A DNA stretch of 64,000 bases from Cucumis sativus. Its lineage: Eukaryota; Streptophyta; Magnoliopsida; Cucurbitales; Cucurbitaceae. The notes beneath the pieces were generated by a model, which searched no databases, was not told the DNA's origin, and worked only from the letters and a program-made list of their open reading frames with translations. Below, piece after piece: positions 1-64,000 of this stretch. Every line of letters begins with the position of its first letter. The stretch's first letter is position 1. The stretch spans positions 2,914,001 through 2,978,000 of the forward strand of contig NC_026659.2 of assembly GCF_000004075.3 (NCBI RefSeq), written 5' to 3'. Made by a program: the position numbers and the translations under genes.

Positions 1-411
1 CATTATTAATAATAGTTACAGTTGAAACAAGCAAACAGATGGTACAGAGCATTAACAAATAATCAAGTTAGCAATGATCTGTACATCTAGATTCTAGTGC
101 CTAATTGACCAACACTATGGGAGAGAACATGAACCACGAACTATTCACAAATTAAAAATACTAATTATTTTCAGAACAATCATTTTATGGGGGGTGGGCA
201 TCCACTCCAGATAATGTCCATATTGTGAACAAGTTAAAAACATGTTGACCAATTGTAGAAGGCACGTTAAGGTTGATATCCCAAGCACGTTAAACATGAA
301 CTTGACATAAGGGAAGCATTTTAAGAAATAGAAACAATATTCTAAAAGCTCAAAATGTTATTATACGAAGAGATAGAAAGCAAGAGAAAAAATAAATCTA
401 ACACTACTTAC

Positions 412-2177
412 CAGGCCTTGCAATAACCTTCTCTTGTGGCTTTAGCATAATCTGTCAGCATAATATGAGCAAGAAAATTAACAGAGGTGATACTTGAAGA
501 GATACAATAAATATGAAAGAAGTTAACAATGCTCTATCTATGTGACATTAAATGACAATCACAATAGCAATATATAATATACCTGTAGTACTTGGGCTTC
601 ACCACCCAAAATCTGAAAAGGTATCATTGCATCTTGTGGGCTCTACAGCATGGCATAGAACAAACTAATATAAGTAAAATAATAGTAATGCACAACATAC
701 ACTAGATTCCAATTCGACCAAACTTCATTAGAATTATTAAAATACAATCCTTCCAAAGTTTCAAATATTAGAGACGGAAAAAATCAGTTAAAGGTGATCT
801 CTACACCAAGAGGGTGACAAATTTTATTCTAAGTCGTTCATATTTCTCTGCTTTAAATAGGATGGCATCTAATGAATGTTTCCCTGACAGAAACCCATAT
901 CACTTCTTTTTAAGTTTGTTGACATATCACAAACATCCATTCTTTAGTCTAAGAACTGTCATGAGCCAATGTCTAATATTTCTTATTCATCTTTTGGTTT
1001 TTCAAATTAACATTCAGTAATCATGATTTTGGATTATGTCAACGTCAATTTTGAAAGAGTTAGATGCTAGGTGATAAGTAAAATTTTGCCTCTAAAACTA
1101 GCTTCTGGAGTTGAAAGACCCATTTGGCCAATGAGTGGTAATATAAACTAGGTTATAACGACTTAGTTGGTCCCCCTTCCTTTAAAAGGGTGGTTTTGTG
1201 GGCTGGTTTCTTTTTTATGCCCTTGTATTCTTTCATTTCTTTTCTTAACGAAAGTTGTGTTTTCATAAAAATAAAAAACAATAAAAAACTAGGTTATAAC
1301 AACTTTCACATGCAGTCTACACTCTACAAACTTGATCGGGTAGATGGTCAGATCCAACCCAAAGGACCAAAAAGTAATGAGAGATTGTTGGGTTATACCA
1401 CATTGGTTTTACAATGAGTTGGATGTTGATTTGTAAATGCTTAAATATCTCGCCTCTTGAACTACTACTGAGATAAAAAGCCTAATTCCACACTGTCATA
1501 GAGTTCATACTCATACCTCAAACCGATCTATTACACACGTCCATTGTTGACTGACGAATGCATTGCCGTGATACCTTACTATTAAATAAACGTACTGGTC
1601 AACTCATGTTCATAATTCGTTTTGTTGTTTATTAATTTTGAAAGACCAGCACACTCGAGACCAGTGTATAATCTAGGAGCGAAAAGGAATCAATAATTTG
1701 CAAATTCAAGAAAAATCCTGGTGCTCCAAACAATGTATATCTGACATTTGGCCTGTTCGAAGAAAGCTGGAAAGAACATAACTAAAAAATGATTCCCGCA
1801 GACCTATTCGAATCACAAAGTGTCCTCCATCATCAATAAACCCCCCTTTGTTAACAATTTACAAAGCGTGGAAGAAGCCTCCATCGAAATTCAAAATCAA
1901 TGATACCCGAAGGATAGTAAAACCCTTAATCACAAAATTAAAATGCCGAAACCAAACAGGATCAAACCCACCAAATAGACGATCAGGAAAACCAACCTAA
2001 ACTAAGAAATAAGACAAACAATCGAAGTTTTCCATTTCATCTTCCTGAATTTACCTAAACCCTAGCAGGATCCAGAATCAAACTTAAAATTGGAAACATC
2101 AAAATACGAATCAAAGAAGAAGAGAGCACCTGGTAAACATAAGGCTGAATTGGCGTTGAGAAGAACGGAGCAGCCAT
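412..2177 (-). CDS. AIM24-family protein, 5' exons only (gene runs off the left edge)
   Basis: Three coding exons are visible on the minus strand. Exon 1 is 2130-2177 and encodes MAAPFFSTPIQPYVYQ. Exon 2 is 583-642 and encodes SPQDAMIPFQILGGEAQVLQ. Exon 3 is 412-451 and encodes IMLKPQEKVIARPG. All join in frame with GT-AG introns of 1487 and 131 bp. The N-terminus is that of the plant AIM24 (TRAP-like, DUF124) family; yeast AIM24 is a mitochondrial protein affecting cristae/MICOS organisation, while the role of plant members is poorly known. The remaining exons lie left of base 1, and I see no further exon in 1-411. Intron 1 hosts a LINE tail. The start is the first ATG in frame, preceded by a leader reaching roughly to the CTT-rich tract near 2325. 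Confidence 0.86.
1160..1285 (+). mobile_element. 5'-truncated LINE (L1-type) 3' tail with target-site duplication
   Basis: A segment of about 126 bp ends in an A-rich tail (1266-1288). It carries the GGGCTGG...TTTATGCCCTTGTATTC block that I recognise from the 3' ends of plant L1-type LINEs. It is flanked by a perfect 15-bp direct repeat, AAACTAGGTTATAAC, at 1145-1159 and 1286-1300. A long target duplication, an A-rich tail and a missing 5' part are the signature of target-primed reverse transcription. The insertion lies in intron 1 of the minus-strand AIM24 gene, in the opposite orientation to it. It has no coding capacity. Confidence 0.78.
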
Positions 2178-2463
2178 GTTTAAGAAACACTAAATTCAAA
2201 ATTACAAGAGATCGAAACAAGAACAGAAGAGTAGCAATCTAAAACCTAAGCTACCATTGATGCGCCCGAGCGGCAATTCCGAAAGGAAAAATTCATGAAG
2301 AAGTTGAATTGAAACAGACCAGATTCTTCTTCTTCTTCTTCTCCTTTATTTCTTTATTTTCCCTCTTTTTTTATTTTTATGGGAAATTTTGGGAGATACG
2401 AAATGACTATAATAACCTTTTCGAAAAGTGTTAAATGATTGTGTAATTTTGTAAATTAGTGGT

Positions 2464-2780
2464 TTTTTAATGGGCTTATGTGTCTATTGCCAGACAAATT
2501 TCAGGTTTGAGATTTTGTTAATTGGCTCTAATTCTTTTGCTGGCTGCGGCCTATGGGATTTGATGGTGGAGTCCACGTCGGAGTACTTTGGTGACGTTTC
2601 AATGTTTCATTGGTTATAATTTGAACCTCTACGTATTGGATGACACGTGAGCAAGATTTGTGCCTTGATAGCATATCTTTTGGTCTTGCCAAACGACGTC
2701 GTTGATGCGTGAGCCCATATGGCATCGTTTACATTGTTTATGGGCCGGCACAAGATGGGCATTCTTCAAAGCTGGCCCAT
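2464..2780 (-). promoter_or_regulatory. Promoter region of the AIM24 gene: site II cluster, G-box and ACGT palindrome
   Basis: Upstream of the minus-strand start there are four TGGGCY site II elements, counting both strands: 2471-2476, 2712-2717, 2741-2746 and 2774-2779. There is also a G-box CACGTG at 2644-2649 and a perfect 12-bp palindrome AACGACGTCGTT at 2692-2703 with an ACGT core. Site II elements bind TCP factors and are common in plant genes for mitochondria, ribosomes and growth. ACGT-core boxes bind bZIP factors. The region is less AT-rich than its surroundings. No clear TATA box was chosen. Confidence 0.5.
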
Positions 2781-4330
2781 TTAGGGAAGTTGTGATGTAA
2801 CACATGAATCACGATATTTTGGGAGAGTGAAGATTATGTATTTTTATCAAATCATTTCAACATATATATATATATAGTCTATCCTTATAGTATTTGAATT
2901 TTGTTTCGAGGTATCTAATGCACATAAAAAAATGTTGTAAGTAATGTTAAGTAGTAACATGTAAAAAGAACATATGATGTACCAGTTGGGTGAATATCAT
3001 CTATGTTTGGAGGATATTGTGTCCAAAAAAGATGAATTCGGTAATATAAATGATAAGCAATTACACTACAATAGCTATTTGTAATAGTAACAAGATTATA
3101 GTGACTTTCAAACAAGAAAACCATTCAATTGTTCACCTATGTTCTCCTTAGATGCAAGACTGCCTTCCAAATATGACTTGGACTCTGCTTAAGTTGTAAT
3201 ATTAGTGAAAAGTGTTTTAAGTTCTCCTAAGATGGAGATTCCCTTTCAAAAAGACTTAAATTTTCCTCAAGTCGTGAGACTCCCTCTCACTTTAACTTTA
3301 TCTTTCAAAATGAATCAAAAATCAGGCAATTCGTAACTTGGAGTATAGCTTGAAAGAACATTGATTTATTTATTATTCAAACAATGAACACTAGCAACGT
3401 CCAAATTCTTTTTCCCAATAATATTACTCTTTCAAAAATGGTTAATACTTCACATATATAACCAATGGCTCCTTAAAAAATACACGTTGAACTCACAAAT
3501 GAACAATCCTAGCTCTTTCAAAATAGTCACACCCACAAAAGACAAGAGGTTTAAGTAATTGACACAATATAAATTACTCACATCTTTAAAGATTTATGAA
3601 GCGTTTGAGACGACGAGTGACTTATAATAGTATAAGAATTATAATAGTCTATTATAATCTGTGTTTGAGGTGCAAAGTGAATAAATATTTGGAGCTTAAT
3701 GAGAGATGAGGAGTGAGGAGAAGCAAAAAGAGGAGTAAAACAAGTATTATCATAATATTAGGTCCAAACATGAAGTGAGCTAAAACAATCCACTCCACTC
3801 TTACGTAATTTTATAGACAACCAACCCCTTAAATAGTTAATACGCTCTACGTTATTAAATTACAACATATACATATCTCAAAATTTGTAAGTTATGTTTC
3901 AATTGTGTTTTAAACTCCTAAAATTTTAAGTTACTTTGAAAAGAACTTACTAACGTTTTTCTTAAAATGAAAGGTATATCACATTACATCGTCTATGACT
4001 AAGATTAATATTTATTATTATCCCTCATTCAACTCAACTCCAAAGACATCATGCAAGAATAGGTAGCGGAAGAGATGAGCAACAAAGAAAAGAGAGATGA
4101 TAAATGAGAAGCCACGATCTTCCCTATTAGTGTATATTTTTTAATAGATCTACGATCGGTAACTATAATGAGTAGCCATTTTAAAAATAATAACAAGTAT
4201 ATAAAAATATTTTAAAAAAGAATCGCAAGTATTGTAAAGTCGGTTGGTGAATGTTGCTATACACTTAATTATTTTAAATCTAATAGCTATATTTACAACT
4301 AATACTCAGTTGATAGACATTTTTAAGGAA

Positions 4331-4800
4331 AATTGCATCAAATGATAAAAATATTTTAAAAAACAACTTACGACATCTCTTTTTGCATATTGCGAATATG
4401 CCAAATATGACAATTAATTAGGAATATCATATGCTATCGAAGGGTTGTAGATGTTTAAATTTACTACATTTGCAATTTAGAAAATGTAGTGAGACAGACT
4501 TTATTGTCATAAATATTTTTTTTTTGCTATTTTTACCAGTTCTCCTATTTTTTGAAGAAAAATTGCATCAAATGGCAAAAACATTTAGAAAAAACTTATC
4601 ATTGTATCAATTTTTGCATATTGCGAATATGACAAAATTAGTAATATCAAACGGCTATCAATAATTATACAGCTATCAAATGACTATCAAACAATAATAA
4701 TAGAGGTATTAGAAAGTCATTACTTTTAAATTTACTAGTTTTACCAAATATAAATTCTATTATCATAATGTTTTTTACTATTTTTGGAAAAGCCCATTTT
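4331..4800. repeat. Tandem pair of about 230-bp AT-rich repeat units
   Basis: Both units begin with AATTGCATCAAATG, at 4331 and 4561, exactly 230 bp apart. They share, in the same order, 'tttttgcatattgcgaatatg', a short TATCA-rich part, 'aaatttacta' and a 'tattgtcataa'/'tattatcataa' block ending in a T-rich stretch. Related copies in the opposite orientation occur at 32941-33165 and 35755-35970. This is a dispersed non-coding repeat family of unknown class. Confidence 0.6.
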
Positions 4801-4889
4801 TTTTAAATGTCAATTTAAAACATCAAAAATCAAATTGACCAAAGTTTTATCTCTCTTTTCTTATTTTATTTGAAGTATGTAGAGATAAG

Positions 4890-5055
4890 TTAGTTAAACC
4901 ACAAGCTGTACTCCACGAGTTTCCGTAACTACCAATATATCACCAATCACGTGGCGCCAGTTGTATATGACGACACATCCTCTGCCCCGAGGACGCCGTG
5001 GCTTCGCGTATCTAAGTCTAAGTCTAACATTTTGTAAAGTTCTTTTTTGCCACGT
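4890..5055. promoter_or_regulatory. GC-richer island with ABRE/G-box CACGTGGC
   Basis: In otherwise very AT-rich DNA this stretch contains CACGTGGCGCC near 4949, 'ccccgaggacgccgtggcttcgcg' words near 4985-5010, and a tandem TCTAAG word near 5010-5025. CACGTGGC is the classical abscisic-acid response element core bound by bZIP factors. No coding gene is recognisable beside it; a 60-codon minus-strand frame crosses it but shows no family resemblance. It could be a distal element of the GT47 gene, a decayed promoter, or a transposon remnant. Confidence 0.3.
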
Positions 5056-5959
5056 CAAATAATTTGTCTTACACACTCGTTTTTATATTTGAATAAAATT
5101 CTAATAATATACTCATTTCTCTATTTTAAAATATGTTTAATTTTAGTGTACATGCTTTCAAATTGTTAATTTTCAGTTGTATTTTTGGTAAATTATAAGT
5201 TTGGTCCGTCGAAGTTAACTTTTTTTTTAAATTGATTAAATAATTACAATCTTTTATGAAAAAATCATAATATGGGAATGTTTTTTTAAAATTTATAGTA
5301 AAAATGTTAATGAAAAAGATGTAACAAACTAGTTGTTAAGATTAAATTTTGAGATTTATTGAAAATTCATGTGAATTATAAACGAGTGAAAAATAGTTTG
5401 AAACAACTACTTTTATAGGAAGGAGAATGTTTCAAATTTATAAACTACATAAACAAATCTAAATTTGTTTTGTTCTAATTTACTATAATTCATTGCGAAG
5501 ACCATTTTCAAAATGTAATAGTTTTAAAGAATTATAATGGATTAGGATTCACTAATTTTTTCATCATTAAAAGTAGTTCTAAAATTTCATTTTCACAATT
5601 ATTTTAATTTAATTGATGAACGTTAACATGAAAAATTCAACTCAGTGGAAAATAGAAATAGAAATTGGAAGTATAACATACAACTAAACTAAAAACCAAA
5701 ACTTTAAAAGTGATATAGTAATATGAAAAAACCTATTTAAAATTATTACCTAATATCATAATTAATTTATAATAGATAAAAATAGACTACTTAGTATATC
5801 TACGTTGATGTACAATGTACATAATAGTCTATATTGATCTGTGGTGAATGTACGAAAATAGATCAAGCAGTTGTGATTATGATTTTAATTATTTTAATTT
5901 GGTTGAGGCATTCTTTTCTTTAATTTGTACATTGGATCATAAGTCAAAAAAAAGCTGTG

Positions 5960-5971
5960 TGTATATATTAT
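5960..5971 (+). promoter_or_regulatory. Putative TATA box of the GT47 gene
   Basis: GTATATATTATG lies about 25-30 bp upstream of the start of a CT-rich leader segment (5990-6190) typical of plant 5' untranslated exons. The position fits a core promoter for the plus-strand glycosyltransferase gene, but the transcription start is inferred. Confidence 0.4.
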
Positions 5972-5989
5972 GCATAAGAACCGTTCCCG

Positions 5990-7706
5990 CATTTGTCGCC
6001 ACTGTGTAATTTCCCTCCATTTGCTTCCACTCCCTCTGTTTTCCATTTCTGCTCTTCTTTTCTTTTCCCCTTCTTTCTCATTCTTCCTTCATTCTCCATC
6101 CTTTCATATCCTTTCCCGTTTCTGTTCTTCTCTGACTTCATCACCATCTTCATTTTGGTCCAGTTTTCTCTGTTTCCGGCTTTCTGAACCCAGGTATGCA
6201 ATTTGATGTAATGATCTTGTTAATCTTTTTTTTTTCCTTTCTCCACACGTTTTTTTTTCATTTTTTTTTAATTTCTACTCGATTAGCATCGTTTCTGTTT
6301 AGAATTAATTGATTCAACTTTATTTCGACTTTGCATAGCTGAGAAGTACACGATTTTCCAATTTCCGTGCGACTTAAGATTTTGACGGTTGAGAATTATG
6401 AAGTTTTTGATACATAGAATTTGGTGTTTGTTCAATGGGTTTAAATCTTGTGGATGTTTAATTGGAGGGTAATAATCATGTTTCTCTTTGATTACTGCAT
6501 TTTGATTGATACCCTGTATTCTGTATTTTTCATTTTAGATTTTTGGAATTTAAAATTGATTTACATATTTTTATAATAACTAATTGTGTTGGTGATATAT
6601 AATTGAATTTACCCTTACCCACAAGCTTTTGGGTCAATCTACGATTTAAGAAATTGGGTTGTTATTTTCCATTTCTTCGGTTAGCTTTTAATAACAGAGA
6701 TTATAAGCATGTTGTATAGCAGCTTCTTTCAACGGAGATTCTCTCATGAACTGATCACGTGAACTGTGTACCTATATTTTGTTCAATACAGCTCCAGACC
6801 TCTTTTCAGAGAAGTTACTGTTTAGAACTTCTCAAGAGGCGGAATTTTACCATTCATATAACCTTCAAGATCGAAACCTTTCACAACAACTGTAAGCAAG
6901 TGGAGAAGTGAAAGCGAAACTAATTGAACTTAATTGAGAAATATTGGTTAGGAGAACGGGGGATCACGTTTCTCTTATAGTTCTGATAGCCATAACTGAA
7001 AGTCATTTGTGACTTAATTTCCTTTTCCCTCTCAATGGAAATTAGATAATATATAAGATTTGGAGCATGACTTCCCTAATTAATTGAAACTAAATTCAAG
7101 ATGCATATAACTTCCCATGAGTTCAACAACATAGAGGGAAATTGGAAGCTCTAAACTTGGTCAAAGCTATATATTTCAGTCAGCTATGATTAGGTTGATA
7201 TATTTTTAACTTTTACTTCATGATAAACTCTTTTTACATCCTTTTGAAGTTTGAGTAGCCTTAAAGATATTCTTATTCGATGATTTTCTTTTCCCTTGAT
7301 GGGCACTCAATGCTTGCTATATTCTGGGGTTTATTTTAGGCAGTAACACAAAAGACCTGTTTTTAGGAGAAATTGAATGCATGAAATAGAAAATCAACTA
7401 TCCATTTCAAACATCTCATTTATATTGTACCTACTTTCGTACTTGCAGAAATATTCTGTTCAGTCAATATGACTTTAAAAATGTTCATTGGCAGGTGCTG
7501 AAGTCTCATGATATCCGACTGCATTCAATGAGACAGAAAACTTAATTGAGTCCTTTTAAGCTCTGACATCCTTTTAGATGTTGCCTGGCCTTGAATACTT
7601 GTTCCAATGGATTAAACTTCTATATCTGTTCTCACATCACAATGATGCAGTGTTCTAGAACTAGTCTTTCATGGATCGATAGGGTTGCAAACGTTGTTAC
7701 AATGAA
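5990..7706 (+). other. Probable 5' untranslated exon and leader intron of the GT47 gene
   Basis: A pyrimidine-rich, open stretch (5990-6193) ends at CCCAG|GTATGC and is followed by a T-rich intron-like sequence. A good acceptor, TTGGCAG, ends at 7494. The inferred leader intron (6194-7494) is about 1.3 kb and contains a solo LTR at 6587-6651. The last leader bases hold ATGAAATGA at 7702-7710, a two-codon upstream frame whose stop overlaps the main ATG at 7707. Long leader introns are common in plant housekeeping genes. No transcript evidence was available. Confidence 0.45.
6587..6651 (+). mobile_element. Diverged solo LTR of the miniature LTR element family
   Basis: It begins TGTTGGTGATATATAATT exactly like the 71-bp LTRs at 8735 and 8987, keeps the CAAGCTTTTGGG core, and ends GATTTAAGA. 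It is flanked by the 5-bp direct repeat AATTG (6582-6586 and 6652-6656). At 65 bp with internal differences it represents an older or different subfamily. It sits inside the leader intron of the GT47 gene. Confidence 0.6.
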
Positions 7707-10328
7707 ATGAATAAACTATTGCAGCGTTTTTCTCTATACGTAATGAGAGAAGTCTTTAGGATTTCAATAAGTAATAAAATAAATTGGACAAAAGTATGTC
7801 TTATTGGTGCCATTTTGACTGTTGGAGGCATTGCCCTTCAAGTGTTGATACTTCCTTATCCATTGCACACATGGTTCGTTTCTCGACCAGCAACAGTTAT
7901 ATTATATGAATCCATGGAGGAAACCATGGAATTAAATGAAACCCACAAGAATAGTACAGAAAGGGTCCCATTGATACTGTTGAACTCTGTTGTCCTGCAA
8001 AATGCTACAGATCAAATGGTTCAACTTGTTTCAGTGAATCAGGAGAGAGAGACATCTCCTAAAAAAAGAAAATCATCTAGAAGAAGGAAGCATACCAAAT
8101 TGAAAGAGAAGCCAATTATTCTAACTCCTCCTCCTCCACCTAGGAGACCACCCTCTGCATTGGAGGTATGGCAATTTGGAATTTTATTTCCTTTTGTTTT
8201 AATGATAAAGAGTAAAGTTATTGTAATATTCTGATGACCATGTTATGTATATGTAATCCAGAGGCATGTTTGGTCCTTGAAGCCTGTGGAAGCACTTGCT
8301 TATGCAAAGGAGGAGCTTAAGCATGCTCCAACAGTAATAGATGATGCTGATCTGTATGCCCCTTTGTTCTTGAATGTATCTATCTTCAAAAGGTATTTGC
8401 ATCATCAGTACCTCTATTTTAACTTAAATTTGTAAATGAGATTATATAAGTTAAGTATTTTATGATGTCAGAATCTCTTTTACTTTCTATGGTGGTGGGA
8501 GTCAGCTCATGCAAGAAATATTTGAAAAAACAGATAAATAGCGATTAGTATACCATATGGAAAGAGTTGGGAAGCCAGCATCTAAGTTCTAGGAAGCATG
8601 TATGATTCGCAGAGGGAGAAGAATGTTTCCAATAAAGTCCGCTTACTACATTTTTTTTTTATACATGATAATCCTCTGGATTTTGTCTAATTCCTTATAC
8701 ATGCCATTCCCCTTTTCGGTACTCGTAATCAACTTGTTGGTGATATATAATTAAATTTACCTTCAACCACTAGCTTAAGCTTTTGGATGAATTGGTGGTT
8801 TAATATGGTATCAGAGCAGGTGGTCTAGGGAGGTCCTGTGTTCAAGCCACTGCATTGTTGTTTCCTCCCCAATTAAAATCAATTTCCACTTGTTGGGCCT
8901 TTCAAAGATTTCAAACCCAAAAGTGAGGTAAAATTGATTCCACTTGTTGGGCATTTCAAATCTTTCAAGCCCACAAGTGAGGGGAGTGTTGGTGATATAT
9001 AATTAAATTTGCCTTCAACCACTAGCTTAAGCTTTTGGATGAATTGGTGGTTTAATACAACTAACTCCTTTATATTTCCCCAAAATGTCAGGAGTTATGA
9101 ACTGATGGAACTGATACTCAAAGTTTACATATACCGAGATGGATCTAGACCTATCTTTCACACTCCCCATCTGAGGGGAATTTATGCTTCTGAAGGGTGG
9201 TTTATGAAGCTGATGGAGGAAAACAGGCAGTTTGTCACCAAAGACCCAGAAAAGGCGCACTTATTTTATCTTGCATATAGTTCTCGTCAGCTGCAGACGG
9301 CTCTTTATGTGCCTGATTCTCACAACATGAAACCATTGTCAATATACCTGAGGGACCATGTGAATTGGATTGCTGGAAAGTATCCATATTGGAACCGCAC
9401 ACACGGCTACGATCATTTCCTTGTTGCTTGTCATGACTGGGTGAGAAGCCTATTTCTTCATCTCAGATTTCTTTGAGTGTATTAAATCACCAATTGACCC
9501 AAAAGCCTACATTTACCGATGAGTTATTATATTTAATTATATCAGCACTTAAACAGACTGGCAACTGGCAGAGATTGCTGAAGCCACTACTCTTATGGTT
9601 AACCATTTTCTTTCTTTTGATGTGTCACAAACTTTCTGCAGGGCCCCTATACTGTCAATGAACATAGAGAACTTAGCCAACACACCATAAAGGCTTTATG
9701 CAATGCTGATCTCTCAGAAGGGGTTTTCAAACTTGGGAAGGATGTTTCCTTGCCAGAAACTACTATAAGGACACCAAGGAAACCACTTAGGAATGTTGGT
9801 GGGAAAAGGGTATCACAGCGGCCAATTCTTGCTTTCTTTGCTGGGAACATGCATGGGAGAGTCCGTCCAATACTTCTGAAGCATTGGAATGACAAAGATG
9901 ATGATATTAGAGTTTATGGACCTTTGCCACTGAGAGTCTCCCGTAAGATGACATATATACAACATATGAAGTCAAGCAAATACTGCATATGTCCAATGGG
10001 ATACGAAGTGAACAGCCCAAGGATAATTGAAGCCATTTACTATGAATGTGTCCCGGTAATTATTGCTGATAATTTTGTGCTTCCTTTTAGTGAGTTTCTT
10101 GATTGGAGTGCATTCTCTGTGGTAGTGGCTGAAAAGGATATTCCCAAGTTGAAGGAGATTCTAACGGCTATCCCATTGAAGAGATATCTTACAATGCAGA
10201 TAAATGTGAAGATGGTTCAGAAACACTTTCTTTGGAACCCAAAACCCCTTAAGTATGATTTGTTTCACATGGTTCTGCACTCAATTTGGTTTAGTAGACT
10301 GAATCTGTTTCCAATCCCTCGGACATAA
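7707..10328 (+). CDS. GT47 (exostosin-family) glycosyltransferase, four coding exons, 541 aa
   Basis: Exons: 7707-8165, 8262-8392, 9092-9440 and 9642-10328, all with GT-AG borders and in frame. The product is a type II Golgi membrane protein. A short basic N-terminus is followed by one transmembrane segment at about residues 30-52, then a variable stem rich in Lys/Arg and Pro (110-150), then the exostosin-like GT47 domain (about 200-520). Recognisable GT47 stretches include SYELMELILKVYIY, FFAGNMHGRVRP, and the donor-site region SSKYCICPMGYEVNSPRIIE followed by YYECVPVIIADNFVLPF. It resembles the 'probable glycosyltransferase At5g03795/At3g07620' group, which probably builds cell-wall polysaccharides; donor and acceptor are not known. 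Intron 2 (8393-9091) carries a complete miniature LTR element. The gene converges with the ACX1 gene downstream. Confidence 0.9.
8735..9057 (+). mobile_element. Complete TRIM/SMART-type miniature LTR retroelement, 323 bp
   Basis: Two 71-bp direct repeats (8735-8805 and 8987-9057) differ at a single base and start TGTTGG. The internal part is 181 bp. Immediately after the 5' repeat is TGGTATCAGAGC (8806-8817), the primer-binding site complementary to the 3' end of initiator tRNA-Met. Immediately before the 3' repeat is the purine tract AAGTGAGGGGAG (8975-8986). The element is flanked by the 5-bp target duplication CAACT (8730-8734 and 9058-9062). The repeats end in ATA instead of the usual CA. 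It has no coding capacity, so it depended on enzymes from another element. Inside there is an imperfect direct repeat (about 8886-8930 and 8940-8984). Confidence 0.93.
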
Positions 10329-12913
10329 TACCTCTTTGATCTTCTGATTTGAATGAAAAACTGTGTAGAACCGAATGTCTTAACAGAGCTCAGGAGTTTA
10401 CGGAAAAGAGTAATTTACTGTGGAGTAAGAAGAAAGTTGTCCCAAGTTTGTTGCCTCGATGTTGGTATTGTCTTGAGTAGAGTCTATATATATTGTCATC
10501 TTGATAATTAACACAACCACGCCTAAGGAATAGAATGGCACTCGGGATTCAAGCAGCATATGTACAGGTACAGCATAGATAATCGTTTGTTTTATGAAGC
10601 TTTATATTTGTTGTGTTTAGGAGTACTTCAATGCTTTCCATCGCAAGTACTGTTAAAATATTTGGCCTAAGTTGTAGAAAAATGTCCACGAACTTTGCTT
10701 TTTATTTCAAAAGTATTCTTATTGTCTCAAAAGTTCTTTTCACAAAATGTTTCAAAACTACCACATTGTTGTAGGTCACTACCATACTGTTTTAAGTTCC
10801 AGTTTCACTTTTGTAATTCTAAAGGTAGTTTTGAAATGTTTGTGAAGGTTTGGGATAATATTGAAAAGGATTTTTGTTGAAGGATAACTTGTGTCTAGAT
10901 AAATAGAGCAATTGTGCATAGTGAAAAGATTGTCAAGGGAAAGAAGGTAAAGTAGAAAACAATTAGTGACAAAGGGGAAAGGGACAAATTTTTGAAGAAA
11001 GAAACTTTCATTGAGAGAGTACAAAGATTAACACTCTTGAGAGAAAACTCTATCACTCCCCGGTCTCAATACTCACTCATTAACTTTATTCACCTTTTTC
11101 TAATTTTGCTTACTTAAAGAAACATTATAAGACCTCTAGTTAGGAATATATTGGGGTAATTAGTATGATGAGGAGTAAGGGGCATGTAGTAATTAGACAT
11201 TAAGTTTGTTAGGTTTTATAAACATTGTCAGACACCTTTTTTTTAAAGTTGTGGGGTCTTACAAACTTTCTGTTTATAGACATGAGATCTTTTGCGCTTC
11301 TTAAATCTAAAGTTACCTTGGATGTTTTATAAAGTCATCACTATTCATGGGAGTCTTCTAAGAAAAAGGCTAAGATATTTCTAGAGTAAAGATAAATCTA
11401 GAAAGGAATAATATATACATTTATGTAAGATTCTCCAAAAAGTGTCTAGATAGGTGTTGTCTTTTATCAAGTATGTGTAGAAAGTGGTTACATTAGCATC
11501 ACCCAACACTGAATTTTCCCATTCTAATTCTGAACTTTTAGTTGGTAGTTCTCATGCTTTGAGTGTCAAACTCATGTAAGTTTCTGCTGTTCTTTGTGCT
11601 TATATGATATTGCAGCTGTGTGTTCCAGTCTCCACTGTACGAAAGACAAGGAAAAAGAAGACGTTGTCACTTCATATGCAAATGCTGCAGCACAGAGGAA
11701 ACCTTTGTATTGTTGAAGATATACATACACCCATACACATTATACAAAGTAGATACTGTAAGTTAATATTTTTCTTGGCGAATAAATTACTGTAAATTTG
11801 ATGGATTGGTTAAGTAAATAAATTGATTTATCAATACAGAATAAAGATTTGAGGGAGCAATTTACCAGATGTAGACTACTTGCTTATATAGATTTTAACG
11901 AACATCTAGTAAGATTTTCATTTCTTTCATGATCATCTTCTCTCACTACTTGTGGATTCATAATCTAAGATTAATTTGGTAACTATTTGGTTCAAAAGTT
12001 TTGCATATATCTTTGTTCAATTTTTGCTAATCCATCCACTAACTTTGACCAAAGAAAAAAAAACAAACAATGTAAGTCTTTACAAACCATTAATTTCAAT
12101 AAGAATAATCTACTAAGCACAAATGACTTTGATCAATATACAAATTAGTTATTTAATAGTTCTGAAAATAAGTTATTTTAAAAGAAATTGAACCCAAAAA
12201 TTTTTAACTGTTAATCTAAAGAAAAAATTCCAACAAAAATTGATTTTTTTATAAAAAAAAGTACATATTTTTTTCTCTAGTCATCAAAACATACTCTTCT
12301 ACTGAAAAGAGAGACAGAGAGCTTTTATTTGTTAGAGGGTTAGAGGTGTTGGCTAAAAGTGTTGCTTGTTGATTGGCAAGTTAGGATCATAATTGATGAA
12401 ACTAAAATTTATTCTGAGTCTATACAACTTGACAAATTTAAATGTCAAAAGTGATTTCTTTTTTATATTCTTTAATTAATACTCTATCTTGTTTCATTTC
12501 TCTTTATAAATATTTGTAACTTAAGTGATAAATCTTATTTTGGATAAAGCTTTAACAAATCTTTTTAATCCAATCATATTTTATTCTGTACCTTCTCTGA
12601 ATTATTTAATCCGACTGATATGCATTCAATATATAAAATAACGACCAACGACAATAGATAATAAAAACAAAAGGGGAATAAGAAACTTCAACTTTTATTT
12701 TTTATTATTGACTCAGAAAAGGAACAAGTGTTACAAGATATCAAAAGAAAACCTACCTTTTTTCTTATAAGGAACTTAAAATTAGTAGAGCAGTAATTCG
12801 ATCTAAAACAATGGCGAATTCATTCAGGAGTATAGAATCCCAGGCTGAATCCATTAACTTATTACAAATTATCAAGAGCATAACATTTTGTTACACCATA
12901 CGTATTCAATTCT
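10329..12913. other. Intergenic region between convergent genes
   Basis: This is the shared 3' space of the GT47 (+) and ACX1 (-) genes. It holds their untranslated ends and AT-rich DNA. A stretch at 11604-11760 preceded by ATTGCAG looks exon-like in composition, but I cannot assign it to a family or join it to a gene. Nothing else is recognisable. Confidence 0.45.
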
Positions 12914-15900
12914 TCATAGCCTTGAATTTCTGAGCTGCTGCTTAAGCAATGGTTTGATATATTCGTGGTAGCCATCAGGCACGGCCGTGTCGTTCATAGG
13001 ATCCTTCCATGCCTCATCGTAGAGGTTTGGGTAAACATTTCCATCATACCGGCCAAGAATTGAGCCGAGGTAATGGTCGGTGTAGTTAAACGCATCAACA
13101 AGAGCAACTGCATTTGGTCGAACCTACAAAAAGAGGGAATTTTGACATCAGGTTAGAAGACGGTTTCTCCTTCAACAACTAAAAGGTCAAGAGGGTAATG
13201 TTCTTGGGTTCAAACCTGGGCATATAGAGATCTAAGTTGATCATCAGCAAGTGAAGCCTGTTTAGGAGTGATGGTGGAAGTGGAAAGAAAATCACCCAAG
13301 TGTTTGTGTAGAGTAAACAAAGCATAAATGCTACAAAGTTTCTGCAGTTGATCTTTTACTCCATTTCCAGGTATATCTCCTTGAAGTTTCTCAATGAATC
13401 TGAAATCCAAAGATTTTCGAAATAATCAGTAAAGGAACTGAGAAGCAGGCTGAAAACACGAATCCCGAAAATTGGGTTATGCTCTGTATGTTAAAAGACC
13501 AGTTCAAAAGAATCAAAGCTTTCAAGGATTTGTGAATCTAACAAGAAACTTACTTGGCGACAATAATTAGTTGGCAATGTGCAACTGCAGCCTCAACTAA
13601 ACTAGGAGAAAGTTCATGAAAACCTGCAGTATAATAAAGGATAATGAAACCTCTACAAGATTAGGAGAACAATAGCCATCATGTACACAAGCAAATTGGT
13701 CGAAGGAAAAAGAAAATTACAGGTTGGTTATTTCGACATTTCTTAAAATACTGATTTTTCTTAATGAAATCCATTTTTCATCCAGGGAGAAGCAGACACA
13801 CCTTCTTCTTGGTTGGTAAACTGGCTAAGTCTTTTGGCACATTCAACAGACATCCTAGCTGACCGTACTTCAAAAGCCTCGAGAACGATGCTTGGGTTTA
13901 ACCAGTCCTCAGCTGCAGAGAACCAGAATTGACAAGAAAATCAGTAAATAAGTAACCAGGTCCCTGTGATTTTTATTGTAACTTCACGTCCAAATATTTA
14001 TCTCTTTTTTATAACAAATTACCTTTCTGAACTTTGCAAGTGGATTCCATCAGATGTTGAAGTCGTCCCATATAAGCTGTTGTACCAACGGGCTTCTTCC
14101 CAGACACCAACTGGGATACGGTCTTTACGAGAAATCGTGCAACCTATATATAATATACAACATAAGTTTAACAAATCTAGTTATATACCCTCGATAATAG
14201 TCAGCTGAGGAAGAGTTCACATCTAGATTCAAACGCCAAAATCTTATGGATTGAAGACAACTTGAATGATTTAGTTCATTCTTCCAGCAGAAATTTGTTT
14301 TGGTTTTCATTTTCTTTATAAGGAATAATCAAATAATAAAATAGAGCTTCCCATGTTGAGAAGTTTAACACAAAGTCACAATTATAACTCTCTTAAAAAG
14401 TTGAACCACACCTGTAAAAGTAGCACAACATTGTCTCCTTCATATGTACAGGCAGGGACATAAACAGCAAACAACTCGGGAAGCCCACTGCTACAGAGGT
14501 AGCCATGGCCACCGCATAACTTCCTGCACTCCTCGATCCCATCCTGCAATTACAATTTAAAATTAAGGTTGAGAGTAAAATAAAGGTGGTGCTTGGTAAT
14601 ACAAATGCCAATAAAACAATTAAGGACCAATAATTCTGCTAGTAGTCTAAAGAGGATAAGTATAGGATTTTCTTAGAAAAGAACTATGGAGTTGAACATT
14701 TCTACATTATGCTCACAACCCAATGGTTGGTCCTTGAGAGGACTTGCAAGAGAAAGACACTCACAGCAGTTGCAGCCGTTGTGATTGACTTCAACCCTGC
14801 AGTGCATGCATGAGCCTCAGGCAAGGTTGAGAAATCGTTGGCAGCGAGTCTCTGAGTCACATCCGTGTATAGCCATTGTAACCACTCACCAACAAATCTG
14901 AAAGCATAGGCAGAAGCCAGCAAAGGGAATAGCCTACTTTGTTGCGTTTTATAGTTGATCACCTAAAAGATCAAACACATGAGAAAACATTATTCATCAA
15001 CAATCTGGCACAGCAAACTAACGTCGTCGAGGCAATTTTTTCTATGTTTTACTTCTAACATGGACATTAAGACAGATTGGTAATTGTATACTCAACTATT
15101 TGTATTTATGTTGGTCTTGATTTCATGAACCCATATGGAAAAAATAATTGTGATGAGTTGGTTACACACAAGAAACTAGCAATAATTACCAGGGGAATTA
15201 ATCAGAGCAGAATGTTAATAATTGCAGGTCGAAACCGTAAAATAAATAAAACTCTTGAAAAGAAAAACAAATATATCTAACTAGATACAAAATTGACACA
15301 GACTAGTTAACGTGACTACAACAGCCTAAATTAATGGTAATTACAAATATACCCTTAACATAGAATCTTCTAAACTGATACCTGAGTTTCCACACCATCC
15401 TGTGATCCAAATTGTCTACGAACAGCACTGTACCTTGTTGCAATACAGACTGCACGTGATAAGGCATTTGAAGCATCAATTACAATTGTCTTTCTAACGT
15501 ATACCATGGTGCCATAAACTAGTTGTCGAGGAACATCTGATTGCACATATTTCCCTTCCCTTGTTACTTGAGAAAACCTGTGAAGTTTAGAGCCAACTTT
15601 AGAAGGCTTAATCGACTGAATGCATGATATATATGCACACCACTTAGAGTGTCGTTCTTTCTGTATTTTCTTTGTTTTTAAAATTTTTGTAAAATTGAAT
15701 AATAGAAATAAGATTCGCTATGGCTCATCCCTCAAACAAGAAAAATCAAGCAATAAGAACCAACAAGGAAAATGATCCCATTCCTATTCCCAATAGATAG
15801 ACACGAACAATGTACAAGAAAAACATAGAGAGATATAATATGATAGTAAGGAATAGGTGACAGAAAATGAATAGATAAAACAAACAAGATAAAACAGAAA

Positions 15901-17524
15901 ATAGAAATAACCTCATCAACAGTTGGTTCCTTGGGATGCGGATGTGATCAAAGTGCATGACCCCATTATCCATAGTATTGTAAGCTCCATTCCCGAATTT
16001 CACACCAATATCTCCAATGGTTATGCCTGGTAGAACTGAGTGATCATCCAAACTCCTTATCTGGACTATGAAACCTACAAAATGGAAACTTTCTGATTAG
16101 AAATAATAAATAAGGATCAAGAACTAGAGGAATGAAAGCATTCATAGTGTGCATACCATGCACTCCATAATCTCGACCGTTGGTAATAAGACGAGCAAAT
16201 ACAACTGCATGTGTTGAAACCTTACCCAAACCACCAGGCCACCACTGTTCACAAGAAAGAAGGAATGAAAGTAAGAGACAAGGAATGTGCGGCATATTCT
16301 CATACCTAAATACAGAGGTGCCAAAGTTAAAACATCAATGTTGAGTGTGAATACCAACTATCAACCAAAAAGATATTATAAACTACAGTCAATTTATTGG
16401 ATTACAACTCTACAGTTGATCAAGGCACCAAAATAGCAAATTTAATTAAAATTTCTCTTCATTATCAATCTAATCCATTCAATTTACACACCTAAAGGAA
16501 ACAAATTCTTTAATTATTGGCACAGAAAGATGAAACAGGGTTTGATACAGATCAATCCGATACAGGTAAGAGGTAACTAACTTCCCCTGCCTGAATATAC
16601 AGTTACCACTGTACTTACTTTGCTTGAGGTTAGTGTAGGACTGTGTATGACAAATTCGTCTGTCTTTGGATCAAACGTTGCAGTTGTCTCAAGCCCTTGA
16701 ACATTTGAACCATGACCAAGTTCGGTTTGAGCATAGCAACCAATTATTTGCATCTTATATGCCAATGGCAACCACTTCTGTAGCTGCTCCTCAGTACCTT
16801 GACCTTTAAGGAACGGAACGAACATTCCCTAAAACAAAGAAAAAAACAGAGAATGAGAAATGGAACATTAAACGAAATTCCAAAAGTTTAAAAGGCAAGA
16901 TGATGGAGACCGATATTTATCCACAGAGTTGTCAAACAAAACAAAAGTCATACAGCCAACAATTTAGCCTGTAATTGTTGTTGTAATGCCAACAAAGAGA
17001 ATAGAGTCAACTGACCCAGTGAAGATCCGTATATGCTGGCTCATCCACAAAGAACCTTAATCTACCAGCTTCCTCCTCTAAAGAAATAACAACACGAAGT
17101 GATTAAATGTTCAAGAAAATAAGAATACAATACAACATAATCCACATAAGGAGCTCAAATCAAGTAGTCATACCAGAAAGTTTAAGCTCAATAATCTTCT
17201 TCCATGCATAAGCTGCTTTCCTAAGAGTGTTCTTAAACAATTCCTTCCTTGTTAAATGGACCCTATTGTCCTTTCGAAAGGCCTTTAAACCAAAAACATC
17301 ACACAAAAAATCCTTTCAATCAAATGAATTACAAAAATTTAAAGAATGTACAGAAATTTAAAGACTGTGGAACAGAAATTACTCACCGGATCATTAGCAA
17401 CCAGTCGAGACATTCGATCAGATACCTCAAACGCTTCACGAGAACCAGCCCAAACGATCTTCATGTCATTAACGTCGAATTGGGACCTGTTCCTCTCATG
17501 GGCAAGATGATCAACACCCTCCAT
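12914..17524 (-). CDS. ACX1: Peroxisomal acyl-coenzyme A oxidase 1, 14 exons, 663 aa
   Basis: Exons in transcription order: 17524-17387, 17282-17174, 17077-17016, 16828-16619, 16244-16157, 16074-15912, 15577-15382, 14962-14765, 14543-14412, 14143-14023, 13912-13802, 13623-13554, 13399-13216 and 13123-12914. They join in frame to 663 residues, the usual ACX1 size (Arabidopsis 664). The enzyme oxidises long- and medium-chain acyl-CoA to trans-2-enoyl-CoA with FAD and O2, making H2O2. It is the first step of peroxisomal beta-oxidation and acts in jasmonate synthesis. Seen: start MEGVDHLAHE, the flavin/substrate stretch YAQTELGHGSNVQGLE in exon 4, CGGHGYLCSSGLPEL, and TYEGDN with the likely catalytic base Glu423 in exon 9. 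The C-terminus is RNSRL, a PTS1 peroxisomal signal (SRL). The exon 6 donor GTTATT is weak. The gene appears intact. Confidence 0.95.
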
Positions 17525-20500
17525 TTGTTCGTCAAAAAGAATTCGAAAACCCCACTTCAAAAAAGAGCTTAAATCAGTGAAATCGACGACCCCAGATCGA
17601 AAAATAACAGAAATTGAATATTCGATGTCGGAAATCGAAAACGAGCTGCAAAATCTCGGCCAAATGGAATGGAGGTTTGTGGGTATTTAAAGAAGAATGA
17701 TTCTCAATATCCCATTAGGAAAAGAAAAGAGATAATACTCCGATCCACACGACTTGTCGGTCGTTGTGTTTCCCAATGAAAAGGTCTTCGGTTTTGATTT
17801 TTTTTTTCTTTTCCAATTACAATTTCCTTTTTTGTTTCCTTAATAATTTTGATTACTATTCGCATTTTAAGCTCGTGTTCAATGTTCATATCGTTTGATC
17901 TATAGATCTCTCTGTCTCTATCTTTTCGTTTTGAAAAGTTTGAAACTATCTTGATCTTCATCCATACATCTCTAAAGTGGGTTTGGGATTACCTTTTTCA
18001 CATTAAAATAGTCTTTCTTTCTTTCTTTGATTTTATTTCATGAACAAAAATCATAGATTATGGGTTGAATTAAACATCCTACGAAGAAAAAAAAATCCTT
18101 TATTACCACTTTTTCATGATATTCTAAACAACTCCATGTGAAAAGTGGTAAAGAATGAACCTTTATAATATATTAAATTTTATCAACGATAAACATTAAT
18201 AAACTTTATAATTGTCTATCAATTTCAATTTATTTTATTACAGATAAAAAATGTTCTTTTTTTTTTCAATATATGATAGAAATGATCGAACATCTAATCT
18301 TAAATTAATAGTTTCTTACACGTGGATGGACTATATTTTAGTTTCACCACAAAAACACTTTTTATTAAATCATAATTATATGCATACATATATATCATTT
18401 TTTAGGCTCTTTAAAAAAAAGTATGGCTTTTCATTATAAAGTGTAATGTGTCTCTCCACTCTTCACTAGTGTAGTTTATAGTTTATCATGTTCATGCTGG
18501 GCCATTTGAAGAGACACTTAATTTCTATAAAAGACCAGAAGAGGTATGTTTACAAATCATTTCAAAATGTCTCACTTTTTCACTAAAATATGTCTAATAG
18601 AGCACACACTTAAATTTGTTAGAAATTATTCGGTAATTATAATTCCACGAGTTAAAATAACTAAAAGAATTTTTAACACACACAAAAAAAAAAAATGTTT
18701 TGATTGAAATCTTAGAAAAAAAAGTATTAAGGATTAGAATAATTTACTATATATGTGACGTTTTAGTCTTTTGAATAATATAGTTGCATGCTATGACAAT
18801 TCAAATTATAAGAATCAAATTACGGTTATGGTCATCTAAATTTAGTTTTTTCTTTTAATAAAAAGATAAATTCAATTCCCAACGGTTTGATTTATTTGGG
18901 CATTTAGTATAATAATAAAATTTCGTGAAAATTTAGCCTTTGTAAAATTCTTGTTCAACTTTTGTACTTTTTTTTATAATATATTACTAAATACCTTTTT
19001 CCAAATAGTTTAATATGTAAAATAATAGACATTTTTCAAAATAGTAAAATTTGGCAACTATTTAAAAGAATAACAAAATTCATTCAAACTTCTACAGTCA
19101 ATTTAGATATTTTGATATATTTTTTTTAGTATTCTAACAACATCATTAAAAGTAAAAAGAATTAATAAGAAAATTATATTTTGATAGATATTTTTAGACA
19201 ATTTTAAAATTTAATGATATGTCTAACTTATTTGCTTTTATCCTTTTTAATTTATTTTTATAAATGATTATCTCAAATATGTAATTAGTGATATTTATTA
19301 CTTACATTCCATATTTAAGAGGTTAAACCTAAACTTTTGAATTTCATTTGAAAATTATTGCTAGAAAACAATGCAAATTTTGAAAAACTAACACTTTTAT
19401 ATATTGAACTTAAAATTTGATTTTTTTCTTCTTCTTCATCTAGAATGTTTCACTTTTATTTTAGGTATCTATTGATTTATTTCATGCTTTTCTTATAAAC
19501 CAAAAAAAAAAAAAAATGGAGAGTGAATATATATTTTCTTATTTTTAAAATAAAAAACAAATAAATAGGGAGGAAACCTATCCCTTTTATATTAAATGGC
19601 CATAACGGAAAACCGTTCCTTTCTCTACCAAATTGTGTTCCCCAAAGTCTATGGTGACTTGCCGTCCGTTCGGTTTATTGGTTTTTATGTGCTACTAAAA
19701 AAACCAAATCGAATCAATTGGTTTTATACTAAAATCAAACTAATGGACAATAAAAACAAACCGATTCAATCGGTTTGGCTCTCGGTTCTTGGTTGAAATT
19801 GGTTTTTGTTGGCTTTTCCAACTAGAATCATACGCAATTTGATACCAAGAGAACCAAACCAACAATTGGACCAACTTGGATTTATTTAATTTTTTTTATT
19901 TTCAGATTTTGTATCATCCTTACTTAAGTCTATCATTTTAAAATAAAAAAAAACTTAGAAAAATGGCGAAAAAGAATTAGTATCGTGGCCGGAATGCATA
20001 ACCGTCCTTTTATTTGGCATGATTTAAATGTATTTCTTTTAAAACAAAAACTAAAAAGTAAAATTAAATGTTTATTTACTAAAAAAAACAAATTTAATTA
20101 TAAATGGACCATCCCCTATCTTCCTATTTTCTTTTGCCTAATAATACCCTAAAAGAGAACGTATACACACGTTCCTACACTTTTACAATAATTATAGTTC
20201 AATTCACATAAATATATATTTTAGACATCGACTAAATTTTCAAATTTATTCCCAAGTTGTTTGTATTTACTTGCAATCTTAAATTTAACCTTTCAAAATT
20301 ATCTTTTTAAAAAATAAATTGTTAAATAATAACGAAATTTTTTATAGATATGTTTTTAAATTTTACATATCTATAAAAATATTAATAAATAGCAAAGTCT
20401 TTTTTTTAAAAAAATGAACCGATTCAAGAATTATTTTTCTATTATATTTGGCCATCAAGATCACTCTACTCTTGTAGGAGATGTTAAGTTGTAAGTAAGT

Positions 20501-22058
20501 TGATATCATAGATCAAATTCTCTACCACTAAATCGAACCACAATCTAACATAACATAAACATTAGCATATTAATCAAGAATTAATACTCAATTATACATA
20601 TATTGTTGAATAAACCATTTTAATTAATTTATATAAAGTAATGTTAGGTAGTTAATTAAGATTAATTTAGAAATAGCCTATAGTATTAATTAAATTAATA
20701 AACTGTGTAGTGATCCTCTTCATAAAAACAACAATATGCATTAGGTAAGGAATGACGTACACTATCTCCCTCGAAATGTTTCCAATTTTTGTCCAACTAC
20801 TTTTAGGAAACGTTTCCAAACTTTCTTATTTTTATTTTAAACTTTTTTTTAAAGAAAAAAATGCATATGTAATGGAAATAATCAACCCCTAATTCAATTA
20901 CTTTTATAAATTTAGTTTTTACTATTCTTATTTTATTTTTAATTTCCTATATTTTTATTAATTTTTGTAAAGACTAATGAATGATAGTCTGTTGACAACA
21001 GTATGATTTATTTAATTAGATTGATAATGAATATGTGAGGTACAAAATTAACAGTCAAAATTCATTTTCACCAATTCTTTTAATAAAGCCGATAAACAAA
21101 ATTCCTAATGAATTGAAACCAGCTCGGTTCGAGTCAATAGAATATTGTGATGTGATACAATTACAATGTCTAAGGGAGACAAATTGTTTGAAATGAATCT
21201 TACTTCATTTTGCATTGTGTGTCCTTAGCTGCCACATCCAGACATCTCATTCCATGTAAAATGACTTACATCTGGAAGAGAGAACAAAAAAAAGGACTAT
21301 GAGTTAGTTTCTTATGTCCAAGCCCCAAGAATGATTTTGTTTTTAGTTTCTATTTTGTTTTTAGTTTCTATTCTATGAAAAGAATGATGATCTTTTCATG
21401 TACTTCTGAATCCTTGGTTAAATTCTGAGAACGGAAGCTACATTTTAAATACAGTGAGGGATGAGGAGAAGTCCACCATGGATTCCATGTATTTTCTATT
21501 TCTAAAACCATAAGTACAGAAATTCAATCTTTCTAAGAAAACAACCGTGGGGATTTCCTTTAAGGAACTATATTTTTTTTAGCACGGTTACAAGGTCAGG
21601 GATCAAACCTTCCACTTCTACGAAGGAAGGAAGATCGTGTCAACTATCGTTGACTTAAGCTCACATGAGCTTCAATGAACTATATCAATCTCCTAAACTA
21701 TCGGTTGCTGCACCATTGTGCAAAGAACTAAGTAAATATGCATTCCTATTCATGGTAAATATGAAACTGTATGTATACTTACATCCAAATGCAACCTTGA
21801 AAACTGATACGATGACCCATTTTGGTACAATCCACCATATTAGTTGATGCTAAATTTGAAGCATGATTCCATGATGCGGCAAATCACCATCGCTCACAAG
21901 AATAGACGAGAGAATTTCAGGAAAAGCAGTATCAGATGGTCATGTAATTCAATCAAAGTACATCGGCACTGACTCCATCCTCAGAGAATAACTTCAGTGG
22001 AGATGGTAAAGAATTTTGAGTTTGAAGGCAAATGTCAAGATTTGGTTCAAGTTTGGTT
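17525..22058. other. Intergenic region, AT-rich
   Basis: It begins with the leader and promoter of ACX1 (to about 17,750; a TATA-like TTTAAATA on the minus strand lies near 17,686-17,693). The rest to 22,058 shows no gene. It contains a palindromic CCGATT/AATCGG-rich block (19.6-19.87 kb), homopolymer runs (for example 19,502-19,515), decayed AT-rich repeats around 18.9-19.1 kb, and a short TTTTGTTTTTAGTTTCTATT direct repeat near 21,337-21,371. The 21.7-22.0 kb end is the likely 3' untranslated region of the SUB1-like gene. Confidence 0.5.
19640..19875. repeat. Palindrome-rich block of AACCGA/TCGGTT words
   Basis: The block repeats GGTTT, CGGTT and AACCRA words on both strands and contains the near-perfect palindrome AAACCGATTCAATCGGTTT (19758-19776, 9-bp arms, 1-bp loop). 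Similar self-complementary CGGTT-rich stretches are common remnants of non-autonomous DNA transposons in plants. No terminal inverted repeats or target duplications could be fixed, so the class is open. Confidence 0.35.
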
Positions 22059-24150
22059 TCAACATACTCCATATTTTCTCATCAGCTCTATGCTTTCTGC
22101 AATTGTGGATCCAGCAGTACCGACAAAACCAAGTGAAGCACAACTACAAACAGTTTCCTCTATATATAAGAGAACATCCGGTAATTTCTCAGAAGCACAT
22201 TTTTTCTTCATATCACGAATACTTCCAGGACCAAAAGCATTGGATGTCCATCTCAAGCCATGTCCTACAGCCATCACCTTTTTGGATGCTCGTAGGACCA
22301 ATTCGTCGCTTTCTTCGAGGAAAAAGAGTTTGAAGTGATTTGAATCACTATCCAAATCCCCTAAGTAGCTTCCAGTCCAATTAGATTTAGGAAGATCAGT
22401 CATCACAAAAACATGAATAGGTTCATTAGCATTCTCTAATATAGAGTCTAATTTCTGTTGGAGGGCCAAAAAAGTAGCCTTCCAGTGATTTTTAAACTGC
22501 CCATCTAACAATCTCAGTTGAGCACAAAGGAATGGAGCTTTTATGATCTTGTCAATATACTCTTTTCCTGCACTCAAGATTTCTGGGACAAATGGAAGAT
22601 ACTCAATGTTCTTCATCAGAGAACTAATTCTTTGATCTTTACTAACTCCATGGATATCAATATACAACTCTGAACCTCTGTATGGAGCAGTAAAAAGACT
22701 TCCAAATGCCAAAACGGTAGCTGATCCAGCTTTCGAATCACGTCCAAGTGTTCTATATACATCTCGACGGCGTCTGACATATGACACCTTCTTTTTCTTC
22801 TTAAGCTGTTCATTAGGCTGAAACAGGTCCAATGCTCCATCAACTTCATTATTTTGGTAAGTCCAAACTGTAGTTTTGCAATCTTCATCTACAGCATGTA
22901 AACATTTGTCTACATTCCCATCAAGCCCTGCTAGTAGACGACCACATTGCTTTAGGTTGTTGTATTCATTTGCACAAACACTTTCCAGACGCACTCCACA
23001 CCATAAATATGCAAAGGTCCTAAAATCTATGGCTTTAACAGAAGAGTAAGAAGTTAATGATGAAATATCTACAATATCCGCCATCGAAACGTACCTGCCA
23101 CAAAATTGAAATGCATAGCTAATGTCATCAAATATTACCAATGAATTATATTTTTGGGGGGGCTAAATTACAAAATAGTACTCCTGAAGTTAATGTCCTT
23201 ATTCTTTCAAAAGTTATAATATTACCATGGGCCTTTCATAAAGGTTTTAAAACTGCCCTCGAAGTAGAAGCTCGTAAGAATATTGTATAAAAATTGGAAC
23301 TTGAAATGTTGTGGTGACTTAGAACGGAGTGTCGATCCCAATTTATGTTTCAGTTTACCAACACACTGTTCCAAGTCCCATTTTTCACCTAGCATTCGTA
23401 GAATTCCTACATTTACGAACCTTCGAGGGTAATATTGCAATGTACACTTTAGCAAATGACATAATTTAGGGGTATTTTTTTATAATTAAGCCTTGTTCTT
23501 TTCAGCTCCTTCTTTAATCAGTCACAAAAGAAAAGAATCACTACGAGTTTAACAAAACGGTTCAATTATTTGATTTAGAAGCAACTTAAATTACAATCCA
23601 GCAACCCAACAACCAGAACACTCATCAGTTCAAGAAAAATAAAGCCATTGAAAATACAATTACATATATAGATATACACAAACGAAGGTGGAAATGATTA
23701 CCTTCCATTTCGAAGAAGCTGAAGCATATGCTCCCAAACCGAGAATCGAATCTCACCAGGATCCGGAACTCTAAATTTGGGACAACTCCCAAGAGCAACC
23801 GCATGGTGATCCAAAATCGGCGGAACAACAAGAGTCCGGTTGAGAATCCCGGCCATCAAAATAGCATTCTTGAACTCAGAAAGCTGGTTGCTAAACCCGC
23901 TGTGAGGCGCGTAAAAAAGAAATTTCTCACCCAAAGCCAAGATTTGGGTATTGCATTGGCGCGAATTTGAAGTCGAAAATGCAGTCGAGGACATGAAGGA
24001 AGAGGAGGAGAAGGAGGAGGACAGGTAGAGAAGAAAGAGGAAACAGAAGAGAAGAGCACATACAGACAAAGAAATACGCGGGAGCTGTAAATTGGGTTTC
24101 TTCGAGTTCCATCGATTGATCGAAGATCTGGTCGAACCGAAAGCATTCAT
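22059..24150 (-). CDS. O-fucosyltransferase-family protein, SUB1-like, two exons, 494 aa
   Basis: Exon 1 is 24150-23702 and exon 2 is 23094-22059. They join at a split Arg codon (AG|G) to give 494 residues. The protein has a short basic N-terminus, one transmembrane anchor at about residues 27-46, a Ser-rich stretch, and then the fucosyltransferase-like fold starting at FYAPHSGFSNQLSEFKNAIL (79-98). Later landmarks are CAQLRLLDGQF and the C-terminal CSCASLGFVGTAGSTIAE. It closely matches what I remember of Arabidopsis At4g08810 (SUB1, also listed as O-fucosyltransferase 30), a calcium-binding protein in cryptochrome/phytochrome signalling. The enzymatic role is unproven in this family. The site II cluster upstream suggests growth-linked expression. 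No sign of breakage. Confidence 0.88.
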
Positions 24151-24263
24151 GGCCTTTCTCTTTGTTTAAAGCTTTCTGTGCCACTCCGGTGAGAATTCGA
24201 AGACGAAGCAAAATGAAAGGAGATGGCGGTGTCGCCTTACTCCGGTAGTGGGCGTTTTTTAAA

Positions 24264-24308
24264 TGGGCTCATAATTGATCCACAGTGGGCCTTTTTGGAA
24301 TGGGCCCA
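24264..24308 (-). promoter_or_regulatory. Site II (TGGGCY) cluster upstream of the SUB1-like gene
   Basis: TGGGCT at 24264-24269, TGGGCC at 24286-24291 and the palindromic TGGGCCCA at 24301-24308 fall within 45 bp, about 115-160 bp before the start codon. Such clusters are TCP-factor sites in plant promoters. Confidence 0.5.
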
Positions 24309-25308
24309 TTAGATATAAATGGTGATGGATTCATCGGGTAAGTATAGTGAGTAACAATTCAATAATGGGATAGTTGCTGTAAATGTATAACATTCTTTTT
24401 TTAAAAAAGTATGGTAATGAACAGTAATTTTAAGAGAGAACAATCTAATTGTATAGCAATATTTTTAAAATTGTACAAATACTTTTGCGATCTATCGACA
24501 ATTGACCAATATAATCTATAATTTTATTGCTATATTTAAGTGGTTTGTTATTGGAAATAAATAAGGTTTGTTATTGGAAATAAATAATTGTTACATATTG
24601 TAGAAAACACACACACAGTTTAAAGATATAACTCAGGATTTAATTATAATTCAAGGTTCAGGTCAAAATCTTCATTGGATAGATTGAGAATACTTTTTAA
24701 CAAATTGTAGAAGAAATAGCATAAAAGTGAGAAAAAAAACTTCATCTAAAACCATAGATATAGTAGAAATCCCCCTAATTGTGATGACATTTGAAGGAAA
24801 ACTATAATGTTATATATCAAAACTGAGGAAGTCTTAATATTTACCTCACTTAAATTAGACTTATCAATAATAGCAATGAAAAATAAAAATAAAAAATTCC
24901 TATTACAAGAAATATTTTCAACCAAATCTCACCGCTTCTGTTAGCCACCGGCCCGATCAAAACTATAATCAAAACCTAAAAGCCCTGTTTTCCATTTTCC
25001 TCTTTAACACAATCATTTCATCAAACTATCAAATCTATAAAAATATATTGACATTTGAAATACATATATGGAAAATAGAAAGACCTCCAATGAATTCCTT
25101 TTCTTCATAATTTGAAGCTTTTCAGTTGATTGATTATTTCATCTCTCATGGAAGCAGCAATTCCAAGTAACTGCATCCTCCTATCCTAACCAATGACGAC
25201 TTGGAGCCGGTAAGGATTGCAACTCTCGTGGTCTTTTGGACCAATGACGAGCTACTTGCTTTGCGTATAAAGCATCATCTCGAGTTGTTAGGTGGACAAA
25301 TATGGTCA
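24309..25308. other. Intergenic region with a short tandem duplication
   Basis: AT-rich DNA between the SUB1-like promoter and the 3' end of HOS1. A 23-bp unit (GGTTTGTTATTGGAAATAAA plus TAA) is duplicated head to tail at 24542-24564 and 24565-24587. The part from about 24,950 on is probably HOS1 3' untranslated sequence. No gene seen. Confidence 0.5.
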
Positions 25309-26438
25309 TTACCTCTTGGTTGACCTTGTTCTTCTAGTACTGCTTCGAGTAACTCTGTGGCGTACTATACTCGAAGCTCTGTCAAGACCTGGCTCTTCCT
25401 CATCGCTTGCTTCATCAGACCTCCATCTTGGTGCACCATTCAAATATCGAGTGTCAGCTGCAGAATCTTGTACTTCTCCATGGCTGAATTGTTACGAAAA
25501 GAAAATACAAACATCAATATAAAATGAAAAATGAAATGCAAATGAAGCAGGCAGCAAGTGGGAAATGTAATTGGTTTCCTTACCTCGAAATGTCCATTGG
25601 ATCATCTAAAGAAGAAAAGTTCCAAGTTCCATTGTCTCTAGTAGATACTGCCACTTTAGTAGTAGATCCATTTTCCTGCACTCCCCTTGAAGGAGCATCT
25701 AATAAACCGAAATTGCTGCTGGGTGTGTTATATATAGGGTTAGCAGTAATTCTACGAGAATACGGAGGGGTATTCCGAACTTGGTTGGATTTTCCAATTT
25801 GCTCCTTAACCAGTGAGAGTTTCTCGGGATCATTCCCAAATAGCGGACTGTTCAGGACTCTAGATGAACTTCTTGTGGCTTCTTCTGAGGGGGAAATATT
25901 CATAGCACTAGCTTGGTGGAATCCAGAACTAAACACATCCTGAAAATTGACACTCTCGTGTAGGTTAGTTTGCTTTGGAATTCTTTCCTTACTGCCAAAC
26001 CGCCTTTCGTGAATCAATGCCGAGCCAAAGGTCGCAATTTTGGAATGATTCAATGTCCCACCTAGCCTTCCTGGAGTTTCAAAAACTGGGGGCTTGAAGA
26101 TACCTTTACTGTCGATTCTATGTGATACAGTAGAAGTATTAGCCGAGGGGATTAATACACTGCTTAAGTGCTGATCCTGAACCACAGATGGATTGGCATT
26201 TGGTGCCACTTCTACTTGTGAATTAGCACCAGTATTTGCCGGCTTCCCAGATTTTATTTCCAGCTGTTGGGCTTCTGGTAGCAACTCCATGAATTTATCC
26301 TGTTCATATTGAGGCAATAATATTAAATGTAAAAAACTTAAAAGTAGTAGTAATAATAATGAAATATCAAGGCTGAACACGAGTTCCAAACCCAGACCGT
26401 GCTGCAATAAAAACCACCAATGTTGATTTTGCAATTCA

Positions 26439-26470
<32 letters not shown>

Positions 26471-29400
26471 AAAAGAATATTTTCATTGATATTGTTTAGG
26501 TCACAAGGTTAAAAGTCATATTCAGAGTTAGTGCAAAATGATTTGAGTAAAATGATTTCACCTTTCTGGTTGCATATATAAAAACACAGCAAACAAACAA
26601 CAATTTAGAGCCCATTAAAATGTAGGCGCATAAAAGTGTTCTAAAGAACAAGCCTTCAACCCCATCACAAGCAACACCACAATAAAAGGGGAAAATGGTT
26701 CAGATAACTTACAACCAATCCTGCTCGCCAATGACTAGTCGATTTCATCCTGGATAAAACATCTTCACCAACAGAATTTTCAGAGATACAGCCTAGTTCT
26801 GCTTTCTGAAGTAAGAGATTCACTTGGTAGGCCTCAGGATACCGATACCTCTGAAAGAATATACAGAAAGCCCTCATGATACGTCATCTCCGTGTGTAGA
26901 ATAGATCCCAAAATGATAATTTACTTTGCACTTTTCATGCTAAAAATAACAGTGACTTAACTAGAACCAAAAGCTCTGATGATGTAAATATAACTTCAAA
27001 ACATGTCTGTAAACTAAACCATTATGAGGAGATAACCTCTCTGGTATAATGTGAATAAAGCAATCTCTTCAGCTGCTAGTTGGAAACAGCTGAGCCAAGA
27101 ATATAGGCAAAAAACTTCAATAAAAGCAAATAGTTCGGACTATTTTTCATCGTTCTTCTTGATTCCCTAACTACTTTTTTGTATTCCTTTCATGGTAAAT
27201 TTCAACAAGATATTTTTTGGAAAGTCGCAATGCACAAGTGTAAGGATACCTGAAGATAGTACACAAATAGGAGACTTCCGATAGTGGTTGATGGATGAGC
27301 AGTGGACCACTCCAGCAAGCACTTGTGGAGATGCTTTTCCTCATCAGAATTCCATGGTAACTCAATCATTCTATCCACAAAGTTCCGACGGATACAAAGA
27401 AAACAAATTTCAGTCACCAATATTTTCATCCAGTCCTCCCAGCTTCTAAATTTTCCTTGAGCATTATCAAATGTGTCTTCATGTTCTTTATAGTTTTTCC
27501 TATCTCTTACCCTATTGCAGAGCATTTTCTGGTACATATATGCTTCGGTCAGGAGTGCACATTCCACTCTCACCCGAACACCAATTACAGCTTCCACAAG
27601 TGAAACTGGAACTGACACGCTGTCACGTCCTGACCACCTCAAAACCATAAGAGCTGTATCAGGATTTTTCCGTTCTAACAAAACTTGTGCAATCTTGGGA
27701 TGGGTTGTTGGGCCAGAGATCTGTGGAAGAAGACGGCAGGCTTCCTACATGATGCCATGTTGCAAGGAAAAGTTAGAAGGTAACATGTAAACAGACAGTT
27801 ATACAATCCAGAAATGATAAGAAACAGGCACTATGTAAATTGGGAACTACTAAAATTCTACAGGGTAAATAAATTATACTAGGCAAAAATTTATAGGACT
27901 TGTAACACTATGGACTAATTGAATGAGGATGATGCTTTTTCATCCTTCCCAATGACTTAAATATTGGGTATACATGTTACGCTAAGTTATCCAACATATC
28001 CAGATCTCCACATGTAGGGTGCTTTGTTGAACTAGTGACATCACAGAGAGATCGGAATGGATTCATCAACACCATTCAAACACAACTATTCTCATGAGAC
28101 AAAGACCCGACCTATCATTCATTTAGCTGCCAAGAAACCTCAAAGGATACTTACACGTGACCCTTTATAATTATGGCTGGAATCCATTCTATTATTTACA
28201 CAACTCTTTCTTCATAAATTGATTGAAATTTTGGAATCATCATTGATATTGATGTATCAAACAAAGATCCCATGTAATTTAAAAAGCTACACAGCACAGA
28301 ACCACAAATGTTGAGTATTTAAATAAGTAACGCAAACCTGAAACTATATGATAATGTAGACAAGCAGGTAACGGATTGCACAAAGATTACCTGCAGGGCC
28401 TCATCTGTACGATCATCTAGAAGATAAAAGACAAAAGATTCTAATATAGAATGCCGTGTAATGCTAAAGGTGGCTGCAAAGTCCTCAATAATATGTCTCC
28501 ATTTCTCATCAGGCAACGTCCAGTGGCGGTCAAACAAGTAATACAAAAGCTATCATAGATTAAGGAGAAAAAAATAGGAATATAATTAGCAAATTTTATA
28601 ATTTAGAGCAATGAAATAAATGTATCATCAAGAAGGATACAATTGCTTTCTTTGCAACCACTACATCAGAACTTCCACGAAGAAAGAGAACATCAACAGC
28701 AACCCGAAGATTTTCAAATGGGTAGCAACTTGAACTCCCTCCAATTTTAGAACTGAAGTTTGACGGTGCCCCATCATTTTCTAGAGATGCAATTTTTATA
28801 CCATCCACAGCATCTAGGGAGTACAACTGCTGTACATCAAGATTCCCCAGTGCATCCTCAATGAACAGAGATCCATCCAGTCCACTGGAATCAGCAGAGT
28901 CATCTAAAGCATCAGGCCATGATCGCCTAATTGCAGCAGATTTCCTTTCACGGACAGCAGTAAGCCATGCTAAAAAGCTGGAATGGCGGGACCTAACATT
29001 CTCCAAAAACTGATGTCTTATGCACCACATCATAATCTCCAGATGCTGGTAAAAAAAATTGTAGCCAATAAGTATTTTAACATGAAGACTATCCTGAGAG
29101 AGAATAGGAACATCAATTACAGTAGGATGGTTCTAAAGTTCTGATCTCCCAACTTTTTGATAACCCTTCCCTAGGACATGGATCTATCATTAACTGACTC
29201 GCAAACATATACTATTTTGAAGTGGGGGAAAAAACAGAGTTAAGAGAAAATCATTAACTACCTTCATAATTATTTTCTAAACCTATAAAGTTAGGGCAGA
29301 GAAAACTAACCTTAATGCACAAGAATCTAGTCTCTACAGGTTATAAATTCCTACATTTACTTATGTAACGAGAATAAATTTGATAGAAAGATAATCAGCA

Positions 29401-31436
29401 ACATGTGAAACATCGTGGACATATTATGACATTTCCAGCTTCTAACCAGTCATATTGCTTTTTCTTTCTTCACTAAGAATATCAGTTAAACTTTTTCCAT
29501 CATTCAAATAGAGATTATTAAATACAGAGTCGTGAATTGTGATATTATAACATTTCACCAACGAAAGAAAAGAGAGAAACGTTGGTTAAAGCTATCTTTG
29601 TTTTTCTAAGTGTGAAAACATCTTAGGAAAGCCACCGGGAGTTAGCATGTATCAATTTCAGCACTCTCCAACTGATCAAAAAGAAAATCTACTAATTAAC
29701 TAAGCCAGATATCAGAAATCGGTGACATTAAATATTAGAATAAAATGCAACTTAATTGAAGGCCAGCACAAATTTCATTTCCAAACACCCAAGAACTATG
29801 GCCTAATGTAAAGCAGAAAAACATGACGATTGATAATCATATTGCTTCCTATTAAATTGAACCTGCTTGATCTTCAATATTCCCTCGTGAAGATTATGCA
29901 GGTCCTCAAGCTGTGCTGAATGAGAGCTTCTAAATGATGAGTCTAACACTTCAAGCACATTGGATATGCCAGCAAGCAGCACCGAGAACTTTAGTAGTAG
30001 GCTCATCCTGGACCTCATTCCCTCTACATCAGAGTTATCTAGAATGAAATGAATAATATTTGTATAAGCATGTAAGTATTCAGTATACATGCTACATTAA
30101 AGATACAAGACATCAAGATCTTCAAGATTTAGCTTACATATTTCTTGAAGTTCTGTGATAATGTTCCTGGAGGCCCGCTTACACCAATCCTTCACGACCA
30201 CTTCATCCAACAAAAATGCAAGTACAGGATCACTTGATACAGCACTCTCATCCATACAAACATCCGTAACATCTGAGAACTTATTGTAAAGGAAATTTTG
30301 AACTTTAAACATTACAATAATAAGAATTCAAACAAAAATTAACAAAGTAAGATGACACGTGTATTGCTTCAAATAGGCTTGCAACTTTGTTAGATTGTTT
30401 AAGGCTTCCCATAATCCCATGCAAAGAAAATAAAGAGAGACAGAAAACAATGCAGTTGCACGTTAAGTTGAAAAGGCAACAATATCAGAACTGGGTGGCA
30501 TCTACATGAAATGCTAGAAGAGTAGTGAGACAGCTAAGGATACAGTGACAGATTAAAGAAACCAAGTTGTTTTCCAGTGCAATATCAAATAACGAATACA
30601 AGCGTTGTACGTCTGTGGTTATTCTATTCTCCTCATCTTCCTCGAGAGGCCTCTCCTTGGAATTCTTCGGTATGAGACCTGCTTCAACACACTCATAGAA
30701 GAGACGGAGACGTGTTCTAGCACCACTTTTTGGAACTGGGACTCTACATATTGGACAAACGTCACACCGTTGGCAACATTCCTCACACAGAGAGGCATGT
30801 CCACATGAATTCAACACAAACTGAACATCACGTCCACAGCTTCTCAAGTCTCTTGTGGCTCGACAATGCTCAACTTTTGCTTCATTGCATAACTCAATCA
30901 GATCAATTAATGCCAAATGTTTCAACGCTTCCTAGAATTGAAAATAAAAGTACAACAGTTAGGAGCGGGAAAAAATCAATCCACCACCTAATCCACAGAC
31001 TACTTAAAAAAACCAACGTCTGACAAACCAATTACCATTTAAGTATTCAAATCTACAAACTCAAACGTTTGACAGTAATTCGAAATAACAAAACAACCCC
31101 AAGAACCAATCTGACACACATAACTAAAAAAAATCGAACCCAAACTTGCTCTACACTCAACAGCATCAACTCTTGAGTACAGAAATGCCACAGTAGCTTC
31201 CAGAAACAAAAATCCAAAGCATGAAACACCAAGAATTCTCCAACGTGCTAACCAAAATAGCTAGGGTTTCACTATCCAGCATTGTAGCATAAACGCGTCA
31301 ACTGGTGTAAAGAAACGAGTACCTGCACTGCTCGGCTACTGTAATCAGGTCGCGAAGACGAAGAAGTCGACGCTGAAGCAAGCCTGCCATTAGTAGATGT
31401 GGAAGGAACGGCATGGCCATCGATTTGCCTGTCCAT
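25309..31436 (-). CDS. HOS1: E3 ubiquitin-protein ligase HOS1, ten exons, 966 aa
   Basis: Exons in transcription order: 31436-31323, 30931-30544, 30272-30138, 30038-29863, 29045-28641, 28549-28391, 27744-27250, 26850-26713, 26299-25584 and 25483-25309; total 966 codons plus stop (Arabidopsis about 927). HOS1 is a nuclear-pore-associated RING-type ligase that turns over ICE1 and CONSTANS and links cold, flowering and mRNA export. Seen: a modified RING at about residues 53-101 (Cys 53, 61, 70, 81, His83, Cys 87, 90, 94, 97, 100; core CQRCDVCPICR), then a long helical ELYS-like region (SDPVLAFLLDEVVVKDWCKR, LLYYLFDRHWTLPDEKW). The acidic/basic C-terminal tail ends RTRSTKR. Exon 3 uses the donor GTAAGC inside an apparently longer open frame; the joined reading EIYNSDVEGM fits the family. 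A 20-plus T run (26440-26460) lies in the intron before exon 9. The gene looks intact. Confidence 0.94.
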
Positions 31437-31690
31437 TGAGTGGGAGAAAAAGCGAACAATATCTCCGAGAGCTAAGGGAAAAGAAGAATAAGAGGGAGGA
31501 AGTTGAAGCTAGGGCTTGGCAGTGAAGGAAGCCATTATAGAGGTTTGAAGGTTTTTGAAGCTTCCAAGTTCCATGTGCAGAAAAATTGGAGGGCTTTTGT
31601 TTGGGAAGAGGGAGAAAAGCAATTAATTTTTCTTTTCTTTTTTCTCAGGCGGTCATTTTCCGGAAGAAATTTTGTCGTACACAAAAGTAT

Positions 31691-31743
31691 TGGGCTTAAA
31701 CCGATTCACACTTTGGGCCTCGACGTTTTATGGACCTGGCCCA
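31691..31743 (-). promoter_or_regulatory. Site II (TGGGCY) cluster upstream of HOS1
   Basis: TGGGCT at 31691-31696, TGGGCC at 31714-31719, and TGGGCC on the other strand at 31738-31743, some 255-310 bp before the HOS1 start codon. The arrangement parallels the clusters upstream of the SUB1-like and AIM24 genes. Confidence 0.45.
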
Positions 31744-32940
31744 ACGATATTAAGGACCTATGTTTGGGAATATGCCAAATTTAGGGGTAGGTTTGGATTT
31801 ATTTAAGAAAAAAATTAACAAAATATTTTTTCTTAAAAATTGTTTTAAAAAATAAATGTAAATATCTATTTTGAATGAGTTTTAAATTTTTTAAAATAAC
31901 TTGTTTTTTAAACTCTTAACACTTGAAAAGGTAATCCAAACATACCATTAATCTTGGATAAATAGCAAAAAAAAAAAAAAAATCTAACTATAAAGATTTT
32001 TAAAAAAAGTAAATATATTAAATATAAAATTCTCAATAATTTTACTGCTTTATTCATGAATTTCATTAGGATTTAATCGATTGTTGAAATTATGAAATAC
32101 ATTGAATTAAAGTAAATAATACAAGAATTATATGATATACACCAATATCAGGGGCAAAATAATAATATTTAAAAAATACGGCAAATGTGCGACACACTTT
32201 TGCCAAAACAAAACTTATTTATTTCTATAATTATTAATTGATTTTATATGTGGGCGACCTAATTTATACTTGTTTTTTACTATTTTACATTATAGATAAT
32301 GAGGTTACTATTTTACACTTTTAGTGTGTTAAAATAAACCGACAACGTGAACAATCCAATCCAAAATGTAAACGTTAAGTTTGATTAGTTTTGTCCTTCT
32401 ATTGGATAGGATTAAAATTTTATTTTTGTTGTTGTGTTATGGGTTGACTAAAAATAAATGAGAAATTTGGATTGATGCAATCCAACGTGAGTTTTGTATT
32501 TAAATTTAGTGAGATTTTGAGTATTAATGATGTGTTCTAAATAAATTTAGGTACTTTAAATTAAATATATATATAACTCGACAACCCGACCAACTAAAAT
32601 TTTCAGGTTGATTGAGAAAACACCATCAACACAATCCAACTCGAATCAACCCAACCGATATACACGTTTGTTTTTTTTATTATTAAATACTAAAAAAAAC
32701 TATTTTTTGTACTATGAGTTCTTAGTAATAATCGTGGATTTAATTTTCATGGTAATTTTTTATAAAAGAAATTGCAATGTGCACTTTTTCTTATTTACAT
32801 CATTAATTTTTTACTAGGTATGAAATTTTGGATCTTGATAATTAAATTAAGAGTCCATTTACCTTGAAAGTCCTTCTAATTTTATTTGGGTCAGAAAATT
32901 TTATTTAAATAAAAATATCTTTAAATTATACTCAAATTTT

Positions 32941-33165
32941 GAAAAAAAAATATTGAAAAATGATAGTATGGCACATGTTACTACATTTTTTAAATTACAA
33001 AAGTAGCAAATTTAAAAACAGATTACCATATTTTAATAGTCATATAATTACCGTCGAATAACCGTATGGTATCACTAATTTTATCATATTTGTAATATGT
33101 AAAAAATATGTATCATCACTTGTTTTTTCTACTAAAAATATTTTTACCATATTTTTAAAAAATCC
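32941..33165. repeat. Dispersed AT-rich repeat, copy 3
   Basis: In inverted orientation relative to the 4.33-4.80 kb pair, it keeps the order 'atgttactacattttttaaatt', 'tttaatagtcatataa', 'ttatcatatttgtaatatg' and 'tatttttaccatatttttaa'. It is diverged and has no coding potential. Confidence 0.5.
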
Positions 33166-35754
33166 ACAAGCCCGTAAATAAAATGATAGTACACAATTTT
33201 GGAAAGTGTATTGTGTCTATAATCTATGGTTAAATCAACCATAGTTTAACTCATATGATATTTGAATATACTAATAATCATAAGACATTTGGTTTGAATC
33301 TCCGTATCCGTATTTAATAGATTTATTTGATTATTTAATTGGAATATAGAAGAGTTAATGAAGAATTTTCCAAAATTAAAGGGTGGGCCAATCTGCCGAG
33401 GAAGGTGCGTTGATGGACATTGTCAACTGTCAACTCCAATCTCCAATGCATGCCAAGACGGCACCAAACATAACAACAATTCATATATATCTTTTGGAAA
33501 AAGATCCCAATTTATGATTTGTATAAAATTTATTTGTAAAGTTTTGGATTGCATCTTATCTTTTTATTATTGAATTTTGTTTGAGAAGCTAGTAGTCCCA
33601 TATTCGAAAAAGCAAAAAGATTTATACTGCATATAAGATGAATGAGTTACTTTTTTTTTATTGTTAATTGATTTTGAGATGAAACCTTATATCGTTAAAT
33701 TTAATATGGTATCAAAGTTGAGTAAATCTAAAGAGACATTATCTTAACTTTTAAAAAAAATAAAATATCTTACATAATTTATATTTTAATAGTGGTTTAG
33801 AACATTTATGGAATTAAGTCCATTGAGTAGACATGTTTTTAAAATTTTAAAAGTTATTGATCTAAAATCAAGCAACAATCAAATATTAAAGTGAAAATTC
33901 AAACATTTATAAGATATAAAGTCTATAAAGTAACGAATGATGTATAAAATTTTAGCTATCTATTAAATACATTCTCAATTCTATAAATAATAAGTTTATA
34001 ACTTGTAATTTGATTATGTGTAGTTAATTTAGGTATAGTTTCAAGTTGGTTCTATTAATATACCAATTTTCAATGATTCACCTATTTTCTCCATTGTTAA
34101 CTTAGTTCTAACCGACCCTCATCTACTATCTTAAGTAGAAATTTGTATTAAACATTTGTAATATATGACGGTGAAGTTGTAAAAGACATCATATTGAAGC
34201 AATCAGAATGATAAAGACCAAATTGAACTATATGAACACGTAATTTAAACTAGTATAAATTGCAATGATTAAGTTGATATTTTTCAACAAACATACAAAT
34301 TTAACTTTCAAAAAATAGCTTATGAAATAAGTGGATTTGAAAAGGAAAAAAAAAAAGTAAGGTCGGTTTTTATTGGTTGATTGTTTAATGATTAATCACT
34401 TCTTAATTTGTTACTACATATAGTTATCAAAACACATTGACTAGTCATTTACCTCACATCCACAAGGACTTCATTCAATTACCACTACGCTCCACCAATA
34501 AGCTACGTCGGTAAAACCTTCACTAACCATTTTTGGCGACTAACCATCGATGATCAACTTTGATGGCCACCACGTCTGACAACCAACTAGCTTCAATTGT
34601 TGCATCCAACAAACCAACATCACCAACTTTAACAACCACAATTGAGACAATGACTAGAGCAATCGCACCAACCAACTTTAGCTTCGACCACCACCACTGT
34701 CGTTAACAACCAACTCCAAAATCTCTAACAACGAACACTTCCAACACCTAGTTCTAACGATCAGCTACTTCGATTAAATAAAGTTCTTGTCCCATAATAA
34801 CTCAACCACTACTCCATAGTCCTCACTCCAAAGTGTCAATAAGTCAAAAAATGATGTATGTAATGTTAGATTATTGCTAGGGTCTTGGTCCATCCATGAA
34901 AGTTAATTATTACCATAAACAATGCTTTAATTTACGAGATAGGTGCGTCTTAATACTTACATTTCATCAAATCAATCTCTAAACCTACATGAATGTTGTA
35001 TTTAAAATTACAACATTTATCATTTTTTTTTGTTTAAATTGCAAATATGGTATCATGGTTTAGAGAAAGACAGAATTCAATCTCCACAATCCAATAAAAC
35101 CTTCACAAAACAGTCAAACAAATTTTTAGGATTTTAGTAAACCATCGAACTAGTTACGAGATTTTATCAAACTATACCGTCTAAATTCTAATTTTTAACG
35201 TTCCCTAAATTATTTATTTAATTAAATTAGGTAAGGGAAAATGTCAAAACTAGCCCTATGAAATATGAGTAAGGCCACGTAAGGACAAAAAAGAAGAAAG
35301 GAAAAATCAGCATCAAAGCGTCACCTGTCGGCTGTTGTGACCTCTTTTCCTACAAACCCACATGACGCTCACTTTTTGTAAGGACAATATCGTCATTTCG
35401 CTCTCATTTTTTTACGGAAATGCCCATTTTTTTCATAGTCTTCTTCTGCTTTCTGTTTGTCAGACAAACCTTCACTTAACAAAATTTAGGTTATAAACAA
35501 TAATATAATTTTTTCTTCTTCTATATTTTCAATTTTCATTTTATTTTAATTTAATTCACTTACTTCAATTCTTATGATTAAGTTATGTGCAATCTTTTTC
35601 TAAGAAATTAATCTTTATCTCAATAATATTATTTTTCAATTTGTTTGAATTCAACCACTCATCCTTAAAATATGATTTATTTATTGTTATTATTATTTTG
35701 GTTAAATATCATTTTTTATCCCTTTCGGCCTATTTTACACTTTTTATGGGTATG

Positions 35755-35970
35755 TTTTAAAAAATAGCAAAAATTGTGTGATAATGGAGTCTATGTCACT
35801 ATATTTTTTAAATTGCAAAAGTAGCAATTTTAAATGCGAATAACCCTTTGATAGTCACTTGACAACCGTCTGATATATCTAATTACTTGTCATATTTGCA
35901 ATATGAATAAAAAAAATGTTATGAGCTGTTTTTTTTCTTCTAAATTTCGTCATGTGATGCATTTTTTAAA
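35755..35970. repeat. Dispersed AT-rich repeat, copy 4
   Basis: Same orientation and element order as the 32.94 kb copy: 'aaaaaatagcaaaaattg', 'cactatattttttaaattgc', 'gatagtcacttgacaa', 'tgtcatatttgcaatatg', then 'gatgcattttttaaaatat'. It is non-coding. Confidence 0.5.
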
Positions 35971-36419
35971 ATATTTTTGTTAACAACTCTTTTTTTCAAT
36001 GGCAAGAAACTGAGATTATAAGGAAAAAAAGAAGTCTTGAGAATGTTGTGAATAAAAAACAATCAAAGACATTAAGTGAACTTCAACTTTTCAAATTCAA
36101 TATCTTTTGTGTAGATAGAAACCATTTTTTTTTTCTTTTTAAAAGGTTGAGATGGAATTGAGATAAGCTTGTAAAATAGGGTATTATGTTTTGCGATGTC
36201 TACTAAATTCAATATGTGTAGTTTTGTTTCGTTTTTTTCTTTAGGTATTTTGTTGTGAATTTTAGAATTACTTATATGGTTTAATGAAGAAGATAACAGA
36301 CATTCCTTATATTTATGAATATTTTGTGGTAAAAAAATTGTTATTTCTTGGCTCTTTAAAAAGCATAAGTTCTGAACGTAAAATTTATCATTCACAACTG
36401 CTGTTCAAAATTTATATCT

Positions 36420-36950
36420 TTTGTGAAGGATCTGTACGAAGGTAAATTGGTTACATTATGCATTATGACATATTGTATGAAGATCATCAAGGGATTTGAC
36501 AGAATATCGATTGATAAGAAATATGAACAAAGACTGAGATAATTGTACTGCGGTTAATGAATTCAATGAAAGTCTGAACTCGTCTTCGAGGAGATTAAAG
36601 TTTACCGTAAGGGGAGCCTAAGTTTATACAGTTAAGTTATGGTGATAACTTGTTAATGTAACATTTGTGATAAGTTACACGTTTTGAATCTCAATAATAT
36701 TTATTATATGAGCAAAGAAGCTCTCCAGATGTAGGCCGTATTTGTCGAGTTGGGTTATCAAAGTTTTCTTAGTTATTGTCGTTTTGCTACTTGTCTTATG
36801 TGTACTCTAGTTATACATGTAGTTAAATACTTTTGATATAGTTAAAGGTCATTTAACCTTTGTTATATTAGCTATTCCCAAAGTTAATCACATTAGTCAT
36901 AGCTTGAGGATATTATTTATCTTCTCACTTGTTTTTCAAGCTCGAACTCG
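36420..36950. mobile_element. Possible degenerate LTR remnant
   Basis: Around 36,715-36,785 the words 'agctctccagatgtaggccg' and 'tatttgtcgagttgggttat' resemble the conserved part of many plant Copia LTRs (a 'gatgtaggc...gccgaacca' block). No matching second LTR, primer site or target duplication was found, so this may be an old solo LTR fragment or a chance resemblance. Confidence 0.25.
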
Positions 36951-39628
36951 AAGATGTACAAAATGTCTCTTTTTCTCGAATCGATAACAAACAACAACGG
37001 TAATCAATTTCAAACAATGAAATTGCATTTGGAGCATAGCTTATTGTAATATTTGAACCAAAACAATGGGCCAACAAACTTTGATAGATTGAATCAAAAT
37101 TTCAACAATAACTATTATTACTTATCAATTCAATAGACCCAAGTCTAGAATCTTTTTTTGTTGACTATTTTACCCTTGAAATAATTTTAAATTTTCAAAC
37201 ATATACTAAATGCAACATAAGCTTTCTTCATTTTCTTTTTTGTTCAAGTCTTTGATCTTAATTATATTCTACTTCAATTTATCATTTATTCCTTTCTTTT
37301 TCCATCCACTCATTCACCCATGCCATCATATTTATATATTCTTTATATTTGTCTACAAAGAAAAATCCATAATATTTACTCACTTCATTCCATATTTAAC
37401 ATGACAATTAATGATAAATAGTTTTATTCTACACATTTCAAATAGTTTTTAAATACCTTTTATTAAAAATAGTATAAAGAAAATTTTCATTCTACTATAA
37501 AGTTTTCATTTGTATGCATAAATATAAAACTAAATTTGGATTAAGGATAAGATATTAGTTTTAGCTAAGCTAAATAAATATAATTTTTTAAAATAATAAA
37601 CAAAACAAATTATTTACACTATATAGAAAAAAATCACTGAAAGACAAAAAAAAAATTAATATATATATATATATTTAAGCACATTGGATTTTTTTAATGA
37701 AATGTAAATATTTTGTTATTTTTTATAATTTATCATATATATATATATAGATTCAAATATTCACATTATTAGTTTTTTAATAAAAGGGTATAGTTGAAAG
37801 ATGAAGGAGAGATCAACTTTTAAGGTTAGAAAATTTAGTGGTGCATTTTTTTAACTAGTTTGATATTAGTGCATTGCATGTGTTGTGTAGATTTAAAAAA
37901 CAAAACTTAATTATAAAGTTTAATAAAATAATTTTAATTTAGGAATAATGAGAGACCTTTCAATAAAATAACTTTAAATATGAGATGTTTTCTCTGAGGA
38001 GTCACACAAGTATTTATAAAATTGTTTTTAGTGTATGTTTGACACAAAGTAACAAGTTTATGATTTAGTCAATTTTTTTAAAATAATCATTTCTTAACTT
38101 TTTTTTTATTAGTGTGTATTTACCGAAAGAAAAATTAAAATAAGAAGAAAAAGTACACAAGCATTTAAAAAAGAAAAAACTACTATAAACCTACGACCTC
38201 ATTAGTTTATGTGTATATTTACAAAAAAAAAAAAAAAGCTTCAAAACGCATAAAAAACAATAAATCGCTTGATATCTAAATTGCTTCAACCTTGATAAAC
38301 TTCTTGAATTTCATAATTGAAGTCTTCTTCTCCATCCTTTCAATATGTGAGAATCATACGAGAAATAAAAGTAAGTGAATCTATGTGTATTGAAAAAAGA
38401 ACTTCAAAGTCTAAATAAAAATAATTAAATCACCATATATGTAGTGATGTCTCATTCCTACACCGAGAAGAGATACCTGAAGCAAAAATATTCAAGACGA
38501 TAATTACTTTTAGAATTATAAAAAAAACAATGAAAACAAAAGCTTAAACAAGGTTGAGATTGCCATGAAAAAAGAAATTGGAGAGAGCAAGCGATAGAAA
38601 GAAAGGAAAGGGAAATACCTAAAAGAAAATGAGATGTTTTAATTTACCTACTTGTAGAAAAAAAAAATCGAAAATAGGAAATAAACTAACTATTTACATT
38701 TTATAAGTGTAATGAATTTTGGTGGAGTAAATAATTTGTTTTTTAAGCTCCTTTTTCTAAAAATAGAATATTTGATAAAAATTTATGGTTTTTGTTAAAG
38801 CGTAAATAGTTTGTCATTTTTAAACTAAATTATTACTGTTGTTTTTTATTTTTAATAAAAGAAGTTGTGTCTAATAATTTAAAAGAACGGTAATGTATAG
38901 TAATTTTAGATATAATAATTAAAAAGTTACAAATATAATAAAGATTATTCACGATATACTTTTATTTATAGTTTATTAACTATATATTTGTTTGTTCATA
39001 AATGATAATATATTTATAAATAAAATAAAAGTAGAGGTATTGATGAACTGTTATTATATAATTAATCATACTTAAAATACAAAAGGACAAATTAGTAATT
39101 AGTAATTACTAATTTTGTACGATGACATGCTCACAAAGCATCATAATTACTAAATTGACAAAATTTGTCTTCCAAATATTTATTGATGCTATATAATAGT
39201 AGTTGTATTATAAAGGAATTTTAAAATAGAAACGAGAAATTAAATTAATTTTCTTAAAATAATATACACAAAATAAGTATACAAATATATATATATATAA
39301 CATTTCTACTATCACCAACCATCTTCTGCCGATGATAAGACATATAGTCGCTAGTTTATCATGAATAGATTACATATATACTGAGAGTATTGTATTTATA
39401 ATTTTTTAAAAATATTATTACACATAAAATTATTATTTCTAAATTGAAATAAAGGTAATTTTCAGTTTTCTCTTCAAATTGTTTATCTTGAAAAAAATTC
39501 TATAATGGAAATTTTCAATCTAGCAATAGTGGACTAAAAATATGCAAATAATAGCAATGGTTTCCACATATTTTTTCCTAATATTCTAAGTTTACCAATA
39601 TATACATATTTTATATACTTTATATATC

Positions 39629-39820
39629 GCACAATCAACTAATACACTAGATATGGATTCTATAATTTGAACGACTTATATTATCATTTTTTTAATTTTA
39701 TTGTCATAAATTTAATTTTACTTGTTTGATAAATACGTGTATATGTTGTACACCGATCAACTAATATAATCGATGTAGATCATATAATTTGAACAACTAT
39801 CGTTACCATTATTTTAATTG
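39629..39820. repeat. Imperfect direct repeat pair, about 70 bp each
   Basis: Segments 39629-39700 and 39749-39820 share 'atcaactaata', 'gatgtagat/gatatggat', 'ctataatttgaacgac/catataatttgaacaac' and 'ttatcatt/ttaccatt' in order. The spacing is about 120 bp. This could be the start of a decayed tandem array. Confidence 0.45.
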
Positions 39821-39898
39821 TATGGTTGGGACTACGATGATGTGATTTAGGTTATAGTGCTAGTAGTATTATATCTACAATAATCATTAAAAATTCAC

Positions 39899-40330
39899 TT
39901 CAAGTATAACATTGATGTATCAATAGTATATTGATACTCATTTAAAATATAGTTTGAGAATATAAATACCAAATCATTACCGTTCAAAATACAATTTTAA
40001 ATATACTATTGGTGTATAAGTAGTTTATCCTTACTCGTTCAAATTTTATTTAAATTAGTATAACATTTCAACTATATCACTACTGTATCAATAATGTATC
40101 AAATTTTATTCTAAACAAGATCTCAAGTATAACATTGGGTTATTAGTCAAATATCACATCATGAAATCAAAATTACTTAATTTGAAGTATACCTTGACGT
40201 AATATTAGCATATTGATACTTTTAATATATTCAGTTGTTCAAGTATATTGTTAGAATATCAATACATGCTGAAAATTAAATTTCAAATATAACATTGTTA
40301 TATCGATAACTCATCAACACTCTTTCATAA
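39899..40330. repeat. Degenerate tandem array of 'caagtataacattg...tatcaata' units
   Basis: The phrase 'tcaagtataacattgatgtatc' followed by 'aatagtatattgatac' recurs in altered form about every 60-120 bp (near 39900, 40060, 40130, 40190, 40245 and 40290). It reads as an old minisatellite or decayed transposon interior. It is not coding. Confidence 0.4.
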
Positions 40331-40943
40331 TGCTGACTTATAGTTAAACTCTATATTTTGATGATACAAACATCGGAAAAACAATACTCTTGAAACAAAT
40401 GAATTAAATTCATAAAATAATAAAAAACGCACAAGCACTCGTTGATATATAAATTTATGAATAGAAATTTTGGTATATCAATATAATTAATATATATTAA
40501 ACTAACATGAACTATAGGGACCGTCTCCTTTTATTTTTGCTACTAGCTAGGCCAACAAATGATTGTTTACAATCTATCTATGGTCTATCATAGTTTATGG
40601 CGGTCAATTATGAATATGTTATGATATTTTTGTAAATATACCGTGATACGTGTATATATATATATATATTTATTGGTTGATTTTGTTAGGTTTGTAAATA
40701 GAAAAAATAATTATTAAGAAACTAAGAACCAATAATATGAAAATTTAGAAACTTGTAATTTAATAAAAATGGGTTTTTTTTCTTATAATAAATACTAATG
40801 AAAGAAAATCAGTTAAATTACTGAAAAGGGCGTGGATGATCGTGGAATCATTCAATAAATTACAGAGGCACCTTTATCTATCAATGCAAGAAAGGTAAGG
40901 GGTAAATGCGTAAATAAGCATAGCGTAAAACCGTGGACGCAAA

Positions 40944-41168
40944 ATGAACCGCGCTTCGGCTCTTCATCTCTCTCATATAAGTTCGGCGACCACGGAGCCC
41001 ATTAGCACATTTCACACCAAAAGAAACAAACTCATTCTTCTTCTTTCTCTTTCTCCTCCGCTCACGGTGGCTCCGCCGAGCTTCCACGACTATCTCGACT
41101 CTCAGCTCATTCATCTCTACAAGCCACAGAAGTTCGTTTCACAACGTTTTTGTACTTACAGATTGTGA
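40944..41168 (+). other. Leader region with a 74-codon upstream open frame
   Basis: Directly before the DUF1639 gene is a CT-rich, less AT-rich stretch that looks like a 5' untranslated region. It contains an ATG-started frame of 74 codons (40944-41168) that ends 84 bp before the main start. It has no family resemblance. If the transcript starts upstream of 40944, this frame would act as an upstream ORF limiting translation; otherwise it is just leader. Confidence 0.3.
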
Positions 41169-41252
41169 AAGTTTTGTTTCAAGAAGAAGTGTTCTGCGTC
41201 TTACGTCGTTTTGTAGGTAGAAGATTGTAGACGTTGTTTTGTTGGATTTTCA

Positions 41253-42260
41253 ATGGCGACAGGTCCGGTTAAGTCTCAGCCTTTGCATAACTTTGCTTTG
41301 CCTTTTCTGAAATGGGGTGGGAAGAACCAAACCAACAGCAATCACCGCATTCGACGGGCAATCGGCGGCGGCGGCGGTGACTCATCGCCTGCTGTCGATC
41401 ATTCTGAACCGGAGTCTGAAGCAGACTCTAAGCCTCAACTTCGAGTTGGATCGCGGACGGTTCGGAACAGATTGGCGTTTTCGCCATGCTCACTTGGAGA
41501 TAAATTCGCCAAGCATTCTGAAGGTGAGGTTGGAGATGAAGTTGTTAAGGAGCAGAAGCGGGAAGGTGAGGAGGTTGAGGGGGAGGAGATAGTGCAGAAG
41601 CCTTGGAATCTTAGACCGCGGAAGGGGACGTCGTTGAGAGGTTATGGTGATTTAAAGAATGGAGGTGACTTGCAAGAAATGGACGGGGCAGTTTCATCTG
41701 CTGCTGGTGCATCTCAGCAAGGAGAGAATCCGCAGCCGAAATCGCTACGGTTGCGGGGATTTACTGAGTCGCATAGAATAGAGAAGAAGGATAAAAGAAA
41801 ATTCTGGATCGCTCTGTCGAGGGATGAGATTGAGGAAGATATATTCATCATGACTGGATCTAGACCTTCTCGGCGGCCGAAGAAGAGACCTAAGAATGTT
41901 CAGAAGCAACTCGATGTATGATTTTTTCTGAAATTTTCTTGCCATTTCTTTTCTGCTTGGTGGTACTGAAATTATTTCATGATTCTCTTTCCTGATTCCT
42001 AATTTCTTGGTCATCTCTCAGACCGTGTTTCCTGGACTGTGGTTGGTCGGAGTTACTGCCGATTCCTATCGTCTCGCCGATTCTCCGGCCAAGGTACTTT
42101 AAACACTTTCTTCCTGCTCGTAATTAAATGCAATTTCTATCGAATTCCAAACACGACGGTGCATTAATGTAAATATTTAATTGATTTCGTTTGTCAAACT
42201 TGACAAACTAGAGATTTTTCGTTTTCCCACATGGTTTAATTCTTGTTATTGCAGAGATAG
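41253..42260 (+). CDS. DUF1639-family protein, about 246 aa
   Basis: Exon 1 is 41253-41915, exon 2 is 42022-42093, and exon 3 starts at 42255 and holds only Arg plus stop. The family's signature is at the end of exon 1: RKFWIALSRDEIEEDIFIMT, then GSRPSRRPKKRPKNVQKQLD, continuing in exon 2 as TVFPGLWLVGVTADSYRL. The N-terminal two thirds are low-complexity, charged and Gly/Glu-rich. The function of DUF1639 proteins is unknown; the basic RRPKKRPK cluster suggests nuclear location (inference). The family often ends in Lys-Arg, which favours the spliced end (SPAKR, stop 42258-42260) over read-through to VL and stop at 42100-42102 (247 aa). Possible untranslated 3' exons follow. Confidence 0.82.
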
Positions 42261-45200
42261 ACACGACCACGATAATATTTTTTTGATCTTTGAAGTTGGG
42301 ATAGTTTGCCTCGCCTGCCTTGATTGAGACCCATGTTGGAGGTATACTGTTCTTACTTCTAGGAAGAAGAAATGAAATCAAGATTCAAATCGATCACATA
42401 GGGAATTCCAATTTTTCTATGCTTTTGTTTCCTCTTGTAATAATCTTCTACGGTCCAATGCAAGAGCAGGTTCTAATGTTAGTCTTCTGACTGGGTAATT
42501 TTATTATGTAACATGAAAGTAGAGGTAAAGTAGGTCGAAATGAATCTTGTTATAAGGTTTTTTTTATTAAAGCCTTTTGTGATATAGTATGGAATTTCAT
42601 TGCTCATGTGAACAATTCTTATTTGTTGATCAGTTATAATGTTTGACAGGCTTCCCTAGATTGCTGGGGACAGATTATCCAAAGCTTGGTTTCTTTTGCA
42701 TAATCTATATCTTGTAGTAATTCATTCTTTCTTTCAGGTAGAACTTTCATTCACATGCTTCAAGCTATTGCTGATGTTGATTTTGATAGTTTCCTATCCT
42801 TCCTTCATGTCCCTGATATCGGTCGTTCTTATTGTTTTAATGGGCTAGAAGCGGCTTCTTGCTTCATCTTTTTCTTGTCAGTCATATTCTGAATGAACCT
42901 TCTAGCTCTGCATCATTTTTAATATTTGGGTCTTTGGGATATCTGAGCATTAACTTTGTGAATGTTCGAATCTTTTCTCTTAAAGGTCCTTTGCATTACT
43001 TGGCTTTCACCATTTTCCTAGTACTCAATTCTATGTGTTTGCCTTAAAACATCTGAGGTAAGTAGTTATTGTAACTATAATTTGGTTCTGTGAGTTCCAT
43101 AAATCTCAACACTGTGGATAATTTCTTGTTCTTCATTCTGTTTTGTTCTGAATTTATATGAGAGGCTAGGCTGCTTTCATATGATAAGTTCCTCCTATTA
43201 GAACTCAAGGATATGTTGTGCGTGAAAACTTCTTAACCAAGACTAAAATCCATCATGTAATTTTGCACGACTGTCAATCACATGGTCATCTGTGGCTTTG
43301 ATGAAAATAAATTCGTTTTCTATATTCCTTGTCTGTAGATTCTGACATTTCTCTGCTTGGGTCTTTTCTTCTCCTTTTTAAGAAACCGTAAGCACTTATT
43401 TGGTAGAGATTCAGGCTCTGTTTGGAAAAGCTTCATAAATGCTAAAAGAAAGTGGTTTGTGCAAAAAAATACTCTCTAATACTTTATGAATCTTTCCATG
43501 ATAGATAATGAGCATAATTATGTTATGTGATTCCAATTTGCTTCATTTTGTTCTTTTTAATGGGTCCAAGTCAAATTTATGATTTAGAATTTTGATCCTA
43601 CATGTAGCCTCTTCTTCTTTGTTTTTCCATGTCTGCAAATTATACCAACCTCAACCTAGTTTTTCCAAAAACATTCTCTTAGTATTCTTAACTTCATTAC
43701 TTGCATTTCAGTTCGTGTTTTTCCAAATGTTTCTTCGACCCATCTGCAGGGGAGAATACATAGAGCATCACTCTTGAAGATTGAATGGGTGACTACTAAA
43801 ACAGTCTTTGTGTGTGTGTGTATTTGGTAGGTTGGTTGGTTGGTAGTGTTTTCAATTTCTGATAGTGAACTGCCATTGTTTTGATATGGAAGCAAAACCT
43901 TTGTTGTTCTTAACTCCCATTTGGCCTTTTTCTTGAATACACATATTCTTCTTAGATGATGACTGAAGTCTCCATACTTGACTTTGTGGAATTTGATGTG
44001 TTCCTTCCTATGATTATTATTTTTTTTAGGAAGATTTCTTGCTATGATTATTGTATTCATAGAACTTGCTCAGTTGCGATATTAACTACAAATATAATAA
44101 AATTTAGAACCAACTATATGACTATAGCGTAGACCATATTCCTAGACCATATTCCAAGCAGTAGTCTATCAATGATAAAGTCTACTATCAATGGATTTTG
44201 CTATGTTTGGAATTAATTTACCGTTTTGGTATACAAACAGGAATTCAAGTCTTCTGCTATTTTTTTTTTTTGGTAGTTGGAATTTGATAGGAGAATTCCT
44301 GGGTTGGAAGTCAAATTTGAGTTAAGTATTTTAATTATTAATCGTTTTAATTTAGACCTAGTCCTGTTTAGAATTTTATTTTGCCTCTTGAATTTTCTAT
44401 AAAATGTCGTTTTTGGTCAATGGTACATTTTAATTGATATAAACCTTACATGTTGACACCCATAATTGATGGTAAAGACCAAAACAAATTGTCTCAAAAT
44501 ATGAAACTAAAAAAAGAAATTAGAAAAACTAAACCATGATTTGGATCAAATTATTATTAATAGTTAAAATATAATTATTGCCATCTCTAACCACATTCAT
44601 TTATTGCTTAATACCTAAACTTATGAAAGTGGGTTTAAATAACATAGTGTTTTTCCCTTTATTAAATTTTCTTAATAAAAATGTGCTAAAAAGTTGTGGT
44701 CAATTTACAATTATATCGTAGTTATGGTGTAGGTGAAAATTCATATATTATTATGATTATTAATTCGAATTTTGTAAATTTCGTGAGTAATGTGAAAATG
44801 AAAAGGTTTGAATTGTAAACTTAGTCGATTTGGAATGTGTGTGTTGGATTGGAGGACCATTTTAGTAAAGAAAAATATAAATTTCTTTTGAAGAAAAAGT
44901 AGAACATATAATTTGTTCACACGTGATTCTTAAAAAAAATTATCTTAGAGAATTAAATGTGAATGCTGCATTGATTTTTAAATTTGTTTATGAAATTAAA
45001 CATTGAATGCTGAATTATTTTTAAAAATGTTCTCTTCCTGTCAAAATTTGATTAGAAAAAACAAGTTGTTTTTAACCGTAATAAATTTATAATTTAAGAA
45101 AAAAATAACGTGTAAAACGAAAAATAAATTTCTAGATACCTCAAATGAGTAATGTGAAGTGACATGACCCGGCTAATTTTTTTTAAACATTTCAGATTTG

Positions 45201-48200
45201 TCCTCCCTTCTTATTTTCTTTCGTTTTATTTGGTTATTCAAGAAACAATCAAATCTAAAGTATTGTATCTTTTAATTTTTTGTTTCGAAATTGTTAAAAT
45301 ATTTGTCTATTTGTTATATTTTTGAAAAAACTTCGATAAGAACATTCGCTCTTGGTTGAATTGTCACACTTGAATTTGAGGAAATTCTTTGCCATTTATG
45401 ATATTTTCTCTATTTTTTAAAAATATATTTTTCATAAATGCTCATTTTTATTAAATGTTTGTTCTCAATTTTTTTCTTCCCATTTTATCCTTGAAATTAA
45501 GATCGAATTAAATATAACATTGTTTATATGTTTGACAATATGTGAAAGGAAAGATCAAACCTTTTAACTTCGAAATCGATAATATAAATTTTATATCAAT
45601 TGTACTATACTCATTTTAATAAGTAAACATCATTTTTTTTTACATTAAAAAAAGTTAACACAATTTGCAAACTTGTAAAATCATGCCTACAATGACTTTC
45701 AATAGGTTTAGGATTATTTACGTTGAAATTTATAGTTTAACTATTATATTTAAAATCGTGGGTTTGAGATTTGTTTGACCACTCATACTTTTAATTCATG
45801 CTCGTCTTGTATTTGGACAAGTGTCTTTCTTAATTGGTTAAAAACTCATATGGTATTACACGACGTTTGCAAAAATAACAATTTTTTTTACGATAATAGA
45901 ATTCATTAAAAAACCGATAACTCTATGATAACCCTTTGATATTATACTATTGTTTTTCTTTAGGAAAAGACACGAATAACTCTATTGATTTTCATTGTAT
46001 TATTGTTGGAGTCGAGAAGAAAGAGATGGAAGATTTGGGTCATTAATTTTTTTTTTAGGTAAAGACTACATTAATTACCTAATGTAAAGCTGTCCATCAA
46101 AATAGGGTTTTAAATGAGGTAAGGAAATTGTTTGATTCCGTTCCTTTAAGAAAAGAAAAACCATAAGATTTGGGAAAATGCCATAAATTGGAGAGGTAAA
46201 AATGATATAGAAAGTTTATGGAAAATGAAATTTGATAAATATGGAAGAAAAAAGAGTAGATTACAACTAGAAAATGTGCAGATAATGAAATTAATGGAGA
46301 GGAAATGTGGATTTTGAAAATTTTCTCCATTGAGAATGGTAAATATTTTATCACCTAATATAGAAATCGAGCATTGAAGTATTTTAATACATGTTATACG
46401 TAATCGGTGTGTTTGGTTTCATTTTGAAAACAAAGATTACATACTCAAAAGACTCAAAAAAAGTTGAAGTGGACGATAACCATGTCTAGCAACGGCCTCT
46501 AGTTTATAGTGAATTCTAGTCGACTTCGACTGTCAATGCTACCAACGACTATCTCAAATGTTATACTCTAGAGATATACTTTCAATCAACTACAACCACC
46601 AACAACCAACTCTAATTCCTAATTATAGTAACCAATCAAATCGACCATACAATGAAGCAAACGAAAATAGTCACTATAAGTGATTTTTTTTAATTGAAAA
46701 ATTGCCGAAAGTGATAAATTTAAAATAAGATATTTAATGAATCGCATTTTTTTTTTCTGTTTTTGCCAATGTGACCTTTTTTTAGTGTATAAAAGTTTAT
46801 CAAGTATATATCAATATCGAATGCTTACTTTATTCTTTTTTATATTTGATAGAATGAATATGCTTTTTTTTTATATTTGATAGAATGAATATGCTTTTTC
46901 TTTTGCAATTTTTTCAAAAGTAATAAGTTTGAGTGATGAATCTAATTTTTAAAACATAATATATTTGCCAAATTTAGGAAATATTCTCAACTGTATCACA
47001 ATGGCAAAATATACTTTTTATTTTTTATTTGTTTATATTTAACTATATTTACAAATAAGTTTGATATTTTTCAGAATATATTGAAAAGGGGCAAGGTGTT
47101 TAAATAAAAATGAAAAATTTTCCTTAGGAAAATTCAAACATGCCCACCTATTAGGCAATAACTACAAACTTGCCACATGCAACTAATAATAGGAAAAATA
47201 ATTTAACTTAATAACTAAGGAGAGAGAAACTTAATAAATTATGGAGTAAACTTTACTTACCCTAAAATAAATCCAAAATATTAACAAAATTTGATAAATA
47301 TGCAACTAATTTTGTTTGATATATTTTTTGTGTGTGATATTTTGGTTGAAATCATTAATTAAATTGAAAATTCCACCCTCATAGTTTTAGAAAAGTCCAT
47401 AAACTTTGATATTTACATAATTATGTTTCATGAGCTGTTTAGGTACACTATAATACCCCTATTGAATGTATCTCCCCATATTTAATGCAAATTGATTTTT
47501 TTTTTATTATAGGTAGACAATCAAACATTTACATATTAATTTCCATTATTTCTAAAAATATTTATAGATATTACAAAATTATAAAATTACTTGCATCTTT
47601 TTCTAATTTTACTATATATATAAATAAACAATTTTCTAATTCTAAATTTCGATGAATTTAGGATCACTCTCTAGTATGTCAGAAAAAGAATATATAATTA
47701 TAGATTTTTGGTCTTTGAGTATCAAAATTTATGTCTATAAAGTTTTAAATTCTTTAAAATTCACTGATATATTAAAATTAAATTAAAAGGAAAGAATTTA
47801 TTTGACAAACTTTAGATTTAGATTTATCTCTAAATAGATCTATTAATTTGATAAAAATTTAAATTTGTACCAAATCTATTAAACACAAATTTGAAAGAAT
47901 ACTTTTAATACATATATTGTTTTTTAAAACACATGACATTGCATTGACAGTTGTTGATTTCTTCAAATTTAAGTTTCAATTATAAATCTCTTGAACTGAC
48001 ATAATGATCATCATTGTAGAATTTAATAATAAAATTAAAAAAATAAAAAATAAATTGTCCTTCAAAAAGAAAAAAAAAAGGTTACCACAAATTGATTAAT
48101 TGGAAAACAAGGAATTGAAAAAAAATATTTTTTACTATATAAAAGTATAGTATTTGAGGGTTGAAGGTATTTTGATTGAATTCTTAAAATTGTTATCTCC

Positions 48201-48208
48201 CTCTAAGG
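42261..48208. other. Gene-poor region downstream of the DUF1639 gene
   Basis: The first 1.7 kb (to about 44,060) is less AT-rich and may include long 3' untranslated sequence or a decayed gene, but no frame or family could be supported. It contains a GT/GGTT simple repeat (43,808-43,850). From 44.1 kb on the DNA is AT-rich, with a 'tagtctatcaatgataaagtctac' type block near 44.16 kb (a style of word common in cucurbit repeats), a partial copy of the AT-rich repeat family near 45.86-45.96 kb, and a tandem duplication at 46.83 kb. No gene seen. Confidence 0.45.
46833..46894. repeat. 31-bp tandem duplication
   Basis: A unit ending 'tatatttgatagaatgaata' plus TGC occurs twice head to tail (46833-46863 and 46864-46894), nearly identical. 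It is recent, non-coding slippage or a duplication. Confidence 0.7.
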
Positions 48209-51200
48209 CTAAGCTAAACTCAAAGAAACATTGTTTGTTTTAATTTGTAAATCAAATTGAGAAGGTTGATGATGTTCCTCCTCCAAATAAGGCACAATGT
48301 ACTTCTTTGCATCACTATAAGATATTCCAAGATGACCTCCTGCAACTTTTATGAATTTCACTCTTCCACCTTCATCTAAGCTTCTCAATCCGATCCAATC
48401 CTCAATGTACAGCTTCGTCTGCACGAAAACAAGTTGAGACAATTTCAAGACGGGTCACCCTCATATAAGAAATGACAGTCTATGTTAATCCATATTCACA
48501 TGATCACATTCCATAGAAAAGAAAAGGTAAAAGGAAAGTTAGTTAGAGGTCGTTTCGAGGTTTTCAACAAACTCAAACTGCCCGAAAGCTGATTTGGAAG
48601 AGTTTGACGAACCAAAGTCTCCCTACCTTTCGATAAGTTTCATTGTCAGACAGCGTCAAACGACCAAATACTAAATATCCCCAAACATGATACCGTTATT
48701 ATAGGGATGTAGTTAATCTAATAACAATCTCTCAGTGCTTTTAGGATTTATCTAAAGATGTTAGGATGTCTCATTTGTTATTGCCAAGACACTACAATGT
48801 TACCGTGCCTGATATGTGTGCGTGTATGTATGTACGTGTGTGCGCTATGTTACAGTACCTAAAATGTGGATTGCTAAAAAACAATGGGTTCTCCGTCTTA
48901 AAAAAGGCTTGTGCAATCTCAAGGATATTGTGAAGTGTAAACAATCATTTGGTCAACAAGTACCTGTTGTGGGGGTAAAATGGGTTCAAACTCTCCATCC
49001 GGGTAGTATCCGAACCAGGACGTTTCCTTTGGAACCAGAACAGTGTCATCCTCGAACTGTTAGAAAGCAAAAGACAGCAACTTGTTTTATCCTTAATAAT
49101 ATATGGAAAACAATAACTCCGCAAATTTACACAAGCTTCTCCATAAGCCAAACTTACCATGATTAGTACCAAGTTCTTTAAGCTGCTAAATCGTTCCTTG
49201 TAAGTGGAGTTTCTGGCATCGGGACGTTCATTATTGAGTTTCGGGAGAAATTTACAGTGCTCCAAATAGTCAGGAATATCCTGGAAAAAGAAAAACAGAG
49301 AAGGATCCTTGTGGACTTGGAGATGTAATGAAACCATATCTGATTAGAAATAAACACTACTCACATTTGGTAATTTAATAAAACCACTGGGAGCCAAAGA
49401 ATTCTGCAAGACCATTACATAATAAGAGAAGAGGAAGTCAGTTATGATTAGAACAACCAAGCTATATAGAACACAAAGAAGCGGACTTCGACCTGTTGAT
49501 AGGTTACACAAAATCATAGAGTTTAAGGAAGCTTGGAGATGGCGACATACTTGTACAACATCTGAGTAGATAGCTAACTTCAAAAGGTCGTCTGCAAGTA
49601 GGCACCAAATACCAGACTGCAAATATATATATATATATATATATATTCAAGGCCTTTTTCAGTAAAAGAAAATATAACCATCTATATTTGAAATGATGAT
49701 AGATGCTAAAGCAAGTGCAGTTCTTACACCACAAAGTGGAACAGAGGATATGCCAGCATGAGGACCGCCCAAAGAAATAAAATTCTGAACCTATTTCCAT
49801 GTGCAGAGAAGTAACAAGTAAGAGTCATTTATGGAAATGGCAACCATGCTGATAAACATAAATAAAATCAAAGTAGTTACTCACTGGAGGAGCACCATCG
49901 CAAAACTCCACAACTGCTCGACCAATTAAGTTACCCTATTAAAAGAAGCTTAGATTAACTCCCAGAAGGAATTTAATTTGAGAAAACAGAGAGAACAAGA
50001 GATGATTTATTTAATCTTTACTGCTTTATGAGAAATGAAAGGGAGAAAAAGGAAAGAACAGGGGAAAACAATCGGACAAGCAACAAACTTCAGTGAAGGA
50101 TAATATCCCGAATATTCGAAGACAGCAAGCAGTAGAACACAAAAACGTCAAGTTCGAAATCCATACTTAAAAGTATCATTATTCATTATACTACGAGTTC
50201 AAAATGAGAAAAAAGTTATGTTGAAACAAAGTCTTGAGTTAAACTAAAGTTCTCAAGTCCTTATGAATCACCTGGGAGAGACCAACAAAATTGAAACCCT
50301 CTTTTAGATCCTTCATTTTCTTCACCTGTAGTCATAATAACGAACTAGTTGCAAGTTAACATAGATGTCAGAATCCTATTGAGGCAAAAAACCAGCTGGA
50401 GATCTATACCACCTTGTTGCAAACAATTTGAGACTGCAGAACAGAAAACAGAAACATCACAACTCGAATCATGTCTTAGTATCAAGATGATCGAATCATA
50501 TTATTCATTATCTAACCTGCGCCTCAAGTGTCATAAACCATGAATCCCACCCCCCATTGCCAATTTCTCTGTAGGAGGATGAATTAAGCTATGTCAATGG
50601 TCACATAGATTCTGTAGAGGAAAAACTTTGAGAAAAGAAAACTATCTAGACAAGTCGAAGATACAACAGGGACATTCAGAAATCAATAAGATTAAAGAAA
50701 AAAAAAATTCCCCAACTTGGGTTGACTTCAAGGAGCTTAATCAATCATGAGACAAATCTAATGACAAGTTAACATAAACATGTTAATGGTGATTGTATAG
50801 TATAAAAAACTTTTTTGCTTATTGCAAATAATAAAGGCCGGCCATCAATTTAAAATGTGTTTTATGCGTTATGTCCTTTCATTTCCTCATATTATGACCA
50901 AGATTAAACAGCGCAAAAGAACTGAAACTGAAAAAGAAATCAATTACATAAAGTTCCTTTAATCAAACTAATGAGGCAAGAGGTGTGGTTTTAAGCATCA
51001 TTGAAGCAATTCAACCTCAAGTTCGACCTGAAATCCCACTCTTGCTCCTCTATCAGATGGAGGGGGGAGGCCCTTCCATTAGACAAAAGAGCAATCGTAA
51101 GTGGCCTCATTGAGGTCGAGGCACACCTACTACAAGTATGCAAACAATGGCATTTTACATGAAAAATGGACAAACCAGTCATACAACCACAGTTGACGCA

Positions 51201-51903
51201 AAAAACGATGTAAAGAAAATGGATACAGGTCTTCAAAAAGAGGCATACATGCAGTATCCTTTAGCACCAGAATTATCACTCAAGTACTTAGTAAATTTCT
51301 TCATGCCTTTATTTGAACATTTATCTCCAATGCCTGCAACAGAGAGAAAATATCAACTCAGAACACAACAGACCACTTCAAATCTAGTCTAAAAACCAAG
51401 AAATGGCTCCAAATGAACCCTGAGCTTCATTGCAACTCCAATTGAATAAACTTCGTGAAAACAGCTGAATAAATATCAAGAACAACAAATCAAGAAGTGG
51501 GAAAAGTGTAAAACATAAGTTCACAAAAAAAAAAAAAAACATTTAAAACACATGGGAAAAAGCGTCCCAAAGATTAAACAGCTCAATTAAGAACCGTGAT
51601 TCCCAGAAAAACAAACTTCACCATCCAAGCATCCGCTGCAAATACCCTTTTGACTAAAACAAGGATCATTCATACCAAACAATCAATTTCTTTATCCAAC
51701 AAGTTCAAACAGTAAAATCTAAACACACCCAGTTGACTATAAACCCAAATAATTATTCAGATACAGAAACATACATTTAAAATTCAAAGGAAAGGAAAAA
51801 GATACATACCATGGAGTACAATGAAGGGTAAGGAATGAGAAATTGGGATGATTATGATGACGAAAACGAAGAAGGAGAAGATGGGCAGTGAGGAAAACCC
51901 CAT
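48209..51903 (-). CDS. Palmitoyl-protein thioesterase-family protein, 12 exons, 316 aa
   Basis: Exons in transcription order: 51903-51810, 51333-51249, 50568-50517, 50433-50413, 50325-50272, 49935-49885, 49790-49728, 49616-49551, 49403-49365, 49280-49158, 49056-48964 and 48418-48209; all joins keep frame. The enzyme family removes palmitate from S-acylated proteins in lysosome/vacuole or the secretory route. Seen: an N-terminal signal peptide (residues 1-25, hydrophobic FFVFVIIIIPI), the HG loop, Cys-rich GDKCSN, and the nucleophile motif GLSQGN (Ser). Also seen are SLGGPHAG, NSTYKERFSSLKNLVL, the FEDDTVLVP Asp region, and GGHLGIS with the likely catalytic His. Exon 4 is only 21 bp (SQIVCNK). 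An AT microsatellite abuts the exon 8 acceptor. A decayed copy follows at 53.2-55.2 kb. The Ser, Asp and His candidates are all present, so it is probably active. Confidence 0.9.
49623..49646. repeat. (AT)n microsatellite next to a splice acceptor
   Basis: About twelve AT units lie within 7 bp of the exon 8 acceptor (TTTGCAG, exon begins at 49616) of the thioesterase gene, replacing the usual pyrimidine tract. Length variation here could alter splicing. Confidence 0.85.
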
Positions 51904-52129
51904 AAGTTGCAGAGTGGAACAAGAATTTCCAGAAAGAAGAAGATAGGTAATATTATGGATTTCCCTCGCACAACATTGGTTGTTGAGAGATTAAAATATT
52001 ACAATCAAAATTTCCCCTCCGTCCCCAAAAATTCCTTACAACTACTATTATTTGTTTCGTGGAGATGGATCTTGATCATTCTCCCGGGGTGGAAAATCAA
52101 ACTCATAGTTTTTGGGCAAGAAAATATTG

Positions 52130-52350
52130 AAGCCCAAGAGAAGATGTGGGTGGTCTTGAAACAAGTATCAATTATTTGGGCCTTGAAATCTTGGATTACT
52201 CGAAGGATATATGTTCATACTGTTTCTCTATTAGTCTTGAAATGTTTCCTTCATTCTCTTGAGATATGAAAGGGGATTCCTTAATGGTTAAATTCTGAGA
52301 CCTTCCTTCTTCCTTCATAGAATGGAAAATCGAAGGACGCTCGTGTTTGA
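52130..52350 (-). pseudogene. Decayed PAH (Sin3-like) ORF, copy A
   Basis: This stretch is homologous to the intact PAH ORF at 55304-55531: both share 'gtgggtgg(t/c)cttgaaacaagt' and 'cttgaaatgttt/cgaaatctttccttcactct' in order. On the minus strand, pieces such as RMKETFQD and IQDFKAQIID can still be read, but with in-frame stops and a frame change between them. It is a dead copy lying just upstream of the intact thioesterase gene, in the same relative position as PAH copy B to the dead thioesterase. Confidence 0.75.
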
Positions 52351-53110
52351 AACCAATGTATAAACTTTAAACTTAGGCCATTTTGGATGCTGATGAATCA
52401 ATAGTAATTTAAAAACGTAAATTTTGAGTTATTATCTTTCGTATCGTGTTGTTTTCTGCATGATATATGAAATTTAAATTCAAATCCGTAAACAAAAGTC
52501 TCAATTTGATTGACGAGCTAAACGTGATCAATCTGATTGCGCTCGAAAATTACGTCTTGCTTACTGTTTGGGTTTGGATTTGAGCAATGGTTACACTTTT
52601 TAGGGGTAAGCTCCATTTTGAACTTTTTACCCTCGCGAATGCATTTGAAAAATTGAACTATGATTGCATTTAGATAAAAATTTTATATATTACTATTGAT
52701 AAAAGGGTATTTTATATAATATTTCTATTGCGATTGAGATTACATTTAGATAAATACAATTCAATTACATTTGCAGGTGCAGTCCATTACGATTAATCTA
52801 TCAATCAAATTTAATTACGATCACAACAATTGTTTGAATTTTATTTGATGCTTTTGGATATTTAGTATATATTTAATAGAATCAAAACGGTACAATTTTT
52901 TTTTTATATATATATATTTTTTATGTTTTAAACTATATTAAATAAATACAAGAACATTTAAAAACGTAGTATGTAATGTAATAAACTAAATCATTTTGAA
53001 AAATTAAAATAGACAATAAATCCAAAATTCAAAATATCCATCCCAGAGTCTCAATAGCAATATAGAGTAGCTTAAAAAAAAGAAGAGATTGAAAAAAAAT
53101 ATTGTTTTGA
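52351..53110. other. AT-rich spacer between the two duplicated blocks
   Basis: No gene. It contains a run of T followed by TATATATATATAT near 52.9 kb and generic AT-rich sequence. Recognisable homology to copy A restarts at about 53,110. Confidence 0.5.
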
Positions 53111-53214
53111 CACCAATTGTATAAAAGTATAATATTAAACACATACAAATGGAAAGAAGAGTTGGGTTGAAGGTGTTTGATTGCAGCTTTGAAATGACTC
53201 TCTCCTCTAAGATC

Positions 53215-55152
53215 AACTCAAAGAAACATTTCAAATTGAGAAGATCGATGCTCCTCTCCTCCAAATAAGGCACAATAATGTACTTTTTTGCGTCACTATA
53301 AGATATTCCAAGATGACCTCATGCAACTTCTATAAATTTCACTCTTCCATCTTCATCTAAGCTTCTCAATTTGATCCAATCCAATCCTCGTATGCACGAA
53401 AATAAGTCGGTCAGTTGAAAGTTAATCCATACTCATACAATCTTGTTCCACAGGAAAGAAAAAGCTAAAAGGAAAGTTTGCTAAAGACAGAGAGAGTCTT
53501 GAGGTTTTTCAAGGAACTCGAATGGACTTTGGTAACAAGACATTCATAATTCCTTCGTAAGGCTACAAGCTAATCTAAATAACAGCCTCATTAGTGCTTT
53601 TAGGATTTTGTAATGAAACCGAGATCCAGAGATGTTATGTCGTATGTGTTTGCCAACATAATACAATGTTACCGTGCCTAATTAGTGCATGTATGTGCAT
53701 GTTTCTCCAATGCTATGGAACCAACAAATGCTTGTGCAAATCTCAAGGATATTCAATTGGTCAACAAGTACCTGCTGTGGGGGTAAACAAGTTCAAACTA
53801 TTCATCCAGCTAATATTCGGACCAGAACAGCATCATCCTCAAAATGTTAGAAAGTGAAAGACAGGTAACTTCGTTTATCCACGATATAACCTATAAGGAA
53901 AACAATAAAAATGAGAAAAAAATTATACTGAAACGAAGTCTTGAGTTTAAACTAAAGTGCTCAAGTCCTCGTGAATCACCTGGGAGAGACCAACAAAATT
54001 GAAGTTCTTTTTTAGATCCTTCGTTTTCTTCACCTGTAGCGATAATATTGAACTAGATGCAAATCAACATAGACGTCGGAATCCCATTGAGGCAAAGACC
54101 AGCTGGAGATCTATATCATCTTGTTGCAAACATCTGAAATACAGAACAGAAAACAAACAGAAACGTCACTACTTGAAACACGTCTTAGTCTCAAGATATT
54201 AAACCACCAATTCATCCAAAAGCTTAAGCCAGTGGTTGAAGACAAATTTAATTATATATCACCAACACAAGATAATTGAATCATATTATTACTCGTTATC
54301 TAGCCTGCTCCTCAAGAGTCATCAACTATGAATACCATCCCCCATTGCCAATTTATCGGTAGGAAGATGGATTAAGCAATATAAATTGCTCAAAAAGATT
54401 ATGTAATAAAACAAATTTGGGAAAAGTATCTAGACAAGGTGAAAGACCCAATAGGGCCATTCAGAAATGAATCCGATTCTTTTTTTTTAAAAAAGAAACA
54501 ATTAGAGAGCTTGGTTTGATCTCAAGGAGCTGAATCAATCATGAGAGCAATCTTAGGACAAGTTAATATGAACATGTTTATATCATGGAATACTTTGCTG
54601 CTTATTGCAAATAATAAATGTTGGCCATCTATTGAAAAGGAGTTTTATGCCCTTTCTTTTCTTCAAATAACATAAAGAACAATGTATGTCAACAGACCAC
54701 TTCAAAACTAGTCTAAAAGCCTAAGCAACATTGCAACTCAAATTGAACAAACTCGATGAAACCAACTGAAAAGACCATAAAGAAAAACAAATCAAGAAGT
54801 GGGTAATGCGTCTCAAAGATTCCTCCCAATAACTAACTTAAACCAAGAAAGTAATTCCCAGAAAACAAACTTCAACATCCAAGCATTCCTTGAGAATACC
54901 ATTTTGACAAAAACAACAAACAATCGATTTCTTCATCCAACAAGTTCAAACAGTTGAATCTAAACACACCCAATTGACAATGACGCAAAGAATTCATCAG
55001 ATACAAACACCTACACTTCAATTTTTTTAAAATAAAAAAGAGAAGAAAAAAAAAATACCGTGGAGTACAGTGAAGGGTAAGGAACAAGAAATTGGGATGA
55101 TTTTGAAGACGAAAACGGAGAAGAAGAAGACGGGCAGTGTGGAAAACGCCAT
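53215..55152 (-). pseudogene. Palmitoyl-protein thioesterase pseudogene (copy B)
   Basis: A shortened tandem copy of the 48.2-51.9 kb gene. Exon 1 (55152-55059) is the same length (94 bp) as in the parent and still encodes MAFSTLPVFFFSVFVF and its HG end. Exon 2 is missing. Exons 3 (about 54325-54365) and 4 (about 54108-54135) are mutated at their borders. Exon 5 (about 53982-54035) is near-intact. Exons 6-10 are absent as one deletion between about 53,870 and 53,900. Exon 11 (about 53770-53855) has lost about 23 bp. Exon 12 (about 53215-53400) has lost its acceptor and the start of the exon, and the Gly codon two before the catalytic His has become TGA. A 71-bp solo LTR sits in the intron after exon 3. 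It cannot give a working enzyme. Confidence 0.88.
54197..54267 (-). mobile_element. Solo LTR (71 bp) of the miniature LTR family
   Basis: The reverse complement matches the LTRs at 8735 and 8987 over the full 71 bp with few differences. It is flanked by the 5-bp direct repeat CAAGA (54192-54196 and 54268-54272). In the parental thioesterase gene the homologous position (about 50481-50520) has a single 'tatcaagatgatcgaatcat', that is, the empty site. The insertion therefore happened after the block duplication. Only one LTR remains, as expected after unequal recombination between the two LTRs. Confidence 0.92.
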
Positions 55153-55303
55153 AAGTTGCAGAGCGAAAAAGGAATTTGCAGAAAGAAGAAGATCGCACGC
55201 ACAATATTGGTTGTTGAGAGATTAAAATATTACAATAATAATTTTCCCTTCGTCCCTAAAATTACAACATTGAGGTCCAAGTTTCAAGAATGATCTCAAG
55301 TGA

Positions 55304-55531
55304 TTACTTGGTGGGCAGGAAACTAAGGAATTCCCAAATAAGATCTGGGTGGCCTTGAAACAAGTTCGCTACTGTTGCACAGAGTTCCATAACATCAATT
55401 CTTTGGTTCCTGAAATCTTTGACAGTTTGAAGGAAACGTTCATACTTTTCTCTGTTTCCTCGAAATCTTTCCTTCACTCTCAAAATAAATGATATGGCGT
55501 TCCCCATGGTTATCTTTCGGCTTCTCGCCAT
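55304..55531 (-). CDS. Single PAH (paired amphipathic helix, Sin3-like) mini-protein, 75 aa
   Basis: The frame encodes one complete PAH domain: VKERFRGNREKYERFLQTVK, then DFRNQRIDVMELCATVANLF, then QGHPDLIWEFLSFLPTK. In Sin3 co-repressors such domains bind transcription factors; full Sin3-like proteins have three and are over 1000 residues. Here there is a single domain and no histone-deacetylase-interaction region. I chose the ATG at 55531 (MARSRKITMGN), since it aligns with the start of PAH domains; the open frame extends to 55624. It is intronless, whereas PAH domains of full-length plant genes are interrupted by introns as I recall. Short PAH-only genes also exist in Arabidopsis. Whether it is expressed is unknown; it could act as a competitor of Sin3. 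A dead copy lies at 52.1-52.35 kb. Confidence 0.65.
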   Translation of the reverse strand: MARSRKITMGNAISFILRVKERFRGNREKYERFLQTVKDFRNQRIDVMELCATVANLFQGHPDLIWEFLSFLPTK

Positions 55532-56341
55532 TGAATGGAAATCAAAGAAAACGTTTGAGTTTCGAGCCCGTATGAACTCATTACATAGGTCTTGGTTTGA
55601 TGAACACACCCACCAAAAAGACAAAAAAAGTGATAAATTTTTAAATCGTAGTTTTTTTGTTTCTTTAATAAATTTACTTCCATTTGCATTTTTTAAAATA
55701 TATAATGATTGGATTTTTAGTTAAATTAAAAAACAAAACAAGAATTTTATTTTTTAAAAATGTTTTTTATTTTCAAATTTTAGATTGGTTTTTATACCAT
55801 TAAAAGGATACCACAAATGAAAGAAATTTGATATTTAGTCCTTTGAACTTTAAAAAACTGTCACCGAACTATCAGTTTTATAGGGATCTTTGAGTGTCCC
55901 TCACTAATTGATATTGTTATTGAGTTACATTTGTAAATATTTTCATCAGTTTTGTCATTTAAAACAATGATCCAAAAAAGTAGTTTAGAAATATTTTTTA
56001 AACCAATGGCTATGTTTTAAAAAAACTAAAGAATCAAAGTCATAGTAAACATAGCCGTTAGTTTAAAAAATATTTTCAAACTATCATTGAAATAAAAATT
56101 ACTTAAGAATATTGGATAGTAATCAGGAATTGGAATTGAGTTTCTTGACGAGCTTAAAAAAATGAAGTGATATCTTGTAATACATCGTTGTCATATCATT
56201 AAAAGATCACCGATGACTTAAAATGTATGAAACCTAAAGACCCAAATGAGTATTAAACTTAAAGCTTATGAATAAATCTATAACATTTCAAAACATAGAA
56301 ACTAAACGAAAAATTGACTCCAAACTTAAGGACCGAAAAGT
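55532..56341. other. AT-rich intergenic region
   Basis: Between the PAH ORF and the 3' end of the DC1 gene. It contains a repeated 'aacta(t/a)...gtttaaaaaatattt' theme in both orientations (55,990-56,090), suggesting an old inverted repeat. No gene seen. Confidence 0.4.
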
Positions 56342-58682
56342 TTAAAGGAATCCATCGGTTACAAATGTGACATCCTCCATAGCCAAAGCTTCGATGCTAC
56401 ACTTTTCTCTTAAACTCAAAAGCTTTTCTTGTTCTTCACAAAGATTTTCAAGTTTCATTCTTTGTTCTTTAATCCTCTCTTCTCTTTCATCAACCAACTC
56501 TTGAGCTATATCTTTTGCTTTAACACCAAAGAAAGCCATTGCTATCTTCTTCCATCCTTCAAATGCAAACTTCATTTCAAAACCAATTAGTTCAATTGAT
56601 CTTATCCCAATCATCCATGAAACTAGATCATCTCCTCTCATGTTCTCGAACTTCGTTCTTGACATGTCGTCCATCACTTTGCAAAATAAATTCCAAACGA
56701 TTGTCCTCACTTTTATTCCAAAATTCGTGCCCTCTACAAAATTTTATCGATAATATGTCATATATAATACATATATTTTCTTCTAGAGAATTATCGTAAA
56801 TGAAAAAAAATTGTTGAATATTTATCAAGTATATCAAAATTTCATAACTTAATAGACTTCTATTACTTATATGATCAGTTAAAAGATAGATTAAAGTTGA
56901 AATAACACGAATAAAATAGGATGTTAACTGATCATGAAGAAAAAAGATTTAACTTGAATACTATCTTGAGTTTTTTTTTCAAAATATCTATCAACATTAA
57001 CATTTTAACGATAACATTACCTGAGATATCACCGTATTTCGTAAAAACTTTAGTGAAAACTCCCGCCCATTTCTCTAAAACCAAATACCCTCCGTCGACG
57101 AGAACCGTCGGAGAATCTCTATCAAAATCTTGAAAAGGGTTGGCATCTTCAAGTTCGAGTTTGTCAATGAGATGGTAAAGGGGTTTCTCAAGATACGAAA
57201 AATAGTGGGAATGTTTGTCTGCAGAATTGGCTTCATTTTCGGTCTCGTCATTGTCGTCATCACCACCACCATAGGCTTTCTCCATTGCATCTACAAGTCT
57301 TTGATATTCAACATCGTCAGATTCGGAGAAAGAATCGAGGATCTGCTGTAGGGTTACTCCAGGTTTTAGTATACTTTCATGGCTTCCTTCTTCATCCAAA
57401 CTATGTTCGTCGTTATCCAATGATAATGTATAAAGTTGGGTTGATATTGATGATGCTTCTTCTCCTTCTTTTTCACTTGGAGTCTGTAGAAAAAAACTAG
57501 AGTGTGATGATGATTTTGTTTTTAACTACTGATTTCTTTGTTTTATTCTCCACCACTAATGTTTTAAAAAACACAGGCAAAGTTTCTAAAAACAAAGTTA
57601 CGATCTACCGTAGTGTTGTTAGCTTTCAAGAACTTGTTTTTTTCTGTTTCTATTGCAATTTAACTGTGTTCAAAGTAAGGATGAAAACTATGATTTTAAT
57701 GGGGATATAAAACAAAAATATCTAAAAAACCAAAAGTTATGTTTTTGTAATTCACAAAAACCAACCCAAAGTTTCGAGAATCTAATTTTTTTAAAAAAAA
57801 CTTTTTATTTTTAAAACTTAATTAGGAGTTAAAGTAACACTGTATTTAAAAAATTGAAATAAATCAAGCACAAATTTCAAAAACAAAAAAGTAAAAACAA
57901 AATCATTGTCAAATTACTTTCTAAGAATTAGTTGTCAAATTATCATTTGAAATTTCAAAAACAAAAAATGAAACTGAAAACGCCCCAAACGTAAGATTCT
58001 TCAAAAACTAAAATGAACTTGAAAGAATTTTAGAGATCTTAATTGAAAAGGCAGAAAAAGAGGACGAACGATGACGCACCTGAAGGTCATAGATGACACA
58101 GCCAACATGAGCAAGGAATGGACAAATATTACAACAATAGAACCACGCCTCTCCATCTCTTTCTTCTCCACAAACCCCACACAAATTATTATAACCAACA
58201 ACCATGGAAAGCACAATGGGATGATTATGGTGACTATGCGCTTCAATGAGGGGCGGAAGACAACACTGAACATGAAGAAATGCATCACAATGAACGCATC
58301 GGACGAAACTAAGGTCACTAATTCCTTCATCACACACACCGCAAATCAAATGCTTGTGATCGGATTTTCTGTCGAGAAGAAGAAGGGGGTGGGGATGGTT
58401 GTTGACCGTGATGAGCGGTAGGGCAGCGCAGGAGGCCGAGAGGGAGAAAGGGCATGCGAGGCAGTGGAAGGAAGGCCCACCGGGGGTGGAGGTGAAGCAG
58501 GCGGCACAGTGGAAGAAACCAGTGGAGCGAAAGAGGAGGCCGGAAATCGAGGGATCGGAGAAGTCTTGTAAAGAGATCATGAAGTGGCGCTGGAGAGTGT
58601 CGACGGAGTTTATGAAGGCTAGAGGGTGGTTTTGAGGGTGGTGGAGACGGTGCGCCGCCTGGAGTTGGAGTCTGTTTGCCAT
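56342..58682 (-). CDS. DC1 zinc-finger protein with a C-terminal helical domain, three exons, 485 aa
   Basis: Exons: 58682-58080, 57483-57021 and 56733-56342, joined in frame (CTTCAG|ACTCC; a Gly/Glu codon split at the second join). The N-terminal 200 residues carry Cys/His-rich DC1 repeats: HPLAFINSV, FHCAACFTS, FHCLACPFSLSASCAALP, HPHPL, CGVCDEG, FVRCVHCDAFLHVQCCLPP, CGVCGEERDGEAWFYC. These are zinc-binding modules related to C1 domains, often in stress- or hormone-related plant proteins. Then comes an acidic linker (GGGDDDNDETE), a segment VFTKVFTKYGDIS, a helical region and a coiled coil rich in Glu/Lys (DEREERIKEQRMKLENLCEE). The C-terminal part resembles domains downstream of DC1 or in PEARLI4-like plant proteins, but the match is weak. 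Start: the first ATG giving MANRLQLQ; the frame extends further up without better sense. Function unknown. Confidence 0.75.
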
Positions 58683-60371
58683 GTTCCGGGCGTACGTACG
58701 TCGTCGGTGTGATCTGAACTTATTGGAATTTTGAATAGTAATCCTAATTGATGGAGGAAAGCTCAAAGGAATACGTTTTTATGTTAATTGGGATTATAAC
58801 ATTTTAAAGACAAATTTGTAAATTATTAATTAATGGTCTTTTTTTTTTTTTGAAAAAGTCTTCAATTGTAAATAAAGCAAAAGAAGTTTTCTTCTCCCAC
58901 TATCCATCTCTTATTATAAATAAATAAATTTGGTATTTTTAATTAACAAGTCAACTATATATATAGATATATATATAGAGGGATCAAAATGCTATTTATT
59001 TTTATAATAATTGAATAAATTTAAAAAGAATGTGGTTCCATATCATGAAAGATTATTATTAAAAAGCCACTTGGAAAGTTAGAATATGAAAAGGATAAAG
59101 GAAGACCAAATAATTAAAACCTATAGTCAAAGTCTTCGAGGGATGAGTTATTTTCAGGTTTAATTGCACATGTAATCTTCATCCCTATGGCTTTCTAATT
59201 TCAAACTAAACTACAAATGTGGTCATCAAATTAAAGTCAGTCATTCAAACACACTATTTTTTATTTATTATTTTCCTAATTTTTGGATTTTATTATTAAT
59301 TAAAACTTAATAAAATAATAATCAAAATTAAACTATCAACTTTCATAACTAAATCAATTTATATTATTTGTTAGCGAAGAAAGTAAAAAATTATAGTATA
59401 AACTAAGTTCCATTATCAACTTGGAAGCCTATGTTTAGAAAAGAAAGCTCAAGATATACATGCGATGGATTCATGTGATTTATTTTACCTCTTCTTTCCA
59501 AATTTAAAATTTATATTTTTATTTACATGATTAAAATTATTTTTTTCTTCAAAGGATTAAAATTCTATTGCTAATTTTTTTGTTTCGTTCAGCTACTTTT
59601 TATCAATATTTTAAAAAATGATGGCAAGCTTTAAAAAAGTAGTTTTGTTTTACCAAGTAAAATGTCATCCATTGTGAGAAATTGAGGAAAATCTACGTTT
59701 ATAACTCTCAAAAACTAAAAACAAAAAATAATTAAAATGATTTCCAAAGGGTTCTAAGTTGTTGTTACCAATCAATTGAATAAAAAAGCAAAGTGCAAAC
59801 TTACCCTTAAAGTACCGTGGTATTGCAATCCAGTCACACTCATCCTCGTATTAGAAAATCATCTCATCCGTTGTGGTCGAGGTTCCATTCCTCTTAGTTT
59901 TGTAGGTGCTCATTCTCTCAGGTCTCTCGAGGCAACAATAATAGAACGAAATAGATCATACTCACATAACCTATTCCCCTTCGCCTTCTTTGAAAAGAGA
60001 GAATGAAAAGATCATGAAAGAAAGAAATGAAATTGTAATTTTACACTCAAACTTTCTATAATAAAAATTGAGCCATCAAACTTATACAAATATTAAAATT
60101 CGATATTTAAATAATTGTATAAATTGTAATGATGGTATAAGTTTGAGAGTTCAATTTCTATCATCATCAGAGGGTCCAATTAATTCTACATCAAGTATAT
60201 GTTTAGTTATCCAAATTTTGACACACGTGTTTACGTTGGAAGAATCAAGTTTTACCATTAAACAGAAGTTCGAGTGTTTCATATATTTTAGGGATAGTTT
60301 TTATCGTTAGAAAAAAACTGTAAAGTTAACTATAGACGAGAATAATGAACAAGAGACCAATTTATTTAGAA
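58683..60371. other. AT-rich intergenic region
   Basis: Promoter side of the upstream DC1 gene and 3' side of the next. The pair CGTACGTACG near 58,692-58,701 is a short palindromic simple repeat. There is an AT microsatellite near 58,955-58,978. The stretch 59.8-60.0 kb has higher complexity but no supported frame. No gene seen. Confidence 0.45.
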
Positions 60372-61061
60372 TTACAAATCATAGACCAATTCCATAAACT
60401 TTCTCACACTTGTTATAGGCCCATCATATTTCTTCTTCTCTTTCAAAAGACATTTAATATCCACAATGAAATTGCAAATTCCATTATCACATCCATAATT
60501 AAAATCTCCACAACTTTTACCACAAACACAACAATTACACTTCTTTCTAGTTCTCATGGTGAGAGGATGGGGATGATAGGGATAATGAATCTTCTTTGGT
60601 AACTCACAACACCTTTTATCAAAAAAGTTGATCCATCCATTTGAACATGGTCCAAAAAAGTAAGTGGATGGATATTTTTTGCATATGTAACAAAGAGTTG
60701 TACTTTTTACCCCTATGTCTATCAATGGCTCGTGACATGCACCACATGAAACCCCATCTCGTTCCTCTTCTCGTTTTTGTTCTAGTTGGTTGTTTGGCTT
60801 TCTACTGACGTTGTTGGAGCTGGAGCTTTGGTTTAACGACAGAACTGTCGTTTTGTCCTCTAAATAAGCTATAGTAGGTCGAGTGTGGACAAACATGTAG
60901 ACGTGCGGAGAGGAAATTTTCGAACTCGATGCGGCCATGGTGGAATTAGAGAAGGTGAGAGGAGAGATTGGTGCGAGTGCGAACCAAGGAAGAATCTTGT
61001 TTGGTTGTGAAGGTTCAATTACAAGATGATGGGTATGATTGAAGAAGGGTTTGAACTCCAT
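60372..61061 (-). CDS. DC1 domain-containing protein, 229 aa (may lack further exons)
   Basis: One open frame starting MEFKPFFNHTHHL at the first ATG and ending ...KFMELVYDL. The Cys/His pattern of DC1 modules is clear: CGACHEP, CYICKKYP, GPCSNGWINFFDKRCCELP, HYPYHPHPL, CNCCVCGK, FNYGCDNGICNFIVDIKCLL. Between residues 20 and 110 there is a Ser-rich low-complexity part lacking Cys pairs, odd for the family. The end comes right after a half module, so a downstream exon may be missing or the 3' part may have been lost; a possible donor (AACAAGTGTGAG) lies near 60,395. It is the second DC1 gene in a row on the same strand. Zinc-binding; biological role unknown. Confidence 0.65.
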   Translation of the reverse strand: MEFKPFFNHTHHLVIEPSQPNKILPWFALAPISPLTFSNSTMAASSSKISSPHVYMFVHTRPTIAYLEDKTTVLSLNQSSSSNNVSRKPNNQLEQKREEERDGVSCGACHEPLIDIGVKSTTLCYICKKYPSTYFFGPCSNGWINFFDKRCCELPKKIHYPYHPHPLTMRTRKKCNCCVCGKSCGDFNYGCDNGICNFIVDIKCLLKEKKKYDGPITSVRKFMELVYDL

Positions 61062-61750
61062 TAATTGCTTCTTTTGCAAGGTTGAAATGAGGAATCTAAA
61101 TTATTTTGTTGTGAAGGTCACAATAATATATAACAAGTTGGGAAGTTTTATTTATCCTTTAAAGGTTATTGACTATATGAACTTGTATATATATAACTCA
61201 AAATTATGAACAAGGCAACCATGAATGAATAGGTGGGAAAAATGGAAACAACAATAAGATTTTCTAGGAAAAAACATAGGAAATTGATATGATGATAATG
61301 AAAAATATATATTTGATTTTTCAATTTGGTCAAAAGTTACATTTTTTTTTTACTCTAAAAGGATTTAAGGGTTAAAACATACTTTTAATGTTCTTAAGAA
61401 GTTGTAATGAATGATTTCCTTTGAAGTTAAAATATTGTTGTAATTGAGTTGTACAAATCATAAAGGATTGAGTTTCTTAGGATAAAATAGTTGGCTTCAT
61501 TATTAGTTATATTTTTTTTTTTAAAAAAGAGAAATATATGAATTATAAAATCTAACTTTTTAGAATTATTAAAATATGAGAATCATAAAGGTTTAGAATC
61601 ACAGTGTACTGTTTTGATTGTAAGCATATTGGTTCATATTCGATTTCTATATTTTTCGAATGTTGATTATGAATCAAAGTTGAAATACATGAACCTTGTT
61701 CGTAGTAATCTTCGAATTTTCAATTGAACTTCACTGACCTTTCTGCAGCA
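61062..61750. other. Divergent promoter region between the DC1 gene and the NLR-like gene
   Basis: About 690 bp of AT-rich DNA shared by two divergent genes. No TATA box was assigned with confidence (TATATATATAA near 61,185-61,197 is a candidate for the minus-strand gene). Nothing else seen. Confidence 0.4.
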
Positions 61751-63712
61751 ATGGCTTCAACGGAAATCTCAACTATTCCCCAAATGATCGAATCGCTATC
61801 GGAGCTCCACAAAAATCTCTCCACCGCCCTCGGGAATCACACCGCCGGGGATCAGATCGAGGAGGAGCATCAGACCCCCAAATTCGAGAAATTATTGAAC
61901 AGCATCGATCACTTAAAGGAGGCGTTGGAGACGACAAGGGAGCTCGATAAGAAGCTCAATGACCCAATTCAGAGCATAAATACCTGTCTCGAGGAGGTTA
62001 TCAACAGCGTCGAAGCAGCTCAGAGAATTGAAGGGAATTTTCTTGATGCCATAAGTAAGGATCTGAAAACGTTGAAGTTCCGGATCCCTTCTTACCACAA
62101 ATTTTCGGTTCCAGCCCGTTTGATTGATAGGGGGAGTGACACGCCAGGGCAGAGTGAATTCAAGTTGCCAAATTTGCATGACGACGAGGTGTTTGATGAA
62201 AGTCCTGCTTTTATAGAAATTCAGGAAATCTATAATGGCTTTACTGATGATCTTTTTAAAAAGTGTTTTTTGTATTTTGCTGTGTTTCCTGACAATGTTG
62301 TGTTAAAGAAGCGGTTTCTTACACATTGGTGGATTGGGGAAGGCCTACTGGACTCTTTAGATAATGGGGATGAAACGCCTGAAGTTCTTGCTGGTAAGAT
62401 TCTTAAGGAATTTGCAGAGAAGGGTTTGATTGTGCCAGTGATAGAAAAAGAAAAGAAGGTCAAAAGGAGATTTAGAATTCCCCCTCTTGTGCGTTCTGCT
62501 GCAATTAAACTGGCCAAACAAAAGGAGTTTTTAGATTATGATATTGGGGACAACCCAACTGGGAAATCTTCCGACTGTGATAGGATTTTTCTAGTGAAGG
62601 GGGGAGGCTCTCACCCACCGAAAGCCCCAACGAAGGACCGGAATTTGGAAAAAACAATGGAAGTAATCTTCAATGTTAGCCAACCTTTCCCTGATTCTGC
62701 ATTGGAGTGGTTAGCGAAGGAAGGGGAAGTAGACATGAGAACTGCCAAAGTTGTGGAATGGTTGCGAAGGCTGAGAAACCTAAAGGTTCTTTACTTGGGG
62801 AGATGGCAGAGTGCAGTTGATGAGCAGCATATCGAAGTTGAAAGCCTTGAGTTCTTAAAAGGTTTGAAGAAAATGAAAAAACTAAGGCTTTTGAGCCTCC
62901 AAGGGATATCCTGGATCAATAAGCTTCCAAAGTCCATAAGAACATTGAGTGATCTCAGGGTTTTGGACTTGAAATCTTGTTTCAATCTTGAGAAAATTCC
63001 TCATAGCATAGGATCTCTCAAAATGCTTACACATCTAGATGTCTCTGGGTGCTATATGCTCAATGGGATGCCCAAGAGTATATCTGCACTAACTGAATTG
63101 AGAGTCTTGAAGGGGTTTGTCACAGGAAAGTCAAATCTTAATGATCTAAAAGGCTTAAAGAAGCTGAGAAAGTTAAGCATCAACACAAGCAGACAAGATT
63201 TTCCTAATGAAACCGATCTATGTGTTCTCCAAGGACTTGGGGAGCACGGTAAGCTTCGAAATCTGACAATCTCATGGGGGGCAGAAGACGTGAAGCAACA
63301 ATCTTCGAGCGAACGGAACATTATACGACAGGTATCTAAGAAGTTAAGCAAACAATTATCCAAGACATTGACCAAACAAAGGAGTCAGTTTGGCTATGAG
63401 ATCGTAGAATTGCCAAAAGAGCTAGAGAAGCTTGAGATGGAATGTCTTCCAAAGGAAGAGCTACCCCCATGGCTAAATCCTTCAAAATTGACAAACCTGA
63501 AGAGACTCTACATTAGAGGAGGGAAACTAGCAGGGCTCGGGAACGAGACGTGGAATGCGGAGGTTGTTCGTCTGAAATACATGGCAGATCTGAAGATAGA
63601 TTGGAGAGAACTTCAGAAAATTCTTCCAAATTTGAGTTACTTCCAGAGGGTAAAATGTCCAAGAGTTACTTTTTGTCCCTGTGATGCGAATGGAGTTTGG
63701 ATGAAGCCATAA
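61751..63712 (+). CDS. NLR-like protein without NB-ARC core (coiled coil - winged helix - LRR), 653 aa
   Basis: A single exon; the true start is the ATG at 61751 (MASTEISTIP), as the frame further up begins with TTG only. Residues 1-115 are helical/coiled coil (Glu/Leu-rich). Residues about 150-255 match the winged-helix part of plant CC-NLRs: FKKCFLYFAVFPDNVVLKKR, FLTHWWIGEGLLDS, ILKEFAEKGLI. Residues about 330-640 are leucine-rich repeats (LRNLKVLYLG, KLRLLSLQGI, LRVLDLKSCFNLEKIPHSIG, MLTHLDVSGC). The nucleotide-binding part (P-loop GxGGxGKT, RNBS, GLPL) that should lie between coiled coil and winged helix is absent; only a linker of about 30 residues is present. It resembles proteins annotated as disease resistance RPP13-like protein 4. 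Possible role: immune sensor or helper lacking ATPase, or decoy. The ORF is intact over its whole length, suggesting it is kept by selection. Confidence 0.82.
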   Translation: MASTEISTIPQMIESLSELHKNLSTALGNHTAGDQIEEEHQTPKFEKLLNSIDHLKEALETTRELDKKLNDPIQSINTCLEEVINSVEAAQRIEGNFLDAISKDLKTLKFRIPSYHKFSVPARLIDRGSDTPGQSEFKLPNLHDDEVFDESPAFIEIQEIYNGFTDDLFKKCFLYFAVFPDNVVLKKRFLTHWWIGEGLLDSLDNGDETPEVLAGKILKEFAEKGLIVPVIEKEKKVKRRFRIPPLVRSAAIKLAKQKEFLDYDIGDNPTGKSSDCDRIFLVKGGGSHPPKAPTKDRNLEKTMEVIFNVSQPFPDSALEWLAKEGEVDMRTAKVVEWLRRLRNLKVLYLGRWQSAVDEQHIEVESLEFLKGLKKMKKLRLLSLQGISWINKLPKSIRTLSDLRVLDLKSCFNLEKIPHSIGSLKMLTHLDVSGCYMLNGMPKSISALTELRVLKGFVTGKSNLNDLKGLKKLRKLSINTSRQDFPNETDLCVLQGLGEHGKLRNLTISWGAEDVKQQSSSERNIIRQVSKKLSKQLSKTLTKQRSQFGYEIVELPKELEKLEMECLPKEELPPWLNPSKLTNLKRLYIRGGKLAGLGNETWNAEVVRLKYMADLKIDWRELQKILPNLSYFQRVKCPRVTFCPCDANGVWMKP

Positions 63713-64000
63713 CATTAGTGTTAAAAACAATGGTGGTATTGCGAAACAGCAACCTAGAAGAGCTGCTTGTGCTATATTTTTAGTTGGTACTAAATAAATT
63801 TCTATATTCAATGTAAAATTAAACTTATTAACTGCCCATAGAGTCATGACTTACTATGTCCTCTCTTTCTTGAATCCATTGTTGTAGTTTGTATTTTCCT
63901 AAGCCTACAGACTTGATAAAAATTAAATAAAAAATGTGAAGTTTTGGTTAGACATAAAATTCAAATTTTATATTAATTAGTTTATTTAAAAAAGATTGAA
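63713..64000 (+). other. 3' region of the NLR-like gene
   Basis: Downstream sequence with AATAAA-like words (63,791-63,798 TAAATAAA; 63,922-63,930) that could serve polyadenylation. No further gene before the window ends. Confidence 0.4.

Follow-up and report, generated by a model that had tools for sequence, protein, structure and literature searches.

In a window of 64,000 nucleotides from Cucumis sativus, two adjacent blocks carry a stretch coding for a paired-amphipathic-helix (PAH) domain upstream of a palmitoyl-protein thioesterase (PPT) gene, and the PAH stretch of each is an intronless piece of a SIN3-like (SNL) gene. The reading that we favour, with probability modestly on its side, is that an SNL retrocopy was duplicated together with PPT, that the PAH piece of copy A decayed neutrally, and that the PAH piece of copy B is a young miniprotein consisting of PAH alone, on which selection has been changing. 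The features of the locus are as follows.

about 48110-52375, minus strand: block copy A, PAH retrocopy and then PPT gene, collinear with 53084-55600 (global alignment, self-BLAST)
48209-51903, minus strand: intact PPT gene, 12 exons, 316 aa (GT-AG introns, PF02089, 3gro, dN/dS)
52060-52365, minus strand: PAH retrocopy A, four frameshifting indels, exon-1 remnant at the 5′ end, SNL likeness continuing beyond the PAH domain
about 53084-55600, minus strand: block copy B (global alignment, self-BLAST; intron and flank K2P 0.12-0.24 per segment)
53207-55152, minus strand: PPT pseudogene lacking exons 2 and 6-10, with a shortened exon 4 and with stops in exons 3, 11 and 12
54197-54268, strand not given: solo terminal repeat (72 bp) from a tiny LTR-type element, inserted in the B pseudogene
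55304-55593, minus strand: PAH retrocopy B, exon-1 remnant at about 55533-55593
55304-55531, minus strand: open frame of the B retrocopy, a 75-aa single-PAH protein (PF02671, AlphaFold2, Foldseek)

Tandem duplication and fate of the thioesterase gene

An earlier note, made from the DNA letters, had described a single duplication of a two-gene block with gene order and strand preserved, and had set homology outside the exons as its test. Such homology was present. Self-BLAST of the window returned same-strand collinear pieces of 68-86% identity that included intron and 5′-flank DNA, and a global alignment placed the start of homology at ~48,110/53,084 and its end at ~52,375/55,600. The blocks are adjacent, lie on the same strand and are collinear through exons, introns and flanks, as in a tandem segmental duplication; in both, PAH lies upstream of PPT on the minus strand. 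A search of the genome for the block returned the A/B pair itself and the last PPT exon on C3 only.

In the one assembly analysed, introns and flanks of A and B differ at 209 of 1,245 sites (~17%), and 62 indel events separate the blocks in 1,916 aligned bp. Differences of this size are far beyond allelic ones, which, together with the 72-bp insert private to B, makes it extremely improbable that an assembly artefact or collapsed haplotypes mimic a tandem duplication; no sign of an artefact was found in the window, which contains no N and lies inside one 31.9-Mb contig. The insert itself is 97% identical to 8986-9057 and 96% identical to 8735-8806 in the window self-BLAST, and 45 genome matches were reported for it, itself included. 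Dicot sequences diverge at a rate of ~6.5e-9 to 7e-9. At that rate, the intron and flank divergence would date the duplication to roughly 13-15 million years ago, so it is old and has probably reached fixation. Haplotypes differing in copies of one gene, a consequence drawn in the earlier note, are unlikely at this age.

As the note had stated, copy A holds an intact 12-exon PPT beside a broken PAH frame. All 11 PPT introns are GT-AG, and the spliced frame is open over 951 nt including the stop. The product matched Pfam PF02089 at 265 bits over profile positions 1-254 of 254 (curated cut-off 26.8) and human PPT1 (3gro) at E 1.1e-43, aligning over residues 24-298. At what we take to be the PPT1 catalytic triad positions, Ser, Asp and His, copy A reads GLSQG, EDDT and GGHLG. 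It differs from PPT1 in its 12 exons and its own signal-like N terminus, and otherwise nothing is unusual. A second PPT, on C3, is open in exons 2-12; its exon 1 was not found with a simple search rule. Between the two, dN/dS was 0.154 (262 codons, exon 1 left out), pointing to clear constraint on PPT-A.

The PPT of copy B is heavily degraded. Nothing in block B corresponds to exons 2 and 6-10. Exon 3 has lost acceptor and donor and contains two in-frame stops, and exon 4 is 2 nt short and without acceptor. Exon 11 measures 72 nt instead of 93 and contains stops. A frameshift affects exon 12, whose conserved frame also has a stop, and only exons 1 and 5 have remained open.

An intronless SNL piece upstream of PPT

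The PAH frames correspond to SIN3 paired-amphipathic-helix domain 1 (PAH1). Their nearest relative found was SNL20, a SIN3-like gene at C5:26.01 Mb, on the chromosome of the window, and one of two intron-bearing SNL genes on C5, both read at their PAH end. Both SNL genes have their PAH1 interrupted by an intron at CAA-AG|A-ATT; the window copies share the 63-residue PAH1 register and, by model, the fold of plant SNL proteins but lack this intron, exactly so in B and in A, where the junction differs by one base. Upstream, A and B each carry an exon-1 remnant whose match was equalled by just 1 of 1000 shuffles, and similarity supports the exon 1/exon 2 junction in both copies. The retrocopied stretch thus comprises the end of SNL exon 1 and all of PAH1, as in a spliced mRNA. 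K2P distances to SNL20 and SNL19 were 0.238 and 0.390 for copy A, and 0.411 and 0.548 for copy B. Compared with the spliced SNL parent, the frame of PAH-A is shifted by +1, +2, +2 and -28.

The exact absence of the PAH1 intron from both copies indicates an RNA-derived retrocopy that was later duplicated with PPT. Part of a spliced SNL mRNA (exon 1 end plus PAH1) would have been reverse transcribed and inserted just upstream of the PPT gene, and this presumably came before the tandem duplication, since both copies lack the intron and carry common changes. Copy A has an intact PPT and a PAH piece that decayed neutrally; copy B has lost its PPT, and its PAH piece remained open as a 75-aa single-domain frame. 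No match to a PAH remnant was found beside the C3 PPT, so that the insertion was not common to that older paralogue or was lost there. Inspection by eye revealed neither an A-tail nor a target-site duplication; the copy is 3′-truncated and old. A genome search for further SNL-like loci or retrocopies gave, among the best candidates scored, the two SNL genes and the window pair only. A DNA search with the PAH stretch of B found only itself and missed even copy A, so other diverged copies could escape it. Precise intron absence, a new location, a retained parent and partial copying are all as in plant retrogenes and processed pseudogenes; unlike those, this copy was later carried along in the duplication of an unrelated host gene, leaving one neutral and one open twin.

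This origin bears on the claim that each copy kept a different gene. Different frames are indeed open, but the PAH piece is an intronless partial SIN3-like retrocopy, not an ordinary second gene, and what had been called an intact PAH ORF in copy B, beside a PPT rightly described as broken, is a single PAH domain. Two ordinary genes, one conserved per copy (reciprocal degeneration, or subfunctionalisation by gene), with the attendant consequences for haplotypes, would produce exactly the open-frame pattern described and would account for the constraint on PPT-A. We nevertheless regard this explanation as improbable: the PAH piece derives from PAH1 only, SNL-type constraint on PAH-B was rejected (LRT 38.8), and no part of the block has diverged more than the PAH stretch (K2P 0.277 versus 0.12-0.24 in introns and flanks). 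The same LRT makes the statement that neither function was lost too strong, as the old function was not simply kept; moreover, the genome has the second PPT on C3 and the two SNL genes on C5. Reciprocal gene loss, or divergent resolution, is usually described between populations or genomes and for one gene pair. Here too each tandem copy lost a different frame, but both losses fall in a single array and affect frames unrelated to each other.

Openness, fold and rate of change of PAH-B

The PAH-B frame runs from an ATG at 55,531, an internal Met of the SNL parent, to a TAA ending at 55,304, where the parent reads Tyr just past the domain. It ends right after PAH1 and has neither the several PAH domains nor the HDAC-interaction region of SIN3/SNL proteins, PAH2 and PAH3 being absent. 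A short overlapping upstream frame has its ATG before the PAH-B start. The 75-aa product matched PF02671 at 56-57 bits over profile positions 1-45 of 45 (curated cut-off 21.3). Its AlphaFold2 model, built from sequence alone, has four helices and a mean pLDDT of 83.2, and Foldseek aligned it with SIN3 PAH domains (TMq of 0.77-0.82 for the first three rows).

In our reading PAH-B is probably a real, young miniprotein. There is an appreciable chance, though below even, that both PAH pieces are instead dead, a processed pseudogene having been duplicated with PPT and B being open over 75 codons by luck. For one copy out of two, this could happen. Under neutral substitution the probability of no stop was in the range 0.125-0.25 (0.125 or 0.247, by ancestor), and the rest of the block predicts about 2.5 frameshifts, giving a probability of 0.08 for the 0 frameshifting indels in 210 nt of PAH-B versus four in PAH-A. 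A dead piece also fits the presence of just one of the SNL PAH domains and no evident parental promoter. Against it stand the confident structure model and the Pfam PAH profile, which PAH-B matched at E<=1e-14 and 0 of 60 neutral simulants did; at the looser E<=1e-10, 8 of 60 simulants matched too. The score of B on a small PAH1+PAH2 HMM was reached by 0 of 2000 or 0.45% of neutral simulants, but this HMM contains SNL20 PAH2 and is not independent of the PAH2 comparison below. PAH1-only HMMs discriminated less, the score of B being reached by 3.3% or 17% of simulants and, with an HMM from human and yeast PAH1 alone, by 1.75% or 11%. The hydrophobic core is kept at 21 of 22 positions, which is weak evidence alone (P = 0.05 or 0.16). 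If PAH-B is dead, the locus is a clean example of a common annotation trap, an open frame in a dead retrocopy mistaken for a retained gene.

Since the duplication gave A and B a common age and a common starting sequence, the dead PAH of A is a built-in neutral control for B, which few retrocopies offer. PAH-A is neutral by codon-model estimates, with omega about 1 (0.82-1.02 where freed; SNL omega, 0.08). For PAH-B, omega was 2.92 (LRT 12.2) when branch times were set equal and 3.85 when they were not (LRT 5.38, a value reached in 5 of 160 bootstraps, 2 of these with omega>1); overall it lay at about 2-4, with P about 0.0005 to 0.09 by model. Of the two open frames, PPT-A has the Ka/Ks of a conserved gene and PAH-B does not. 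With SNL20 as outgroup, changes at codon positions 1, 2 and 3 numbered 13/15/5 in B and 7/5/5 in A. Position 3 of PAH-B is too quiet in comparison with positions 1+2 (5/45 versus 28/100; Fisher two-sided P = 0.03), which counts against a dead piece, and a neutral null with run lengths as in introns gave P = 0.013.

Other counts weaken the case for fast change in PAH-B. By simple parsimony, N/S on the B branch was no higher than 2.0-2.1 (P = 0.066 and 0.056). PAH-B has 33 changed amino acids for 52 nucleotide changes, or 22 for 34, and 55% and 75% of neutral simulants had as many or more, as expected under neutrality. Leaving out the ten codons wholly or partly missing in A lowered the LRT to 6.8 (clock) and 2.83 (no clock). 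Multi-nucleotide events, which inflate omega and may explain its excess, make up 9 of 22 events in B versus 2 of 14 in A, and by events B (22) does not differ significantly from A (14; P = 0.24). It may be that the PAH-B protein diverged more rapidly than its dead twin with the fold preserved.

PAH2-ward changes and putative action

PAH-B gained 8 residues matching SNL PAH2 versus 1.6 expected (reached by 1/3000 and 0/2000 simulants), or 5 versus 1.2 with a conservative ancestor (0.6% and 0.45%), in a comparison chosen after the resemblance had been noticed. At ten PAH2-matching positions, five codons are the same (TTT, GAA, CAA, CCA and GAA) and five are different. That these residues came from SNL PAH2 by gene conversion was not clearly shown, as half of the codons differ; short tracts are possible. 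If PAH-B is a real gene, the change of one PAH class into another becomes testable.

Under the young-miniprotein reading, selection would have kept the four-helix PAH fold open, and the sequence would have evolved at a rate above the neutral one, in part approaching PAH2 residues of the same SNL. The most likely, putative, action of PAH-B would be to bind the transcription-factor peptides for which SNL PAH domains are the usual docking site; lacking the HDAC-binding part of SIN3, it would be a putative competitor (microprotein) of SNL-HDAC recruitment. Among published partners of SNL PAH domains is VAL1-CW (PMC9266683). A real gene at this locus would show one domain of a co-repressor hub freed and re-tuned. 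The strongest version of this proposal, which we consider unlikely, is that a SIN3 PAH1 retrocopy became a stand-alone 75-aa gene whose binding surface was rebuilt towards PAH2 by positive selection, with its tandem twin as neutral clock, and that it acts as a putative SIN3-ligand decoy tuning histone-deacetylase repression in Cucumis.

A literature search found no paper joining microprotein, SIN3 and PAH, and nothing on this locus. MicroProteins are single-domain competitors of larger complexes, and PAH-B, known here from its sequence, resembles them as a single interaction domain from a multi-domain hub. Short PAH-only genes are annotated in Arabidopsis; like PAH-B, their products are small proteins consisting of a PAH domain only.

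Duplicated block and its thioesterase copies

Comparison of the window (C5:2,914,001-2,978,000 of a 226.6-Mb genome assembly in 88 contigs) with itself revealed two collinear blocks on the same strand, delimited by global alignment.

Block copies carrying a palmitoyl-protein thioesterase (PPT) and a paired amphipathic helix (PAH) stretch, both on the minus strand
~48,110-52,375, minus strand, block A
~53,084-55,600, minus strand, block B

The offset from A to B in the global alignment is ~4,975 bp, measured start to start. As homology encompasses the 3′ and 5′ flanks, the PAH stretch and parts of introns 1-5 and 11, a single block duplication took place, as the earlier note had proposed; its anatomy of the two blocks, with PPT intact in A and wrecked in B and the PAH frame open in B, was also correct. 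Intron and flank segments differ by a K2P of 0.12-0.24 (209 of 1,245 sites pooled), which at the dicot rate that we assume corresponds to ~13-15 million years. With a duplication so old, the haplotype effects envisaged in that note are unlikely.

PPT-A comprises 12 exons, with GT-AG borders in 11 of 11 introns and a 951-nt frame including the stop (316 aa). It covers the entire PF02089 profile (265 bits) and aligns with residues 24-298 of human PPT1 (3gro; E 1.1e-43). A paralogue on C3 (L018, C3:2,012,001-2,021,000) shares 70% amino acid identity with PPT-A over 262 codons; the dN/dS of 0.154 between them (dS 1.2, exon 1 excluded) indicates that PPT-A is constrained. Exons 2-12 of this paralogue are open with consensus splice sites, and thus PPT is not confined to the present locus. 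No match to a PAH remnant was found in L018. PPT-B lacks counterparts of exons 2 and 6-10. Neither splice site of its exon 3 survives and this exon contains two stops, exon 4 is shorter by two bases, exon 11 has 72 rather than 93 nt with stops inside, and a frameshift affects exon 12, whose conserved frame also contains a stop. An open frame persists in exons 1 and 5.

Origin of the PAH piece

PAH-B, a 75-aa open frame at 55,304-55,531 (minus strand), matches the full PF02671 profile (56-57 bits) as well as SIN3 chains in the PDB. Two SIN3-like genes emerged from the genome searches, SNL19 (C5, 20.6 Mb) and SNL20 (C5, 26.0 Mb), which we examined at their PAH end. In both, PAH1 is split by an intron between ...AAGGCCCAAAG and AATTGATACT; the corresponding DNA is intronless in copy B (...AACCAAAGAATTGATGTT) and in copy A (...AAGGCCCAAATAATTGATACT). 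Immediately upstream in A and B we detected weak, repeated similarity to SNL exon 1 (1/1000 shuffles each), so that the exon-1 intron seems to be absent as well. In copy A the SNL resemblance extends past the PAH domain to ~52,060, and A is closer to SNL20 (K2P 0.238) than to SNL19 (0.390). It follows that the PAH piece is an RNA-derived partial copy of SNL20, located upstream of PPT before the block duplication. Inspection by eye revealed no A-tail or target duplication. The PAH is therefore not the ordinary second gene initially supposed but a single-domain SIN3 retrocopy. Rather than two ordinary genes divided between the copies, the locus is a PPT gene kept in A plus an open retrocopy in B with a neutral twin, PAH-A.

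Evolution of the open frame in copy B

Relative to SNL20, the PAH stretch has four frameshifting indels in A and none in B, which carries an in-frame 9-nt deletion ahead of it. The first codon of PAH-B is the Met of parental ...PQMAGAG..., and its stop falls where the parent has a Tyr codon after FLPK. We lean, with modest confidence, towards PAH-B being a young, changing miniprotein. A dead copy, open by chance survival, is a less favoured but plausible alternative. The indel density elsewhere in the block predicts ~2.5 frameshifts on the B branch (probability of none, 0.08). The frame would stay stop-free under neutral substitution with a probability of 0.125 or 0.247, according to which ancestor is used.

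We compared rates using SNL20 as the outgroup and A as the sister of B. Specific changes at codon positions 1, 2 and 3 amounted to 13/49, 15/51 and 5/45 in B and 7/43, 5/41 and 5/45 in A (positions 1+2 versus 3, two-sided Fisher test, P=0.03 for B and P=0.79 for A). A neutral model with intron run lengths gave position-3 changes this few in 1.3% of simulations. B accumulated 33 changes versus 17 in A (binomial P=0.033), or 22 versus 14 when counted as events, which is not significant (P=0.24); multi-nucleotide events made up 9/22 and 2/14, respectively. In codon models, omega was 0.08 for SNL and 0.82-1.02 for A where freed. Omega_B reached 2.92 with equal branch times (LRT 12.2, chi-square P ~0.0005) and 3.85 with free times (LRT 5.38; bootstrap 5/160, with omega >1 in 2 of those). 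Dropping the ten codons missing in A reduced these to 2.3 and 2.8 (LRT 6.8 and 2.83, P ~0.009 and ~0.09). SNL-like constraint on B was rejected (LRT 38.8). Parsimony counts on the B branch (N/S ratio 2.0-2.1, P=0.066 or 0.056) weigh on the opposite side, as do the tests without those ten codons, the share of multi-nucleotide events in B and the comparison by events; so do the changed amino acids, which equal the neutral number, 55% or 75% of simulants having as many or more. Change in B faster than neutral is suggested, not proven.

As to direction, 8 B replacements match SNL20 PAH2 residues versus 1.6 expected (1/3000 and 0/2000 in two simulations), or 5 versus 1.2 with a conservative ancestor (0.6%, 0.45%), in a post hoc comparison picked once the resemblance had been noticed. 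Matches numbered 4 (P=0.07) or 1 for yeast PAH2 and 3 (P=0.03) or 2 for SNL19 PAH1, with no gain towards human and yeast PAH1 (0-1). Two further PAH2-like residues (Q, P) are common to A and B and hence older than their split. PAH-B exceeds the Pfam cut-off for PAH_ZNF598 (29.5 versus 25 bits); the parental SNL PAH1 domains fall below it (22.1 and 23.9) and the inferred A/B ancestor is barely over it (25.4).

Neighbouring elements

A 323-bp element at 8735-9057 ends on either side in a 72-bp direct terminal repeat. It contains TGGTATCAGAGC, which resembles a tRNA-Met primer site, and a run rich in purines ahead of the second repeat; from these features we take it to be a tiny TRIM/SMART-type LTR element. 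A lone, reversed copy of its terminal repeat lies inside PPT-B (54197-54268), with CAAGA on either side by eye. Forty-five genome matches to the repeat were reported, several paired ~200-250 bp apart. Immediately upstream of the PAH-B block, an inverted repeat (55981-56083; 37-nt arms, 89% complementary, 29 nt between) forms a MITE-like hairpin. Two adjacent minus-strand frames at 56342-57420 (122 and 161 aa scanned), with no Pfam match at 0.001, may, as a guess, be exons of a single gene. The minus-strand frame at 58008-58766 (252 aa) encodes C1_2 (DC1-type) zinc-finger domains (61 bits).
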